64,000 bases of DNA from Thermococcus barophilus MP (GTDB lineage Archaea; Methanobacteriota_B; Thermococci; Thermococcales; Thermococcaceae). Below are positions 1 through 64,000 of this stretch, in pieces. The stretch covers positions 806,001-870,000 of the forward strand of contig NC_014804.1 of assembly GCF_000151105.2 (NCBI RefSeq). The letters are read 5' to 3'. The notes beneath the pieces are model-generated. The model worked only from the letters and a program-made list of their open reading frames with translations. It ran no database searches and was not told the origin of the DNA. Numbering within the stretch: position 1 is the stretch's first letter; the number at the start of each line of letters is the position of its first letter. A program made the position numbers and the translations under genes.

Positions 1-385
1 CAGTTATTTTTTTGTATTTTTCTCTATCAAGGGTATCAAGGCTTATGTTTACTCTATCTAAACCTGCTGCTCTGAGCTCCTCAGCAAGCCTATGCATGAC
101 AGTTCCATTGGTTGTCATAGACAGATCAACAACGTATGGCCGTATCCGCTTAACAATTTCTACAATGTCACTCCTTATTGTAGGTTCTCCACCAGTTAGT
201 TTTACCTTCTTTATACCCAGATTGGAGGCAACTTTAACTATCCTTTCAATTTCTTGGGGTGTCATCTGCCTCTTCCCTTTCATCTGACCTTCCCTATGAC
301 AGTAGAAACAACTTAAGTTGCATTCTTCAGTTACAGATATTCTGAGGTTTGTCACTGGTCTCCCGAATCTGTCAACTAAAACCAT
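1..385 (-). CDS. moaA: GTP 3',8-cyclase MoaA, N-terminal part (truncated by window edge)
   Basis: Radical SAM enzyme that converts GTP to 3',8-cyclo-GTP, the first step of molybdopterin/tungstopterin synthesis. I translated it by hand from the reverse strand: ATG at 385 preceded by GGTGAAAT, then a start resembling [17 protein letters not shown]. The SAM-cluster motif C-x3-C-x2-C is at residues 22, 26 and 29 (CNLSCFYC), followed by the SAM-binding GGEP at about 62. About 128 codons are present and the rest lies left of base 1. Thermococcales rely on tungsten-pterin oxidoreductases, which fits. It is divergent from the gene at 507, with a 121-bp shared promoter region. Confidence 0.92.
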
Positions 386-506
386 GATTTCACCTTCGTT
401 ATTTGATTAATTCATCCACTTAAAAAAAGATTATGGGAAAACACTTCTATTTAACAACGAAAAGTAAAAGTATGATATATGAGCATAGATTATTAGGGGG
501 GCAAAT

Positions 507-1265
507 GTGGATGTGGAAAAATTAAAAGAGCTAATTTTAAAGGCAGAAGACATTCATAAGAACTTTGAAAAACTGTTCCTGAGGCTTTATGAGTACGCAG
601 GCCAAAACCATCCTGAAAGAGTTGAGGAGATTATTCTCAAGCTTCATGAGCTGAGTGAGGAAAAATTTGAGATTGCATCTCAGATTTATAGAAAAACAGC
701 CTCAATAGGAGGAGAGATTGAAAGAGTCGGAAAAGAACTGCAGAAAAACGAGCATCAAATGAAATTTAGACTTGAGGAAATAATGAGTCTCATAGGGCAT
801 GCAAAAGAGAGCTTTAGCGAAAAACTCAAAACAAAAGCCTCTCTTCAGAGATTATTCCAATTTCACAGGATTTATGATTATTCGGTGACTCAATCATTAC
901 AACGACTCAGTGCGGAAATTGAGGGACTGGTTCTTATAAGCGAAAAAGAGAAAAAGCCACCGACAAGTATAATTGAAAGACTCAAAAAAATTGAAGAACT
1001 TGAAGAAAGATTAACAACCCTAACAAATTTAGTCTTTCATCTTTACTCTCATCCTTCCTGGGTTTACAAAATTGAAGAATCCTTAAAAGAATGGCATTCC
1101 AAAGGATTACTGTGGGTCGAATCAAGAAACGTTGAGCAAAATACTGGGATTGATAGAGAACATGTCGCTCAAATTTTAGACGGTTTAACGCTGATCGGAG
1201 TTGTGGAAAAAAGAAAAAGAGGTGGTGAAAGTGTCTACAAACTCAGGGGTTTCGGTGAGGATTAG
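507..1265 (+). CDS. Coiled-coil protein with C-terminal winged-helix-like domain
   Basis: 252 residues, function unknown. Residues 1-190 are charged and heptad-like, predicting long helices; residues 205-250 look like a winged helix (helix-turn-helix then a basic wing around VVEKRKRGG). The start is taken as GTG at 507 after a run of G at 495-501; an ATG at 505 is in another frame. It overlaps the FAU-1 gene downstream by 35 nt, so the two are probably co-transcribed and translationally coupled. That suggests, without proving it, a nucleic-acid-related role. A membrane or secreted location is unlikely because there is no hydrophobic segment. Confidence 0.8.
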
Positions 1266-2646
1266 AGGGATATACAGCACAGCATTGACAAAGCTTCTGT
1301 TAGATAAAGGGTTTAAAATCAGCCAGCCCAGTCAGAAGATCGCAGAAAGATTAAAAATTGAAAAGACATACAGCGAATTCGATGTTGATATCTACGACAG
1401 AAAAGACGGTAGAGGCGTTATTTTAGTTGGAACCAAAGTTGATGATGTTAAAGATGTTTTTGAGGAGGAATTTATAGACGTATTTTTTAGAAAAATGCCA
1501 TACCAACTCTATGGCATCTACAAAGGAATAGTGGTCAAAAGGGATGAGCAGTATCTATACGTTGACATAGGAAGTGCCATTGGGACTGTGCTTATAGAAG
1601 AAATGCCCGATGCTGTAGAAGGAGATGAAGTTTTAGTCCAAGTTAAAAAGCACAACCTGCTTCCTCATCTCAGTACATTATTGACAATCCCCGGGGATTA
1701 TGCTGTGCTGATACCCAAACCAATTGGTGCTCAGAGGCATGTAAAAATCTCAAGAAAGATAAGAGATCCAGAAGAAAGAGAAAGACTCAGAATTCTGGGG
1801 TTGAGTGTTGACCTGGGTGAATGGGGAATACTCTGGAGAACTGCTGCCGCATACAAAGACTGGAATACTCTAAGAGACGAGCTCGTAAATCTGTCAAAAA
1901 TTGCGGATAAGTTAAAGGATGCGGACAAATATTCGGCACCTGCAAGAATAATTGAGGGAAGGGACATATATGAAGTAGAGTTCGGAGGAGGCACAAGGAA
2001 AAAACTTGACAACATTAGAAATGAGGTTCTGCCAACAATAGAAGGGCATCACCAGTTTAAGGCATATGATCCAGAGTTCAGCTTTGCCGTTGAAATCGCC
2101 GAAGGAATACTCTCAAAAATGCCATCTCAAAGGCTTAAGGTCAGGGAAGGCTTCATGGAGGCATTGATCGATAATAAAGGACCAAAAATAGGATGGCTAT
2201 TTACCTTAGAACACATAAAACCAGATGGGCAGAAGGTGAGAATAGGGCCAGGAGAGATCTTAGAAGTGTCAATAAATCCCCTGCGGATAAAGATAAAGAG
2301 GAGCCTCAAACCAGGAAAAGTGTACGATGGACTGGAGCTGCCAATTGAATATGGGGACTACGCAATAACTGAAATAGAGGAAGGTAAATGGTGGTACAAA
2401 CACAGCTACTATGACAAAGACGGCAATCTAAAGGGCGAGTATTACAACATAAATACGCCAATTGAAATATATCCCGACAGGGCAAGATACATAGATCTTG
2501 AAGTTGATATTGTAAAGTGGCCTGACGGAAAGAAAGAGATAATTGACAAGGATGACCTACGCAGGCATTACGAAGAAGGCATAATAAGTGAGAAGCTGTA
2601 TAAAGCAACACTGCGCATAACCCAAGAGGTCTTTGAGAAAATTTAA
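1231..2646 (+). CDS. fau-1: RNA-binding protein / probable ribonuclease FAU-1
   Basis: 471 residues, close to the usual length of Pyrococcus FAU-1 (AU-1), a protein that binds AU-rich RNA, has RNase E/G-like features and has been linked to 5S rRNA processing. Recognisable parts are the N-terminal segment [11 protein letters not shown], an S1-like stretch at about 90-135 ([22 protein letters not shown]) and a C-terminal DUF402 domain (about 330-465) with the acidic and Trp/Tyr-rich motif [10 protein letters not shown] prefer GTG at 1231 over upstream TTG at 1201 because AGGTGGTG lies just before it. It overlaps the preceding gene by 35 nt and converges with radB 40 bp downstream. Confidence 0.9.
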
Positions 2647-2686
2647 TTCTCTCACTTTTCTATTTTGTTGGATTTGCATTTAGGAC

Positions 2687-3352
2687 TTAGACATCTTCAA
2701 TGCCCTTATCCGTGATTTTAAAGTAAACTATTCCACCTTCAGGTCTAAAACGATGTCTTTCTAAAACAGCTATTCTTATGCCTGGCTTGCTGAGCTTTTC
2801 AAGTCTAAGTATGTCCTTGCATTTGTAGCCCAAGGTATGTTCTGCAATTGGCTTTAATGAGCCGGAATTTGAATCAAAATAGACCTGATTAATAACTATG
2901 GCTGCAATATTGTACTTCCTTGCAAGCCACAAGAGAACTTGAAGTTGTTTTCCCAGCTCCACATTTAAACTTTGCCGATCTTTTTCTATCCTATAATGAG
3001 ATGTTACAGAATCAACAACAATAAGGGCAAAGCGGTTATTTACAATAGTCTTAAGTTTTGATATGACCCTCTTCTGCTCTCTAAAATCATGAGGTTCAAA
3101 AATTATGAACTTTTGAAGGGTCTCTTCGGGATCAATACCTCTTTTCTCTGCCATCAGCTTAAGCCTTTCTGGTGAAAAACCCCCTTCTGTATCTATATAT
3201 ATCACTTTGCCCTTGTTCAGCATGCCGATCTGCATTGCCAGCGTAGTTTTTCCAGTGGCAAATGCACCATATATCTGAGTTAGCACCCCTCTTTCAATAC
3301 CCCCTCCTAAAAGCTCATCCAAGCTCTTGCTGCCTGTTGTTAACTTTTCCAT
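2687..3352 (-). CDS. radB: DNA repair and recombination protein RadB
   Basis: RadA/RecA-family paralog of euryarchaea that assists homologous recombination and interacts with Hjc and DNA polymerase D in Pyrococcus. 221 residues, the RadB size, consisting of the ATPase core without the RadA N-terminal helix-hairpin-helix domain. Walker A is GAFATGKTT at 29-37 and Walker B is ALIVVD at 109-114; VINQVYFD is the L2-proximal strand. ATG at 3352 is chosen because GGTGG lies just upstream; the in-frame ATG at 3367 would overlap the upstream gene. It follows the UPF0173 hydrolase by 11 bp and is probably in its operon. Confidence 0.92.
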   Translation of the reverse strand: MEKLTTGSKSLDELLGGGIERGVLTQIYGAFATGKTTLAMQIGMLNKGKVIYIDTEGGFSPERLKLMAEKRGIDPEETLQKFIIFEPHDFREQKRVISKLKTIVNNRFALIVVDSVTSHYRIEKDRQSLNVELGKQLQVLLWLARKYNIAAIVINQVYFDSNSGSLKPIAEHTLGYKCKDILRLEKLSKPGIRIAVLERHRFRPEGGIVYFKITDKGIEDV

Positions 3353-3363
3353 AGAACCACCGG

Positions 3364-3999
3364 TCATACATGAAAAGCTTCCCCGATATTCAAAGGTTTT
3401 ACCAACACCCAGACTCTCCTCTTCCTAAGTTCCTGCTGAAGCTTTTCGACACTTCCCGACCCATAAACTCCATAGTGCATCGGTATGACTATCCTTGGTC
3501 TCACGGCTTCAATTATATCAGCAGCTTCCCGCTCACTGGCTGTGGAGCGACCGCTTATCGGGACAAGGAGTATATCTACCATCCCTCTAAGTTTATTAAA
3601 AAGCGGTGTATAGTAGGTGTCTCCAGTATGCCAGACCCTCTTATCCCCAAATATCAAATACCCAAGAGGGTACTGACTTGAGGGATGTTCGGCATATGTC
3701 CCCTTAATCTTGATCTCGTTTTTAAGCTGAAGCTCCTCTCCCTCCTCAATAGCTTGAACATCGGTTATTCCATCACTGATTGCCATTAAGTAGACAGTTT
3801 TTGGCCCAATAACCTTTGCCTTTCTCAGTCTTGCCAAAAGAGGTGTTTTTCCATAGTGATCACTGTGCTCATGAGTTACGAGGATGTAATCAACTTCCCC
3901 AATTTTATCATCGTCAACATCCGGATAGGGGTCTATCAGAATTCTCACTCCACGTGTCTCAATGAGAAAACATGCATGACCATACCACACAATTTTCAT
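3364..3999 (-). CDS. UPF0173 metal-dependent hydrolase (metallo-beta-lactamase fold)
   Basis: 211 residues. Starts [11 protein letters not shown], typical of UPF0173 (UlaG-like) proteins. The zinc motif HxHxDH is complete at H43, H45, D47 and H48 (THEHSDHYG); further ligands are in AEHPSS, HTGDT and PMHYG. The true substrate is unknown in this family. GGAGG lies eight bases before ATG 3999, so the five-residue longer reading from 4014 is unlikely. It is upstream of radB on the same strand with a short gap, an arrangement that may reflect only operon packing. Confidence 0.88.
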
Positions 4000-4134
4000 T
4001 GGCTCTGCCTCCAAAACAAGACTTCGTTATCCTTAAACTTAAATCTTTCCATTTGTTGCTTATCTCCCTAAACAATCCAGTAACACTCGATAGTAAATAG
4101 TTGAGTTTATAAATGATGTCCAGAAGTAAAAGTA

Positions 4135-4497
4135 ATGAGGGAAATGAAGGGATTGATAGTAAAAGAACCATTTGCTTCATGGATCGTTGAAGGTAAAAAA
4201 GTTTGGGAGATCAGAAAGAGCAGAACAAAAATTAGAGGAGAGATTTTTATAATAAGCAAAAAGAAGGCAATAGGGAAAGTTAAGTTGGTTGATGTCCTTG
4301 GGCCATTTACACCAGAAGAACTGGCAGATCACAAAGATAAGCATTTGGCAGACTATGAATTTTTAAAGAAATATGCAAAGGGAAAGAAGCTTTATGCCTG
4401 GGTATTATCAAATCCCCAAAAATTTGAAGAGCCCAAGGAAGTCATTATGGCAAACGGTGCCCAGATATGGGTCAACATCAGGGGGTTTAAAACATGA
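4135..4497 (+). CDS. ASCH (ASC-1 homology) domain protein
   Basis: 120 residues, a single ASCH domain of the PUA-like fold, expected to bind RNA. The signature KEPFASWIVEGKKVWEIR near the N-terminus matches the conserved ASCH groove, and an IGKVKLVDVLGPF segment follows. A TATA element TTTATAAA at 4106-4113 lies about 22 nt before the ATG at 4135, so this may be a leaderless transcript; ATG 4144 is an alternative with a close GAGGG. The last four bases overlap the start of the DUF1614 gene (ATGA), so the two are translationally coupled. Confidence 0.85.
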   Translation: MREMKGLIVKEPFASWIVEGKKVWEIRKSRTKIRGEIFIISKKKAIGKVKLVDVLGPFTPEELADHKDKHLADYEFLKKYAKGKKLYAWVLSNPQKFEEPKEVIMANGAQIWVNIRGFKT

Positions 4498-5192
4498 AAA
4501 AGTTCTTCTTCCTTCCCGTAAGCTTGCCCTTCCTCATACTCCTACTGCTGCTGATACCTATATTGTTTTTGCTTTTTGCAGGAACTATAACACTCGCATT
4601 TCAAAAGCTTGGACTTCCTCTCCCAGTTGCTTATACCCTATTCTGGGCATCACTAATTGGCAGCTTTATAAACATCCCCATAGCCGAGACCAAGACATAT
4701 GCACCAATTTTAAAGGTTAAAGAAGTCAGCTTCTTTGGCATCAGATATCCAGTTCCCTACATTGACTGGGGAGAGCAAAAAATGGTTATTGCAATAAACG
4801 TGGGAGGAGCCCTTGTTCCTTTGAGCATAGTCACTTATGAACTTCTTAGATTCGCCATTGCTGGGAACATGGAGTTAATTATTAGGATCCTTGTAGCAAT
4901 ATTGATAGCCACAATATTCAGCAATTTTTTCTCCAAGCCTGTAAAAGGACTTGGAATAGCAATTCCAACATTTATCCCGCCTTTAATAGCTGCATCCTTA
5001 GCTTTCCTTCTTGGAGGCCCTAACAAGCCAGCTATAGCATATGCAAGCGGCACCATGGGAGTTTTAATTGGGGCAGATCTACTTAACTGGAATAGAATCA
5101 AAGAACTTGGTGCTCCGATGGTGAGTATTGGCGGTGCCGGAACATTTGATGGCATTTTCCTTGCCGGTATAATTGCGGTATTGCTGGTTTAG
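4494..5192 (+). CDS. DUF1614 family integral membrane protein
   Basis: 232 residues with about six hydrophobic segments (roughly 6-30, 40-60, 95-115, 125-148, 155-178, 205-230). It has the DUF1614 hallmarks NIPIAE near residue 60, NVGGALVP near 103 and the C-terminal GGAGTFDGIFL. The function of the family is not established; the conserved polar residues within helices hint at transport or intramembrane catalysis. It overlaps the ASCH gene by four bases and is followed 12 bp later by prs. Confidence 0.85.
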   Translation: MKKFFFLPVSLPFLILLLLLIPILFLLFAGTITLAFQKLGLPLPVAYTLFWASLIGSFINIPIAETKTYAPILKVKEVSFFGIRYPVPYIDWGEQKMVIAINVGGALVPLSIVTYELLRFAIAGNMELIIRILVAILIATIFSNFFSKPVKGLGIAIPTFIPPLIAASLAFLLGGPNKPAIAYASGTMGVLIGADLLNWNRIKELGAPMVSIGGAGTFDGIFLAGIIAVLLV

Positions 5193-5204
5193 GAGGTGAT
5201 AACA

Positions 5205-6059
5205 ATGAAAGTTGTTCTTGGTAGCGGGGCCCAGCATTTAAAAGAGGAAATCAGAAGAAAAGTTCAAAACTATGGGAAAGAACTTCTCGAAGTAGAGATC
5301 AAGAAATTTCCGGACGGAGAGAAATACGTCAGGGTGCCTGGGGAGGGAAATAGAGTTATTGTTGTCCAGTCCACCCACTTCCCTCAAGATGAGCATATAA
5401 TCGAGCTTCTGCTATTGGGGGATGCGCTCAAAGAAAAAGGGTTTGAAAAGCTGATAGCAGTTGTTCCTTATCTCGCATATTCACGACAGGACAGAGTTAC
5501 AAAGGATGGGGAACCAATAAGTGTTAGAGCTGTTATGAAGACGATGGGCATTTATTATGATGAACTTTACGTTTTTGACTTGCACAATCCAAAAACACTC
5601 GAATTTTTCCCAGGGAAGGCAGTTAACCTTAGTCCAGCAAGAGCAATAGCTGATTATTTCAAAGACAAGCTTGGAGAAGGAATAGTCCTGGCACCAGATA
5701 AAGGGGCTTTGGAGAGGGCAAAAGCTGTTGCTGAGATTTTAAATGTCGAATTTAGCCATTTTGAAAAGAAGAGGATTTCTCCAACTGAAGTCCAAATGAC
5801 CCCAGTTGACATAGATGTAACTGGAAAAAATGTACTCATAGTAGATGACATCATAAGTACGGGAGGCACAATGATAAGAGCAGCAAATATATTGAGGAGA
5901 ATGGGGGCAAAGAAAATATATGTTGTAGCAACCCACGGAGTCTTTGCTGAGGGTGCCATAGAGAGAGTCAGCAGAGCTGTTGATGAACTGGCAGTAACAA
6001 ATACCATTCCAACCCCAGTTTCAAAAATCAGCATTGTTAAAGATATTTTGACGATTTAA
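5205..6059 (+). CDS. prs: Ribose-phosphate pyrophosphokinase (PRPP synthetase)
   Basis: Makes 5-phosphoribosyl-1-pyrophosphate from ribose 5-phosphate and ATP for nucleotide, histidine and tryptophan synthesis. 284 residues, the archaeal class length. Motifs: [11 protein letters not shown] near 31-41, the flexible-loop region AYSRQDR near 90-96, DLHNP near 125, and the PRPP-binding loop [13 protein letters not shown] near 210-222. ATG 5205 follows GGAGGTGAT; the GTG at 5196 is part of that Shine-Dalgarno sequence. It closes the 4135-6059 gene string and is followed by the rRNA promoter. Confidence 0.95.
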
Positions 6060-6119
6060 ATTTTAACATTTTTATGTTTATTTTTATGCCATATGATGTT
6101 ATTATTTGACATTAATTTG

Positions 6120-6165
6120 GAAATTTTCCAACTATATAAGTGTTTTGCAAAAATTTTTTATTGGT
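6120..6165 (+). promoter_or_regulatory. rRNA operon promoter (TATA box)
   Basis: An A/T-rich block contains CTATATAAG at 6132-6140 with purines just upstream, the form of a strong archaeal BRE-TATA element. The start point is expected about 25 nt downstream, near 6160-6165, after which the sequence abruptly becomes GC-rich as expected for the pre-rRNA leader. Confidence 0.7.
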
Positions 6166-6341
6166 GGTGTTGCTAAGTATTGGGTGGAGCCCCCGAATAA
6201 GGGGGCGCAAGCCCAGGCACAAGACGGCGGCGTCGGGGGGACTGGGTGCAAAGCACCCAACATGAACCCCGCCCTCCAGCCATGGGCACAACCAATGCAC
6301 TCCCGAGGAAAACCCGAAAGGGGACCCCTCGGGGGTAAGGC

Positions 6342-7967
<1,626 letters not shown>

Positions 7968-7976
7968 GCCTAATGT

Positions 7977-8053
7977 GGGCCGGTAGCTCAGCCTGGGAGA
8001 GCGCCGGCTTTGCAAGCCGGAGGCCCCGGGTTCAAATCCCGGCCGGTCCACCA
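7977..8053 (+). tRNA. tRNA-Ala (UGC)
   Basis: Located in the 16S-23S spacer as in most euryarchaea. Acceptor GGGCCGG pairs with CCGGTCC; discriminator A; CCA is encoded at 8051-8053. The anticodon stem CCGGC/GCCGG encloses loop TTTGCAA with anticodon TGC; the T arm contains GGTTCAAATCC. The G3:U70 pair that marks tRNA-Ala is present (third base pair G-T). Confidence 0.97.
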
Positions 8054-8121
8054 CGAAGAGGTGCACATCCCGAGCAACGCTCGGGGTGGAAGGGCCCTAG
8101 ACCCCGAACAGGGGTCACGAT

Positions 8122-11254
<3,133 letters not shown>

Positions 11255-11364
11255 AAAAGTTTGACCTTTTCTGGGAAATTTTCTAATGACATTGGATTGA
11301 AAAATCTAAGCACTTGGGGAATGTCTTATAACCCCAAAGTCCATAAATCTGTTAGGGTGGTTAA

Positions 11365-11838
11365 ATGAGGTTGCTGATTTTAGATTTGGATGGCACTTTA
11401 TGGGATCACGAAGATGCTTCTCAGCTTGTACCACCTTTTGAGGTTCATGATGATACTGTAATTGATGCTTATGGCAATAAGCTTTCACTGTTTCCAGGCG
11501 TTAGAGAATTTTTAGAGTGGGCAAAAGACAGGTTTATCCTGAGTATAGCAAGTTGGAATATGGAAGAACTCGTCAGACCAATCCTTGAAGCTCTTGGGCT
11601 CTGGGATTACTTCATCTTTCCTAAAATTGAGAATCATCCAGACAAAGCAAGCATGATTTTAAGAACAGTGGAACAGCTCAAGAGTATAGGATATGAAGTT
11701 GACGAAATAATTTATATCGACGACAGAACACTCCACCTTCAAGACATAAAAAGGGAAATTCCAAATGTTAAATTCATTCAAATGTGGATTGATGTAAAAA
11801 GTTTTGAAGAGCTGAAAAAAGTCTTGGAGGGTTTATGA
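11365..11838 (+). CDS. HAD-family phosphatase, MDP-1 (magnesium-dependent phosphatase) type
   Basis: 157 residues. HAD motif I is LILDLDGTLW at 4-13 with nucleophile D7 and acid/base D9; motif II is SIASWN; IIYIDDRTLHL carries the acidic motif IV. The short cap between motifs I and II and the Trp after GTL match the MDP-1 (HAD-IIIC) group, which dephosphorylates small sugar phosphates or phosphotyrosine in vitro; the natural substrate is uncertain. ATG 11365 follows GGGTGG; a TATA-like CTTATAAC is near 11325. Overlaps the next gene by four bases. Confidence 0.85.
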   Translation: MRLLILDLDGTLWDHEDASQLVPPFEVHDDTVIDAYGNKLSLFPGVREFLEWAKDRFILSIASWNMEELVRPILEALGLWDYFIFPKIENHPDKASMILRTVEQLKSIGYEVDEIIYIDDRTLHLQDIKREIPNVKFIQMWIDVKSFEELKKVLEGL

Positions 11839-12404
11839 TGGAACTCTTAGTTATTAAAGACAAAAGAATTGATTACGATGGCTCGGCAATAAGAAGCCAT
11901 TGGGCTTATAGAAATTTTGGGATTCTTGGAAACTCCATAGTTGTGTTTAGGGGTAAGTGCAACGTTAAAGTCGAAGAGATGATTGACATTGAAGATGCGA
12001 GAGCTCAAAAGGAAATCAAAAGCGACGATATGATTCACTACATAATTGAGATTTTTGCCTTTCCTAACGTTCTACTTGCATCGGCATTGCAAAAGCTGTT
12101 CATAGCAAAGATCTGCGAGTTCTTATCTGAGTATGGTGTTAAAACCAAACGAAAAGGAGACGACATATATGTTGAAGATAAAAAGCTTAGCATCTCAATA
12201 GCAACAGTTTCTCCAGTTAGCATTAAAATCCACATAGGAATAAATGTTGAAGCCAAGGGAACACCCAAAGATGTCAACGCTATTGGCTTAAGAGAAATCG
12301 GAATTGGTGACATCGAAACATTTATGGAGAAGAGCGGAAAAGCTTTACAAGAAGAGTTCAATAAGGTGAAAAAGGACAGCTTAAAGGTTAGATGGGCTGA
12401 ATAA
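11835..12404 (+). CDS. DUF366 family protein
   Basis: 189 residues, belonging by pattern to DUF366, an uncharacterised archaeal/bacterial family. Typical features are an N-terminal DYDGSAIRSHWAYR, a central DMIHYIIEIF and a C-terminal half with GTPKDVNAIGL. There are no membrane segments. Coupled to the MDP-1-like phosphatase by an ATGATG overlap, so the two may act in one process. The second ATG at 11838 is an equally possible start. Confidence 0.8.
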   Translation: MMELLVIKDKRIDYDGSAIRSHWAYRNFGILGNSIVVFRGKCNVKVEEMIDIEDARAQKEIKSDDMIHYIIEIFAFPNVLLASALQKLFIAKICEFLSEYGVKTKRKGDDIYVEDKKLSISIATVSPVSIKIHIGINVEAKGTPKDVNAIGLREIGIGDIETFMEKSGKALQEEFNKVKKDSLKVRWAE

Positions 12405-13004
12405 TTACAAGACTCCCTTTATTAAAATCCCAACAAGAGGAACTGCTAAGTTATCATCGAGAAACCTCTGATACTCCGCCAATGTAAGTATCCCAGCCCA
12501 GATAACCTTTGATACAATCGAAGACTGTGGGAAAATAATCGCTACTATTATGAGTGCAGAAATTAAGTATCCCAAACTACCAATCCAATGCTTTCTGAGC
12601 CTAACATCGAATCCCTTTGCCTTGAAGTAGAAAAATCTCAGTATTCCAGTGACACCATCACTTATTGCCATCACAAGAAGAATTACAACGGCGTATTCCT
12701 TCTCGATGAACCAAGCAACAGCCGCGGCTGAAAATGCAAAGAAAACTTCGCCATAATTACTTCTTATTTGATACCACGACAGCTCATCCTTCTTTATATG
12801 TGTGAACAGCTGAAAAGCTCCAAACAAAAATGCTGCAGCTGCAAAGAGTTCTCGGGCAATTAGCCCAGCATTGTAAAACAACACAGCTGGAACAATGCTG
12901 AAATGAATTATCTTCCTGTTTACCCATGCATATTCCTCTCCAAGATACCTCGTTATCCATATTGCAAAGAGGATAAATGCTGCCGCAACTCCAGCATAGA
13001 TCAT
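12405..13004 (-). CDS. Membrane protein related to dolichol kinase / CTP-dependent lipid kinases
   Basis: 199 residues with six to seven hydrophobic helices. The pattern NRKIIHFSIVP near residue 30, AISDGVTGILRF near 115 and RKHWIGSLGYL near 138 resembles the SEC59/DGK1/phytol-kinase family (R/K-K-x-x-H, D-x-x-A/T-x-x-x-G, K-x-W-x-G-S), which phosphorylates polyprenols, diacylglycerol or phytol with CTP. An archaeal role with dolichol or geranylgeraniol recycling is a reasonable guess. RBS GGTGGAATC precedes ATG 13004. Abuts the DUF366 gene end to end (convergent). Confidence 0.65.
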   Translation of the reverse strand: MIYAGVAAAFILFAIWITRYLGEEYAWVNRKIIHFSIVPAVLFYNAGLIARELFAAAAFLFGAFQLFTHIKKDELSWYQIRSNYGEVFFAFSAAAVAWFIEKEYAVVILLVMAISDGVTGILRFFYFKAKGFDVRLRKHWIGSLGYLISALIIVAIIFPQSSIVSKVIWAGILTLAEYQRFLDDNLAVPLVGILIKGVL

Positions 13005-13073
13005 GATTCCACCAAATGAAAAGATTGAAAATGGGGCTAATATATTTTTCGTCTGACGCCTAACATTGAGTAG

Positions 13074-14006
13074 CTAAAAGCCGAAAGCACTTTTAGCATT
13101 CAGAAGAGCCCAATAGAAGTCATTGGAATGGACTATAATGAAATGGTCTTTTTCATTACTGAGCTCTCCTCTTGACTTTCCTTCCAGCTCCCCATAAAGC
13201 CCGATAATCTTAATTTTTGGATATGTTGTTGAAAGCTTAAGTGTTATTCTCCCTGCCTTTCCTTCCCTCCACACTATGCCAACTTTTAAGCCAGCTTTTG
13301 TTTCTGTCCTCTTTTTCAAGCCCAGCTTAAGATATGGCAAAACTTCCTTGTTTACTCTATTTTGTTCTGTCTTTTCGTTTAGGTACTCTTTAACCAGTTC
13401 AAACGACTCTAAGCTCAGATTGTAGCCAAAAACAGGGATACCAAGATTTTTGGCCTTCCGCCCCCTATAGGAATAAACCTCAATCTCTTTTCCATTGCTT
13501 TTTGATGCAAAATACATGCCTTTCGGTCTTTCATTAGCAAATCCTCCGAGTTTTTCAGTTATATCTCCAAAAGCATCAATAGGTAACGAAAAGCTGGCCC
13601 AGGTGCTCCAGATTCTTGGAGGGACTTTCACAAAACCCAAATCCTCAAGATGATAATTTTTAACTTCAAACTCCAATTTCAAGAACCCTTTCTCATTTAT
13701 TAGCAGTTTCAATAGTGCTCTTTCTGGGCCTATTTCAGCAAAATTACCGTTCTCTTTAATTTTTCTACCCTTTAGCAGCTTATCTTTTCTGAGTTTTCTA
13801 CCAGTTTTAAAGGCTGCCACAACTGGTATTGGAGTTGCAAAGCCCTTTTCTTTGTCGTAAGGCACTTTAAATCCTGCTTTTAGAAGCTCTTCTTGAATTT
13901 CCAAAGATGCTGGAAAGAACACTTGAAAACTTTCAAGCTCATAACTTCCTAATTCGTTCCAACCCATTTTCATCAACACCTTTGTTTTTATTTTTACTTT
14001 TCTCAT
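13074..14006 (-). CDS. Hypothetical protein, function unknown
   Basis: 310 residues, Lys/Arg-rich and soluble, with many alternating beta-strand-like segments (for example IKIIGLYGELEG and GRITLKLSTTYP). I do not recognise a catalytic or binding motif. The N-terminus MRKVKIKTKVLMKMGW suggests a small beta domain. It lies alone, divergent from lysS, and appears to have its own leaderless promoter. Nothing in the neighbours suggests a role. Confidence 0.75.
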   Translation of the reverse strand: MRKVKIKTKVLMKMGWNELGSYELESFQVFFPASLEIQEELLKAGFKVPYDKEKGFATPIPVVAAFKTGRKLRKDKLLKGRKIKENGNFAEIGPERALLKLLINEKGFLKLEFEVKNYHLEDLGFVKVPPRIWSTWASFSLPIDAFGDITEKLGGFANERPKGMYFASKSNGKEIEVYSYRGRKAKNLGIPVFGYNLSLESFELVKEYLNEKTEQNRVNKEVLPYLKLGLKKRTETKAGLKVGIVWREGKAGRITLKLSTTYPKIKIIGLYGELEGKSRGELSNEKDHFIIVHSNDFYWALLNAKSAFGF

Positions 14007-14020
14007 TAGTTATACATCAA

Positions 14021-14036
14021 CAACTTTATAAAGTTT
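14021..14036 (-). promoter_or_regulatory. TATA box for the gene at 13074-14006 (leaderless)
   Basis: On the minus strand CTTTATAAAG sits at 14024-14033, its centre about 23 nt from the ATG at 14006, and there is no Shine-Dalgarno sequence before that ATG. This spacing puts the transcription start at or next to the start codon. Confidence 0.55.
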
Positions 14037-14094
14037 TCGAAGAAAGAGCCAAAGCTTAAAAACTATCTCTCATATTTACCAGCAGGTGGTGAGA

Positions 14095-15675
14095 ATGGTT
14101 CATTGGGCAGATTACATGGCTGAAAAAATAATACGAGAGAGAGGTGACAAAGAGGAGTACGTCGTTGAAAGCGGCATAACTCCGAGTGGATACGTCCATA
14201 TTGGCAATTTTAGGGAGCTTTTCACCGCTTACATTGTCGGTCATGCATTAAAAGACAAAGGGAAAAAAGTTAGGCACATTCATATGTGGGATGATTACGA
14301 TAGGTTCAGAAAAGTTCCAAAAAATGTCCCAGGCGAATGGAAAGAATACTTGACAATGCCGGTCAGTGAAGTACCCGATCCTTGGGGTTGCCATAACAGC
14401 TATGCAGAACATTTCATGGAGCTCTTTGAAAGTGAAGTTGAAAAACTCGGCATAGAAGTCGATTTCCTGAGAGCAAGCAGGCTTTACAAGACTGGAGAAT
14501 ATGCCAAAGATATAAGAAAAGCTCTTGAGAATAGAGAAAAGATAGTTGCAATTCTTAACAAATTCCGCGACATGGCGAAACAGCCTCATTTGGAGGAGAG
14601 TTGGCAGCCAGTTCAAATTTACTGTCCAAAGTGCAGAAAAGAAGCAGATTTTATCCAGTGGGATGGTGGATGGAAGGTAGAATACAAGTGTCCACATTGT
14701 GGAAGTGAAGGAAAGACGGACATAAGGGAAGGAAATGTAAAGCTGAGGTGGCGTGTGGATTGGCCCATGAGATGGGCGCACTTTGGAGTTGATTTTGAAC
14801 CTGCAGGAAAAGATCACCTGGCAGCTGGTTCGAGCTTTGATACTGGGAGAGAAATTATCAAAACGGTTTATGGCAAAGAGCCTCCACTGACACTCATGTA
14901 CGAGTTTGTTGGAATAAAAGGACAAAAAGGTAAAATGAGCGGCTCAAAAGGCAACGTAATCCTGCTCAGTGACCTCTATGAAGTTCTTGAGCCCGGAGTA
15001 ATAAGGTTCCTCTATGCCAGACACAGACCAAATAAGGAAATTAAGATTGACCTCGGTTTGGGTTTGCTGAACCTCTACGATGAGTTCGATAAAGTCGAGC
15101 GCATATACTTTGGTCTTGAAAATGCAAAAAATAAGGAGGAAGAAATTGAGCTCAAAAGAACATATGAACTCTCAATGCCAAAGATTCCAGAGCGGTTAGT
15201 TGCCCAGGCACCATTTAGATTCCTCGTCGTCCTTGTGCAGATGCCACACTTGGATGAGGGCAAAATTATTGAAATCCTCAAAAAGCAAGGCCACATTCCC
15301 CAGGATCTTGCCGAAGAAGATACTGAAAGAATCAAACTCAGGATTATGCTCGCAAAGAACTGGGTAAGCAAATACGCTCCAGACACAGTGAAATTCTCAC
15401 TCCTCCAAGAGCCTCCAAGAATTGAGATAAGCGAAGAAATTAAAGAAGCACTTAATGAAGTTGCTAACTGGTTGGAGAGTAGGGAGGAGTTCAGCGTTGA
15501 TGAGCTTAACAACATAATCTTTGATGCTGCGAAGAAGCGCAACATTCCAAGCAAACAGTGGTTCAAGATTCTCTATCAGCTGTTCATCGGCAAAGACAGA
15601 GGACCGAGATTGGCAAGCTTCTTGGCTTCTCTTGACAAGGACTTTGTAACCAGAAGGCTTAGGCTTAAAGCTTAA
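14095..15675 (+). CDS. lysS: Lysyl-tRNA synthetase, class I
   Basis: 526 residues; the archaeal class I enzyme, unrelated to bacterial class II LysRS. Class I signatures: HIGN at 35-38 and KMSGS at 280-284. A zinc-ribbon-like insertion carries C177-x2-C180 and C199-x2-C202, seen in archaeal LysRS-I. The C-terminal third is the helical anticodon-binding bundle. ATG 14095 follows GGTGGTGA, so the three extra residues from GTG 14086 are not used. It is transcribed alone. Confidence 0.95.
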
Positions 15676-15805
15676 TTCCCTTAATTCCCTATTTTCGATT
15701 ATATTTTGCCCAAAGAGAACCAAAATCTCAAAATTTTCAGAAAACCCCACATTTAGCTCTGCATTATCTTTTTAACATTTCATTCTCCAAAGTTCTATGG
15801 TGATA

Positions 15806-16390
15806 ATGGTGGAGTTTAATCTCATCATCGCTGGAGTTGGAGGTCAAGGGGGATTAACTCTTTCAAGGATAATTGGAAATGCTGCAATGCATGAAGGCTA
15901 CAAGGTCAGAATAGGAGAAACACTTGGCATGAGCCAGCGATATGGTAGTGTTCTCTCATATCTGCGCTTTGGTGAAGAGGTTTATTCTCCACTCATTGAA
16001 GAAGGTGAGGCTGATTTAATGTTCGCTTTAGAACCAGCAGAAGCCCTAAGAAATGCACGCTTTTTAAGCAGAAAGAGCCATGCAATTGTAAATGCCTATC
16101 CAATACACACAGCAACAACACTGGTAGGAAAGGAAAGGTATCCCAATTTAGATGAAATAAAAGAAGCACTCCTGAAGATTTGTCCTACTGATATGCTCAA
16201 CTTCCAAGAGGTGGCAGATAAAATAAATCCAAGAACTTTGGGTGTCGTAATGCTTGGCTATGCCTATGGAAGAGGTCTCATTCCCCTTAAAAAAGACAGT
16301 TTAAGAGAAGGAATAAAAGAGACTCTTAAAGAAAAACTCTGGGAAATTAACTTTAGGGCTCTTGAAGAGGGTATAAAATTAGTTCGTTAA
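15806..16390 (+). CDS. Orphan IorB-like subunit (pyruvate/indolepyruvate ferredoxin oxidoreductase gamma domain)
   Basis: 194 residues, a complete POR-gamma domain starting with FNLIIAGVGGQGG, the fold of IorB and of the gamma subunits of 2-oxoacid:ferredoxin oxidoreductases. The MSQRYGSVLSYLRFG and EPAEALRN segments match IorB. In a working enzyme this subunit pairs with a TPP-binding alpha subunit, but none is encoded nearby; flanking genes are LysS and a regulator. It may be a second IorB acting with a remote IorA. ATG 15806 follows GGTGAT. Confidence 0.8.
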   Translation: MVEFNLIIAGVGGQGGLTLSRIIGNAAMHEGYKVRIGETLGMSQRYGSVLSYLRFGEEVYSPLIEEGEADLMFALEPAEALRNARFLSRKSHAIVNAYPIHTATTLVGKERYPNLDEIKEALLKICPTDMLNFQEVADKINPRTLGVVMLGYAYGRGLIPLKKDSLREGIKETLKEKLWEINFRALEEGIKLVR

Positions 16391-16536
16391 CTTTGCCCTT
16401 CTCATAATCTTTATATATTCTGCGTAATCTATATAGGCATTGACCGTTAGTAATTTCAACACTGGTGAGAATTATGATGATATATACTGGAATAGATAAG
16501 AGGGAATGACCTTTGGCATTCTTGAGGTGGTAAAAG

Positions 16537-17451
16537 ATGGAATTCAGAAAAATTCAGTTTACTGGTAGGAGCTCCTATATAATCTCCCTTCCAAAAAAAT
16601 GGATTAAGGAGAATAATTTAAAACAAGGGGATGTTGTGCCGCTGGTCATTAACCCAGATGGCTCAATAACAATCCTTCCAAAAGAACCCAAAGAAATTAG
16701 CGAAAAGAAAGAGTTAATGATTTCAGAAGAATATTCACCAGACATGGCCATCAGGCTTATTATCTCGGCGTACATCCAGGGCTATGATGTTCTTGAGATT
16801 AAGTTCACAAAGGAGCTGCCCCATTACAAAGTCAAAATTAGAAAAGTGATTCAAAGCCTGCCGGGAGTTGAGATAATACTTGATGAACCCACAAGAATAG
16901 TCGGTAAAAGCCTGCTTGCTGATGAGGAAATAAACCTTAGAGAGATTTTAGAAAGAATAAATTCAATAATAGTGTCCATGCTTGAGGATCTATACTTCAT
17001 GAAAAAATCCCAGACAAAAGAACTAATTAGAGACATCAACGACCTCGAAAACGAGCTTGACAGATTTTATTTCCTCACAATTAGGGCTGTCAACAAAATA
17101 CTTTCTAAGAGGAGTTTAATCGAAGAAAGCGGAATCGTCAGGAGAAGCTTTGATCTAATTGGAATCTTGTTCATAGTCCGCAACATTGAAAGAATTGGGG
17201 ATCACATCATCAGGATTGCCGAAAACTTTGACGATGACATTGAGATTGAATATATAAGGAAGATGTACACCGAGATGCTCAGCCAAATAACCAAGAGAGA
17301 CTTAAAGAAAATAGATACCCTTATGCTTGCTCTGAAAGAAAAAATCAGACAGATAGACTACAAAAAGTCCATCGCAATGGATAGCTATCGCAGAATTCTC
17401 GAATACTTGGAAAACATAGGTGAAACGATAATTAACATGGCACTAAGCTAA
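16537..17451 (+). CDS. AbrB-PhoU fusion, phosphate-uptake-type regulator
   Basis: 304 residues. Residues 1-48 form a SpoVT/AbrB swapped-hairpin DNA-binding domain (EFRKIQFTGRSSYIISLPKKW); residues about 115-300 form two PhoU-like three-helix bundles containing ERIGDHIIRIAE near 217-230, the metal-binding E/D motif of PhoU. This architecture is common in archaea as a phosphate regulator, yet no pst transporter is adjacent. A TATA-like TTTATATATT lies at 16410-16419. RBS GAGGTGG precedes ATG 16537. Confidence 0.87.
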   Translation: MEFRKIQFTGRSSYIISLPKKWIKENNLKQGDVVPLVINPDGSITILPKEPKEISEKKELMISEEYSPDMAIRLIISAYIQGYDVLEIKFTKELPHYKVKIRKVIQSLPGVEIILDEPTRIVGKSLLADEEINLREILERINSIIVSMLEDLYFMKKSQTKELIRDINDLENELDRFYFLTIRAVNKILSKRSLIEESGIVRRSFDLIGILFIVRNIERIGDHIIRIAENFDDDIEIEYIRKMYTEMLSQITKRDLKKIDTLMLALKEKIRQIDYKKSIAMDSYRRILEYLENIGETIINMALS

Positions 17452-17513
17452 TCATCTTCTCGATTCCACAACTTTTTTAACATTCTCAAATTCATTAAAT
17501 AAAGGTGGTCTCA

Positions 17514-18434
17514 ATGGTCGCGATTATCGTTCATGGAGGAGCTGGGACTATCAAGAATGAGGAAAAAATTCCAAAAGCCATTAAAGGTGTAAGAGAGGCT
17601 GTTTTAGCAGGATGGAAAGAACTTAAGAGAGGCTCCGCATTGGACGCTGTGGAAGAGGCAGTTAAAGCTTTAGAAGACAATCCTATCTTTAACGCTGGGA
17701 CGGGGAGTGTGCTAACTTTAGATGGTAGAATTGAAATGGATGCTGCCATCATGAGGGGAAAAACTCTTGAAGCAGGAGCCGTTGCCAGCATATGGGGCAT
17801 TAAAAATCCAATAAGCGTCGCAAGGAAAGTCATGGAGAAAACTGATCATGTTCTTTTAGTGGGAGAGGGAGCACTTAAATTTGCCCGTATAATGGGTTTT
17901 GATGAGTATGATCCAATAACCGAAGAGAGAAGGGAACAATGGAAAAAGCTTAGAGAAAAACTGCTAAAAGAGGGTACAATTCCATACTGGAAAAAGATCA
18001 GCGAGCTGATCAAAGAACATCCCGAAGTTCTGAGGAGCACAGTAGGCGCTGTTGCATTCGATGGAGAAGAAGTTGTTGCTGGCACTTCAACTGGAGGAGT
18101 TTTCTTGAAAATGTTTGGCAGGGTCGGCGATACTCCAATAATAGGCGCTGGCACTTATGCAAATGAACTTGCCGGAGCATCTTGCACTGGGCTTGGGGAA
18201 GTTGCAATAAAGCTTTCCTTAGCAAAGACCGCAGTTGACTTTGTTAGACTTGGATTGAGTGCACAGAAAGCAAGTGAAGCTGCAATCGAGATGGCAACCA
18301 AATACTTCGGAAAAGATACCATGGGAATAATCATGGTTGACCGAGAGGGAAACGTTGGATTTGCGAAGAACACAAAGCACATGAGTGTTGCATATCTGAA
18401 AGATGGTATGAATGAACCATTCGCAGGGATATAA
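17514..18434 (+). CDS. Plant-type L-asparaginase / isoaspartyl aminopeptidase
   Basis: Ntn-hydrolase that deamidates asparagine and cleaves isoaspartyl dipeptides. 306 residues, the size of the T. kodakarensis TK2246 enzyme. The precursor should cut itself before Thr176 in RSTVGAVA, making Thr176 the N-terminal nucleophile of the small subunit; GTSTGG and GDTPIIGAGTYA supply the other active-site residues. HGGAG near the start is typical. ATG 17514 follows GGTGG. It heads an apparent operon with the MFS gene (2-bp gap) and the radical SAM gene. Confidence 0.93.
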   Translation: MVAIIVHGGAGTIKNEEKIPKAIKGVREAVLAGWKELKRGSALDAVEEAVKALEDNPIFNAGTGSVLTLDGRIEMDAAIMRGKTLEAGAVASIWGIKNPISVARKVMEKTDHVLLVGEGALKFARIMGFDEYDPITEERREQWKKLREKLLKEGTIPYWKKISELIKEHPEVLRSTVGAVAFDGEEVVAGTSTGGVFLKMFGRVGDTPIIGAGTYANELAGASCTGLGEVAIKLSLAKTAVDFVRLGLSAQKASEAAIEMATKYFGKDTMGIIMVDREGNVGFAKNTKHMSVAYLKDGMNEPFAGI

Positions 18435-18436
18435 CT

Positions 18437-19642
18437 ATGAGAACAAAAGACTTTCCGGGAGATATCTGGATACTTCACCTTTCAACATTTTTCTTCTTCC
18501 TTGGTATTGCATTAGTTTCACCCCTGATATCCCCATTAGCAATTCTGTTAGGAGCGACTCCCCTCATAGTGGGTTCAATTGCTTCAGTTTCTTCAATTGT
18601 CTCATTTTTCTTAAAACCCCTCGGAGGATTTCTTGGGGACCGGGGCTGGAAGTTTCAAGTTATGATGCTTGGAAGTGGTTTAGGTGCACTTGCCGGAGTT
18701 TTTTACATAGCATCTATCCCATTTGGAAATTTGGCACTGTTTGCAGTTGGTAGGGGCATTCACGGCTTTGCTATGGCACTGTTTTTCCCCTCCTCGCTTG
18801 CAACGGCAATTGAACTCGCTCCAAGGGGCAGGGTGGGTGAGACCTTAGGCTGGCGTGGGATGATGTTTTCCTTCAGCAACTTAATTGGACCAGCGATTGG
18901 AGGCTTTGTTGCTGAATATTTAGGTTTTCAGGCAGCTTTTGCTTTTACAGTTATTGTTTCATTAGTTGCACTGCTCTTTGTCTTCATTGCATATAAAAGA
19001 GATAAAAACAGAATTAAAACAAAAAGAGAACATAAACATGAGCATGTCTCATACCGTCTATTGTTAAATTCATTCTTTGTTGCAGCTTGTTTCTCACTGC
19101 TTTTCATGTCTCTGGCATACAGTGGAACATTCACTTTCTTACCCGCATTGTACAAAGTTCTGGGGTTGGGTACAAGCGCCTTTGGAATATATGCCAGCAT
19201 AATGGGTGGATTCAGCTTACTCACAAGAGTCTTTGGGGGAAGAGAAGCCGATAGGAGGGGCCCAATTCCTGTTGCAACTTTTGGGTTCCTGCTGCTCTTA
19301 CTCGCATATATCATGCTTTCTTTGCATCCAACTCCTCCTCTGGCATATTTAAGTGCAATCCCTCTTGGAATGGGTTTTGGCTTTGCTGTTCCTTCCCTCC
19401 AGATGATGGCATTGGCTAAACTCCCGCAAAAAATCAGGACTTTCGGTTCGAGTATTTATACAATGTTCTTTGATCTCGGCTACTTGGCAGGACCTCTGGT
19501 ATTTGGGTACATTGCTCAACTGAAAAACAGCTATGAAGCAGTTTTTCCAATGTTCCCACTGGTTACAATTTTATCATTAATCATTCTCCAACTCCCAAGA
19601 TTTTTAAAGAGAGATAGCCAAAGCAAAAAGGGTGTGAGCTAA
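18437..19642 (+). CDS. MFS transporter
   Basis: 401 residues with about twelve hydrophobic helices and a basic loop near 190-200 (KRDKNRIKTKREHKHEH) between the two six-helix halves. Loop 2-3 has the G-x-L-x-D-R motif as GGFLGDRGW. Substrate unknown; the His/Lys-rich central loop is cytoplasmic. It sits between asparaginase (2 bp upstream) and the LipS2-like gene (stop and start overlap as TAATG), the order I recall for TK2246-TK2247-TK2248 in T. kodakarensis. Confidence 0.85.
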   Translation: MRTKDFPGDIWILHLSTFFFFLGIALVSPLISPLAILLGATPLIVGSIASVSSIVSFFLKPLGGFLGDRGWKFQVMMLGSGLGALAGVFYIASIPFGNLALFAVGRGIHGFAMALFFPSSLATAIELAPRGRVGETLGWRGMMFSFSNLIGPAIGGFVAEYLGFQAAFAFTVIVSLVALLFVFIAYKRDKNRIKTKREHKHEHVSYRLLLNSFFVAACFSLLFMSLAYSGTFTFLPALYKVLGLGTSAFGIYASIMGGFSLLTRVFGGREADRRGPIPVATFGFLLLLLAYIMLSLHPTPPLAYLSAIPLGMGFGFAVPSLQMMALAKLPQKIRTFGSSIYTMFFDLGYLAGPLVFGYIAQLKNSYEAVFPMFPLVTILSLIILQLPRFLKRDSQSKKGVS

Positions 19643-20598
19643 TGCTCATTAGAGTTTCATATGGAACGGCCATCGCAATGGGGCTAATAAAGGCAAAGAT
19701 GCTTGCAAGGCCAACTACAGCCTACTTGATGATCTATCATAATGGAAGGTGCATAAACAATTGTGCTTTCTGTCCACAGGCAAGAGAGAGCAGGGCAGAT
19801 TTAAAAAAGCTCTCGCGGGTAACGTGGCCCGTCTTTGACCTCAAGACTGTTCTTGAAAAGTTAAAGAACGGAAAGTTTGCAAGGATATGCCTACAAACTG
19901 TTGATTATGAAGGTCTGGAAGAGGATGTATTGACCCTCCTTGGAGCTTTTTACAGTCTAAATTTGCCAATATCAGTCTCCATAACCCCAGTTGATAGAAG
20001 GTATCTTCAGAAGTTTAGAGAGCTCGGCGTTGATTATATCGGTGTTGGATTAGATGTTGCAAGTGAGAGGCTCTACAACGAGATCAAGGAATCTTTATAC
20101 TCTTGGGATGAAATGTGGAGATTCACAAAAGATGTCATTGAAATCTTTGGTGAAAAGAAAGCATTTGTCCATTTGATAATTGGACTCGGTGAAACAGATA
20201 AAGAGGCACTTGAAGCCATTCAAAAAGCTTATGATATCGGTGCGGAGGTGTCACTTTTTGCCTTTACACCAATCAAGGGAACAAAGCTCGAAAATCTTAA
20301 ACCGCCTGGCTTAAATAGGTACAGGAAAATCCAGATTGGGCATTATCTCATTAAAAATGAAATAAAACGTGTTGAAGAGTTTAAATTTGATGACAAAGGA
20401 AATGTACTTAGCTTTGGAATAAGCAAGGAAGATCTCATGAAAGTTCTTCAAGAAATTGCAGTAATGACCCATGGATGTCCGGGATGCAACAGGCCATATT
20501 ACAATGAAAGGCCGAGCAATGAACCATATAACTTCCCTGTTAAACCAAAAGAGGAATACTTAATAAAGCTCATAGAGAAAATCTTTAGTGAGATTTAA
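19642..20598 (+). CDS. lipS2: Radical SAM protein, probable archaeal lipoyl synthase subunit LipS2
   Basis: 318 residues. The radical SAM cluster motif C-x3-C-x2-C is at C37, C41, C44 (CINNCAFC). A second pair, CPGC at C279 and C282, precedes NRPYYNERP and could bind an auxiliary cluster, as needed for sulfur insertion. Gene order asparaginase - MFS - radical SAM matches TK2246 to TK2248; TK2248 is LipS2, which with LipS1 inserts sulfur into octanoyl groups in place of bacterial LipA. The assignment rests on remembered synteny plus motifs; a biotin-synthase-like enzyme is the alternative. Start overlaps the MFS stop by one base. Confidence 0.72.
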   Translation: MLIRVSYGTAIAMGLIKAKMLARPTTAYLMIYHNGRCINNCAFCPQARESRADLKKLSRVTWPVFDLKTVLEKLKNGKFARICLQTVDYEGLEEDVLTLLGAFYSLNLPISVSITPVDRRYLQKFRELGVDYIGVGLDVASERLYNEIKESLYSWDEMWRFTKDVIEIFGEKKAFVHLIIGLGETDKEALEAIQKAYDIGAEVSLFAFTPIKGTKLENLKPPGLNRYRKIQIGHYLIKNEIKRVEEFKFDDKGNVLSFGISKEDLMKVLQEIAVMTHGCPGCNRPYYNERPSNEPYNFPVKPKEEYLIKLIEKIFSEI

Positions 20599-21127
20599 TC
20601 AACACTCCAAGAGCTTTTTTTAGCTCTGGAGTGCTGATGGATTCTAAATATTTTGTTATGTCCTTTTCCCCCTCTGCTATTGCTATTAATCCTCTCACAA
20701 ATGCATATAACTCCTCATTACTCTCAAGATATCTGCACATTGATTCCATGTTCTCTTTAAACACTTCCAAATTTCCCCGTTCTTTCAAGATAAAGAGCAT
20801 ATCTCGGATTCTCTCAATACCAACTAAGTATAAATCTCTGTTCGGAGCATTATAAAGAGCTCTTAATGCACACTTTATACTTCCCCTGTAGTTGTCTTCC
20901 TCAAAAAAGACTTCAGCCAGCTTAAAGCATGCTTCAAAGTAAATTTCAGGAAAATAGTCTTTTGAAAGCTCTAATACTTTATCAAGCTTTTTCTTCGCTG
21001 TTTCAAACTCTCCCTTATTTTCAGCTTCCAATGCCTCTCTAAAAAGCTCAGCTATCTTACGTCTCCTCTCCCACATTTCAAACTCTTTTAAAAACCTCGG
21101 CTTCTTCTCCATTCTATTTCGCCACAT
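20585..21127 (-). CDS. Hypothetical TPR-like helical protein
   Basis: 180 residues, almost wholly alpha-helical. Repeating patterns such as ALEAENKGEFETAKKKLDKVLEL and ACFKLAEVFFEEDNYRGSIKCALRAL resemble tetratricopeptide-type helix pairs, suggesting a protein-binding scaffold. Partner unknown. The start could be ATG 21127 or ATG 21112. Its end overlaps lipS2 by 14 bp (convergent). RIO2 lies just upstream on the same strand, 13 bp away, so the two are probably co-transcribed. Confidence 0.75.
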   Translation of the reverse strand: MWRNRMEKKPRFLKEFEMWERRRKIAELFREALEAENKGEFETAKKKLDKVLELSKDYFPEIYFEACFKLAEVFFEEDNYRGSIKCALRALYNAPNRDLYLVGIERIRDMLFILKERGNLEVFKENMESMCRYLESNEELYAFVRGLIAIAEGEKDITKYLESISTPELKKALGVLIKSH

Positions 21128-21140
21128 TATTGATACCTAC

Positions 21141-22076
21141 TTAATCCTTATTATCTTTTTCTCCTCTACTTTCTAACCAAGCTTCATAGAATTCATTCCA
21201 AACCTCACTAAAGTCCTTTTTAACTCGCCATCTTCTGTGAAAAGCATTCAGTAAAACTGATATATCTCTTCTTAGGTACTCCAAACTCTCTGGATATGCA
21301 GTTGGCAGGTATTGAGGCCAGTCAATAATCAAGATATCATCATCTTCTGTTAGAACTATGTTAAACTCACTCATATCAGAATGAACAATTCCAAAGCGCA
21401 CTATCTTAAGGTATTCGTCTAAAACCTTATTGAGAATATCCTCAGCCTCCTCCCTTGTCAAATCATCATCCCTAAGTTCGCTCAGCTCAACACCCTCAAT
21501 GAACTCCATCACTATGGCATGTCTGTTCCATGCTATCGGCTTCGGAACTTTGGCTATAGGAGAAAGCAACTGCAGAGCCTCATGCTCTCTCTCAGCAACT
21601 AAACGTGAGATGTAGAGCCAGCTTATATGATGTTTGTCAATAAAATCCCTTCTGTAGAGTTTAATTCTGGTAAAACTTGTCCTCCCAATACGGTTGAACT
21701 TGACTGCGACTTTTTCTCCTTGAGGGGTTATTCCAACATAAACATCAGCTTCTTTTCCAACACCAATCTGAGTTTGACTTATTGCCTCGATAACACCTTT
21801 CCTTGCAAAGGCTCTAATCGCTAAAACATCATATCCATGAATAGTGAGCTGATAGCCAATATAACCAATATCACTTCTCCTCCTTACGAGCATCCAGTTA
21901 TCAAGTTTCCCTAAGCGATAAGAAGCAGTCTCAACATCGGTTCTCGCAAACTTGGCAATATCCTCTAACGGCACCCATTGATGATGGCGCATATTCAATT
22001 CTACCCCTCTCAATATCCGGAAATCTATGTCTTTGAGATTGTGATAAACTTCAAGTGCTATTAGTTTGCTGACCAT
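21141..22076 (-). CDS. rio2: Serine/threonine protein kinase RIO2
   Basis: Atypical kinase/ATPase needed for small-subunit ribosome maturation. 311 residues: winged-helix domain at about 1-85 (LRGVELNMRHHQWVPLEDIAKF), RIO kinase domain at 90-275. P-loop IGVGKEADVYVG, catalytic loop VHSDMSEFNIV (Asp and Asn) and metal-binding IDWPQ are intact. ATG 22076 follows GGGG; ten further in-frame residues up to 22106 lack an RBS. Followed by the TPR-like gene. Confidence 0.94.
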   Translation of the reverse strand: MVSKLIALEVYHNLKDIDFRILRGVELNMRHHQWVPLEDIAKFARTDVETASYRLGKLDNWMLVRRRSDIGYIGYQLTIHGYDVLAIRAFARKGVIEAISQTQIGVGKEADVYVGITPQGEKVAVKFNRIGRTSFTRIKLYRRDFIDKHHISWLYISRLVAEREHEALQLLSPIAKVPKPIAWNRHAIVMEFIEGVELSELRDDDLTREEAEDILNKVLDEYLKIVRFGIVHSDMSEFNIVLTEDDDILIIDWPQYLPTAYPESLEYLRRDISVLLNAFHRRWRVKKDFSEVWNEFYEAWLESRGEKDNKD

Positions 22077-22166
22077 TTTTACCCCAGTAAGAGTTTGAAG
22101 GTTCATTTTTAAACCCTTACCTAATCTAAGATAAATTTTTAAACGCTTAACTCTTTATCTAAAAGC

Positions 22167-23279
22167 ATGCGGAAGAAACTATTACTGCTCCTCTCCCTCG
22201 GATGGATATTTAACTATGCCCATAGAATGGCTATCCCACCTCTCATCCCTATAATAAAGACAGAGCTTGGAATCAATAACGCCCAAGCAGGTCTTTTGAT
22301 GACTTCCCTTCTCTTACCCTATGCTCTAATTCAGGTTCCCGCAGGATATTTGGGGGATAAACTTGGAAGAAAAAAGCTTGTTGTGATCAGTATTCTTGGT
22401 TATTCCCTTGCAAGCGCACTCATAATCTTTGCAAAAGAGTATTGGGAATTGTTAAGCATAAGAGCTCTTTACGGCATTTTTGCAGGTCTTTACTATGCTC
22501 CAGCGACAGCTCTAATCAGCGACATCTATAAAGGAAGGAAAGGCTCAGCTCTTGGTGTTTTTATGGTTGGCCCGCCAATAGGAAGTGGGATAGCCCCTCT
22601 GATTGTTGTTCCTATTGCATTGGCTCTGGAGTGGAAATACGCATTTTTGGTTCTTTCTGCTATGAGTGCGATAATTGGCATTACATTGCTTCTATCCATA
22701 AAAGGAGAACTTCATGAAGTTGAACATGCAAAGCTTAGAATCCCAAAGCATGTCATTAGGCTGAGCATTATGAATTTCATAAGTATGCTGGCATTCTTTG
22801 GCATGCTGACATTTCTTCCAGATTTCTTTGTAAACAGGGGGAGAAGCTTAGAGGAGGCTTCATTATATTTCTCTATCCTCTCAATAGTTGGGATTGCAGG
22901 CTCTCTGGTAGGTGGCACAATTTACGACAGGCTTAAAAAGAAGAGCCTAATTCTGTCCCTTGGATTTAACGCCTTTCTTTCATTCCTGTTAGCAAAAACA
23001 GCAATGCCCATAATAATGCCAATTCTGGGTTTGTTTTTCTACTCAGTTGGCCCAATAGTTACAGCGTATACTGCAGAACAGGCAACAAATGAAAATAAAG
23101 GGTCAGTAATGGGTTTTGTCAATATGATGGGATTCTTTGGAGCAACTCTCGGCCCATATCTCCTTGGAGTCCTAATTGACACCTTGGGTTATGGGGAGGC
23201 ATTTTATTTTATTCCACTGATGTATATGGTTGCATTGATAATAATAGGGACACAAAAGAAAAGGATCAGCCATACATAA
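22167..23279 (+). CDS. MFS transporter
   Basis: 370 residues, about eleven to twelve transmembrane helices. Loop 2-3 motif is [11 protein letters not shown], the classic MFS A motif; the central loop is short ([17 protein letters not shown]). The early arginine/histidine helix ([13 protein letters not shown]) suggests an anion or organic-acid substrate, but this is a guess. Divergent from rio2 and overlapping the end of pan by 14 bp. Confidence 0.85.
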
Positions 23280-24462
23280 CCTCATGCATAGCTATCTGCT
23301 GTGCCAATCTCTGTTCTGACCCAAATACCTTCTCCACAGCCTTCAGAAAATCCTCCTGTGTTACATACTCCCTTCTGTCTCTGATGGCGAACATTCCAGC
23401 CTCCGTTGCTATGGCTTTGAGATCTGCACCGCTTGCTCCTTCTGTCATCTCTGCAATAACTCTAAGATCCACGTTCCTGAGGTTCATCTTCCTTGTGTGA
23501 ACCTTGAGGATTTCAAGTCTACCTGCAAAGTCAGGTAAAGGAACTTCAATCAATCTGTCAAATCTTCCTGGCCTAAGAAGTGCTGGATCTAAGATATCAG
23601 GTCTGTTAGTTGCTGCTATTACCTTAACGTTACCTCTTGGATCAAATCCGTCAAGCTCTGCTAAAAGTTGCATTAAGGTTCTGTTAACTTCTCTTTCTCC
23701 TCCAGTGGTTTCCTCTAATCTTTTAGCCCCTATGGCATCAATTTCATCTATGAAGATTATGGTGGGGGCTTTTTCTTTTGCCAGCTCAAACAGCTCATGC
23801 ACCAATCGAGCACCTTCTCCAATGTATTTTCTTACAAGCTCACTGCCAACAACCCTGATGAATGTTGCATTAACTTCCCTTGCAAGAGCTTTGGCCATCA
23901 ATGTTTTTCCACATCCCGGTGGACCATAAAGGAGGACACCCTTAGGTGGTTCAATTCCAACCTTTTCAAACAGTTCTGGATGTTTAAGCGGAAGCTCAAC
24001 TGCCTCTCTGAGTTCTTGCAGCTGCTTCTTTAATCCCCCAATATCGTCATATGTCACGTTTGGTCTATCAATAACTTCAAACCCAAGGACAGAAGGATCC
24101 TTCGGTGATGGCAGTATTTCAACAACGGCCATTGTCCTCTGGTCAAGTGCTACTCTGCTCCCCGGTTTCAGCTTTTCCTTTTCAATCCATGGTGCTATTC
24201 TGACCACAAATCTTGGACCGTTGTAATTCTGAACTATCGCCCTGTCATCGTCGAGTATCTCAAGCAAAGTTCCAGCAAAAGCTGGTGGCTGTCTTAACCT
24301 TGACATCTCCATTCTTAAGCGTGAAAGCTCCCTTTCAAGTCTCTCCTTGTCTGCCTCAAGTGTTCTCACTTGAAGTTCAAGCTGTCTAATTCTTCTTTTT
24401 AGATAAATGATGTAATCATCATACTCATCATGAGATTTGACGACATCATTAATGTCACTCAT
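23266..24462 (-). CDS. pan: Proteasome-activating nucleotidase PAN
   Basis: Hexameric AAA+ unfoldase that feeds proteins into the archaeal 20S proteasome. 398 residues: coiled coil at about 17-58, OB domain from about 60 to 118, AAA domain from about 140. Walker A GPPGCGKT at 180-187, Walker [10 protein letters not shown], arginine fingers in LLRPGRFDR. The last three residues, MYG, form the HbYX motif that opens the 20S gate. A conserved proline pair at 59-60 would give the cis-peptide kink that sets the trimer-of-dimers coiled coils. ATG 24462 follows a GGAGGG site. Confidence 0.96.
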
Positions 24463-24659
24463 AACCCATCCCTCCATAACTAATTTTGTGAGAAGAACTT
24501 TTAACTCTATTCCCGATTACCATTAGATTCGCCTAACCTTCACTTCTTAAGCTTCTTTATAAAGTTTTGGTACGATTTTTGATATGTACTAACTCAACTC
24601 GAAATTCTTATTAACGATGAATGCGTATATTTTAATGCTTAATCAGGAGGGTGGGTTTA

Positions 24660-25409
24660 ATGAGAATAGAAATCAGGCTCAAACCCAGAGATGAAGGGAC
24701 GATTCTCCCCTTTAACTACAACTATGATGTCTACACTCAAATTATTCAAAAAGTAGCCATAAACTCCCCCGAGCTTGCAAGATTGCTGGAAACTACCCAC
24801 AAGGACTACTTTACATTCTCCAGAATAATGGTAAGAAAAAGAGAACTTATACCCGATAAGGGAATTAAAATTCTGTCCGATGAGGTATGCCTTTACATCT
24901 CTTCTTCAGTTGTTGATGTAATAAAATCCATAGTTGAGGGATTCATTGAAAATCCCGTGCTTCAAATTGAAAATTCAACATTCATCATGGATGGTGTTAA
25001 GGTTCTCCGAGAACCCAAGATAAAAGATGGTACTCTCTTCTCCACTCTGAGCCCTATAATAGTGCGGACGGTAAAGCTTGAAGGGAATAGAATGAAAATT
25101 TGGGATTTATACCCCAGTGAGGAAACATTTCACGATAAGCTCAGGAAGATAATGCTAATGCGCTTTTCTGAAATTGAGGAGAGAATGCCCGAGGACAAAG
25201 ATTTTAGAATCGATGTTATAAAGTACAAACCTGTTAGGATTAAAGTCAAAGACACCTACTTCCGGGGTTCCCTTATGGTGTTCCGGTACTATGGATCCAA
25301 GGAAATAGCAAAATTTGCCTATGAAAATGGATTTGGTGAAAAAACGAAATATGGGTTTGGAATGGTCAAAGTGATTGATGAAGAAGAAGCACAACGAAGC
25401 CGAGAATAG
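24660..25409 (+). CDS. cas6: Stand-alone CRISPR-associated Cas6 family protein, possibly non-catalytic
   Basis: 249 residues, Cas6 size. Two RAMP/ferredoxin-like halves; VLREPK and TLSPI in the middle and the glycine-rich loop NGFGEKTKYGFGMVKV near the C-terminus match P. furiosus Cas6 closely. Cas6 processes CRISPR repeat RNA. Aligned by eye with my recollection of PfCas6, Tyr31 becomes Lys31 and His46 becomes Glu44; a nearby His47 is displaced. No CRISPR repeats or other cas genes occur in the window. It may resemble the non-cleaving Cas6 described from P. horikoshii. ATG 24660 follows GAGGGTGG. Its 3' end overlaps the opposing gene by 44 bp. Confidence 0.85.
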   Translation: MRIEIRLKPRDEGTILPFNYNYDVYTQIIQKVAINSPELARLLETTHKDYFTFSRIMVRKRELIPDKGIKILSDEVCLYISSSVVDVIKSIVEGFIENPVLQIENSTFIMDGVKVLREPKIKDGTLFSTLSPIIVRTVKLEGNRMKIWDLYPSEETFHDKLRKIMLMRFSEIEERMPEDKDFRIDVIKYKPVRIKVKDTYFRGSLMVFRYYGSKEIAKFAYENGFGEKTKYGFGMVKVIDEEEAQRSRE

Positions 25410-26271
25410 CCTCAATTGCCCACACAATTGCAACAAGCTCATACTCCTTTACCCTTTTTGCCCTCATTATTAAACCCAAGAAGCTTAGATACGGTGGTGC
25501 TTTTAAGGTACCATCTTCTAAGATCTCTGTTCTGCCCAGCGGTCGCCCTTTGAACTTTATTTTCGTCTTTAGAAGAAAATCAATCATGTGAGGGACAAGG
25601 AGGATTGCCGCAAAGATCTCAACTTTGCCGAGTATCCCAACTAATCCTATAAGGGCTCCCAGACTAAGGGTTCCAGTATCTCCAGGGAAGACCTTTGCTG
25701 GATATTTGTTCCACCATAAGAACCCAAGAGCAACAGCAAATCCCACAAAAGCCAACGCTCGAGCATCCCCTGACGTTATCAATCCCAAAAAGAGCAAGGC
25801 TATTGCGGAAGTCCCAACTTCAAGCCCATTAAAACCTGCAAGCATATTAACAAGATTTGCAGAAGCTGTCACAAATAGGACAGCAAACAGATAGTATAGT
25901 GTCTTCAAATTAATCGTAAAGAGCAGAAGATTAAGACCACTGCTTACTTTTAAGCTCAATAGAGGTAAAGAGATCAGCAGAGAGAGCAGAACTTTGTGAG
26001 ACTGCCTGAGATTCGTTAAATCATCAATTATCCCTACCACTCCAAAAAGGAGAAATACCAGCAACACTGTTGACAGATTACCAGTTAAAACAGGTGTCAA
26101 GACTACTGAAAGAGAGATTAAAATTGCAATTCCTCCCATTTCAGGAATTTCTGGCTTATCCAGCTTATGTATGTCCTTCCCAACTATTCCAGCTTTTTTC
26201 ATTATATTGGCAGAGTAGAAGGTCAAAATCAGCGAGAGGGATAACCCTATAAATGCCAATACCCAAATCAT
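25366..26271 (-). CDS. Glycosyltransferase family 4, polyprenyl-phosphate HexNAc-1-phosphate transferase (WecA/Alg7/AglH-like)
   Basis: 301 residues with about ten membrane helices. Transfers a HexNAc-1-phosphate from UDP-sugar to dolichol phosphate, the first step of lipid-linked glycan assembly for archaeal N-glycosylation. Motifs: KPEIPEMGG, the Mg-binding VVGIIDDLTN near 85-95, NLVNMLAGFNGLE and FPGDTGTLSLG. I place the start at ATG 26271 (MIWVLAFIGL) because longer readings up to 26400 run into the opposing gene and lack a signal. Next to a GT2 fusion and DUF2304, which also suggest dolichol-linked glycan work. Confidence 0.85.
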   Translation of the reverse strand: MIWVLAFIGLSLSLILTFYSANIMKKAGIVGKDIHKLDKPEIPEMGGIAILISLSVVLTPVLTGNLSTVLLVFLLFGVVGIIDDLTNLRQSHKVLLSLLISLPLLSLKVSSGLNLLLFTINLKTLYYLFAVLFVTASANLVNMLAGFNGLEVGTSAIALLFLGLITSGDARALAFVGFAVALGFLWWNKYPAKVFPGDTGTLSLGALIGLVGILGKVEIFAAILLVPHMIDFLLKTKIKFKGRPLGRTEILEDGTLKAPPYLSFLGLIMRAKRVKEYELVAIVWAIEAILGFVVLLLHQSL

Positions 26272-26326
26272 CTCTGATCCCCAAAAGAATGAGACAGCAT
26301 AAAAGATAAACCCTTCGGTGGTCTCA

Positions 26327-27649
26327 ATGGACATAAGATTGGCAATATTTGATCTCGATGGAACTCTCATAGGTGCCCCCATGACTTTCACGGAGATCAA
26401 GGAGAAGCTGAGAGAAAAACTTCTTGAAATTGGTATTCCTCAAGAAATAATAGGCGATCTAACGCCTATGTATGAAAACCTTTTCAGGATTGCGGAAGAA
26501 ACTGGAAAGGACGTCAATGGGTTAAAAAAACTGCTTGAAGAACTGGAAGTTAAAAGGGTGTATGAAAGCTTTCTGTTCGAGGGCACAAAAGAGATTCTGG
26601 AGTTCCTAAAGAGCCAGGGAATAAAATTGGCAATTATGACAAGAAACTGCAGAGATGCAACACTTAAAGCTTTAGAGATGCATGGGATAAAGGATTATTT
26701 CGAGCTTATCCTCACACGGGATGATGTCTCCTGGAGAGAAGTTAAGCCGAATGAAATGCACATTAAAAGAATCCTTGAACATTTCAAAGTTCCTTCCACA
26801 AAGACCGTTGTTATTGGTGACCACGGATACGATATTATTCCAGCAAAAAAAGTTGGGGCATTGAGCATTCTGATAACAGAACATGAAAGTGGAAGAATGA
26901 GCTTTTCCATTGAAGAAAAAGCAGATTTTGAAGTTCCAACTATGAGGGAACTCTTATCTCTCTTTCGCAGAATTTTAAATGCATATGTTGTTGTTCCAGC
27001 ATACAATGAGGAGCATACAATTGGAAAAGTCCTTGATGACCTTTTAAGATACTTTAAATCGGAACATATAATTGTAGTTAACGATGGCAGCAGGGATAAA
27101 ACAGAGGAAATAGCGAAAAACAGAGGTGTCAGGATTCTAACACATCTCGTTAACAGGGGACTTGGAGGGGCACTCGGGACGGGAATAAGGTATGCTCTCT
27201 TCAAAGGAGCAGAGCTTATAATAACCTTCGATGCAGATGGGCAGCACTTAGTCGAAGATGCACTAAGGGTCATGAAACCTGTAGCTGAGGGCAAAGCTGA
27301 CTTAGCCATTGGTTCGAGACTTAGAGGAGATATAAGCCAAATGCCCTTTATAAAGCGCTTTGGAAACTTTGTTCTTGATGCAATAACTGCGGTCTTTGCT
27401 GGCAGATATGTCAGTGACTCCCAAAGTGGATTAAGGTGCTTTAACAGGAAGTGTGCTTCCAAAATTAAGATAACATGTGACCGCTATGCAGTATCAAGTG
27501 AAATAATAATTGAAGCAAGCAAAAACAAGTGCAGAATTGTGGAGGTTCCAATTAGAGCAATTTATACTGAGTATGCTATGAAGAAAGGGACAAATGTATT
27601 TGAAGGCATTAAAATAGCTTTAAATCTGCTTTTTGATAAATTGAGGTGA
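26327..27649 (+). CDS. HAD hydrolase - family 2 glycosyltransferase fusion
   Basis: 440 residues. Residues 1-215 are a HAD phosphatase (IFDLDGTL with D9 and D11; MTRNC motif II; GDHGYDI motif IV). From about 219 a GT2 domain of the dolichol-phosphate mannosyl/glucosyltransferase type begins (VVVPAYNEEHTIG, NDGSRDKT, FDADGQH with DxD at 302-304, GSRLRG, QSGLRCF). One chain therefore joins a phosphatase to a transferase that charges dolichol phosphate. ATG 26327 lies behind GGTGG. The DUF2304 gene follows by 6 bp. A frameshift artefact is unlikely because the frame is continuous. Confidence 0.87.
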   Translation: MDIRLAIFDLDGTLIGAPMTFTEIKEKLREKLLEIGIPQEIIGDLTPMYENLFRIAEETGKDVNGLKKLLEELEVKRVYESFLFEGTKEILEFLKSQGIKLAIMTRNCRDATLKALEMHGIKDYFELILTRDDVSWREVKPNEMHIKRILEHFKVPSTKTVVIGDHGYDIIPAKKVGALSILITEHESGRMSFSIEEKADFEVPTMRELLSLFRRILNAYVVVPAYNEEHTIGKVLDDLLRYFKSEHIIVVNDGSRDKTEEIAKNRGVRILTHLVNRGLGGALGTGIRYALFKGAELIITFDADGQHLVEDALRVMKPVAEGKADLAIGSRLRGDISQMPFIKRFGNFVLDAITAVFAGRYVSDSQSGLRCFNRKCASKIKITCDRYAVSSEIIIEASKNKCRIVEVPIRAIYTEYAMKKGTNVFEGIKIALNLLFDKLR

Positions 27650-27655
27650 GCGGAA

Positions 27656-28021
27656 ATGTTGGCGGTTCAGTATATAGCAATTGTAACAATCCTCGGTTTA
27701 ATGATTTATGTTTTAAGCAAATATGGGAGAAGGGAACTGGAGTGGAAGGATTTTCTGTTCTGGGAAATCCTGCTTTTGATAATGCTGATAATTACCCTCA
27801 AACCAATTGAAATTTCACTTGAGATCAAGCGGGTTCTTGGACTCGGCAGGGGTTTAGATGCCCTCTTTGTTGTAGCAATTGGAATAAGCTACTTGATGAT
27901 ATTCAAGGTATATCTTGCAGTTGATAAGGCAGAAAGGGAGATAACAGAGCTTACAAGAAAGATTGCAATAGAGCTGAGGGAAATAAATGAGAAGTTAGAA
28001 GAGATAAAGAAAAAAAGTTAA
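27656..28021 (+). CDS. DUF2304 membrane protein
   Basis: 121 residues; three hydrophobic helices at about 4-20, 33-50 and 65-85, then a charged coiled coil to the end ([24 protein letters not shown]). DUF2304 proteins usually sit beside GT2 dolichol-phosphate glycosyltransferases and may act as membrane partner of an otherwise soluble transferase. That fits here, 6 bp after the HAD-GT2 fusion. Its last four bases overlap the dCMP deaminase gene on the other strand. Confidence 0.83.
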
Positions 28022-28563
28022 TCCTTATCACAGAATTCATTCGCAAACAGCTCCTCTAAGAAAGCCTTAACTCTTTCCTTAGGGAGCTTAAACTGCCTAA
28101 TTTTTATCATACCTTTTTCCTGAGCTTCTTTAAGCAGAATCTCCGTAGCTTTGTTCGGATACATTTCCTCGTAAACAATCTCCTTTATCCCAGCATTTAC
28201 CAAAAGCTTAAAGCAAGTATCACATGGAAAGTGGGTAACGTAAAGCGTTGCTCCCTCGAGGCTTATCCCTTTTCTTGCAGCCATTGCTATGACGTTCTGC
28301 TCAGCATGAACTGCTCTGTGACAATGCCCATCCACTATCAAACAACCAACATCAATGCAGTGATCCATGCCCCTTGGAGCTCCGTTATAACCTGTTGCAA
28401 GGATGTATCCATCTTTAACAGCAACAGCACCAACTCTTAACCTTGGACACGTTGCCCTAAGCGAAACAAGCTTTGCTATCAGCATGAAATATTCATCCTT
28501 TGTAGGGCGGATTTTTTTAATTCGCTCTGCTTTTTTCTCATCTAAAACAATCTCAACCTTCAC
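28018..28563 (-). CDS. dCMP deaminase family protein
   Basis: 181 residues. Zinc deaminase signature: HAE with H86 and catalytic E88, then PCDTC with C114 and C117. The extra Cys/His cluster before it ([20 protein letters not shown]) is characteristic of deoxycytidylate deaminases and ComEB-like proteins. Converts dCMP to dUMP for thymidylate synthesis. GTG 28563 is preferred because GGGTGGGA sits just before it; the longer reading to 28593 would place that site inside the gene. It lies 50 bp behind the M48 gene on the same strand. Confidence 0.85.
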
Positions 28564-28613
28564 ACTCCCACCCAAAGAAGGATTAAGAAACAAATCTTAA
28601 AAGAATTTTTGAA

Positions 28614-29393
28614 TCACTTAAGGGTGTCCCTAAACATAGCCCCTTCAATCTCTGCAAGTATTCTCCATATCCTCTCATCATAACTTGGGTGAGTGTCCAT
28701 AAAACTTTTCTTTTGTTTTCTTTCAATATTGGGCTCTATCCCTGGCAGAGCTGAAGCTCTAACATTTATTCTCAGGTCTTCATAATACTTCAGCTCCTCA
28801 AGAGCTTCCTTAAGCGAAAAGGGTCTGTCTAATAGATATAACGCTGTTTCATCAGCCTTGAACTCCCTCTCTTTGAGGAATTTAAGCCTCTCAATTTCAT
28901 AAAGCATATAAAGCCCCAGCGATGCAAGTACAGCAATTGTGCTATGCACAATTAATGAAATTGCCCCAGCCAAAAAAAGCATGAAATACCTACCATATGC
29001 TATAATAGGGAATATTAAGGTGTCACCATTTTTAATATGTCCGATTTCATGGGCGGCAACACCTAAGATCTGCTCTCTGTCCAATACTTCAAACAATCCC
29101 AAAGAAAGCACAATCGAATTGCCAAACGAATAGGCGTTTGGGATATAATCGTCAAGGATGTAAACATAGGGCATCCCAATTCCCGCTTTATTAGCCATTC
29201 TGGCAATACCATCATACAGCCAAGGCATGTCCTCCCACTTAAGCTTGGAGTGTTCCCTCTTAAGAGAGTGTCTGGTTACCCACAAATACATTAAGAGAAG
29301 CATAGAAGCGGAGCCAAATACAACAACTAACCCAAATTTGCCCAAATATAAGACAGTTATCAAAATCTGAGCCAAGATTATGAGTCTCAGCAT
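28614..29393 (-). CDS. M48 family zinc metalloprotease (HtpX-like)
   Basis: 259 residues. Two N-terminal membrane helices (about 3-17 and 20-40), then the peptidase domain with zinc motif HEIGH at 115-119 and a third ligand in EREFKADETAL around 176. A hydrophobic stretch at 125-165 forms one or two more helices, the HtpX layout. Faces the cytoplasm in HtpX. The BlaI-like regulator gene is 5 bp upstream, so the two form a unit. Role probably in membrane protein quality control or in inactivating the adjacent regulator. Confidence 0.88.
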   Translation of the reverse strand: MLRLIILAQILITVLYLGKFGLVVVFGSASMLLLMYLWVTRHSLKREHSKLKWEDMPWLYDGIARMANKAGIGMPYVYILDDYIPNAYSFGNSIVLSLGLFEVLDREQILGVAAHEIGHIKNGDTLIFPIIAYGRYFMLFLAGAISLIVHSTIAVLASLGLYMLYEIERLKFLKEREFKADETALYLLDRPFSLKEALEELKYYEDLRINVRASALPGIEPNIERKQKKSFMDTHPSYDERIWRILAEIEGAMFRDTLK

Positions 29394-29398
29394 CTAAA

Positions 29399-29764
29399 TC
29401 ACTTCTTTATTTTCGAAAGGTATGCAAATGTCGCCTCTTTGAAATTATTCATAAGCGCGTTTAGTATTGTCTCAACGATCCTCTTTTCAAATTCCTCTCT
29501 TGTCGTTGTTATGCTGTACACATACCTCATCCCGCCCCTGCCAGTTTCAACACTTCTCTTTAAAAGCCCGCGTTCACAAAGACGGTTCATAAGTATGCTG
29601 ACCGTTGAGCGCCTCATTTCTGGATGTCTCTCCTTCATGTGCTCATAAACCTCTCCAGCTGTGGCTATCTTTACCTTCCACATATACTCCATAATCTCCG
29701 CCTCTAACGGTGGCAGAACTGCTCTCAGTCCCTCTTCATTTAGCTTAAATTCATGGGGCTCCAT
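29399..29764 (-). CDS. BlaI/MecI/CopY-type transcriptional regulator
   Basis: 121 residues. Winged helix at about 15-85 (LPPLEAEIMEYMWK, ATAGEVYEHM, RRSTVSILMNRLCERGLLKR), then a dimerisation helix. In bacteria BlaI/MecI repress beta-lactamase genes and are cut by BlaR1/MecR1 proteases; here the following gene is a membrane metalloprotease of family M48. It may regulate its own operon: the upstream region (29765-29830) has a TTATTTCGTATA-rich stretch that could bear a site, though no clean palindrome is evident. Confidence 0.87.
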   Translation of the reverse strand: MEPHEFKLNEEGLRAVLPPLEAEIMEYMWKVKIATAGEVYEHMKERHPEMRRSTVSILMNRLCERGLLKRSVETGRGGMRYVYSITTTREEFEKRIVETILNALMNNFKEATFAYLSKIKK

Positions 29765-29830
29765 TCTTTATCACTCTCCCGAAAATTATTTCGTATAGAG
29801 GATAAATAAACTTTATGTTTATATAAGTGA

Positions 29831-30604
<774 letters not shown>

Positions 30605-30644
30605 ATTTTTATACCCTCTTTTCAATTTTTCTTTGGTGATAGTG

Positions 30645-31964
30645 ATGAGAATTGTTGTTATAGGTTCTGGAACAGCTGGGAGCAACTTCGCGCTTTTTGC
30701 AAGAAAACTTGACAGGAAGGCTGATATTATTGTCATCGGGAAGGAAAAGACCATGCAGTACTCACCATGTGCCCTGCCGTTTGTTCTCAGCGGAAAAATC
30801 CCAAAGCTTGAGGACATAGTTGTCTTTCCAAACAGCTTTTACGAGAAGCAGAAAATCCAGCTGATGCTTGAGACAGAGGCAAAAGAAATTGACAGAGAGA
30901 GAAAGGTTGTAATAACAGACAAAGGAGAGGTTCCCTACGATAAGCTCGTCTTGGCAACGGGTTCAAGAGCCTTCGTGCCTCCAATAAAAGGGGTTGAAAA
31001 TGAGGGTGTCTTCACACTCAAAAGCATGGATGATGTGAGAAAAATCAAAGCCTACATCGAGGAGAGAAAGCCGAAGAAAGCTGTTGTTATCGGGGCTGGT
31101 CTTATAGGGCTGGAGGGAGCTGTAGCATTTAGGGAGCTCGGTATGGAGGTTCTGGTTGTAGAGCTTTTAGAGCATTTACTGCCAACCATGCTCGACAAGG
31201 ATATGGCAAGGATTGTGCAACAACATTTAGAAGAAAAAGGCATAAGCTTTAAATTCGGTGTTGGAGTGAGCGAGATAATTGGAAGCCCAGTTAAAGCTGT
31301 CAAGATTGGAGACGAAGAAATCGAAGCTGATCTCGTTCTTGTAGCTACTGGGGTTAGAGCTAACATCGATTTAGCTAAAAAAGCAGGTCTCAAAGTCAAC
31401 AAAGGAATAGTTGTAAATGAGTATCTACAAACCAGCGATCCAGATATTTATGCCATAGGAGACTGTGCAGAGGTCTTTGATGCAGTAACAGGTGAACGAA
31501 CCCTCAGTCAGCTCGGCACAACTGCTGTGAGGATGGCAAAGGTTGCTGCTGAAAACGTCTTCGGCAAAAACGTGAGGTTCAAGCCCGTGTTCAACACAGC
31601 AATAACAGAGTTGTTCGACCTCGAAATTGGAACCTTTGGAATGACAGAAGAGAGAGCTAAGAGAGAAGGTATAAACGTTGTTGTTGGAAAGTTCAAAGGC
31701 TCAACTAAGCCAGAGTATTATCCCGGAGGAAAGCCAATCCACGTTAAGCTGATTTTCAGAAAAGAAGACAGAAAATTAATTGGAGCCCAGATAGTCGGTG
31801 GTGAGAGGGTTTGGGGCAGAATAATGACCCTCTCTGCTTTAGCGCAGAAAGGTGCAACGGTTGAGGACGTAGTTTACCTTGAAACTGCTTATGCTCCGCC
31901 GATAAGCCCGACGATTGATCCAATAACCGTCGCAGCAGAGATGGCATTAAGGAGATTTAAGTGA
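30645..31964 (+). CDS. CoA-disulfide reductase / NAD(P)H:sulfur oxidoreductase-type flavoprotein
   Basis: 439 residues. FAD-binding GSGTAGSN at 7-14, redox cysteine C42 in SPCALPF, NAD(P)H-binding IGAGLIGLE near 150, second FAD motif YAIGDCAE near 270 and a C-terminal dimerisation domain. This single-cysteine pattern belongs to the Cdr/Nox/Nsr group; in Pyrococcus such enzymes reduce CoA disulfide, polysulfide or elemental sulfur with CoA as cofactor, linking to sulfur respiration. ATG 30645 follows GGTGAT; a TATA-like TTTTTATACC lies at 30606-30615. Confidence 0.88.
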
Positions 31965-32002
31965 TTTCCCTTCTTTTTACACTCTCTTCTGGTGAACCTT
32001 CA

Positions 32003-32608
32003 ATGAGGGACATCTACATCCACAACGGCAAATTTACAGAAGAGCATAAAGGTGAGCTGTTCTTGAACGGTCGGAAAAGGGTAAAGTTAAGCAAGCTCAT
32101 GACTTACATTTTGAGACACTCTCCGTGGGAGTTCGACCTCAATCCAGATGACTTCGGATTTATTGAGCTTGACGAGTTCATTAAAGCCCTTAAAAGTGTT
32201 TATCCCTGGGTTAAAGAAGAGCACGTCAGAGCTGTTGCTGAGCTTGATCCTAAGGGACGCTTTGAGATTAGGGAAGATAAAATCAGAGCACGCTATGGAC
32301 ACAGCTACGAAGTGTTTTTAGATCACGAGGAAGATACGGAAAGCAGAACCCTTTATCACGGAACACCACGGAAAAATCTGGACAGCATTCTGAAAGAAGG
32401 ATTAAAGCCCATGAAGAGGAGGTTTGTTCACCTAACAAAGGATAAAACCGAAGCATACTACACAGGCTTAAGACACGGAAAAGATGTCGTAATTCTGGTC
32501 ATTGATGCAGAATGCTTAAGGAGAAAGGGCTACAGGATATACAAAGCCGGTAAAAACGTTAGAATTGTTAAATACGTCCCACCCGAGTGCATAGTGCTGT
32601 GGGAATAA
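32003..32608 (+). CDS. kptA: RNA 2'-phosphotransferase (KptA/Tpt1)
   Basis: Removes an internal 2'-phosphate from RNA by transfer to NAD+, giving ADP-ribose 1'',2''-cyclic phosphate. 201 residues. N-terminal winged-helix part with [14 protein letters not shown] (the R-H of the catalytic set), C-terminal ART-like part with LYHGTPR near 115 and [14 protein letters not shown] near 140. ATG 32003 follows GGTGAA. Starts 38 bp after the flavoprotein gene; the wider frame to 31961 overlaps that gene and is rejected. Confidence 0.92.
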
Positions 32609-32611
32609 TTA

Positions 32612-33844
32612 TTACTGAAGTTTGAACGCCAAAATAAGAGCGAGACTGAGGGGAACCAAAGTCGAAAGGAACATCAGTTTAAAGTTAATTCCAGCTAAAT
32701 ATCCTCCAAGCATTGGTCCAATTGCCCATCCAAGGCTCATCATAGCATTTAAAAGCCCCATTGCCTGAGCCTTTTCACTTGTCTTGACCTTTAATGCCAC
32801 ATATGTCGAGGCAGAGCTGACGGTCATTGACCACTTGATTCCAGAGACCATACAAATCGCAACCATAAGCCAAAGGCTTGTAGCAAAGATATAGCCAACA
32901 AAAACGGCCATATACCCGGCAATTGACAAAACGTAGAAAAGCTTTGCCCCATACCGGTCTATTAGCCTTCCTATGAAGACAGCACTTACGGCAGCAGCTA
33001 ACGAATCAATTCCAAAGAGTACCCCAACCCATTTTTCTCCAAAAAGCTCACCAAAGTAAACCGATAAAACTGAATACACCTCCCCCGACGCTATCATCAC
33101 CAGAAGCATAGAGATATAGAAAGTCCTCAAGTTTCCACGCATAAACTTTCTAAAAGCTGCACCTTCAAAGATAACCTTATCGCTTTCCCTTCCCTCTTGA
33201 ACTGCTATTATACCGAAGTCCCTCTTTTTAGGCCTCACCCTTTCGCTTATCATCAGAACAAACAGCGTTCCAAGGGTAGCAAATAAGAACGCAACAAAAA
33301 ATGCTCCTTTAATTCCAAAATATTCTACAATAAAGCTCCCAAGAAAGTTCCCAAGCATGTATCCAGCGTTTTCAACTGAGCTAAAGAACCCAAAGGCTGA
33401 GCCAACTTTAGTTGAGAGCTCCGAGATTAGAGCCGAATGAGCAGGCATCATGGCTGAAGTCAAAGCTCCCTGAAAAGCTCTCAAAGTTAAAAGCAGGATT
33501 GGTGAAGAGACCAGAGCCATAAAAACATAAATCAAACCAGAGGAAAAGACTCCAAAAGCTATGAAAGGTTTTCTCTTTTGAGTTCTATCTGAGAGATATC
33601 CAAATGGGTACTGAAAGACTGTTGAGGTGATGTTGAACACCACACTTAAGAGACCAACGAAGAGCATTGTGCCCCCAATTATCCTCATATAGACGCTCAG
33701 GTAGGGAAAGGCCATGCCCCAAGAAACATTTGCAAGAAACATCCCGATAGCAAATAGGACAATGTTCTTCCTTCTCTTCTGCTTTGTGTTAAATTTGCCC
33801 ACCCTTTCTCTTAGCGCCTGCATTACTGCCTTCTCCCTCTTCAT
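32612..33844 (-). CDS. MFS transporter
   Basis: 410 residues, twelve predicted helices, with a basic N-terminal tail of about 28 residues (MKREKAVMQALRERVGKF, KQKRRK) before helix 1. Loop 2-3 carries GYLSDRTQKRKP, loop 8-9 GRLIDRYGAK. The central loop is long and charged (RVRPKKRDFGIIAVQEGRESDK). Substrate unknown. ATG 33844 preferred over TTG 33853; a TATA-like TTTATAAAAC on the minus strand lies near 33870. Converges with kptA with a 3-bp gap. Confidence 0.85.
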   Translation of the reverse strand: MKREKAVMQALRERVGKFNTKQKRRKNIVLFAIGMFLANVSWGMAFPYLSVYMRIIGGTMLFVGLLSVVFNITSTVFQYPFGYLSDRTQKRKPFIAFGVFSSGLIYVFMALVSSPILLLTLRAFQGALTSAMMPAHSALISELSTKVGSAFGFFSSVENAGYMLGNFLGSFIVEYFGIKGAFFVAFLFATLGTLFVLMISERVRPKKRDFGIIAVQEGRESDKVIFEGAAFRKFMRGNLRTFYISMLLVMIASGEVYSVLSVYFGELFGEKWVGVLFGIDSLAAAVSAVFIGRLIDRYGAKLFYVLSIAGYMAVFVGYIFATSLWLMVAICMVSGIKWSMTVSSASTYVALKVKTSEKAQAMGLLNAMMSLGWAIGPMLGGYLAGINFKLMFLSTLVPLSLALILAFKLQ

Positions 33845-33905
33845 CGCTCTCAACTTTTCAAAAACGTTTTATAAACCTTTATCTAAACATTCAAAGGGGA
33901 ATCTT

Positions 33906-35189
33906 ATGTGCGACATATTAGTTGCCACTCCAGATGCCACTAAAGAGGAAATAATGATTTTTGCCAAAAACAGCGATAGAGACCCAAATGAAGCCCAAAT
34001 TCTGGAGTTTCTTCCAAGGCAGAAACATGAAGAAGAAAAGGTTAAGCTCACCTATGTTGAATTCCCGCAAGTTAAGGAAACCTACGCCGTAATCCTCTCG
34101 CGCCCCTGGTGGATGTGGGGAGCAGAGATGGGAGCCAATGAATTCGGTCTTGTAATTGGAAACACAGCTGTATTTACAAAGCTGAAAGTTCCCGAGAGAG
34201 GAATTTTAGGCATGGATATGATACGCTTAGCTTTAGAGAGAACAAAATCAAGCAGAGAAGCTTTGGATTTCATAATTTCACTAATTGAAAAGTATGGCCA
34301 AGGAGGAAACGGGAGCTACGAGCATAAACTTCTGTATCACAACTCCTTCATAATCGCTGATAAAAACGAAGCATGGGTTGTTGAAACCGCAGATAAGCAC
34401 TGGGTTGCCAAGCAGATTAAAGATGTTTACTCCATCTCAAACGCCCTCACCATAGAGAATGAGTGGGATTTGGCATCGGAGAGCATTGAAAAGCTTGCAA
34501 AGGAAAGGCCAAACTTCAACTTTGCTAAATATTTTTCCGACAGATTTTACACCCACTTTGCTCACGGCAGGGAGAGGAGAAATTTCACATATAAAAAGCT
34601 CAGCGAGAAGAAAGGGGAAATAACCCTCGAATATATGATGCAGATTCTTCGCTCTCACCAAGCTGAAGACTTTGAGCCTGCCAAAGGTTCTATGAGGGAT
34701 ATATGCATGCACTTTGGAGGCTTAACGAGGCCGTCTCAGACAGCCTCATCTCAGATATCAGAGCTTTATGACGATTTACCTGTGCACTGGTTCACGGGGA
34801 CTTCACTTCCATGTTTAAGCATCTTTAAGCCAATATACTTTGAAAGCGGAATCCCAGATTTGGGGGAGAAGCCGACGAACAGGTACAATCCAAACAGCTA
34901 CTGGTGGAGATTTGAGCTCTTCCACAGAAAGTTTCAGATGAACTACAAAGCCTACATAGAGGAGTTTGCTAAAGAAAGGAAAGAACTGCAGAAGAAGATA
35001 ATCGAGAGGGAAAGGCAAGTTAGAGAGAATCCATCTCCAGAGGAGCTCAGGACTTTAACAGAGTGGGCTTTCGAGGAGGAGAAGAAGTTGATTGATAAGT
35101 GGAACGCAAAGGTTAAGCCGGGGAAGCTGCCGTTTTTATACAGGAGGAACTGGAAGAAGGTGAATGTGAGGGCGGGGATTAAACTCTAA
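33906..35189 (+). CDS. Secernin-type C69 family hydrolase
   Basis: 427 residues. Starts MCDILVATPDATKE, placing the Ntn nucleophile Cys at residue 2, exposed once Met is removed. NSDRDPNEAQ, WMWGAEMGANEFGL and VIGN follow, as in secernins and dipeptidase A (family C69). Expected to hydrolyse amide bonds in peptides; natural substrate unknown. ATG 33906 follows AGGGGAA. The open frame runs upstream to 33714 but that part overlaps the opposing MFS gene and lacks family similarity. Overlaps the end of galT by 11 bp. Confidence 0.88.
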   Translation: MCDILVATPDATKEEIMIFAKNSDRDPNEAQILEFLPRQKHEEEKVKLTYVEFPQVKETYAVILSRPWWMWGAEMGANEFGLVIGNTAVFTKLKVPERGILGMDMIRLALERTKSSREALDFIISLIEKYGQGGNGSYEHKLLYHNSFIIADKNEAWVVETADKHWVAKQIKDVYSISNALTIENEWDLASESIEKLAKERPNFNFAKYFSDRFYTHFAHGRERRNFTYKKLSEKKGEITLEYMMQILRSHQAEDFEPAKGSMRDICMHFGGLTRPSQTASSQISELYDDLPVHWFTGTSLPCLSIFKPIYFESGIPDLGEKPTNRYNPNSYWWRFELFHRKFQMNYKAYIEEFAKERKELQKKIIERERQVRENPSPEELRTLTEWAFEEEKKLIDKWNAKVKPGKLPFLYRRNWKKVNVRAGIKL

Positions 35190-36165
35190 AACATCTCCCC
35201 TTAGCTTCAACTCTCTCCAGTATTTTCTTGCAGGCTTCTCTTAGCTTTTGAGCATTCTCCTCCTGAACTCCATCGTAGGTGAACTCCCAAGTGCCGAGCT
35301 CAATGCCTGCAGCATATTTCAGCTTATTTCTATCCCTTAGCATGGGATAAAACTCGATGTGAAGGTGATAAAAATCATAATGACCTTTAAACGGCGCCTG
35401 ATAGACGTTCATCACGTAGGGCATCTGCCTTTCAAAGAGAGCGTTGAGCGTTGCCGTTGCAACCCTTAAAATGTCGGCTAAATCTTCAATCTCCTCACTA
35501 TTCAATTGCGTCAGCCACTGCACGTGCTTCTTTGGATAGATATGAATTTCAAAGGGCCAGTTAGCGAAGAACGGCATGAATAACATAAAGCTTCCATTCT
35601 CATAAATAGCCCTCTCACTCTGCATTTCTTCTCTTAGAATTCTGCAGAAGAGACACTCACCAAAGCGCCTGTAATGCTTCCTTGAGTTCTCAATTTTCAG
35701 GCGGGCCTTTAGGGGGATAAACGGCAGAGCATAGAGCTGTCCATGTGGATGTGTTAAGCTAACACCGATCTCTTCACCCTTATTTCGAAAGATTGCAAGG
35801 TATGCAACGTGAGGATTATCCTTTAATTCCATAGTTACATTTTTCCATAATTCAACAACCTTAACCATCTGCTCCAGAGAAAGCTCGTCCAAATCCTTCA
35901 GATTATGCTCCGGAGTTTCCACTATAACGCTGCACTGCCCGATAGCTCTGGCTTTTTTGTAGAAATCTTCATTTTGAGGCTTTTCCGCTTTGAAATCAAG
36001 CATCGGAAACTTATTCGGCAAAAGAAGAACCTCCCAGCCAAAACCAGTTTCCTCACCCCCCGGACAGAAAGGACAGAAATTCTTAGGACGCCAGGGTCTC
36101 TTTTTTCTCACGGCAGAAACCATTATCCATTGACCCGTTAACGGATTGTAGCGGAGCTCCCTCAT
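35179..36165 (-). CDS. galT: Galactose-1-phosphate uridylyltransferase
   Basis: Leloir enzyme exchanging UMP between UDP-glucose and galactose 1-phosphate. 328 residues, HIT-superfamily fold. Nucleophile H141 in HPHGQ (139-143). Zinc ligands are probably C31 and C34 (CPFCPG). A second half-motif, HIYPKKHVQW, lies around 206-215 and HLHIEFYP near 275. ATG 36165 follows GGTGGGA. It belongs functionally with galK at 44.4-45.4 kb, but here sits apart on its own transcript. Confidence 0.94.
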   Translation of the reverse strand: MRELRYNPLTGQWIMVSAVRKKRPWRPKNFCPFCPGGEETGFGWEVLLLPNKFPMLDFKAEKPQNEDFYKKARAIGQCSVIVETPEHNLKDLDELSLEQMVKVVELWKNVTMELKDNPHVAYLAIFRNKGEEIGVSLTHPHGQLYALPFIPLKARLKIENSRKHYRRFGECLFCRILREEMQSERAIYENGSFMLFMPFFANWPFEIHIYPKKHVQWLTQLNSEEIEDLADILRVATATLNALFERQMPYVMNVYQAPFKGHYDFYHLHIEFYPMLRDRNKLKYAAGIELGTWEFTYDGVQEENAQKLREACKKILERVEAKGRCFRV

Positions 36166-36227
36166 TCTCCCACCAGAGAAAAATGTCAGTTAAGCTTAAT
36201 TTTTCTTTCGGTGGAAAAATAAAAAAG

Positions 36228-38423
36228 TCAGCCGAAGAGGTCTCCTATGACCTCCACCACCCTGTACACCTTTATGACCACCTTAAAGACAAAGACCCTC
36301 AAAGTCCTCCCAAACCCGACGCCGCTGTACCTTATCTCTCCCATTTTTAGGGCATTTGTAGCAGTGCTCATGGGGTCTTCCGAGCTTATGATCCTCCTCG
36401 CAACCTCCTCGTCTGTCCATGCCCTCATCGTGGGCTCCGAAATTCTGCCCTTTGAAAATTCCGTTATATAGCCTCCTTCCGTCACGATACCTACGTTGAG
36501 AACGCTACCGTTTTCAAGGGATATCTCAAGGTCTATCCTCTCATTTCCTGCTATTCTTTTAATGAATCCGGGAAGATTGTCGGCGTTTTCATTGTAAACC
36601 GGGACATATTCCTTTAAAAGCTCAAAGAGCGTTTGCTCCTCGACGGCTTCAACGGGTTCGGCTTCAAGCTCATTTATGCCGCCCGTGCTTATCATGAGCC
36701 CGAGTATGGTGTATTCAATGAACATTTCGGGATCTCCTGCCCATTCAACCTCAATGAGGTTTTCCTCTCCGAGAAGCTCCTCGTCCATGTAGTAAACGAG
36801 TTCGAAGGCATCAAGGTCGGGCTCTCCATCGTATGCAATGATGGGCTCCACCATTGTTAGCTCCAGCATTTGCCCATTCATATAGAGCACTATGTTCCTG
36901 AACATCTTTTCCCCGTACTCCACAACCTCCGGCGTCGCCTCAACGAGTATGCTCACGTAGGGCTGGTTGTCCGGGTCAAGCTTTACGACCTTCAAAAATT
37001 CCTCATCCAGGTCCCACGAGACCTGTTCCGGTCTTCTGGCCGTCCGCTTTGGAGGGACGGGCTGTCTTACGGGGTCAATGATGTCTTTGAGAATGGAGAG
37101 CTCTATCCTTTCCCTGTTCCCGTGGTCGGAAACCCAGAACACCAGCTGCTCGTTTTTGTTCATCTTTTTGCTGACGTTCACAATCGCCTCGTAGAGGGCC
37201 TTCTTCGTTCCGGGTCCGTCCACATAGCCGGGAACGTTTGTGCCGTCCGGCATCGTCTTCCCGTTTCCGGCAAGGACTATTATGTCGGTGTCCGTAAAGC
37301 CGTGCTTTTTGAGGGCTTTGTACGCCCTGTCGAGGTTGTTCCAGTGTCTTTTGCTGTCCGCATCCCCTGCAAAGAGAATGGCGTGCCTGCTCTTCACGTC
37401 TGAACCGTCCGCTTTCTTTCCAATCTTTATGCTGTCGCCCCTGCCAACGGAGGTATACTGCGGCCGCTCGATGTCTTTTTTCCACAGACCGTAAGGCCCC
37501 TTTATATCCTCCATTTCAGCCCTTCTGGCCAGCTCTTTTATTGTTGGGGCGTCCTTACCCGTCTTCGCAAGTTCCTCCCCAACTTCCTTTGGGTAGAACC
37601 CCTCAGGTTTTTCAAACCCCTTCCCCTTGACCTCCGGGAAGGCATCGGGATTGTAGTCATCGCCTAAACCCCACGCCGGTTCATCGTGCTTGGAAGCGCT
37701 CAAAAATGCCGCATCTCCAGTCCCCTTCAGCTTTTCTTTAAGGTCGTCAATCATTCCTCCGCCAAAGCACTGGTTGAAGATGAAGACCATGTTCGCGTAG
37801 CCCGTCCTGTTGGCTATCCACATGTGTATCATGTTTGCAAGCTGCCAGTCGTAGATGTAGCCGCCGGAGCTTGATACCAGACTGCTTGCGTAGCTGGGGG
37901 GCTGGTCGTAGAAGTAGGAGCATTTTTCGGAATACAGAACCGCCGGGGTCACCTTGACCTCTATGAGAGCCTTCCCCTTGTCCAGCTTTATCTCGTATAT
38001 CCCGGGCTTCGTGACCGTTATGGAGCCCGAGCCGAGCTGGGTGTTTGAAAAAATGGTGTTGTGCTCCTCCATGCCCACCTCAACAGTTATCGGCTTTATC
38101 GGGGAGCACTCCTTGTGGCTGTAGAGCAGGCGCTTTTTTATGTAGCCGTTTTTGCCCTTCAGCGTGTCCCAGTCGTAGTAGAACATGTCGATCTTTCCGT
38201 CTTTGGTGCCGTGCCCGCTGTGCGTGACCTTATACGTGCCGATTATGTCCGCGTATCCGTTCGCACCGTCGTCCATATCCTCGCTCAGGGACATGCCTAT
38301 AAAGTACACGTTTACCTGAACCGCAGGCTGACCGGGCGGGTCAAAATGGGCTCCTATTGGAGATGTAGCCATTGAAAATATGACCAGAATGGCAACCAGC
38401 AAGCTTTTTTTCAATATTACCAC
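36228..38423 (-). CDS. Secreted multidomain protein with C13 (legumain-like) protease halves in swapped order
   Basis: 731 residues. Signal peptide at 1-25 (KKSLLVAILVIF ... IGA). Residues 28-160 look like a beta-sandwich. Residues 190-330 resemble the second half of legumain: NMVFIFNQCFGGGM with Cys219 matches the strand before the catalytic Cys (VFYIEACESGSM), then FLSASKHDEPAWG. Residues 345-440 resemble the first half: ILFAGDADSKRHWNNLDRAYKALKKHG, then LVFWVSDHGN with His434 matching the catalytic DHG. Hence the Cys half precedes the His half. Residues 460-580 are another beta domain; the C-terminus (about 600-731) is SCP2-like in pattern. GC content is visibly above the neighbours. Start GTG 38423; TTG 38414 is possible. 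Confidence 0.8.
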   Translation of the reverse strand: MVILKKSLLVAILVIFSMATSPIGAHFDPPGQPAVQVNVYFIGMSLSEDMDDGANGYADIIGTYKVTHSGHGTKDGKIDMFYYDWDTLKGKNGYIKKRLLYSHKECSPIKPITVEVGMEEHNTIFSNTQLGSGSITVTKPGIYEIKLDKGKALIEVKVTPAVLYSEKCSYFYDQPPSYASSLVSSSGGYIYDWQLANMIHMWIANRTGYANMVFIFNQCFGGGMIDDLKEKLKGTGDAAFLSASKHDEPAWGLGDDYNPDAFPEVKGKGFEKPEGFYPKEVGEELAKTGKDAPTIKELARRAEMEDIKGPYGLWKKDIERPQYTSVGRGDSIKIGKKADGSDVKSRHAILFAGDADSKRHWNNLDRAYKALKKHGFTDTDIIVLAGNGKTMPDGTNVPGYVDGPGTKKALYEAIVNVSKKMNKNEQLVFWVSDHGNRERIELSILKDIIDPVRQPVPPKRTARRPEQVSWDLDEEFLKVVKLDPDNQPYVSILVEATPEVVEYGEKMFRNIVLYMNGQMLELTMVEPIIAYDGEPDLDAFELVYYMDEELLGEENLIEVEWAGDPEMFIEYTILGLMISTGGINELEAEPVEAVEEQTLFELLKEYVPVYNENADNLPGFIKRIAGNERIDLEISLENGSVLNVGIVTEGGYITEFSKGRISEPTMRAWTDEEVARRIISSEDPMSTATNALKMGEIRYSGVGFGRTLRVFVFKVVIKVYRVVEVIGDLFG

Positions 38424-38449
38424 ACACCCAAACAGTTTTCATTAGACAA

Positions 38450-38488
38450 CTAAAGTTCCAAGTTCTTTCACCAAAATAGGAACTTTAG
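38450..38488. promoter_or_regulatory. 10-bp inverted repeat upstream of the protease gene
   Basis: CTAAAGTTCC at 38450-38459 is an exact inverted copy of GGAACTTTAG at 38479-38488, separated by 19 bases. It lies 27-65 bp before the protease start, just downstream of a minus-strand TATA-like CATATATTAA (38488-38498). It could be an operator that covers the transcription start, or an RNA hairpin in the 5' leader. Confidence 0.5.
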
Positions 38489-38496
38489 CTTAATAT

Positions 38497-38512
38497 ATGT
38501 CAAGATTGACAT
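38497..38512. promoter_or_regulatory. 16-bp palindrome between the protease and GH1 genes
   Basis: ATGTCAA-GA-TTGACAT is a perfect palindrome with a 2-base centre. It overlaps the minus-strand TATA-like sequence and lies just upstream of the plus-strand TATA candidate TTTATTAACA (38518-38527) for the GH1 gene. It is well placed to control both directions. Confidence 0.5.
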
Positions 38513-38560
38513 CAAAGTTTATTAACATACCGCCACATATTTGGGTAATGGGGAGTTGCA

Positions 38561-39811
38561 ATGTTAAAATTTCCCGACCACTTCATATTTGGCACAGCCA
38601 CGTCTTCTTACCAGATAGAAGGAGACAACATATGGAGCGACTGGTGGTACTGGGCAGAAAAAGGGAGGCTCCCTAAAGCCGGAAAAGCCTGCAACCATTG
38701 GGAGCTCTACAAAGAGGACATAGAACTGATGGCATCACTCAATTATCCCGCTTACAGGCTCTCAGTGGAGTGGGCAAGGATTTTCCCAGAAGAAGGAAAG
38801 CTCAATGAGTCTGCTCTTGAGAGATATCAAGATATTATAGACCTCCTCAACAAAAAAGGAATAACCCCAATGCTCACGGTTCACCACTTCACCCTTCCAA
38901 TGTGGTTTGCCCTAAAGGGAGGTTTTGAAAAAGATGAGAACCTCAAGTACTGGGAAGAATACGTTAGCGTCATAGCTGAACTTAAGGGTGTTGAACTTGT
39001 AGCTACGTTTAATGAGCCGATGGTTTACGTTGTCGCTGGTTATCTTATGGGAATGTGGCCCCCTTTCAAAAAGAACCCCCCAAAGGCTGGAAAAGTCGCC
39101 GCCAATCTGATAAATGCCCATGCAATAGCTTACGAAATTCTCCACGGAAGGTTCAAGGTTGGGATTGTTAAGAATTATCAGCATTTCATTCCAGCTACGA
39201 ACTCAAAGAGAGACAAGGAAGCGAGGGACAGGGTTGATTATCTCTTCAACTGGGCTTTCATTGACGGCATTTTCCACGGAAGCTACGAGAGCTTCATGAA
39301 AAAATACAAAGTAAACGAAAGCGATTTGGACTTCATAGGCATAAATTACTACAACATCCAGAAGGTCAAAAAGAGCTGGAATCCGCTGAATCCATTCATA
39401 GTTGAAGATGCCAGTGTGAGCAGAAAGACCGATATGGGATGGAGTGTCTATCCAAAGGGAATTTATGAGGGGATAAAAGCCTTTTCAAGATACGAAAGAC
39501 CAATGTACATAACGGAAAACGGCATAGCAACGCTTGACGATGGGTGGAGGATAGAGTTCATAATCCAGCATCTGCAGTATGTCCACAAAGCTATTAGAGA
39601 GGATCTTGATATCAACGGCTACTTTTACTGGTCACTCATGGACAACTATGAGTGGGCTGAGGGATTCAGACCAAGGTTTGGACTCGTTGAGATTGATTAT
39701 GAGACCTTTGAGAGAAAGCCAAGAAAAAGTGCATACGTTTATGGTGAAATTGCCAAGAGGAAGGAAATAAGTAATGAGCTGTTGGAGAAGTATGGTCTCA
39801 GAGAGCTTTAA
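38561..39811 (+). CDS. GH1 family beta-glycosidase
   Basis: 416 residues, slightly shorter than CelB-type enzymes (about 470-510) and near the size of the P. horikoshii membrane-associated beta-glycosidase. Retaining mechanism: acid/base E152 in ATFNEP, nucleophile E319 in ITENG. Substrate-pocket motifs: SSYQIEG near the start and FYWSLMDNYEWAEGF near 365. No signal peptide. Could split beta-galactosides, glucosides, mannosides or glucosaminides; specificity cannot be read from sequence. GGGG sits before ATG 38561. Its end overlaps the GH4 gene by four bases (convergent). Confidence 0.92.
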   Translation: MLKFPDHFIFGTATSSYQIEGDNIWSDWWYWAEKGRLPKAGKACNHWELYKEDIELMASLNYPAYRLSVEWARIFPEEGKLNESALERYQDIIDLLNKKGITPMLTVHHFTLPMWFALKGGFEKDENLKYWEEYVSVIAELKGVELVATFNEPMVYVVAGYLMGMWPPFKKNPPKAGKVAANLINAHAIAYEILHGRFKVGIVKNYQHFIPATNSKRDKEARDRVDYLFNWAFIDGIFHGSYESFMKKYKVNESDLDFIGINYYNIQKVKKSWNPLNPFIVEDASVSRKTDMGWSVYPKGIYEGIKAFSRYERPMYITENGIATLDDGWRIEFIIQHLQYVHKAIREDLDINGYFYWSLMDNYEWAEGFRPRFGLVEIDYETFERKPRKSAYVYGEIAKRKEISNELLEKYGLREL

Positions 39812-41115
39812 CTTTTTATCATTTTTCTGATCTCTTCTGCATCTTCTTTGCTGAACTGAGGAAGCATATCTAAATTGATCTCGATTAGCTCAGCTATAGC
39901 TTTTAAGCCACTCTCTGCATTATTTACAACAGGATCAAGGAGAACCGCTTGTACAACTTTTTCTATATTGCCTTCCGCTGCAGCCTCAGCTGAGAGCTTC
40001 TGGATCTCTGCTTGAGTTCTCAGCATCGGTATTACCTCCCTCGTAAGCTTAACCTTCAAAGGCTTGATTCCCTTGGGGGAAACTTCAGCCGGCACTTCTA
40101 CTACAGTTCCATAGGGCAAATCAATGTAGCCTTTATTAGGAACATTTATAGCCTCCTGAAGCTTTTTGTTGCCTTCAAGCCCTTCAACGATATTCATTGC
40201 AATATCTGGGAACTTAATGAACTTGTTAAATGCGAACTTGGGCACGAAACCTTTTAGGAACAGCTGCAAAAGCTTCCTAACTTCCTCTCCCTCTTTTTTG
40301 GTCCGTTCTATCCACTTCAATCCTTTTTTCTCTTCGGGAATTAAGTCCCATGCAAAGCTGAGGTACTCTCCAATGTGATTGTCACTCGGAGAGGGGAACA
40401 AACCAAAAGCTCTGTATAAGAGCAGAGACAAAGGTTCAAACTTTGGATTCCTCTCTAACGCGGAATCAAGCTTTTCATAACTTTCTTCCCCATCAATGTA
40501 AAGCTCCGTGATCCATGTGAAGTGATTAAGACCAGCAGCAATGAAAGTTATTTGGTTTTCTTTAACCCTCAGTAAGGGGGCTAATGTTTCTTTCCTCTCA
40601 AGATAGCCCGTGCACAGTCCATAGGCATTCCTCAGCTTGGTGTAGTTTAAGACAGCATACGTAACTCTTGGCTCTGGATTTGAGTAGATGAAAACACGAG
40701 CATCACTGTTTATGTCTTCAATCTTTTTCGCAACATCCAAGACTATGGGAACAACCCTCAAAGTGTGGCTTAAACCACCGATGCCGCCGTTCTCCCCTAA
40801 GACCTGCTTTATGCCGTATTTATGGGGAACCTCAAAGTCCAGCCTCCAGCGCTTGTAGCGCTCTTTTTCAACCGATATAACTGCATAATCGATACCAAAA
40901 TCCTCAAGCTCTCGGATGTCTTGGAAAGTCCAAATTTTCAGCTCCTTCTTAAAAACTCTGCCAATTTTTCTCCCTACAGCCTCAATAAATTCCAGACGCT
41001 CTTTGTCAATATCAACGAGGTAAATCTCTGCCTTACTCAAAATTTCGCTGTTCGCTATTGTATAGAGGGCTAAAGGAGTAAAGATGCTCCCAGCACCTAT
41101 AAAGGCTATTCTCAT
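39808..41115 (-). CDS. GH4 family NAD-dependent glycosidase
   Basis: 435 residues. NAD-binding IAFIGAGSIFTP at the N-terminus; YSNPEPRV (the family's N-P-E/T loop); metal-binding Cys in GLCTGY and His in GLNHFTW. GH4 enzymes cleave alpha- or beta-glycosides by an oxidation-elimination route using NAD+ and Mn2+. Alpha-galactosidase, alpha-glucosidase or alpha-glucuronidase activity are all possible. ATG 41115 overlaps the stop of the deacetylase gene by one base (TGATG) and follows GAGGTGG. Last gene of the galK operon. Confidence 0.88.
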   Translation of the reverse strand: MRIAFIGAGSIFTPLALYTIANSEILSKAEIYLVDIDKERLEFIEAVGRKIGRVFKKELKIWTFQDIRELEDFGIDYAVISVEKERYKRWRLDFEVPHKYGIKQVLGENGGIGGLSHTLRVVPIVLDVAKKIEDINSDARVFIYSNPEPRVTYAVLNYTKLRNAYGLCTGYLERKETLAPLLRVKENQITFIAAGLNHFTWITELYIDGEESYEKLDSALERNPKFEPLSLLLYRAFGLFPSPSDNHIGEYLSFAWDLIPEEKKGLKWIERTKKEGEEVRKLLQLFLKGFVPKFAFNKFIKFPDIAMNIVEGLEGNKKLQEAINVPNKGYIDLPYGTVVEVPAEVSPKGIKPLKVKLTREVIPMLRTQAEIQKLSAEAAAEGNIEKVVQAVLLDPVVNNAESGLKAIAELIEINLDMLPQFSKEDAEEIRKMIKS

Positions 41116-41939
41116 CAAACCACCTCTGCAAAGGGGGTAACATGCAACAGCAGCCTTGGAAGAACTTTAATACCTTCTCCGTACATAGCTCCAATTTTCT
41201 TCCCATAGAACATCCCAACAATTCTAATAAAGAGCTCCCATTGTTGCCAGTTCTTTTCAAACTGGCTTCTATGCTCTTTTAGAGCTCTGAGTTTTACATC
41301 AAAAACATCTGTCACATCCTCGATGTAGTTGGGTCTTGCAGTGTAGTATAAGGCAACCAGTGGAACTTCGTAAGGTGTCAAGCCCTTCTCAAGATCACCT
41401 TTGTTTATATACGGAAATGGAGCAAAAAAGACAGCTTCCAAAGCCAGAAAGCCAGCGTTTCTATGATCCGGATGGGCCTCATATGGAAGCCAAGGATCAG
41501 GGGCAAAGACGATATCGGGCTTCTCTTTGCGGATCACGCTTATTATTCTGTTTCTTACTTCAGGAGAGTAAGGAAGCTCTGTGTCTTTATAATCAAACCA
41601 TATCAGCTTTTTAACTCCAATAACTTTTGCAGCTTTTTCCTGCTCCTTTTTTCTAATCCCAGCGAGCTCCTGAGGAGAAATCATAGGATCCCTGGTTCCC
41701 ATAGTCCCATCTGTCAGCGTTAAATACACAATTTCCTTTCCTTCCAGGAAAAGCTTAGCCAAAATTCCCCCAACTGCAAGCTCACAGTCGTCTGGATGTG
41801 GCTGGATGCACAGAACTTTCTCAACATTTTCAAAGGGATTGTCCAAATCAATCCTAAGTATGTTCTGAAGTAAAAACTTAACCGCTTTTTTCTGATCTAA
41901 GCTCCCGAGCATTTGATTCAACATTTCAAATGACATCAT
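41115..41939 (-). CDS. PIG-L family deacetylase, diacetylchitobiose deacetylase-like
   Basis: 274 residues. Zinc/catalytic motif PHPDD with H48, D50, D51, plus HPDH with H156 and H159. The whole protein closely follows what I recall of archaeal Dac (VLCIQPHPDDCELA, TDGTMGTRD, FAPDPWLPYEAHPDHR, ALYYTARPNYI, HRSQF, GMFYGKKIG), which removes an acetyl group from the non-reducing GlcNAc of chitobiose. No chitinase or GlmA is in the window, so a different N-acetylated saccharide is likely. Overlaps the MFS gene by 14 bp; RBS GGAGGGG. Confidence 0.87.
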   Translation of the reverse strand: MMSFEMLNQMLGSLDQKKAVKFLLQNILRIDLDNPFENVEKVLCIQPHPDDCELAVGGILAKLFLEGKEIVYLTLTDGTMGTRDPMISPQELAGIRKKEQEKAAKVIGVKKLIWFDYKDTELPYSPEVRNRIISVIRKEKPDIVFAPDPWLPYEAHPDHRNAGFLALEAVFFAPFPYINKGDLEKGLTPYEVPLVALYYTARPNYIEDVTDVFDVKLRALKEHRSQFEKNWQQWELFIRIVGMFYGKKIGAMYGEGIKVLPRLLLHVTPFAEVV

Positions 41940-43269
41940 AATTACCCCTCCTCAAAATTTCTTCGGCTCTTTTCTTCAAAATCTCTTGGATCCTACTCCT
42001 ATCTTCCGGGTATTGCTTTCTAATCCACAGCCAGACAAGAGCACATGGAATCCAAAAGAGCGAGCCGATTATGAGAGCATATTCATACGCCAAAGCATTT
42101 GAGTAGCCGGCATTTCTGAGCGTCTCTATCAGGAATCCCCCGAAAAGAGGGCCAAGGGCTTTTCCAACGTTGTCTATTATGTTGAAGACTCCGAAGACTG
42201 TGCCCCTGTCCTCGGGGAGGTTAACCTGAGAAATTATTGCCGTAACGTTCGGCCCAGCAAAGCTCACAAGCTGAAGAAAGAGAAGTGAATAAAGTGCAAG
42301 GACAATCCAGCCTTTAATACTGAGCTGACTTGGAAGGGGATATATAATAATTCCTATCGCCGCAAGCATACCTAAGAATATTGCCAAGCCCGTTACAATC
42401 GCTCTGCCCCCTCTCATCTTCCCTTCAAAGTAATCCCCAACAAAACCGCCGATAAGAGTCCCTATAACTGTCGCAATCCCTAAAATTAGCAGAACAAACG
42501 TCGCCGTGTCTTTTGCCATTCCTCTTGTGACGATAAGGAATGAAACCAGCCAGTACATTAAAACACCCCACGGAACAGTTCCACTTAATCCCTGAAGGAA
42601 TATCAGGAGATTCGTCTTTGTTTGGAAGGATTTTTTAACAGCATCCCAGCTGAGTCTGTAGGTGTATTCGTAGCCCCTCTCAAGAACTTCTTTCAGGACT
42701 TTTTCCCCTCCTCCCCTCTTAGGTTCTTCTGCTATCAGATAAAACAGGGGTGCGAGAATAAAATTTGGAACAGATGCTATTATAAACGGCGGTCTCCAGC
42801 TCGCTATTAGTCCGGCGATTATCATTCCAAAGAGCGTTCCAAATCCAAAAGCCGTCTGAATATATGCATACCCCCGTCCTCTGTGCTCCTCCTCAAACAT
42901 ATCCGCTATCAGAGAATATCCTATCGGAATTATTGAACCAACTCCAATTCCAGTAAAAAGACGCATGAGCAAAAGCTGCCAATAGCTGTGAACAAATGCA
43001 GTTAAGAAACATGGAATTTCCCCGATTAGGACGCCAATTACAAGAAGCTTTTTCCTGCGTCCAATGTCTGAAAGGAACCCCCAGATGAGGGTTATTAATG
43101 CACTCGTTGCAACAAAGATCGTCGAAACTAATCCCATTTGGGTTTCGCTTATGCCGAACTCCTGCATAATCTGCTGGTAATTTGGGGGCAGAAGGTTTTG
43201 ATCTGCCATCAAAAAAGCAGCCATCAAAATAAGGAGCACAATAGATATCCTGCGTCTAATGTTTCCCAT
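41926..43269 (-). CDS. MFS transporter, probable sugar permease of the galactoside operon
   Basis: 447 residues, twelve helices. Motif A GFLSDIGRRKK in loop 2-3; PIGYSLIADMFEEEHRGRGYAYIQ in the helix 4-5 region resembles sugar/organic-solute permeases. ATG 43269 (MGNIRRRIS) follows GGAGGG; the 13 upstream residues are not needed. Overlaps the GH57 gene by 14 bp and the deacetylase by 14 bp, so all are translated from one message. An oligosaccharide importer here would deliver substrate to intracellular GH57, GH4, GH1 and the deacetylase, none of which has a signal peptide. Confidence 0.87.
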   Translation of the reverse strand: MGNIRRRISIVLLILMAAFLMADQNLLPPNYQQIMQEFGISETQMGLVSTIFVATSALITLIWGFLSDIGRRKKLLVIGVLIGEIPCFLTAFVHSYWQLLLMRLFTGIGVGSIIPIGYSLIADMFEEEHRGRGYAYIQTAFGFGTLFGMIIAGLIASWRPPFIIASVPNFILAPLFYLIAEEPKRGGGEKVLKEVLERGYEYTYRLSWDAVKKSFQTKTNLLIFLQGLSGTVPWGVLMYWLVSFLIVTRGMAKDTATFVLLILGIATVIGTLIGGFVGDYFEGKMRGGRAIVTGLAIFLGMLAAIGIIIYPLPSQLSIKGWIVLALYSLLFLQLVSFAGPNVTAIISQVNLPEDRGTVFGVFNIIDNVGKALGPLFGGFLIETLRNAGYSNALAYEYALIIGSLFWIPCALVWLWIRKQYPEDRSRIQEILKKRAEEILRRGNYDVI

Positions 43270-44353
43270 AACCCTCCCTCCAGGCTTGATAAATAGCCTT
43301 AAACGCATCTAATCTTCTCTCAGCCAGAGGTTCCCAACCGCGAGCATCACTGTTTTCAGCTAAAAACGCATGTTCCCACTTCAACTCCCACGAAAGCATG
43401 TTCAATCTTCGATTCCCCCAATCTTTTGTCCAAATATCCAAACCTTTGTCCGGTGCCCAGCTTGAAGTTCTTAGATAAAGACTCCTTCCGCTGTGTTTCA
43501 GCCTGCTTGGAAGAACAATCTCATTGTTGAGCTCATTTATTAACTCTCTGAGCTTCTGGATGCTCAAAACATAACCTGCCAAATCCCTGTATCCGAAAAA
43601 CTCCAGATCAGTACCATATAATATTATTTCATCCAGCCCTTTAATCCACTTCACAGCTTTCTTAACATTCATCAGCGGAAACCCGCCTATTCCGAGCATA
43701 ACGGCAGTGTTAACCGCCACCCACACTGGGATGCCTGTTATTTCTTTTACCGCTTTGAGAGTAACCTTTCCACCAAATACAAGCTTTATTGCACTTTTTA
43801 GTTCTTTCAGACCGAGAAGATAATTCCAATAGACAAATCCCTCTCCTCTTTGTGCTTTAATTAAATGAGGATAAAGAGGTTTTATGGGCTTAATTGCTGA
43901 ATTTAAGTGATTTGAGAAAAGCAGCGCTTCCCCATCAACAAAGACTTCATCATAGCCACAGTCTCTTAAGATAGCAGGTATTATAGGATCATAAGCCAAT
44001 TCGGGAAGCCAAAAAGCCTTCGGTTTCACTTCAAAGGTTCTCTCTTTAACTGCTCTGTCTTTCATTATCTGGGCCTCTACCCTATCCAAGGGAAGGAGGG
44101 GCAGAATAGCATGAGTGTAAGCAGTGCCAGTAATCTCAATTAGATCGCTTTCCACACCCTCTTTTATAAGTGTTATCAGGTCTTTTGGGAGATACTTGAG
44201 GGAAAAACCCGTAATGTTTAAAGCAAATGGAATCTCGCTTTTTATTAGCTCTAAGATTGTTGGGATGTATGACTTTTCAACAACTTTTGGAATCTCACTC
44301 TTTGGAATCTCAGCATACTGAAGGTTTGCATGAAATACCAAGGCATTTGCCAT
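43256..44353 (-). CDS. GH57 family alpha-galactosidase
   Basis: 365 residues, almost identical in length to the P. furiosus GH57 alpha-galactosidase (PF0444), which also lies next to galK. Starts MANALVFHANLQYAEIP; the catalytic nucleophile is E118 in FWLPELAYDP (Glu117 in the P. furiosus enzyme). YGTDLEFFG near 247 should supply the second acidic residue. Releases galactose from alpha-galactosides. ATG 44353 follows GGTGAGTG, 9 bp after galK; GTG 44362 is less likely. Confidence 0.9.
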   Translation of the reverse strand: MANALVFHANLQYAEIPKSEIPKVVEKSYIPTILELIKSEIPFALNITGFSLKYLPKDLITLIKEGVESDLIEITGTAYTHAILPLLPLDRVEAQIMKDRAVKERTFEVKPKAFWLPELAYDPIIPAILRDCGYDEVFVDGEALLFSNHLNSAIKPIKPLYPHLIKAQRGEGFVYWNYLLGLKELKSAIKLVFGGKVTLKAVKEITGIPVWVAVNTAVMLGIGGFPLMNVKKAVKWIKGLDEIILYGTDLEFFGYRDLAGYVLSIQKLRELINELNNEIVLPSRLKHSGRSLYLRTSSWAPDKGLDIWTKDWGNRRLNMLSWELKWEHAFLAENSDARGWEPLAERRLDAFKAIYQAWREGYGKH

Positions 44354-44362
44354 TTCACTCAC

Positions 44363-45466
<1,104 letters not shown>

Positions 45467-45473
45467 TCAGAAA

Positions 45474-45486
45474 CCTTTAAATATTG
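45474..45486 (+). promoter_or_regulatory. TATA box of tRNA-Leu
   Basis: CTTTAAATATTG sits about 25-30 nt before the tRNA gene, in the position expected for an archaeal tRNA promoter. Confidence 0.5.
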
Positions 45487-45507
45487 CAGGTAGCTGATAA
45501 AATTCGG

Positions 45508-45595
45508 GCGGGGGTTGCCGAGCCTGGTCAAAGGCGCGGGATTTAGGGTCCCGTCCCGCAGGGGTTCCCGGGTTCAAATCCCGGCCCCCGCACCA
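45508..45595 (+). tRNA. tRNA-Leu (UAG)
   Basis: 88 nt with encoded CCA. Acceptor GCGGGGG pairs with CCCCCGC; discriminator A at 45592. Anticodon stem CGGGA/TCCCG encloses loop TTTAGGG, giving anticodon TAG. The long variable arm (CCCGCAGGGG region) marks it as class II, and the T arm reads GGGTTCAAATCCC. No intron. A small hairpin CTTTTCTGAGAAAAG follows at about 45599. Confidence 0.96.
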
Positions 45596-45743
45596 GAAAC
45601 TTTTCTGAGAAAAGCTTGATCAAAGTTCGTTTATTATTTTCAAAGTGCTTTTTTGGAGTATATTCCTGCTTAGTTAGCAGTTTCTTAGGGGTTCACTCAA
45701 AAAAGCCCTACTGATGCAAAAAGAAACCACCCTAAAACGGAAA

Positions 45744-45753
45744 CCAAAAAAGA
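45744..45753 (-). terminator. T-rich stop downstream of pdhB
   Basis: On the minus strand a run of six T (45746-45751) between CTTC and GG follows the pdhB stop by about 14 bases, the oligo-T type of archaeal terminator. The rest of 45596-45764 holds nothing gene-like. Confidence 0.35.
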
Positions 45754-45764
45754 AGAATCAAAAA

Positions 45765-46934
45765 TCAACCAATCTGGAATGCTGCACTTCTCAATTCTCC
45801 ACGCTCAAATCTGTGTGGATCATACCACTCCCAATCAAGTGGAACTTTGCTCTTTCCTTTCACTATCAGCTCTGCAATTGCCTCACCAACTCCTGGTGCC
45901 ATCATGAAACCGTGCCCACTAAAGCCAGCAGCTATATAAAACTCATCCACATACTGAATCCTTCCTATTGCAGGATTGCTGTCTGGTGTTTTGGCATAAA
46001 ATCCTGCCCACTGCCTAACGACGTGAACATACTTCAAAGCAGGAATAATTTTTGTTGCCCACTTAAGAACTTCCCTCATGAAGTCATATGTAGGTTGAAC
46101 ATCATCCAAATAAGTGAGCTTCTCAAGCCCAGTTCCGCAGATAACACCGCCGTCTTCACCATCTTGGATGACATAAGAGTCGTTCCATGCTGGGGGGCAC
46201 GTCAATGGTTCAATCTGACCCGGAGCTATTGGCTCGGTTTTGACAAGTTGATGTTTGTACGGCTTTATTGGGATAAAATCCCTCTTCAGCCCAGCCATTT
46301 CATTTATTATTGGTGCCCAAGCATTTGCAGCGTTAATTACTATTCCAGTCTTTATTATGCCTTTTTCCGTTTTAACCCCTTTTATTTCGCTCTTTTCCAC
46401 CAATATATCAACCGCCGGTGTATATTCGTAAATCTCAACACCAAACTCTTTTGCTTTCTTTGCAAACCCGTAAACAACGTGGAACGGACTTGCCTTGCCA
46501 TCTTCAGGGTTCCATGCACCCGCTAAGAAAGGCTCTGTATTAAGGGGTGGGACAATTTCTTTTGCCTCATCCATGCTAATGAGCCTTGTAGGCACTCCAA
46601 ACTTGTTCTGAAGCTTTATATTTTTCTTAAATACTTCAACTTCCTCCTCACTTGTTGCTAAGAATAGATATCCGCTCTGTTTGAAGTTTATATCATGCTC
46701 AAGCTCATCACTAAGCCTCCTCCATCTATCGATGTTGTACTTTTGAAGCTTTATATTTGCTTCATCGGTAAATTGTGCTCTGATTCCAGAGGCACATCTG
46801 AAGGTTGAACCTGAACCTATGTAGTTCTTCTCAAGGACAACAACGTCTTCAACACCAAGCTTTCCTAAATGGTAAGCTATTGAGAGTCCAATGACGCCTC
46901 CACCAATAATGACAACTTCAGCTCTACTCTTCAT
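45765..46934 (-). CDS. pdhB: Dye-linked L-proline dehydrogenase PDH1, beta subunit (catalytic FAD)
   Basis: 389 residues from ATG 46934. DAO-type flavoprotein: VVIIGGGVIGLSIAYHLG dinucleotide fold, GSGSTFRCASGIRAQFTDEAN substrate loop, C-terminal YAKTPDSNPAIGRI and GFSGHGFMMAPGVGEAIAELI. Oxidises L-proline to pyrroline-5-carboxylate and passes electrons through the other subunits. Gene order pdhA-pdhF-pdhX-pdhB matches PDH1 of T. profundus and P. horikoshii. ATG 46934 sits eight bases after GGAGAG; ATG 46940 is possible. Overlaps pdhX by 11 bp. Confidence 0.9.
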   Translation of the reverse strand: MKSRAEVVIIGGGVIGLSIAYHLGKLGVEDVVVLEKNYIGSGSTFRCASGIRAQFTDEANIKLQKYNIDRWRRLSDELEHDINFKQSGYLFLATSEEEVEVFKKNIKLQNKFGVPTRLISMDEAKEIVPPLNTEPFLAGAWNPEDGKASPFHVVYGFAKKAKEFGVEIYEYTPAVDILVEKSEIKGVKTEKGIIKTGIVINAANAWAPIINEMAGLKRDFIPIKPYKHQLVKTEPIAPGQIEPLTCPPAWNDSYVIQDGEDGGVICGTGLEKLTYLDDVQPTYDFMREVLKWATKIIPALKYVHVVRQWAGFYAKTPDSNPAIGRIQYVDEFYIAAGFSGHGFMMAPGVGEAIAELIVKGKSKVPLDWEWYDPHRFERGELRSAAFQIG

Positions 46935-47217
46935 TTCCATCACTCTCCATCTCACCCACCAATACTCCGGCTGGAACGGGTCTCACGGGAATTCTTGTTG
47001 CAGGAAGCTTGATTTCGTTTGGTCTTCTACCAGTTTTTCTTGCAAGAATTGAGATCACCATCGGAAGGCAAGTCCTTCCTTGACACGGCCCCATGCCTAT
47101 CCTTAAAAGCCTCTTTATCATCTCGATGTCAGTGACTCCCTGGTCTATTAGAGCCTCGATTTCCTCCTGAGTTACCTCATTACAGCGGCAGATTATGATG
47201 TTTTTCTTATTCCTCAT
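46924..47217 (-). CDS. pdhX: PDH1 small subunit, BFD-like [2Fe-2S] protein
   Basis: 97 residues. BFD-like [2Fe-2S] motif: C10-x-C12 (CRCNEV) and C45-x4-C50 (GPCQGRTC), with the helical ALIDQGVTDIEMIKRLLRIG between. The tail (LPATRIPVRPVPAG) is typical of the small subunit of dye-linked proline dehydrogenase and of related sarcosine/hydroxyproline oxidase complexes. ATG 47217 follows GGTGGTGAGA. Overlaps pdhF by four bases. Confidence 0.88.
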   Translation of the reverse strand: MRNKKNIIICRCNEVTQEEIEALIDQGVTDIEMIKRLLRIGMGPCQGRTCLPMVISILARKTGRRPNEIKLPATRIPVRPVPAGVLVGEMESDGNEE

Positions 47218-47720
47218 TCTCTCACCACCTTGACAGCTCTGACATCCCAAGCGAGTTCAATCGGCATTTCAACCGTTATTATTGGCGTATCTCCCTTGCT
47301 CTTCCCTCTCGGCACCACTGTAATCACCTTCCCTCTTCCTACTTCTTCTCCGACTCTGTTGAGCAAAATCACTTCCTCTCCAACCTTTGGGACTGGTAGA
47401 AGCTCATGTGGCATAGTCACTCTGGCTTTATCACCAACGTAGTGAATCATGAAGAATGCCAAGCCGGGACAAATCTGCACACAGAGAGAACAGCCAATGC
47501 ATTTTTCGTAATCAACGATCGGAGTTGCATTTGGATTTTCCATAAGAACAGCGTTTGTGGGGCAGATTTCCTTACACGGCGTGCACGGAATTTCCTGAGG
47601 ACATTCAGGAATTGCAACAGGTCTTTTCCTCAAGCGCTCCTCGCTGGGAAGCTCTATGGCTTTCTTGAGCTCTTCAAGTGTTATGAATCCCTCTCTGAGG
47701 TAGTGTGGAATTTCACTCAT
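47214..47720 (-). CDS. pdhF: PDH1 ferredoxin-like subunit (two [4Fe-4S] motifs)
   Basis: 168 residues. C74-x2-C77-x2-C80-x3-C84 (CIGCSLCVQICP) is a standard 4Fe-4S motif; the other set C40, C46, C49, C53 (CPQEIPCTPCKEICP) has an irregular first spacing. The C-terminal half is beta-rich (MPHELLPVPKVGEEV ... TVEMP). Electron-transfer subunit between PdhB and PdhA. ATG 47720 follows GGTGGT and overlaps the pdhA stop by four bases. The three-gene PDH2 set lacks this subunit. Confidence 0.88.
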   Translation of the reverse strand: MSEIPHYLREGFITLEELKKAIELPSEERLRKRPVAIPECPQEIPCTPCKEICPTNAVLMENPNATPIVDYEKCIGCSLCVQICPGLAFFMIHYVGDKARVTMPHELLPVPKVGEEVILLNRVGEEVGRGKVITVVPRGKSKGDTPIITVEMPIELAWDVRAVKVVRE

Positions 47721-49153
47721 TTTACCACCACCTTCTTAATACCCTCAAGAACTTTCCTACCAAATGGCCCGGCTCTAAACTCGTCAAGCTCTTTCTGGGC
47801 TTTTTCTATCTCTTTGAGCCATTCTGGTGGTGCAATGCCAATTTCCAGAGCGGCGGCAATTCCAGCTATCTTTCCTTCAAGCATTGCCGTCGTTGCCTCT
47901 TCAATTCCCGCCGAATCTCCAGCGACAAAGATTCCCTTAACTGTCGTTTCCATTCTGCTGTCTCTAATCACAACGTGCCCTCCAAGCTCTGGAACGTATT
48001 TAATTTGACAGCCGACCTGATGAAGGAGCTCTATGCTTGGCCTTAGTCCAACGGCTAAGGCAATAACATCAACATCAAATACTTTCTCGGTTCCCGGAAT
48101 TGGTCTCCATTTTTCGTCAATTTGAGCAACAACTGCTCTCTCAACTTTTTCTTTTCCTTCAGCTCTAAGAATTGTATGTCTCGTCAGAATTGGAACACCC
48201 AATCTTCTAACCTTTGCTGCGTGGACGAAATAGCCTCCAATCTTTGGCATAGCCTCAACTATAGCTTTTACTTCAACACCAGCCTGGATCAGCTGGTAAG
48301 CTAAGATTAATCCAACGTTTCCGGCACCAACAATGAGAACTCTATCTCCAGGTTTGACTCCATATGTGTTCATTAATGTCTGAATGGCTCCCGCTCCGTA
48401 AACACCAGGCAGATCATTGCCCTCAAAGGGTATCATCTTTTCCATTGCTCCAGTTGCCACAATAACAGCTTTTCCTCTAAACTCAATCAGCTCTTTATTT
48501 TTCCTGACTCCAACTACGAGCTTTTCATCTCCATCCTGAAGAAGCATTATCGCTGAAGTTTCAAGGAAAATCTCAATGTTTTCTCTTTTTCTAACTTCTT
48601 CCTCTAAAATTTCCGCTATCTTGATCCCTCTAACTCCTGCAAACTGCTCTCTCTTTCCAAAGAACTTATGGGTCTGCTTTACCAGCTGGCCACCAAGCAT
48701 TGGATTTTCATCAAGAAGAATGACCTTAGCTCCGGCATCAGCAGCATTTACTGCAGCCATAAGTCCAGCAGGTCCTCCACCAATAATCACTATATCACCA
48801 GAAACTTTTTCTGCCTCCTTCCATTCTGGAGGTTTTGCATCCCTGGGCAGTGTTGGCTTCTCCCATTGCATTCTTATATCCATGCCCTCTTCAACGAGTG
48901 TTATGCATGTTCTTACATTCGGAATTCCATTCACTGTCATCAAACATGAGGAGCACTTTCCAATTGCACAGAACAAGCCTCGAGGTCTATGTTTGTGAAC
49001 ACTGTATCCAAGAACTCTTATACCAGCAGCATGTAATGCCATGACTATTGTCTCTCCTTCATATGCCTCAACTGGTTGTCCCTCAAAATAGATTGTAATC
49101 TTTCTGCCACGCTTTTTTTGAAAATCAAGAACAGGGTGTTCAGTGAGCCTCAT
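47717..49153 (-). CDS. pdhA: PDH1 alpha subunit, NADH-dye oxidoreductase-like flavoprotein
   Basis: 478 residues. N-terminal ferredoxin-like domain with C62-x4-C67-x2-C70 and C83 (plant-type 2Fe-2S spacing). FAD-binding VIIGGGPAGLMAA near 117, NAD-type VLIVGAGNVGLILA near 265, and VFVAGD near 412. Works as the dye- or NAD(H)-linked part of the complex. ATG 49153 (MRLTEHPVLDF) follows GGTGAAAC; the ORF could extend to 49168. First gene of the PDH1 operon; 49154-49326 is its upstream region. Confidence 0.9.
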   Translation of the reverse strand: MRLTEHPVLDFQKKRGRKITIYFEGQPVEAYEGETIVMALHAAGIRVLGYSVHKHRPRGLFCAIGKCSSCLMTVNGIPNVRTCITLVEEGMDIRMQWEKPTLPRDAKPPEWKEAEKVSGDIVIIGGGPAGLMAAVNAADAGAKVILLDENPMLGGQLVKQTHKFFGKREQFAGVRGIKIAEILEEEVRKRENIEIFLETSAIMLLQDGDEKLVVGVRKNKELIEFRGKAVIVATGAMEKMIPFEGNDLPGVYGAGAIQTLMNTYGVKPGDRVLIVGAGNVGLILAYQLIQAGVEVKAIVEAMPKIGGYFVHAAKVRRLGVPILTRHTILRAEGKEKVERAVVAQIDEKWRPIPGTEKVFDVDVIALAVGLRPSIELLHQVGCQIKYVPELGGHVVIRDSRMETTVKGIFVAGDSAGIEEATTAMLEGKIAGIAAALEIGIAPPEWLKEIEKAQKELDEFRAGPFGRKVLEGIKKVVVK

Positions 49154-49326
49154 AAGTTTCACCAGCATGAAATATGTAAAACTTGTTTATGAGGATTTTC
49201 TGATAAAAAAGTTTTGCACCTTTGGTTGCCTTTCTTTTGTCTAATTAAGATTTCAGAATATAACAATGTCCAATTAATCTGAGAATAGACGAAAATCTTT
49301 CAATAAAAAGGATTATAAGATAAAAA

Positions 49327-50466
49327 TCATCCCATCTGAAGTGCGGTTTCCCTTAACTCTCCACGCTCAAAGCGATATGGATCATACCATTCAACTGGCA
49401 AATCAGTTCTTCCTTTTGTTATCAAATCTGCAAGCATCTCAGCAACAGCTGGAGCCATCATAAAGCCATGTCCACTAAAGCCGGCAGCAATGTAGAATTC
49501 ATCAATCTCTTCTATCCTGCCAATTGCTGGATTGCTGTCTGGTGTTTTGGCATAGAACCCAGCCCATGTTCTAAGGATTAAAAGCTCACCAAGAACTGGA
49601 ATTATCTTTATAAATGCTTTACTAACTTCTCTTATAAACTCATAAGTGGGTGTTAAATCGTAGGTAGGGCCGTATTCAACCCCTACTCCCCCAATAATAC
49701 CACCATGTTCTGTTTGAGTTAAATATGCATCGTTATACTTCAAGGATATCACCATTGGGTTGATCTGTCCTTCCTTAAGTGGCTGTGTAATAACTCCTTG
49801 ATGTTTATATGGTTCAATCGGGATTTTAATTGGAATTTTAGCCATTGCATTAATCAGCTTAGCCCATGCATTTGCGGCATTTACAATAATCCCGGTTTCA
49901 ATCATACCTTTATTTGTTTTAACTCCCTTTATCTCACCTTCTTCAACTATTATGTCCTTTGCCTCGGTATACTCTAAGATTTCAGCACCAAGTTTTTCTG
50001 CTTCCCTTGCAAACGCAGTTGTGGCAAAGAATGGGTCAGCTTTTCCATCAGTTGGATTCCATGATGCTGCAATAACTTCACTCGTATCCAAAACAGGGAC
50101 GATCTCTTTAGCCTCTTCTGGGGTTATCAGCCTTGTAGGAACTCCAAGCCTGTTCTGGAGCTTTATATTTTTCTTAAACTCCTTCACTTCCTCATCGTCA
50201 TAGAGAAGAAATAGATATCCCGTCTGCTTAAATGGAAAACCAAGTTCTTCACTGTATTTCTTCCACAGCTCAACTGAACGTTTCATAACCTTAATGTTGG
50301 CTTCATCAGTAAACTGCTGTCTTATTCCAGTTCCGCACCTAAAAGTTGAGCCCGAACCAATGTACTTCTTTTCCAGCACTGTAACCTGTTCTCCCCTTTT
50401 CGCAAGCTCATAGGCGAGTGTAACTCCAACAATCCCCCCGCCAATGATAACAATCTCACTCCTCAT
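49327..50466 (-). CDS. PDH2 beta subunit, FAD-dependent L-proline dehydrogenase
   Basis: 379 residues, a close paralog of the PDH1 beta subunit 3.5 kb away: IVIIGGGIVGVTLAYELA, GSGSTFRCGTGIRQQFTDEAN, YAKTPDSNPAIGRI and GFSGHGFMMAPAVAEMLADLI are shared almost word for word. Corresponds to PH1751-type PDH2. The substrate could be proline or a related N-substituted amino acid. ATG 50466 lies within the end of the small subunit gene (11-bp overlap) behind GGTGATGGCAG. Terminal gene of the three-gene operon. Confidence 0.86.
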   Translation of the reverse strand: MRSEIVIIGGGIVGVTLAYELAKRGEQVTVLEKKYIGSGSTFRCGTGIRQQFTDEANIKVMKRSVELWKKYSEELGFPFKQTGYLFLLYDDEEVKEFKKNIKLQNRLGVPTRLITPEEAKEIVPVLDTSEVIAASWNPTDGKADPFFATTAFAREAEKLGAEILEYTEAKDIIVEEGEIKGVKTNKGMIETGIIVNAANAWAKLINAMAKIPIKIPIEPYKHQGVITQPLKEGQINPMVISLKYNDAYLTQTEHGGIIGGVGVEYGPTYDLTPTYEFIREVSKAFIKIIPVLGELLILRTWAGFYAKTPDSNPAIGRIEEIDEFYIAAGFSGHGFMMAPAVAEMLADLITKGRTDLPVEWYDPYRFERGELRETALQMG

Positions 50467-50752
50467 CTGCCATCACCTTCATTTTCACTGGTCTGACTGG
50501 CATTCTGGCAACCGGCAGCTTTATCTCCTTCAAATCCTTTCCTGTCTTCCACGCAATTATCTGAGCCACCGTGTCAATGCAGTATCTCCCCTGGCAGAAA
50601 CCCATACCAACATGGGTCAACCGTTTAATTAATTGGATGTCCGTAATCCCCTGATCAATTAAGTCAAGAATGTCTTTCAGTGTAACATCACATCCGCATA
50701 TAAAAACCTCTTCTGGATTAACCTTCTCTAAATCAAGATTGAACTTAATCAT
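50456..50752 (-). CDS. PDH2 small subunit, BFD-like [2Fe-2S] protein
   Basis: 98 residues, paralog of PdhX. Cluster ligands C19-x-C21 (CGCDV) and C53-x4-C58 (GFCQGRYC); LIDQGITDIQLIKRLTHVG and LPVARMPVRPVK are shared with PDH1. A 14-residue N-terminal extension is added. ATG 50752 follows GGAGGTGAT and overlaps the alpha-subunit stop by four bases. Confidence 0.85.
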   Translation of the reverse strand: MIKFNLDLEKVNPEEVFICGCDVTLKDILDLIDQGITDIQLIKRLTHVGMGFCQGRYCIDTVAQIIAWKTGKDLKEIKLPVARMPVRPVKMKVMADEE

Positions 50753-51963
50753 AAAATCACCTCCTCAAGAAGAGATGCTTTATTCCCAATTTTCTTGAGA
50801 AACTCCTCTTTTATTTGATCAACATTGCTTTTGAATCCAAATTCCTCAAGGATATAAGCTCCAACCAATCTACCCTCGAGATAGTTTTCGTAACTTCCTT
50901 TAATCCAAGAAGCGTTTCCAGCTATATAAACTCCGTCAACAATCTCATTTCTTTTGTTCCTAAGAGGAAGATAACCACCCAGATCTTCCACATACGTTAT
51001 CTCAGCTCCCACCTGCTGTGCCAAATGAATATCAGGTCTGTATCCCTCGGCGATTATCAAAGCGTCTGTCTCATAAACATTCCCTTTTGCATCTACAACC
51101 CTCTCAACCTCGTTCTTTCCTTCTGCTCTTACTATCGGATTTTCAATGAGGATATAATTTAAACCATGATTCTCAAATTCTCTGGCAATATTTTGAGAAT
51201 TGCTGCCGTAGAGTGTTATCTTGTTCCCAGGTTTGACACCCCAGATGTTTAACAATTCAAGAACAAAATCCTCTCTAAATACGCCAGGCATTTCGTTGTT
51301 CTCAAACAGTGCAAATTTTGCTATGCCTCCTGTTGAAACAACAACCCTCTTAGCTGTAACCTCTATTAGGTCTTTTTCCTTATTTGCAACTACAATAAAA
51401 TAATCTCCGTCACGAAAGACACCAAGAACTGGCGTCCTTGTAAAGGCTTTAACCCTGAGCCGTTCAACAAGTTCCTTTCTAAATTCTTTCGGCTTTTTAC
51501 TATTACTAAGAGGCACGCTCCTCTTCAGCAAGCCCCAGCCTAATCTTCCCTTTTCCTCAAAAATCATGACATCAAGACTGTCTTGCATTTCCAGAGCAGC
51601 CCCTAATCCCGCAGCACCGCTACCAACAATCACAACATCAGTATAATACCTTTCAACTTTGCCCATTTCTCCCAAATGTTCCGGTAGGGGTTCCATATAG
51701 CTCTGCATTTCAATTTTCATCCCATCCCAAACCTTAGTCTTCCTGCCATCATAGTTCCTGACACCATTAACAGTTACAAGAACTGGACCAAAAGTGAATG
51801 CCCCCCTTTTTCGTCCATGTCCGCTCAGTGTGATCCACTTTATCCCATTTGCAAGCAGTGCAACATGAATAGGCTCTCCTTCGTATGCTTCAAGAGATTT
51901 CCCCTCAAAATAAATTGTAACTTTCTTAGAGGAATCCTTCTCATACAGATCTAAAGGGCGCAT
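50749..51963 (-). CDS. PDH2 alpha subunit, flavoprotein with degenerate ferredoxin domain
   Basis: 404 residues, about 75 shorter than PdhA. The N-terminal domain still reads VTIYFEGKSLEAYEGEPIHVALLANGI, but the segment equal to C62-C70 of PdhA is GAFTFGPVLVTVNG with no cysteine, so the 2Fe-2S cluster is gone. FAD-binding VVIVGSGAAGLGAA near 110 and VYIAGNAS near 346 remain; the central NAD-type fold is weak (ITLYGSNSQNIARE). ATG 51963 follows GGTGATATC. Its own promoter is near 52015. Confidence 0.83.
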   Translation of the reverse strand: MRPLDLYEKDSSKKVTIYFEGKSLEAYEGEPIHVALLANGIKWITLSGHGRKRGAFTFGPVLVTVNGVRNYDGRKTKVWDGMKIEMQSYMEPLPEHLGEMGKVERYYTDVVIVGSGAAGLGAALEMQDSLDVMIFEEKGRLGWGLLKRSVPLSNSKKPKEFRKELVERLRVKAFTRTPVLGVFRDGDYFIVVANKEKDLIEVTAKRVVVSTGGIAKFALFENNEMPGVFREDFVLELLNIWGVKPGNKITLYGSNSQNIAREFENHGLNYILIENPIVRAEGKNEVERVVDAKGNVYETDALIIAEGYRPDIHLAQQVGAEITYVEDLGGYLPLRNKRNEIVDGVYIAGNASWIKGSYENYLEGRLVGAYILEEFGFKSNVDQIKEEFLKKIGNKASLLEEVIL

Positions 51964-52009
51964 GATATCACCTTCTTTAGCTTAATCCCATATTGTAGAA
52001 CTCTTTGAG

Positions 52010-52020
52010 GCTTATAAACC
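52010..52020 (-). promoter_or_regulatory. TATA box of the PDH2 operon
   Basis: Minus strand GGTTTATAAG at 52011-52020 lies about 50 bp before ATG 51963, leaving a leader of about 25 nt with a GGTGAT site. T-runs at 52035-52060 just beyond may end the symporter transcript. Confidence 0.55.
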
Positions 52021-52072
52021 TTAATGTTGAAACTAAAGGTTTTAAACAAAAAGTTAAAAACAGAATGAAGAA

Positions 52073-53680
52073 TCAAGCAAACCCTCTGGCTTTGATGAAC
52101 TCTGCGACATTTTCAATTTGGCTCTTTGCCCTTGCCTCCATAACTTTCTTGCTACCTTCCTGCACTGGAACCTTCTTGAAAATCTGCTCATGAAGCTTAA
52201 CAACGTCTTCTGGTGGCTTCGTTAGCAAGCTGATAATAATTATTATAAACAGTGTGACAAAGAAGTTTATGAAGAACACTGGAACGCCATTGAAGATCGA
52301 TCCAAGGGTTCCAAAGAATCCCGGGGCATTTGGATTGAATGCCCATCCATAAATCTTTGACTCAAGAATGACCTCAGAGATTAAACCGTATGCCATTCCT
52401 ATAATTCCAGCCTCTTTTGTAACCCTCTTCCACCACAGACTCAGGGTTAATATTGGGCCAAATCCAACAGCCAAGCCGCCCCATGCAGTCGCAACCATAC
52501 CATAAATGAACTTGCTTCCCGTCAGTGCTCCGTAGAGTGCAAAGATTGCAACGCCTAAGACAACTATTCTACCGATGTTGACTATCTGCTTCTTCCCAAG
52601 CTCCTTTCCAAGAACTTTGTGATACAGATCTCTCGTAACCGCTGAGGAAGCAACCAGCAATTGGGAGTCGGCAGTACTCATTATTGCTGAAATTATACCT
52701 GCGATGACGAATCCAGCCAGCCAGGAGGGCATGAGCTCAACAGCCATTGCAGGAATGACTCTCTCTGGATCACTAACTTGTAGAATCCCCGCCTTCACCA
52801 TAGCATATCCAAGGAATCCAGCAAAGAATGCGCCCCAGAGGACGATAATTGTCCATATGCCGCTGATGAATATACCGGGTCTCCTGAGCTTCCTTGGATC
52901 TTCAACACTCATGTACCTTGTGACTATGTGAGGCTGACCAAGATATCCAACGATCCATGAAGCATAACCGATGGCAAAAATCAATGCAGCAAACCCGACA
53001 GCTCCTCCGAATGGATGTAGCTTTGCAGGCTCCATGTATTGGGTTGCCTTTTCAAGCCCGCCAATCTTTGCAAGGGCTAAGATGGGCACTATAATAAGTG
53101 TCAGCAGCATAAACAGCGCCTGCACTACATCTGTCCAAACAACTGCAAAGAATCCTCCCGTAATAACATAGGCAGTCAGTATAATCACTGTTATTAAGAT
53201 ACCAGTGTTTACACTGATATCAAACGCCTGGGCTAAGGCTTTTCCACCCGCTGCAAATTGTGCTGCTACATAAGCTGTCATGAAAACCAATATAATCGCA
53301 GCACCAAGGATTCTAATCAGCTTTGTATCATCCTTAAGCCTCGCCTCCAAGTAGTCTGGGACTGTAATTGCCCTGAATTTACCTGCATAAATTCTCAATC
53401 TTGGCCCAATTAGCACATAGTCTGCCAAGGTTCCAAAGAGACATCCAATTGCCGCCCAAAATGCACCCAAACCTGCTTTAAATGCACTCCCTGGATAACC
53501 AAGCATCAGCCAGCCAGAGAAGTCGCTTGCTTTATCACTGAGAGCGGCAGCAAGAATGTGGACTTTTCTTCCACCAACGAAATACTGATCTTCGGTTTTT
53601 GTAAACCTGTTTGCCCACCAGCCGATGTATGCCAAAAGGGCCAAGTATGCCAAAAAACCAATTAGTATGCCAGCGTTCAT
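52073..53680 (-). CDS. putP: Sodium:solute symporter (SSS family), probable sodium/proline symporter
   Basis: 535 residues with about thirteen helices. SSS signatures: DQYFVGGRKVHILAAALSDKASDFSGW (helix 2 region), ITVPDYLEARL near 107, and GIISAIMSTADSQLLVASSAVTRDLYHK near 323, the conserved sodium-site helix of PutP. Located upstream of PDH2 and PDH1 on the same strand, which makes proline the leading candidate substrate. ATG 53680 overlaps the stop of the small accessory gene by four bases. Confidence 0.88.
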   Translation of the reverse strand: MNAGILIGFLAYLALLAYIGWWANRFTKTEDQYFVGGRKVHILAAALSDKASDFSGWLMLGYPGSAFKAGLGAFWAAIGCLFGTLADYVLIGPRLRIYAGKFRAITVPDYLEARLKDDTKLIRILGAAIILVFMTAYVAAQFAAGGKALAQAFDISVNTGILITVIILTAYVITGGFFAVVWTDVVQALFMLLTLIIVPILALAKIGGLEKATQYMEPAKLHPFGGAVGFAALIFAIGYASWIVGYLGQPHIVTRYMSVEDPRKLRRPGIFISGIWTIIVLWGAFFAGFLGYAMVKAGILQVSDPERVIPAMAVELMPSWLAGFVIAGIISAIMSTADSQLLVASSAVTRDLYHKVLGKELGKKQIVNIGRIVVLGVAIFALYGALTGSKFIYGMVATAWGGLAVGFGPILTLSLWWKRVTKEAGIIGMAYGLISEVILESKIYGWAFNPNAPGFFGTLGSIFNGVPVFFINFFVTLFIIIIISLLTKPPEDVVKLHEQIFKKVPVQEGSKKVMEARAKSQIENVAEFIKARGFA

Positions 53681-53853
53681 TTCTTACCCCCCTCAAGCTC
53701 TTTTAGCAGCTCCTCGTCGTATGCCAGTATTTCATCGTCTACATAGTATTCTTTGCCTGTTATTTTGTCCCAAAAGCCATACAGCACCATTACCAAAATC
53801 CCTAAAAGAGTAGGTACAATCAATGTTGCCCAAGCAGCACCACTAAGGCCCAT
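53677..53853 (-). CDS. Small membrane accessory protein of the symporter
   Basis: 58 residues: one transmembrane helix at about 7-28 (WATLIVPTLLGILVMVLYGFW), then an acidic tail (YYVDDEILAYDEELLKELEGGKK). Of the kind annotated as symporter small accessory protein beside archaeal SSS transporters. ATG 53853 follows GGAGGTGA, so the longer reading to 53940 is spurious. Translationally coupled to putP by ATGA. Upstream, TTTATATACG (minus strand, near 53922-53931) is a good TATA candidate. Confidence 0.8.
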   Translation of the reverse strand: MGLSGAAWATLIVPTLLGILVMVLYGFWDKITGKEYYVDDEILAYDEELLKELEGGKK

Positions 53854-54033
53854 TTTTTCACCTCCGACAACTTGGTGCAGCAACAATGTACTGCAATTTT
53901 CATTTATACACTTTACGTATATAAAACTAACGCCGCACAAAATTTGGATATGTGCAACAGATTTTTATGAATTATACTTCATCAATTAGTGTTATAAGCA
54001 AGGAGTATGTTAAACTGTTATGGGGATGGTCAA

Positions 54034-54489
54034 ATGGGAATCGCAACGGTTAAAGTCATGAAGCCAGTATTTAAACCAAAAGATGAAAGGAATGCAAAAT
54101 TTGTTCTCTATCCCTATAGAATATACCACATAAAACTCTTTTACAAACGTCTAAAAATGTCCGATAGAGTTATGGACTATTTTGCATACGTTGACTGCTA
54201 CCGTTTTGGAGTTGAAAGGGGAGACGGTATTATAGACATCCAAGAGTGGAAAGTCCCAGAAGATGCAATTATGCCATCAAATATAACAAAGGAGGAAGCA
54301 AAACAAAAAGCAGTGGAGAGCGCATTTAATTGGGGAAACCTGATGGTCATAAGCTGGTGGACGCCAAAAGTGGAGGTAGTGAAAGAAGTGGAGGCATACA
54401 AAGTATTCTGGATATTTAAAGAAGACGAAGAGGTCTATGTGATGGATAGTCTAACCGGAGACAAGTTTAAGTTCAAAGACTTAATGTAA
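54034..54489 (+). CDS. Hypothetical protein
   Basis: 151 residues from ATG 54034 behind GGGGATGG. I do not recognise the family. There is no signal peptide or membrane helix. Features are a Tyr-rich first third (YPYRIYHIKLFYKRLK) and an ITKEEAKQKAVESAFNW helix followed by strands ending VYVMDSLTGDKF, loosely like a PepSY-type helix-sheet unit. It converges with the GTPase gene with a 5-bp gap. Confidence 0.7.
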   Translation: MGIATVKVMKPVFKPKDERNAKFVLYPYRIYHIKLFYKRLKMSDRVMDYFAYVDCYRFGVERGDGIIDIQEWKVPEDAIMPSNITKEEAKQKAVESAFNWGNLMVISWWTPKVEVVKEVEAYKVFWIFKEDEEVYVMDSLTGDKFKFKDLM

Positions 54490-54494
54490 CGATG

Positions 54495-55658
54495 TCACCG
54501 TGCATGAATCTCAACTATATCCCCATCCTCTAATACATGGTCAGCTCCGACCCTTTGTCCCGGGAATTTCACACTCTTACCCCATACCCTTGCATATTTG
54601 AATTTCTTGGCAAAATCCTTATGGATTCTCTTTGCAACATCCAAAACAGTTGCACCTTTCCTAAGAGCAATTGGAGGATAAGCCGGTTCCTCTCCCGGAG
54701 ATTTTGTGAAAACCCTAATTATACCAGCCAGCTCATAAAGAGCATCTTTAACAACATCAATATTTATCCCCTTCTTTGCCGAAACGGGAACTATTTTAAA
54801 GCGATTCCCGTATTCTCTAACCAATTTTTCATAGTTTTCTCTGCTTCCAGGGGCATCTCCCTTATTTGCAATAATTATTGCTCTCCTCCATACTAAGCTC
54901 TCATCCAGAGCATCAGCAAACTCCTCAAGCGTTACCGGTTCTTTAACTGTTATCTCCGCAGAGTGGATTTTCTCCTCGCGGAGCATTTTCATGACTTCCT
55001 CAATATCGCCCTTAATGTTCTCCTGCCCGTTAATTACAATTCCTCCATATGGCATCTTTTTGATTTCAATTCTTGGTTTTCTCTTGTTGATTTTAATCCC
55101 TGCTCTTTCAAACTCTTTTAGAATTATCTCCATTTGCCTGATGGGATCCTGAGAGAGATCAATGACAATAGCAATTGCATCAGCATTCCTAATCACAGCC
55201 AAAAGCTGAGTTCCCATGCCTTTCCCCAATGACGCACCTTCAACTAAACCAGGAACTTCAACCAGCTGGATTTGAACGTCATTATGTTTCATCATTCCAG
55301 GAATCGGCTCAACAGTTGTGAATGGATAATCGGCAACATCAGTATCTACTCCAGTAAGCCGTCTTAAAAGAGAAGATTTACCTACATTCGGCAGACCAGC
55401 GAGAACTATTTGGGCTGCACCTTCTTTTTTGACACTGAAAGAATAACCTCCCCCTTTTCTCTGAGCTTGTTGCTTTTCAAGCTCCTTCCTAAGCTCTGCT
55501 AATCTTCGCTTTATTTGGAGTCTGAGCTTTTCTGTTCCCTTATGTTTTGGAACAGTTGCATACATTTTTTCAAGTGCTTTGATTTTTTCTGCGATTGTTT
55601 TTGCATTCCTATATTCCTCTTCTGCCGCAAGATACTCTGCTGTAACGTTGGTCGGCAT
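54495..55658 (-). CDS. OBG/DRG-family GTP-binding protein with TGS domain
   Basis: 387 residues. Helical N-terminus (about 1-70), G domain with G1 GLPNVGKSS near 90, G2/G3 PFTTVEPIPG and VEVPGLVEG, G4 NKGD near 268, G5 VSAKKG near 295, and a C-terminal TGS domain (IRVFTKSPGEEP ... VGADHVLEDGDIVEIHAR). This is the archaeal DRG architecture, a ribosome-associated translation GTPase. ATG 55658 follows GAGGTGAC. Confidence 0.92.
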   Translation of the reverse strand: MPTNVTAEYLAAEEEYRNAKTIAEKIKALEKMYATVPKHKGTEKLRLQIKRRLAELRKELEKQQAQRKGGGYSFSVKKEGAAQIVLAGLPNVGKSSLLRRLTGVDTDVADYPFTTVEPIPGMMKHNDVQIQLVEVPGLVEGASLGKGMGTQLLAVIRNADAIAIVIDLSQDPIRQMEIILKEFERAGIKINKRKPRIEIKKMPYGGIVINGQENIKGDIEEVMKMLREEKIHSAEITVKEPVTLEEFADALDESLVWRRAIIIANKGDAPGSRENYEKLVREYGNRFKIVPVSAKKGINIDVVKDALYELAGIIRVFTKSPGEEPAYPPIALRKGATVLDVAKRIHKDFAKKFKYARVWGKSVKFPGQRVGADHVLEDGDIVEIHAR

Positions 55659-55749
55659 AAAAGTCACCTCTTTAAAAACGCTACTCTCGCCATTAGATGT
55701 TAATGGAGTGATTTTATAAAGATATGGTTCCTATGTACCTCGTTCAAAT

Positions 55750-55775
55750 ATCATCAAATTTATATACTTTGCCGA
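55750..55775 (+). promoter_or_regulatory. Promoter region of the FL11-type regulator
   Basis: AATTTATATACTT at 55756-55768 is a strong TATA element about 35 nt before ATG 55797. Just after it, CCGAAAAATTTTAG resembles loosely the GAAA-W3-TTTC half-sites bound by FL11-type regulators, which would suit autoregulation; the match is imperfect. Confidence 0.45.
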
Positions 55776-55796
55776 AAAATTTTAGAAGGGTGGAAG

Positions 55797-56252
55797 ATGG
55801 TGAGGGCTACTCTTGATGATACTGACAAAAAAATTTTGGGAATACTTCAGAAGAACAGCCGAACTCCCTTGAGGGAAATATCCAAAGCAGTTGGGCTGGC
55901 TGAATCGACGATTTACGAAAGGATAAAGAAGCTTAAAGAAAATGGCGTGATCAAAAAGTTTACTGTAATTCTTGACCCCGAGGCACTTGGATTCACAATG
56001 CTGTCGTTTATCCTAATTAAAGCAAAAGCTGGAAAATACGCTTATGTTGCCAAAGAACTTGTCAAATACCCTGAAATTGTGGAAATCTATGAGACTACCG
56101 GCGACTATGATATGATAGTTAAAATTAGAACAAGAGGAAGTGAAGAGCTTAATGAGTTCCTTGACAAAATTGGAGAGATTGATGGCGTTGAGGCAACACA
56201 CACAATGGTAGTTCTGAAGGTACATAAAGAAACTACAGAACTTCCCCTCTAA
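55797..56252 (+). CDS. Lrp/AsnC-type feast/famine regulator, FL11-like
   Basis: 151 residues. N-terminal winged HTH (LREISKAVGLAESTIYERIKKLKENGVIKKFTVI) and C-terminal RAM ligand-binding domain (GKYAYVAKELVKYPEIVEIYETTGDYDMIVKIRT, GVEATHTMVVLK). The ending HKETTELPL and the RAM region match my recollection of FL11 of P. horikoshii (PH1519), which senses lysine and switches between dimer, octamer and other assemblies to repress many promoters. It may act on the amino-acid genes in this window. GGGTGGA precedes ATG 55797. Confidence 0.9.
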   Translation: MVRATLDDTDKKILGILQKNSRTPLREISKAVGLAESTIYERIKKLKENGVIKKFTVILDPEALGFTMLSFILIKAKAGKYAYVAKELVKYPEIVEIYETTGDYDMIVKIRTRGSEELNEFLDKIGEIDGVEATHTMVVLKVHKETTELPL

Positions 56253-56348
56253 TTTAGGTTTTTACCCATTTTTGTCCATTTTTGAGTGAAAATGTTTATA
56301 AAGATGCAGTTCTAATCTTATCTGAACGTTATTATGGAGGTGTCAAAA

Positions 56349-56849
56349 ATGAAAGTGCTGTTTCTGAGTGCAGATGACTTTGAGGATATTGAGCTAATTT
56401 ACCCCCTTCACCGCATAAGGGAAGAAGGGCATGAAGTGATTATAGCAAGCAATAAGAAAGACTATATAACCGGGAAACATGGATACAGGGTTAAGGTTGA
56501 TTTAACTTTCGATGAAGTCGATCCAGACGAGTTTGATGCCCTTGTTCTACCGGGAGGAAAAGCGCCGGAGAGAGTAAGAATCAATGAAAAGGCTGTGGCA
56601 ATAGCGAGGAAGATGTTCAGCGATGGAAAACCAGTGGCAACAATCTGCCATGGGCCTCAAATTCTGATATCAGCGGGAGTTCTAAAAGGAAGAAAGGGAA
56701 CATGTGTAATAACAATTAAAGACGATCTTATTAATGCTGGAGCGGAGTTCATAGACAAAGAAGTTGTAGTCGATGGAAATTGGGTAAGCTCAAGACATCC
56801 CGGCGATTTATATGCCTGGATGAGAGAATTTGTTAAGCTGTTAAAGTGA
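56349..56849 (+). CDS. pfpI: Intracellular protease PfpI (DJ-1/PfpI family)
   Basis: 166 residues, exactly the length of P. furiosus PfpI. C100 and H101 in TICHGPQ and E74 in GKAPER make the catalytic triad that forms across subunits. Family members are described as ATP-independent proteases and as deglycases acting on methylglyoxal-modified proteins. ATG 56349 follows GGAGGTG. A TATA-like TTTATAAAG lies at 56295-56303. Transcribed alone. Confidence 0.95.
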   Translation: MKVLFLSADDFEDIELIYPLHRIREEGHEVIIASNKKDYITGKHGYRVKVDLTFDEVDPDEFDALVLPGGKAPERVRINEKAVAIARKMFSDGKPVATICHGPQILISAGVLKGRKGTCVITIKDDLINAGAEFIDKEVVVDGNWVSSRHPGDLYAWMREFVKLLK

Positions 56850-56960
56850 TTCTTCCCCTGTTTCTTTGTTTCTTGTGATGATAATTTTTATATATCTCTT
56901 CTTGGACTTTAGTAACGGAAACACCATATGTGAGTACTAAATTTACATGAGGGGGTAGGA

Positions 56961-57422
56961 ATGGAAAAGAGAAGGCTTTATCGTTCAAAGGATGAGAAAA
57001 TATTTTTGGGAGTTTTGGGAGGGATAGCAAAGTATCTTGATGTCGATCCCACACTTGTGAGGATAATCTATGTCATCCTACTCTTTTTGGCTCCTGTAAC
57101 TGCAATATTGATGTACTTCGCCTTGGCCCTCATAATGCCGGAAGAGCCTGAGGAAGAGATATCTTTTGATAAACTTCCTGAAAAAGCGGAAAAAATTGCA
57201 AAAGAGATTGATGAAACACTGACACAAGCATTTAGCTCTAAAAAGCCAGCCTCAACGGTTAAAGACCACAACAATGAAAAGCTCCTCGCAATAATTTTAA
57301 TTGTTCTTGGTGGAGTCCTGATTTTAAGAAAGATAACTCCCTTCATGTGGTATCTTCAGGGTGATATTCTCTTAGCAGTCTTGCTGCTCCTATTTGGAAT
57401 ATACTTGCTGATTAGGGGGTGA
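56961..57422 (+). CDS. PspC-domain membrane protein
   Basis: 153 residues. N-terminal PspC domain (RLYRSKDEKIFLGVLGGIAKYLDVDPTLVRIIYVILLF) with two membrane helices, an acidic cytoplasmic-type linker, then two more hydrophobic helices at about 110-150. PspC proteins sense envelope stress in bacteria. Strong TATA TTTTTATATATC at 56885-56896 and RBS GGGGGTAGG. A 4-bp gap separates it from the next gene, so the two are made together. Confidence 0.88.
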   Translation: MEKRRLYRSKDEKIFLGVLGGIAKYLDVDPTLVRIIYVILLFLAPVTAILMYFALALIMPEEPEEEISFDKLPEKAEKIAKEIDETLTQAFSSKKPASTVKDHNNEKLLAIILIVLGGVLILRKITPFMWYLQGDILLAVLLLLFGIYLLIRG

Positions 57423-57426
57423 AAAC

Positions 57427-58296
57427 ATGGGAAGAACACTTGGACTTTTCCTTTTGTTCCTTGGAGCACTAATACTCCTCAAAAAGTTCTACCCTGAGAC
57501 GCTAACATATTTAGCTCCATATGCTCACTACATAAAGGCATCATTTTGGGGTGTTGCTCTTATCTGCCTTGGTTTATACTTGCTCTCAAAGAACAAAGCT
57601 TGGAGAACTACAATCAGTGCAATCTTTATTCTCTATGTTGCCCTTTACTTAGTGGTTCCTGACGTCGGCACAACTTCCTGGTACTCAATAGGGGAGTGGT
57701 TTGGGGAGAAAATTGAGGAAGAGATGCACACCGTTGGAGAATTCCAAGCCTCTGAGCTGATTATTCAGGACATTGTAGCTGAAACTAAAATAATAAGCAC
57801 TGATGGAAACTCAATAAAAGTCACATCGAATCTTCCCATTCAGGGAGAAATAAGTGGAGATACACTTATTCTTAAATGTACTAAGATATGCAGCAAATAT
57901 AAGAACGGCAAGCTGATTGTAGAGGCAGGTAAAGGACTCTTGAAAAGCCTTGAAATAAGCAATACTGTTGGGGATTACTACATAAACCTCGAAGATAACC
58001 TAAGCCAAATCATGATAAAAAATACCGTCGGAAGATTCAGCATCTCACAGATGAGAAGTGAAGAGCTTTATCTGAGCGACTTCGTTGGGGATTTCAACAT
58101 AGAGATTGAGGAATGTTCTCAGATCACCATGGAAGATGGAATCGGCGATGTAACAATTGATGTACCATCGGAATACAAAGTTGTACCTATCATAAGGGAC
58201 TCCGCAACAAAAATTGAGACTAACTCCAATGAAAGCGGTACAAAAACATTAAAGCTGATAGTTGACAGCGTAATAGGAAGAGTAAAGGTGAGCTGA
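57427..58296 (+). CDS. Membrane protein with C-terminal toastrack-like beta domain
   Basis: 289 residues. Three hydrophobic helices in the first 80 residues, then a beta-rich domain (about 105-289) of short repeats: ISNTVGDYYINL, IKNTVGRFSIS, LSDFVGDFNIEIE, MEDGIGDVTIDVP, each with a G-D/R turn. This is the regular strand-turn pattern of DUF4097/toastrack or LiaF-type domains. With the PspC gene just upstream, the pair looks like a split PspC-toastrack envelope-stress module. Confidence 0.75.
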   Translation: MGRTLGLFLLFLGALILLKKFYPETLTYLAPYAHYIKASFWGVALICLGLYLLSKNKAWRTTISAIFILYVALYLVVPDVGTTSWYSIGEWFGEKIEEEMHTVGEFQASELIIQDIVAETKIISTDGNSIKVTSNLPIQGEISGDTLILKCTKICSKYKNGKLIVEAGKGLLKSLEISNTVGDYYINLEDNLSQIMIKNTVGRFSISQMRSEELYLSDFVGDFNIEIEECSQITMEDGIGDVTIDVPSEYKVVPIIRDSATKIETNSNESGTKTLKLIVDSVIGRVKVS

Positions 58297-58301
58297 GAGA
58301 A

Positions 58302-59192
58302 ATGGAAAGGTGGAAGATAATAAAAGCCTTCACGCTTGGACCTTTGCTTGAGGTTATGATTCCAAAGCCTGGCAATGTGAACCGCTTTAAAGATTTCGAG
58401 GATTTGACCCTTTATCATTTTCTCTTTGGAAATGTTGCTGTTGTTGATATCCTCTATGAGGCAACGGAGGTCAGCAGATTAATTAAGCGAGGGGATTATC
58501 AGCTAAGTGAAGCCAATATCGGAGAAATGATCAAAAGGGCAGTCCAAAATGCAAAAGCTACACAAGATGCAAATCCCAATTTTGGCATAATAGCACTGGA
58601 GATTCCTCTTGTAATTGCTTTAACTATATCAAAAAACCTTTATGATGCCAGAGAACTTGTAAAAAGGTTAATTGAACATTCAACAGTTAGAGACGCAATG
58701 GAGTTCTACAAGGCAATAAGAATCGCCAACCCCAAAGGAATAAAGAGCGGAGTTAAATATGATGTTTATGATGAGAATGTTTTTGATGAGCTTTTCAGAG
58801 ATAGAATCAACCTCAAACGCTTAGCTGAAATAAGCTGTGAAAGAGAGCTTATTTTTTGTGAATGGTTAAATGGGTATGAACTCAGCTACAAGACATTCCT
58901 GAGGCTCAAAGAATTAACCAAGAAATTCAGCCTTGAAGAAGCTGTTTTAAATGCGTTTATTGAGCTCTTAGCATCAACCCCAGACACCCTTATTATCAGA
59001 AAAGCTGGAAAGACTGAGGCTGAACTTGTAATGAGGAAGGCGAGAGAAACACTGGATGGAACTTTCAGTATCGATGAACTGGATAAATTCCTAAGGGAAA
59101 AAGGAGATCTAAGGAATCCCGGGAGTTTGGCAGATATAACGGCAATTGCTTTGAGTTTGCTGATCCTTGATGGCTACAAATTTAATCTTTAA
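58302..59192 (+). CDS. Triphosphoribosyl-dephospho-CoA synthase (CitG/MdcB) family protein
   Basis: 296 residues. CitG signatures: [14 protein letters not shown] near 22-35, [13 protein letters not shown] near 94 and the C-terminal [24 protein letters not shown]. CitG makes the prosthetic group of citrate or malonate lyase from ATP and dephospho-CoA; no such lyase is in the window, and archaeal members probably serve another ribosyl- or CoA-transfer role. Located 5 bp after the toastrack gene. Its end overlaps the DUF1884 gene by 11 bp. Confidence 0.83.
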
Positions 59193-59466
59193 TTATTCTT
59201 ATCCTTCTTGCTCCTCCCAGTCCAATTCCAAGCATCTTGGAATCTATAACGACAGCGTCCCTGCCAAGCTCTTCAAGGACTCTTACCTTTAATCCTGAAA
59301 CTTCTGTGATCCTCTCATCCTCACCGAATTCTTCATCCACCTGAGCCTTTAAGAACTCATAGGCTTCCTTTCCAAAGAGAACAATATCGGGTTCAAAACC
59401 GTCCATTTTGAGCTCGTTGGCTTTTTCTTCAACTGCACTTAGGATTCTAATTAAATCCCCCCTCAT
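59182..59466 (-). CDS. DUF1884 protein, HK97 A-domain (Family 4 encapsulin-like)
   Basis: 94 residues. [42 protein letters not shown] and [23 protein letters not shown] follow closely my recollection of P. furiosus PF0899 (PDB 2PK8), whose structure is a lone A domain of the HK97 phage capsid fold. Such proteins have been classed as Family 4 or A-domain encapsulins in hyperthermophiles and are thought to form ring-like or partial shells around a neighbouring enzyme. The OsmC gene lies 63 bp upstream on the same strand. RBS GGTGAAC before ATG 59466. Confidence 0.82.
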
Positions 59467-59529
59467 TCAGTTCACCTTGGAATGAACTATGATGCCAATA
59501 CATTTAAAGTTTTTCATACGTGTAAAACT

Positions 59530-59925
59530 TCATTCATTGATGATTTCAAATGTGTATGCAACTTCAGTTCCGCTGAGCTTCAAATGTGCCGAGGCTGAGC
59601 AATATTTGTTTTGGCTGAGTTCTATTGCCCGTTTAGCCTTTTCTGGCTTTACATCTCCATAAATCTTATAGTGGATATGAACCTTTTTGTAAATCCTCGG
59701 ATGTTCCTCCCTCCTTTCCCCGCTTATCTCAATTTCGAGGTCTTTGATTGGTTCTCTCATTTTCTGCAGAATCATGACAACATCAATGGCTGTGCATCCG
59801 GCAACAGCTAAGAGGAGGGTTCTCATAGGAGAGATGCCCTTTTCTCCAAAGATTATTTTTCCTCCTTCTTCAACACTTGCCTCAAATTTTTCATTCCCAA
59901 TCCATCTAACTTTCCCTGTTATCAT
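59530..59925 (-). CDS. OsmC/Ohr family protein
   Basis: 131 residues. Two redox cysteines: C44 in VAGCTAIDVV and C109 in NKYCSAS, as in OsmC/YhfA-type proteins, which reduce organic hydroperoxides in some members. HPRIYKKVHIHYKIYG forms the central strand. GGTAAAATG gives a weak RBS; start ATG 59925. Same strand as the A-domain encapsulin-like gene just downstream and possibly its operon partner. Confidence 0.88.
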   Translation of the reverse strand: MITGKVRWIGNEKFEASVEEGGKIIFGEKGISPMRTLLLAVAGCTAIDVVMILQKMREPIKDLEIEISGERREEHPRIYKKVHIHYKIYGDVKPEKAKRAIELSQNKYCSASAHLKLSGTEVAYTFEIINE

Positions 59926-59986
59926 TTTACCACCCGGATATCAATTAGGGGCAATTCTTTTTAAATAGCTTTGTAAACTTTATCTC

Positions 59987-60829
59987 ATGTATATACGACC
60001 ATTCGATCCATGGAAATCCAAGCTCTGCACATGTCCCTTTAAATATACACTAAACGTTTATACAGGCTGCGATCATGCTTGTATTTACTGCTACATAACG
60101 GCTTACATTCCCAAAGCCTTTAAGGTTAGAATTAAAGAGAATCTCCTTCTTAATCTTGAGAAAGAGCTTAGAAAATTTGATAAGAGGTTCATAATTTCGC
60201 TTTCCTACTCCTCTGATCCCTATCCAACAGTTGAGAGGCAGTTAGGCATTACACGAAAAGTTCTTCAGCTCTTCAAAAGATACAATGTAAGATGCACGAT
60301 CTTAACAAAATCAGATATTTTTGAGCGTGATTTGGACATTCTAAGAGAACTTAAATGCGCCGTAGGGATAACAGTGACAACAATAGACGAAGAAAAAGCT
60401 AAGGCATTAGAACCAAACGCTCCCTCACCTAAAGACAGAATAAGAGCTCTAAGAAAAGCAAAAAAGAGCGGAATTCCAGTTTATGCGAGAATAGATCCAA
60501 TCATACCTTTTTACACATGGGAAGAATTTGAGGAAACTGTCAATGCACTGAGCTTTGTTTCACATATAACAGTTTCGACTCTAAAGCTCAGACCAGATTC
60601 ATGGAAAAGAATGAAAGCAAAATTCCCAGAGCTCATGAAAAAGCTCGAACCGCTGTATAAAAGAGGAGAGAGAATTGGTGGATACTATTATCTTCCCAGA
60701 GACTTCAGAATGAAAATCTTAAAGGAAGCAAAAAAGATCATTGAAGAGAGAAGGATTACATTCGGCTCATGTAGAGAGGGGTATTATTCCTACCCTACCT
60801 GTGATGGCTCTCACTTAGTTCCTCTATAA
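59987..60829 (+). CDS. Radical SAM protein, spore photoproduct lyase (SPL)-like family
   Basis: 280 residues. Radical SAM motif C28-x3-C32-x2-C35 (CDHACIYC) after an extra pair C14/C16 (CTCPFKYTLNVYTG). LSYSSDPYPTVE, TKSD and ARIDPIIPF are typical of the archaeal proteins annotated as DNA photolyase/SPL-like (Rv2578c group). Substrate unknown; a DNA or nucleotide role is only suggested by the annotation tradition. Ends with CREGYYSYPTCDGSH, which adds two Cys. Divergent from osmC; its end overlaps the next gene by 35 bp. Confidence 0.83.
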   Translation: MYIRPFDPWKSKLCTCPFKYTLNVYTGCDHACIYCYITAYIPKAFKVRIKENLLLNLEKELRKFDKRFIISLSYSSDPYPTVERQLGITRKVLQLFKRYNVRCTILTKSDIFERDLDILRELKCAVGITVTTIDEEKAKALEPNAPSPKDRIRALRKAKKSGIPVYARIDPIIPFYTWEEFEETVNALSFVSHITVSTLKLRPDSWKRMKAKFPELMKKLEPLYKRGERIGGYYYLPRDFRMKILKEAKKIIEERRITFGSCREGYYSYPTCDGSHLVPL

Positions 60830-61646
60830 TCTCTTCAACTATTTCTTCTGCCATTTTTCCTGTTTCACTTTCTTGTCTTATAATTTCCTCCTTTATTTCT
60901 TCCCTGATTTTGCCTTTCTTATACTCAAGGGCTTTTTCAACTAAGGCATCAAAGAGAGGCTGCATTTCATCCATGTATTCTGCAAGCCACTGAACCCCGA
61001 TGGCAAACTTCTCCGGAATCTCAATACCTTCGATTATACCATCATCAGCATAGGCAACTGGCTTAATACCATCTCCAAGCTTTCTGATAGCCTGGTGATG
61101 GAAACTGTTAACGCCGATAAAAACTTCATTTGTCCCTTCAATGTTCAGCTTTTCCTTTAGAATCTCAAACAGCATTGAATTAGTTTTTATCCTGACTTCA
61201 TGAACTTTACAGCTGGGATGAACTAAGAACCTCCCTCCACTTGTCCAGTCATGCTTTATAGCCTTTGGAATTTCACTAACGACATCCTGATACAAAGTGC
61301 CTCCAAGGGCAACGTTCAGGGCTTGAGCACCTCTCCCAATTCCCAAGATGGGAAGGTTCCTTTCAAGAGCTGCTCTAATTAAAGTAAGCTCAAACTCGTC
61401 TCTCTGAACATCCAAATTCCTTATTTTTGTCGTCAGCTCTCCCCCATAATACTTAGGATGAATATCTGGCCCTTCTGGAAAAATCAAACCATCCATTGCC
61501 TCAAGGACATCTGTTATTCCAACGAGAGGAGGGATTGCTACGGGTATTCCCCCGGCTTTTTTAATCCTTTTAACATACATATCATTTATTGTCAAAGCAC
61601 CAGTTTCCCAGTCGAATTGTGCCACAATGCCTATAATGGGTTTCAT
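60795..61646 (-). CDS. Class I glutamine amidotransferase-fold protein (C26/PuuD-like) lacking the catalytic triad
   Basis: 283 residues. Overall peptidase C26 pattern: MKPIIGIVAQ, GLIFPEGPDIHPKYYG, NVALGGTLYQDV, VNSFHHQAI. The nucleophile elbow, normally GICRG, reads GIGRG (Gly104, codon GGG), and the usual VQWHPE reads VQWLAE (Leu221). Cys and His are therefore both replaced and only Glu223 stays. A charged helical tail (about 240-283) is added. Likely a binding or regulatory pseudoenzyme. Intact frame and start ATG 61646, so not a decayed gene. Confidence 0.83.
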   Translation of the reverse strand: MKPIIGIVAQFDWETGALTINDMYVKRIKKAGGIPVAIPPLVGITDVLEAMDGLIFPEGPDIHPKYYGGELTTKIRNLDVQRDEFELTLIRAALERNLPILGIGRGAQALNVALGGTLYQDVVSEIPKAIKHDWTSGGRFLVHPSCKVHEVRIKTNSMLFEILKEKLNIEGTNEVFIGVNSFHHQAIRKLGDGIKPVAYADDGIIEGIEIPEKFAIGVQWLAEYMDEMQPLFDALVEKALEYKKGKIREEIKEEIIRQESETGKMAEEIVEEIIEELSESHHR

Positions 61647-61736
61647 AACAGCATCACCAGATGAGGATTACATAATTATGCTATAAAAACTCAACTGCAT
61701 AAAATGTATTCAGAAAAGTGAAAAAAGCAAAGAGGA

Positions 61737-63089
61737 TCACTCCTTCTTTTTAAGCTTCTCGCACTTCTCGACGAAATCCTTGAGGATGTCGTAGAGCTTT
61801 GGCTGCCCAATTTCCTCGAGCTCATACCTAACACGAACGGCCGGCTTGTTGATGTTGAGGATTCTCCTCAGGTCAATTGGTGTTCCGATAACAACGACAT
61901 CAGCATCTGCTCTGTTTATTGTCTCCTCAAGCTCCTTAATCTGCTTCTTGCCGTATCCCATTGCTGGGAGGATAACATCTAAGTGTGGATACTTCTTGTA
62001 GGTCTCAACGATAGAGCCGACGGCATATGGTCTTGGATCAATGATCTCCTTAGCTCCAAACTTCTTGGCAGCAACGTAACCAGCTCCATACTTCATGCCG
62101 CCGTGTGTGAGTGTTGGTCCATCCTCAACAACAAGAACCCTCTTACCTTTGATCAATTCTGGCTTATCAACGAAGATTGGAGAAGCTGCTTCAATGACGA
62201 TAGCGTTTGGATTAACCTTCTCGATGTTCTCTCTAACTTTCTGCACGTTCTCCGGATATGCTGTCTCAACCTTGTTGATGATTATGACATCAGCCGAGCG
62301 GAAATTCGTCTCGCCTGGGTGGTACTTGAGCTCGTGCCCAGGTCTGTGAGGATCAGCCACAACAATCCAGAGATCTGGTTCATAGAACGGGAAGTCGTTG
62401 TTTCCTCCATCCCAGAGGATTATATCAGCTTCTTTCTCTGCCTCTCTGAGAATCTTCTCGTAGTCAACACCTGCATAAACCACGTGACCATAATCAATGT
62501 GTGGCTCGTACTCCTCTCTCTCCTCGATTGTACATTCGTACTTGTCAAGGTCTTCATAGGTTGCAAACCTCTGGACAATCTGCTTTCTCAAGTCCCCATA
62601 GGGCATTGGGTGTCTTATGACAGCAACTTTATATCCAAGATCCTTCAAAATCTTAGCAACTTTTCTTGATGTCTGGCTCTTTCCTGAGCCAGTTCTGACA
62701 GCTGTAACAGCTATAACTGGTTTGCTTGACTTGAGCATTGTGCTCTTAGGTCCAAGAAGCCAGAAGTCGGCACCAGCGGCATGGGCTCTTGAGGCTAAGT
62801 GCATGACGTGTTCGTGTGATACATCGGAGTAAGCAAAAACTGCAATGTCAATGTCGTGCTCTTTGATGATTTTCTCTAAGTCATCTTCGCTCCAGATTGG
62901 GATACCGTTTGGATAGAGAGGACCAGCCAATTCTGGTGGGTAGATTCTACCCTCAATATCTGGGATCTGAGTGGCTGTAAATGCTACGACTTCATAATCG
63001 GGGTTGTTTCTAAAGAAGACGTTGAAGTTGTGGAAGTCTCTTCCAGCAGCTCCCAGAATAATAACTCTTTTTCTTTTCTTCTCGGCCAT
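61737..63089 (-). CDS. Cyclic 2,3-diphosphoglycerate synthetase-like P-loop protein
   Basis: 450 residues. Rossmann-like N-terminus (RVIILGAAGRDFHNFNVFFRN), P-loop VRTGSGKSQTSR at 131-142, ILWDGGNNDFPFYEPDLWIVV, DPHRPGHELKYHPGE and EDGPTLTHGGMKYGAGY. Matches the family named after the Methanothermus cyclic-2,3-DPG synthetase; Thermococcales are not known for much cDPG, so the true reaction may differ. ATG 63089 (MAEKKRKRV) follows GAGGTGATTG. A 212-bp divergent gap separates it from alaX; it holds TATA-like stretches only. Confidence 0.8.
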   Translation of the reverse strand: MAEKKRKRVIILGAAGRDFHNFNVFFRNNPDYEVVAFTATQIPDIEGRIYPPELAGPLYPNGIPIWSEDDLEKIIKEHDIDIAVFAYSDVSHEHVMHLASRAHAAGADFWLLGPKSTMLKSSKPVIAVTAVRTGSGKSQTSRKVAKILKDLGYKVAVIRHPMPYGDLRKQIVQRFATYEDLDKYECTIEEREEYEPHIDYGHVVYAGVDYEKILREAEKEADIILWDGGNNDFPFYEPDLWIVVADPHRPGHELKYHPGETNFRSADVIIINKVETAYPENVQKVRENIEKVNPNAIVIEAASPIFVDKPELIKGKRVLVVEDGPTLTHGGMKYGAGYVAAKKFGAKEIIDPRPYAVGSIVETYKKYPHLDVILPAMGYGKKQIKELEETINRADADVVVIGTPIDLRRILNINKPAVRVRYELEEIGQPKLYDILKDFVEKCEKLKKKE

Positions 63090-63301
63090 TTCAATCACCT
63101 CAAAAATTCCATACCAGCAAAAGGGTATCAATTTTGGCATTTATAACCATTTTCGTTGAATAATGAAAGAGTTTGACAAAAATTCTTTGGATGTGCATTT
63201 TTAAATTGGAAGAAGCTTCGAAAATCAGGTGGCAATCTTTGATTCACAATTACCGGCAAACTTAATAATCCCCAATGCCATCTAATTTTCGGTGTCTCTA
63301 A

Positions 63302-63757
63302 ATGAACGAACTTGAAGTTAGAACCCACACTGCTCTCCATGTTGTTAAGGGTGCAGTTGTCAAAGTGCTTGGAGAAAAAGCAAAGTGGACTGCAAGCGTT
63401 TATGTCAACGGAAATCATGGAAGATTAACAGTCAAATTTGATCGAAAACCCACCCAAGAGGAAATTGCTAAAATTGAGAGGATGGCAAATGAGAAAGTTA
63501 AGGAAAATGTCCCCATTCATGTATATGAACTGCCGAGAGAAGAAGCTGAAAAGAGATTTGGTGAGGATATGTATGATCTATTTCCAATTCCCCCAGAGAT
63601 TAAGACACTAAAAGTAGTTGTTATTGAAAACTGGAATGTAAATGCATGCAACAAACAGCACACAAAAACAACACGGGAAGTTGGAAAGATAAAAATCAAG
63701 AAGGTGAGGTTCAGAAAGAGCAAAGAGTTGCTCGAAATTAGCTTTGATGTTCTATGA
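63302..63757 (+). CDS. alaX: AlaX-S trans-editing alanyl-tRNA hydrolase
   Basis: 151 residues, close to P. horikoshii AlaX-S. Zinc ligands H9 and H13 (HTALH) and C116 and H120 (CNKQH). It is the stand-alone editing domain of AlaRS and removes serine (or glycine) wrongly attached to tRNA-Ala. ATG 63302 is preceded by GGTGTC. Ends 14 bp before the convergent small gene. Confidence 0.9.
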
Positions 63758-63771
63758 CTTAAGCCTGCGCC

Positions 63772-63996
63772 TCACTTCTCAGAGCTCATCATTTCATCTA
63801 CCCATCCTGGCTTTGTGAAACCCTTTTTCACTCCACTGTAAGTAATTATATACATCAGTGGTTTTTCAACATTAGGCGTCTTATAGATGAGGTAATGCCT
63901 CACTGTATGGAGTTTACCATCCCTGTAAACAACTTCAACTTTGTACTGAAAGCTTTCCAGTTTCTTCATGTCCTCTTCTGTGATCTCAGTGCCCAT
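63772..63996 (-). CDS. Small hypothetical protein
   Basis: 74 residues, ATG at 63996; the frame may extend past the window edge, as only four bases remain to its left on this strand. Mostly beta with charged residues (YKVEVVYRDGKLHTVRHYLIYKT, LMYIITYSGV). No cysteine, no membrane segment, no recognised family. Confidence 0.6.
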   Translation of the reverse strand: MGTEITEEDMKKLESFQYKVEVVYRDGKLHTVRHYLIYKTPNVEKPLMYIITYSGVKKGFTKPGWVDEMMSSEK

Positions 63997-64000
63997 GATT

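Follow-up and report, generated by a model that had tools for sequence, protein, structure and literature searches.

Conservation across Thermococcales of a Cas6 homolog lacking the catalytic residues, and its persistence where other Cas genes are undetected

The cas6nc gene and its locus

The window, a 64-kb stretch of Thermococcus barophilus MP DNA, carries on its forward strand (24660 to 25409) an open reading frame with matches to Cas6 models, termed cas6nc. It encodes a protein of 249 amino acids (aa), from an ATG at 24660 to a stop codon included in the end coordinate, and is preceded by a Shine-Dalgarno-like sequence, GGAGGGTG (24646 to 24653, forward strand); orthologs have a similar purine-rich stretch before their start. 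On either side lie a divergent gene for a PAN-like proteasome-activating AAA ATPase (23266 to 24477, reverse strand) and a convergent gene for a family 4 glycosyltransferase (25366 to 26400, reverse strand), the 3' end of the latter overlapping the end of cas6nc by 44 bases (25366 to 25409). In 87 of the 89 ortholog loci (all except L089 and L105), we found the convergent glycosyltransferase gene adjacent to cas6nc in 75 cases and the PAN gene at most five genes away in 58 cases, both counts being lower bounds because many loci are on draft contigs. Elsewhere, the window contains the Pab19 H/ACA RNA, 16S rRNA, tRNA-Ala, and 23S rRNA in a single stretch (6189 to 11203) and a pair of paralogous genes for FAD-dependent oxidoreductases (DAO), separated by about 3.55 kb (45765 to 46955 and 49327 to 50466). 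Each DAO gene has a same-strand upstream gene for a pyridine-nucleotide oxidoreductase with a 2Fe-2S domain, and the pairs look like duplicated dehydrogenase operons.

Neither a CRISPR array (repeat pattern search and repeat scans) nor a further match to the Cas1, Cas6, RAMP, and DevR models was found in the window, as had been noted in an earlier reading made from the letters alone (termed the sequence-only reading), and cas6nc showed no linkage to cas genes or to an array. The word "orphan" used in that reading holds for the locus and fails for the genome (2,064,237 bases). There, the search that it had advised turned up a canonical cas6 gene with Tyr, His, and Lys present (C1:390042-390767), DevR/cas7 at 394366, cas1 at 396591, and at least 52 repeat matches near 398, 579, 1334, and 1530 kb, all distant from the window. 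A third Cas6 candidate, a weak match at C1:703674 (E=0.0099), was rejected, as it overlaps a larger open reading frame that is radical-SAM-like by eye.

We then analyzed the sequence and the predicted structure of the protein. Its matches to PADLOC Cas6 (E=3e-82), TIGR01877 (3.7e-40), and the Pfam entries Cas_Cas6_C (9.7e-29) and Cas6_I-A N-terminus (3.5e-18) are far over the model cutoffs, in agreement with the Cas6 fold proposed at first reading, and it has the two RAMP domains and the C-terminal glycine-rich loop of the Cas6 superfamily (GFGEKTKYGFGMVKV, with Gly224, -226, -232, and -234 invariant among orthologs). The closest solved relatives by sequence were 3UFC from Pyrococcus furiosus (E=1e-94) and PH0350 from P. 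horikoshii (entries 3QJJ, 3QJL, and 3QJP; E=1.3e-85), while PfCas6 (3PKM) reached only 1e-31; a profile built from 38 orthologs returned the same top two. The AlphaFold2 model (pLDDT of 93.9, with residues 244 to 249 below 50) likewise superposed better on 3UFC (Z 36.2; rmsd 1.5; 59% identity over 241 residues) and 3QJJ (Z 36.0; rmsd 1.4; 54 to 55% identity over 239 to 240 residues) than on PfCas6 and the Cas6 of entry 5YI6 (Z of about 30), and Foldseek was concordant.

Since both the sequence E values and the structural Z scores favor 3UFC and 3QJJ over PfCas6, the window protein is an ortholog of the non-catalytic Cas6 proteins PhCas6nc (PH0350) and PfuCas6nc (3UFC, which we take to be locus PF0393); the likeness to the P. 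horikoshii protein pointed out in the sequence-only reading is thus one of orthology. The family was already known, with crystal structures public since 2012 (PDB release dates), and the window protein is one more member. It does not differ qualitatively from PfuCas6nc, and it differs from PhCas6nc, which shows the same loss of catalytic residues, only in its C-terminal tail, roughly 10 residues long and disordered in the model. P. furiosus Cas6 (3I4H and 3PKM), the canonical CRISPR RNA (crRNA) endonuclease, shares the two RAMP domains and the glycine-rich loop (Z 29.6 to 29.9), but the window protein has its Tyr31, His46, and Lys52 replaced, belongs to a separate clade, and is encoded at a different locus. 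We rejected a particular closeness to this enzyme, as the two proteins are just 34% identical and the motifs in which the sequence-only reading saw near-identity are shared family-wide.

Replacement of the catalytic residues

Our alignment combined the 89 orthologs with a set of 61 canonical Cas6 proteins from Thermococcales, which holds one per genome even where several genomes have further Cas6 copies. Tyr31, His46, and Lys52 were all present in 61/61 canonical proteins, and none of the 89 orthologs had any of the three. The Tyr31 column is occupied by hydrophobic residues in every ortholog (Leu in 47, Val in 21, Ile in 19, and Met in 2), the His46 column by Glu (61), Gln (13), Ser (9), Lys (3), Asp (2), or Arg (1), and the Lys52 column by Asp (80) or Gly (9). 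The corresponding residues of the window protein are Ile29 (codon at 24744 to 24746), Glu44 (24789 to 24791), and Asp49 (24804 to 24806), all on the forward strand. The sequence-only reading was right that the catalytic residues of PfCas6 are gone, that His46 has become Glu, and that Lys52 is replaced; its call of Lys in place of Tyr31 was off by two residues, as Lys31 (24750 to 24752, forward strand), invariant in 89/89 orthologs, aligns with the canonical Arg33. We rejected His47, which could have stood in for the lost residues according to that reading, as a substitute catalytic residue: just 63/89 orthologs have His at this position, and the stretch is devoid of His in 25/89. The Tyr/His/Lys triad is kept in the canonical proteins, in 5/5 Cas6 proteins that belong to other families within the class, and in 5YI6 (alignment judged by eye), and it was therefore most likely the ancestral state, subsequently lost in the cas6nc clade.

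Loss of the triad alone does not prove inactivity, since Sulfolobus Cas6 cleaves without His and Tyr; according to a passage of PMC3652601, the S. solfataricus enzyme (SsoCas6) is active without the His through several Lys and Arg residues. By analogy, cas6nc might be an unconventional ribonuclease that cuts non-CRISPR RNA with an active site made of basic residues. Among the 56 columns invariant across the 89 orthologs, 13 are basic (R2, K31, R55, R59, R61, R136, R162, K163, K190, R193, R202, K228, and K237), and Lys31, Arg55, Arg59, and Arg61 are near the old active site in sequence; nearly all canonical Cas6 proteins have Leu at the position of Arg55 and Glu or Lys at that of Arg59. However, the Lys51/Lys52 position, the sole basic catalytic residue common to SsoCas6 and PfCas6, is Asp or Gly in 89/89 orthologs (80 and 9, respectively), and, judged on this column, cas6nc lacks the basic network of the Sulfolobus type. 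SsoCas6 (3ZFV and 4ILL) resembles the window protein in having a Cas6 fold without the His/Tyr pair, but it is reported active and keeps the Lys that cas6nc lost; the two show 13% identity and a Z score of 12.9 to 13.8, and sequence searches with the cas6nc profile did not reach the Sulfolobus family. In addition, passages of two reviews describe PhCas6nc as inactive and its P. furiosus counterpart as non-catalytic, presumably with regard to repeat RNA only (PMC3652601 and PMC3727216). We consider it quite improbable that cas6nc is such a ribonuclease.

Distribution and descent in Thermococcales

Among 94 Thermococcales genomes, 89 contain an intact cas6nc, with 54 to 100% identity to the window protein, and one (G026) a split copy. 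The four genomes without the gene (G054, G059, G088, and G091) are drafts of 53 to 90% completeness, and in the 74 genomes of good quality (completeness of 90% or more, contamination of 5% or less), cas6nc is intact in 72, the exceptions being G026 and G059. Each of the six Thermococcales genera examined has the gene, which is near-universal in the order and not the one-off case that the sequence-only reading might imply. In a search of the wider phylum (115 genomes), orthologs at this level were confined to Thermococcales; the best match beyond the order, the Cas6 of a genome in a different family of the class (G114), shows 38% identity and keeps Tyr/His/Lys. This Cas6 is encoded in a type I-B operon with the order cas6-cas8b-cas7-cas5-cas3-cas4 (L234:343-8220).

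A 55-protein tree (comprising 26 of the 89 orthologs, 24 of the 61 canonical Cas6 proteins, and 5 outgroup sequences, a sixth outgroup match, the G094 fragment, being omitted) placed the 26 orthologs in a single clade with 100/100 support and the 24 canonical proteins apart from them, also with 100/100 support. The P. horikoshii gene (tree row nc_G006, whose sequence agrees with the PH0350 chain) falls within the cas6nc clade, and the joining of the G114 Cas6 to this clade is weak (94/70), with long branches. The six genera, the single clade, and the absence of any member with a triad residue support a single loss of the whole triad by an RNA-cleaving Cas6, predating the radiation of Thermococcales. 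In a comparison limited to the 32 genomes that had each of the four genes, pairwise distances of cas6nc followed those of PAN with a rho of 0.83, versus 0.58 for canonical Cas6, and cas6nc is passed on like a core gene, more so than canonical Cas6.

The genome of G026 is a single contig (1,847,607 bases), in which the two halves of cas6nc are in opposite orientation and about 23 kb apart (L168:5369-5698 and L169:11589-12146), an arrangement suggestive of an inversion that broke within the gene. Methylase-like and nuclease-like open reading frames (by eye) lie beside one break. As the split occurs in a single-contig genome, cas6nc is not universally required.

Genomes with cas6nc but no other detectable Cas genes, and a possible role

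Our screen of the 94 genomes covered models for Cas1, Cas6, RAMP, and DevR/Cas7. Five genomes with completeness of 95% or more (G020, which is one contig, G039, G058, G080, and G090) have cas6nc as their sole Cas6, and no match to the Cas1, RAMP, or DevR/Cas7 models or to a second Cas6 was found; the drafts G052, G062, G065, and G086 show the same pattern. The cas6nc genes of the five are full length and preserve all 56 columns that are invariant in the other 84 orthologs.

The strength of selection was evaluated from pairwise dN/dS ratios, whose median across the family is 0.055 (254 pairs). Compared with the three nearest orthologs of each, the five genomes gave values of 0.01 to 0.08, with silent distances above about 1.5 being saturated and one value absent. 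That cas6nc is a decaying, functionless paralog, as the missing catalytic residues and the split copy of G026 might suggest, is ruled out by the dN/dS ratios and the 89 full-length copies, and is further contradicted by the 56 invariant columns; we give this explanation next to no probability. We also polarized the changes in 5 of 11 trios, one per genome without detectable Cas genes, setting aside 14, 34, 6, 16, and 25 ambiguous codons. The lineages without Cas genes had 21 replacement and 112 silent changes and their sisters 24 replacement and 99 silent ones (Fisher P = 0.51), compared with some 3.7 replacements for each silent change expected by chance; one of the sisters, G050, is itself without Cas1 and DevR matches. 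There is no measurable relaxation of selection on cas6nc in the five genomes, part of each branch possibly predating the loss of Cas genes and G080 being only one residue away from its neighbor G076, and the retention of the gene where CRISPR has apparently been lost suggests another job.

To our knowledge, CRISPR RNA is the only known ligand of PhCas6nc, which was reportedly crystallized with repeat RNA. A passage of PMC3727216 describes this protein as inactive and as binding unstructured RNA in its interdomain cleft in a manner like PfCas6, with the 5' end of the CRISPR repeat as the ligand. An accessory role in CRISPR could be envisioned on this basis: cas6nc would bind repeat RNA or pre-crRNA beside canonical Cas6, as a chaperone, buffer, or competitor, and the copies in genomes without Cas genes would be short-lived remnants. 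In favor of such a role, at least one match to a standard repeat occurs in 89/94 genomes and 73/74 good ones, and repeat matches persist in four of the five genomes (1 in G039, with three mismatches, 4 in G090, 6 in G020, and 11 in G058, versus 0 in G080). However, the gene lies beside conserved glycosyltransferase and PAN genes without cas linkage, it follows core-gene distances better than canonical Cas6 does, and it is intact in 5/5 genomes without detectable Cas genes, with replacement-to-silent ratios not above those of the sisters. We therefore regard an accessory role in CRISPR as unlikely.

Instead, we propose, with some confidence, that cas6nc is a Cas6-derived, non-cleaving RNA-binding protein, the independence of its function from CRISPR being the inferred step. 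The Cas6 of a Cas operon would have lost catalysis in the Thermococcales ancestor and been permanently recruited as a core binder of cellular RNA, kept despite the loss of CRISPR-Cas, a course of events to which we give about an even chance. Prediction and alignment indicate that the fold has been preserved, including the glycine-rich loop and the 13 invariant Arg and Lys residues, and single-stranded RNA is probably still held, uncut, in the cleft between the two RAMP domains, as reported for PhCas6nc. Core-gene-like inheritance, together with purifying selection that stays strong where Cas genes are undetected, makes it most likely that the selected function is other than crRNA biogenesis. 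Since selection on cas6nc outlives CRISPR, crRNA is probably not the RNA bound, or at least not the only one, and the protein may serve as a chaperone or regulator of cellular RNA. The "RNA-binding protein with a new target" envisaged in the sequence-only reading would fit this pattern of retention.

A limited search of PMC open-license literature yielded no statement on the function of cas6nc, its order-wide conservation, or its CRISPR-independent retention; papers bearing on its function contained structural or review mentions only, PMC5965380 does not mention it, and passages of PMC3150331 and PMC3124441 do not name it. The distribution and the selection pattern, rather than the protein family, are the part worth following up, as near-universality, vertical descent, and CRISPR-free retention turn an "inactive paralog" into the testable claim of a CRISPR protein recruited to ordinary RNA biology. 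Provided that they can be cultivated, organisms such as G020 or G090 would offer natural CRISPR-free backgrounds in which to look for the RNA target of cas6nc. One further genome, G015 (locus L087; about 99% complete), showed no match to the RAMP and DevR models; its one Cas6 match is cas6nc, and it also has a Cas1 match and nine repeat matches.

Follow-up and report, generated by a model that had tools for sequence, protein, structure and literature searches.

A Family 4A A-domain protein beside OsmC in Thermococcus barophilus: independent neighbour or partner

The 64,000-nucleotide stretch of Thermococcus barophilus MP that was analysed here (the window) encodes a 94-residue Family 4A A-domain encapsulin-like protein (4A) downstream of an OsmC-family protein on the same strand. 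We lean towards the view that 4A is an independently promoted, lineage-core lone HK97 A-domain protein that is syntenic with OsmC and not part of an OsmC-cargo operon. Under this reading, the 4A gene would be transcribed as its own unit instead of following OsmC in a dedicated OsmC-cargo operon, and some transcriptional read-through from OsmC into 4A would be possible. Its product would be a small soluble oligomeric structural protein (dimer or ring) with a general or yet-to-be-found client, and OsmC would work alone as a redox/osmotic-stress protein. More tentatively, this view may extend to the lineage as a whole: throughout Thermococcaceae, 4A proteins may be single A-domain proteins that belong to the lineage core, are expressed independently and share one function, in which case the published 4A "operon types" would describe neighbours and not cargo. 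On balance, separate expression of a lineage-core A-domain protein that adjoins OsmC is better supported than a dedicated OsmC compartment.

The 4A-OsmC locus and the published Family 4 framework

The locus is laid out as follows (positions in the window).

58302..59192, + strand: CitG-like protein (PF01874), convergent with 4A; its 3' end overlaps the 4A gene by 11 bp
59182..59466, - strand: Family 4A A-domain encapsulin-like protein, 94 aa (PF08967 / NF041190), ortholog of PF0899 (PDB 2pk8)
59472..59477, - strand: Shine-Dalgarno AGGTGA before the 4A start codon; GGTG at -10..-7 is kept in 4A loci of the main genera
59501..59515, - strand: BRE/TATA-like element GAAAAACTTTAAATG within the OsmC-4A gap, invariant in 6/6 genomes of the genus; probable independent 4A promoter
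59530..59925, - strand: OsmC-family protein, 131 aa (PF02566), nearest to the YhfA/Aq_1549/TM0919 branch, with C44 and C109 invariant and without a C-terminal extension
59957..59968, - strand: candidate OsmC TATA element CTATTTAAAAAG, read from sequence, in the 61-bp divergent region common to OsmC and a radical SAM gene

A preliminary description of this DNA had assigned the 94-residue protein to the DUF1884 A-domain family with the HK97 capsid fold, and had named the two-cysteine OsmC peroxidase-like protein encoded upstream on the same strand, across a 63-bp gap, as a candidate cargo or partner. Both open reading frames and the 63-bp gap were found where it had placed them, and the two family assignments were borne out. 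The 94-residue protein matches PF08967 (ENCP4, formerly DUF1884) with an E-value of 2.4e-32 and 111 bits (cutoff 31.4), NF041190 (encap_f4a) with 161.4 bits (cutoff 90), and the solved structure 2pk8/PF0899 with an E-value of 7.9e-32; by the PF08967 and NF041190 profiles it belongs to Family 4A. The 131-residue upstream protein matches PF02566 (OsmC) with an E-value of 1e-16 and carries the two cysteines, C44 and C109. Beyond 2pk8, a PDB profile search with 4A returned only helical-repeat and other chance matches. F0LMI5, the 4A sequence modelled in the study of Andreas and Giessen, may itself come from T. barophilus, as we presume from the style of its accession.

The identification of 4A and its pairing with OsmC are correct, yet both were already published by Andreas and Giessen in 2021 (PMC8346489). 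In that study, Family 4 comprises the A-domain encapsulins, divided into 4A, 4B and 4C, and an OsmC operon type is described for 4A only, in many cases together with a MarC-like gene. Because the family and the OsmC operon type are both described there, the finding is already known and in itself adds little. The window locus shares with the published type its family, fold, OsmC neighbour and lineage (Thermococcus/Pyrococcus), but it lacks the MarC-like gene that is often present. Andreas and Giessen propose enzyme complexes with A-domain oligomers, call this function speculative, and mention a chaperone role (PMC8346489). The main text of a T. kodakarensis interactome paper mentions neither encapsulin, OsmC nor DUF1884 (PMC12016516).

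Linkage to OsmC and a promoter-like element of 4A

PF08967 is present in 92 of the 94 Thermococcaceae genomes, and each of the 74 high-quality ones has at least one copy; a search of 21 further genomes of the phylum found no copy. The match is therefore far beyond chance. Linkage to OsmC was assessed at two levels. Among the 86 Family 4A loci of Thermococcaceae, 59 have OsmC within 4 kb upstream on the same strand. Counted by genome, from protein matches of OsmC and 4A coordinates and not from ORF maps, 84 have OsmC. It immediately precedes 4A in 19 (<200 bp), lies on the same strand within 4 kb in 40, mostly with at least one gene (MarC or others) between, and is far from 4A in 16. The other nine were left out because of contig breaks, which leaves 75 evaluable genomes and direct adjacency in 19/75. 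The pairing is thus not restricted to this genome, but direct adjacency is limited to this fraction.

The gene directly upstream of 4A varies among the 86 loci and can be OsmC, OsmC-MarC, OsmC-MarC-x, MarC alone, a family-less protein, a DHH/S1 protein or an unrelated gene; the gene maps behind this list used a mechanical longest-ORF choice, so that some intervening genes are mis-called. The spacing between OsmC and 4A is a few tens of bp in the genus of T. barophilus (g1) and in a second genus (g5), and in one genome (G024) some 35 kb separate the two genes, which are on opposite strands. A sulfhydrogenase (SHI hydrogenase) lies upstream of 4A in the Pyrococcus-like genus (g3), and in G008, a genome with a 4A almost the same as 2pk8, the hydrogenase and 4A are separated by four ORFs on the opposite strand. 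If the Pyrococcus-like genus is left aside, the convergent CitG-like gene accompanies 4A most steadily, at 76/77 loci. The 3' overlaps between these two genes, of 8-17 bp, recur in nearly all of the 4A loci outside that genus. The CitG-like protein of the window (58302-59192) scores far below the NCBI equivalog cutoffs.

Within the 100 bp upstream of every 4A start, an A-rich stretch precedes a box of the TTTAAA/TTTTTAA type, which lies some 35-45 nt ahead of the start codon, and GGTG stands at -10 in most genera. The same arrangement characterizes the promoters of T. onnurineus, which have a TATA box of the form TTWTAW with an A-rich BRE and the Shine-Dalgarno sequence GGDGRD (PMC5316973). 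A BRE/TATA matrix was trained on a small, related set of divergent genes from the loci compared, with 4A, OsmC and MarC excluded. The best match fell at -49..-41 from the ATG in 59/86 4A loci, which as orthologs are not phylogenetically independent, compared to a mean of 13.8 and a maximum of 21 in 40 shuffled sets. The element kept its position at 4A loci with an unrelated upstream gene, namely 3/3 loci with a gene of one protein cluster (clu46), 4/4 with other genes and 7/8 with an opposite-strand gene.

The strength of this signal differs by genus, and the loci whose best match falls elsewhere include those of g1, g3 and g5. In g1, GAAAAACTTTAAATG is invariant in six genomes, but its matrix score is moderate (6.3) and a site further upstream scores about equally in 4/6 of them, so that what speaks for a promoter in this genus is the perfect conservation of the element among six related genomes. 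In g5, there is an overlap between a TTTAAG box and the OsmC stop codon, so that conservation of the box is inseparable from coding constraint; the matrix usually favours other sites. In g3, the box lies at about -36, and the 4A transcripts are probably leaderless. The 63-bp gap of the window locus shows no clear terminator, which is why some transcription may continue from OsmC into 4A. OsmC lies upstream of 4A on the same strand, yet 4A has its own BRE/TATA-like element and variable neighbours. The word "operon" is doubtful for OsmC-4A because of this independent promoter-like element and the frequent loss of adjacency.

The 4B paralogs show a different layout. The second A-domain gene of this genome, a 4B gene (G000:C1:1328633-1328854), overlaps the upstream DeoC gene by 4 bp and is without a promoter-like element. 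None of the 17 non-Pyrococcus 4B starts had a BRE/TATA match exceeding the 95% null, and most overlap DeoC by 4 bp. Given this overlap and the missing promoter-like element, DeoC-4B resembles a true operon, in contrast to 4A, which seems to have a promoter of its own. The two proteins have the same domain, with 32-38% identity and eight shared invariant residues, but 4B has a shorter loop and a conserved acidic C-terminal extension that is absent in 4A; the 4-bp overlap with DeoC is found in Thermococcus, while Pyrococcus 4B has GAPDH upstream. The eight residues invariant across 4A and 4B are E18, L19, P26, D27, G32, D70, D75 and R88 (4A numbering); several are charged, and an interface or site common to both groups may lie here. 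Family 4B proteins are able to bind an enzyme encoded next to them, as shown by the GAPDH/A-domain complex of P. furiosus cited by Andreas and Giessen (PMC8346489). Family 4A cargo assignments rest on gene order and are not trustworthy without transcript or binding data, and DeoC-4B, with its overlapping genes, is the better system for probing whether A-domains bind their neighbours.

OsmC as a candidate partner

The published hypothesis sees OsmC and 4A as a functional unit of two genes: oligomers of the A-domain would bind OsmC or surround it, and so either protect it or channel peroxide chemistry. The definition of an OsmC operon type and the GAPDH/A-domain complex cited with it (Andreas and Giessen 2021) speak for this hypothesis, as do the 59/86 loci with OsmC within 4 kb upstream and the spacing of a few tens of bp in g1 and g5. 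We nevertheless consider it unlikely, given that adjacency is broken or interrupted in most genomes, that 4A has its own promoter-like element, that OsmC lacks a targeting extension, and that the rate of 4A does not change where OsmC is missing. Had 4A adapted to OsmC, one would expect it to diverge differently where OsmC is absent; the CitG-like neighbour served as a clock. Residual 4A identity relative to CitG was +0.002 in OsmC/OsmC pairs and -0.005 in OsmC/no-OsmC pairs, with a standard deviation of about 0.05; by this measure, 4A divergence does not depend on a nearby OsmC. No C-terminal targeting extension or conserved tail was found in the OsmC orthologs, which end with the domain. That encapsulin cargo should carry a targeting peptide or extension is, however, an expectation taken from Families 1-2, and it may not hold for Family 4.

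Of the earlier proposal that a Family 4 protein has OsmC as its candidate cargo or partner, the identification and the pairing therefore stand, and the inference is weakened by the 19/75 adjacency, the separate element, the unchanged divergence and the missing targeting extension. Counterpoints apply to our preferred reading of 4A as an independently promoted neighbour. The proximity of OsmC to 4A in 59/86 loci could reflect selection for linkage, a separate 4A promoter is compatible with an OsmC-4A protein complex or with read-through, and the GAPDH/A-domain complex of P. furiosus is a case of such binding in Family 4B.

The chemistry of OsmC bears on what such a partner would do. C44 and C109 are invariant in 60/60 OsmC orthologs and correspond to the two active-site cysteines of OsmC/Ohr proteins. 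In Ohr/OsmC, a catalytic Glu should stand 9-10 residues ahead of the first Cys. The residues at positions 10 and 9 before this Cys are Met34 and Lys/Arg35 in 60/60 orthologs, so the Glu is absent from all of them; the structural relative 2e8c has Met-Glu. The label "peroxidase-like" thus agrees with the invariant cysteines and not with the Glu position, and because that position is Met/Lys/Arg, a peroxidase function of the window OsmC is uncertain. It shares the fold family and the two active-site cysteines with the OsmC/Ohr organic hydroperoxidases, but it differs from them at the Glu position and its nearest solved relatives are Aq_1549, TM0919 and YhfA. For possible counterparts of the window OsmC, stress responses have been described: the T. 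kodakarensis OsmC (TK0189) is reported to be induced by osmotic, not heat or oxidative stress (PMC4473059), and a T. gammatolerans OsmC by cadmium (PMC3407056).

Alternatively, 4A could be a general stabiliser or chaperone-like oligomer for several enzymes, with OsmC and the hydrogenase merely example clients. The A-domain gene stays while its partners change (OsmC, MarC and SHI for 4A; DeoC or GAPDH for 4B), and a chaperone role was mentioned by Andreas and Giessen. We regard this alternative as distinctly unlikely.

Fold and capsid kinship of 4A

The AF2 model of 4A has a pLDDT of 91 and superposes on 2pk8 with a TM score of 0.95. This structure is that of PF0899 of Pyrococcus furiosus, an ortholog of the window 4A with 63% identity in the structural alignment. 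PF0899 is filed as hydrogenase-linked, whereas the window 4A has OsmC upstream. 2pk8 crystallised as a dimer (PMC8346489). The Foldseek matches ranking after 2pk8 are mostly HK97-fold phage capsids, with probabilities up to 0.99 and TM scores of about 0.4-0.6; all of the HK97 matches have E > 0.03 and are thus below significance by E-value, and the best encapsulin in the list is at rank 26. At 94 residues, and with these structural neighbours, 4A corresponds to a protein of about 100 residues made up of the A-domain of the HK97 fold only, and the HK97-type fold claimed for it earlier is upheld. Viral contigs and phage and plasmid records contained no relative of 4A at the sequence level, and a PHROGs search returned only weak, scattered matches. 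The HK97 A-domain assignment is therefore made on the fold only.

It is improbable that the resemblance is convergent and that 4A is unrelated to capsids and encapsulins: such an origin would fit the lack of a sequence-level match to any capsid or encapsulin, the E-values and TM scores of the HK97 matches and the low rank of the best encapsulin, but HK97 capsids occupy most of the Foldseek list below 2pk8, at probabilities up to 0.99, and viral capsid matches recur in BFVD. In a separate observation from BFVD, the 4A model matched small phage proteins of unassigned function (82-128 aa, for example from Bacillus phages SP-15 and CP-51) with a probability of 1.00. This resemblance suggests that single A-domain-like proteins may exist in phages too.
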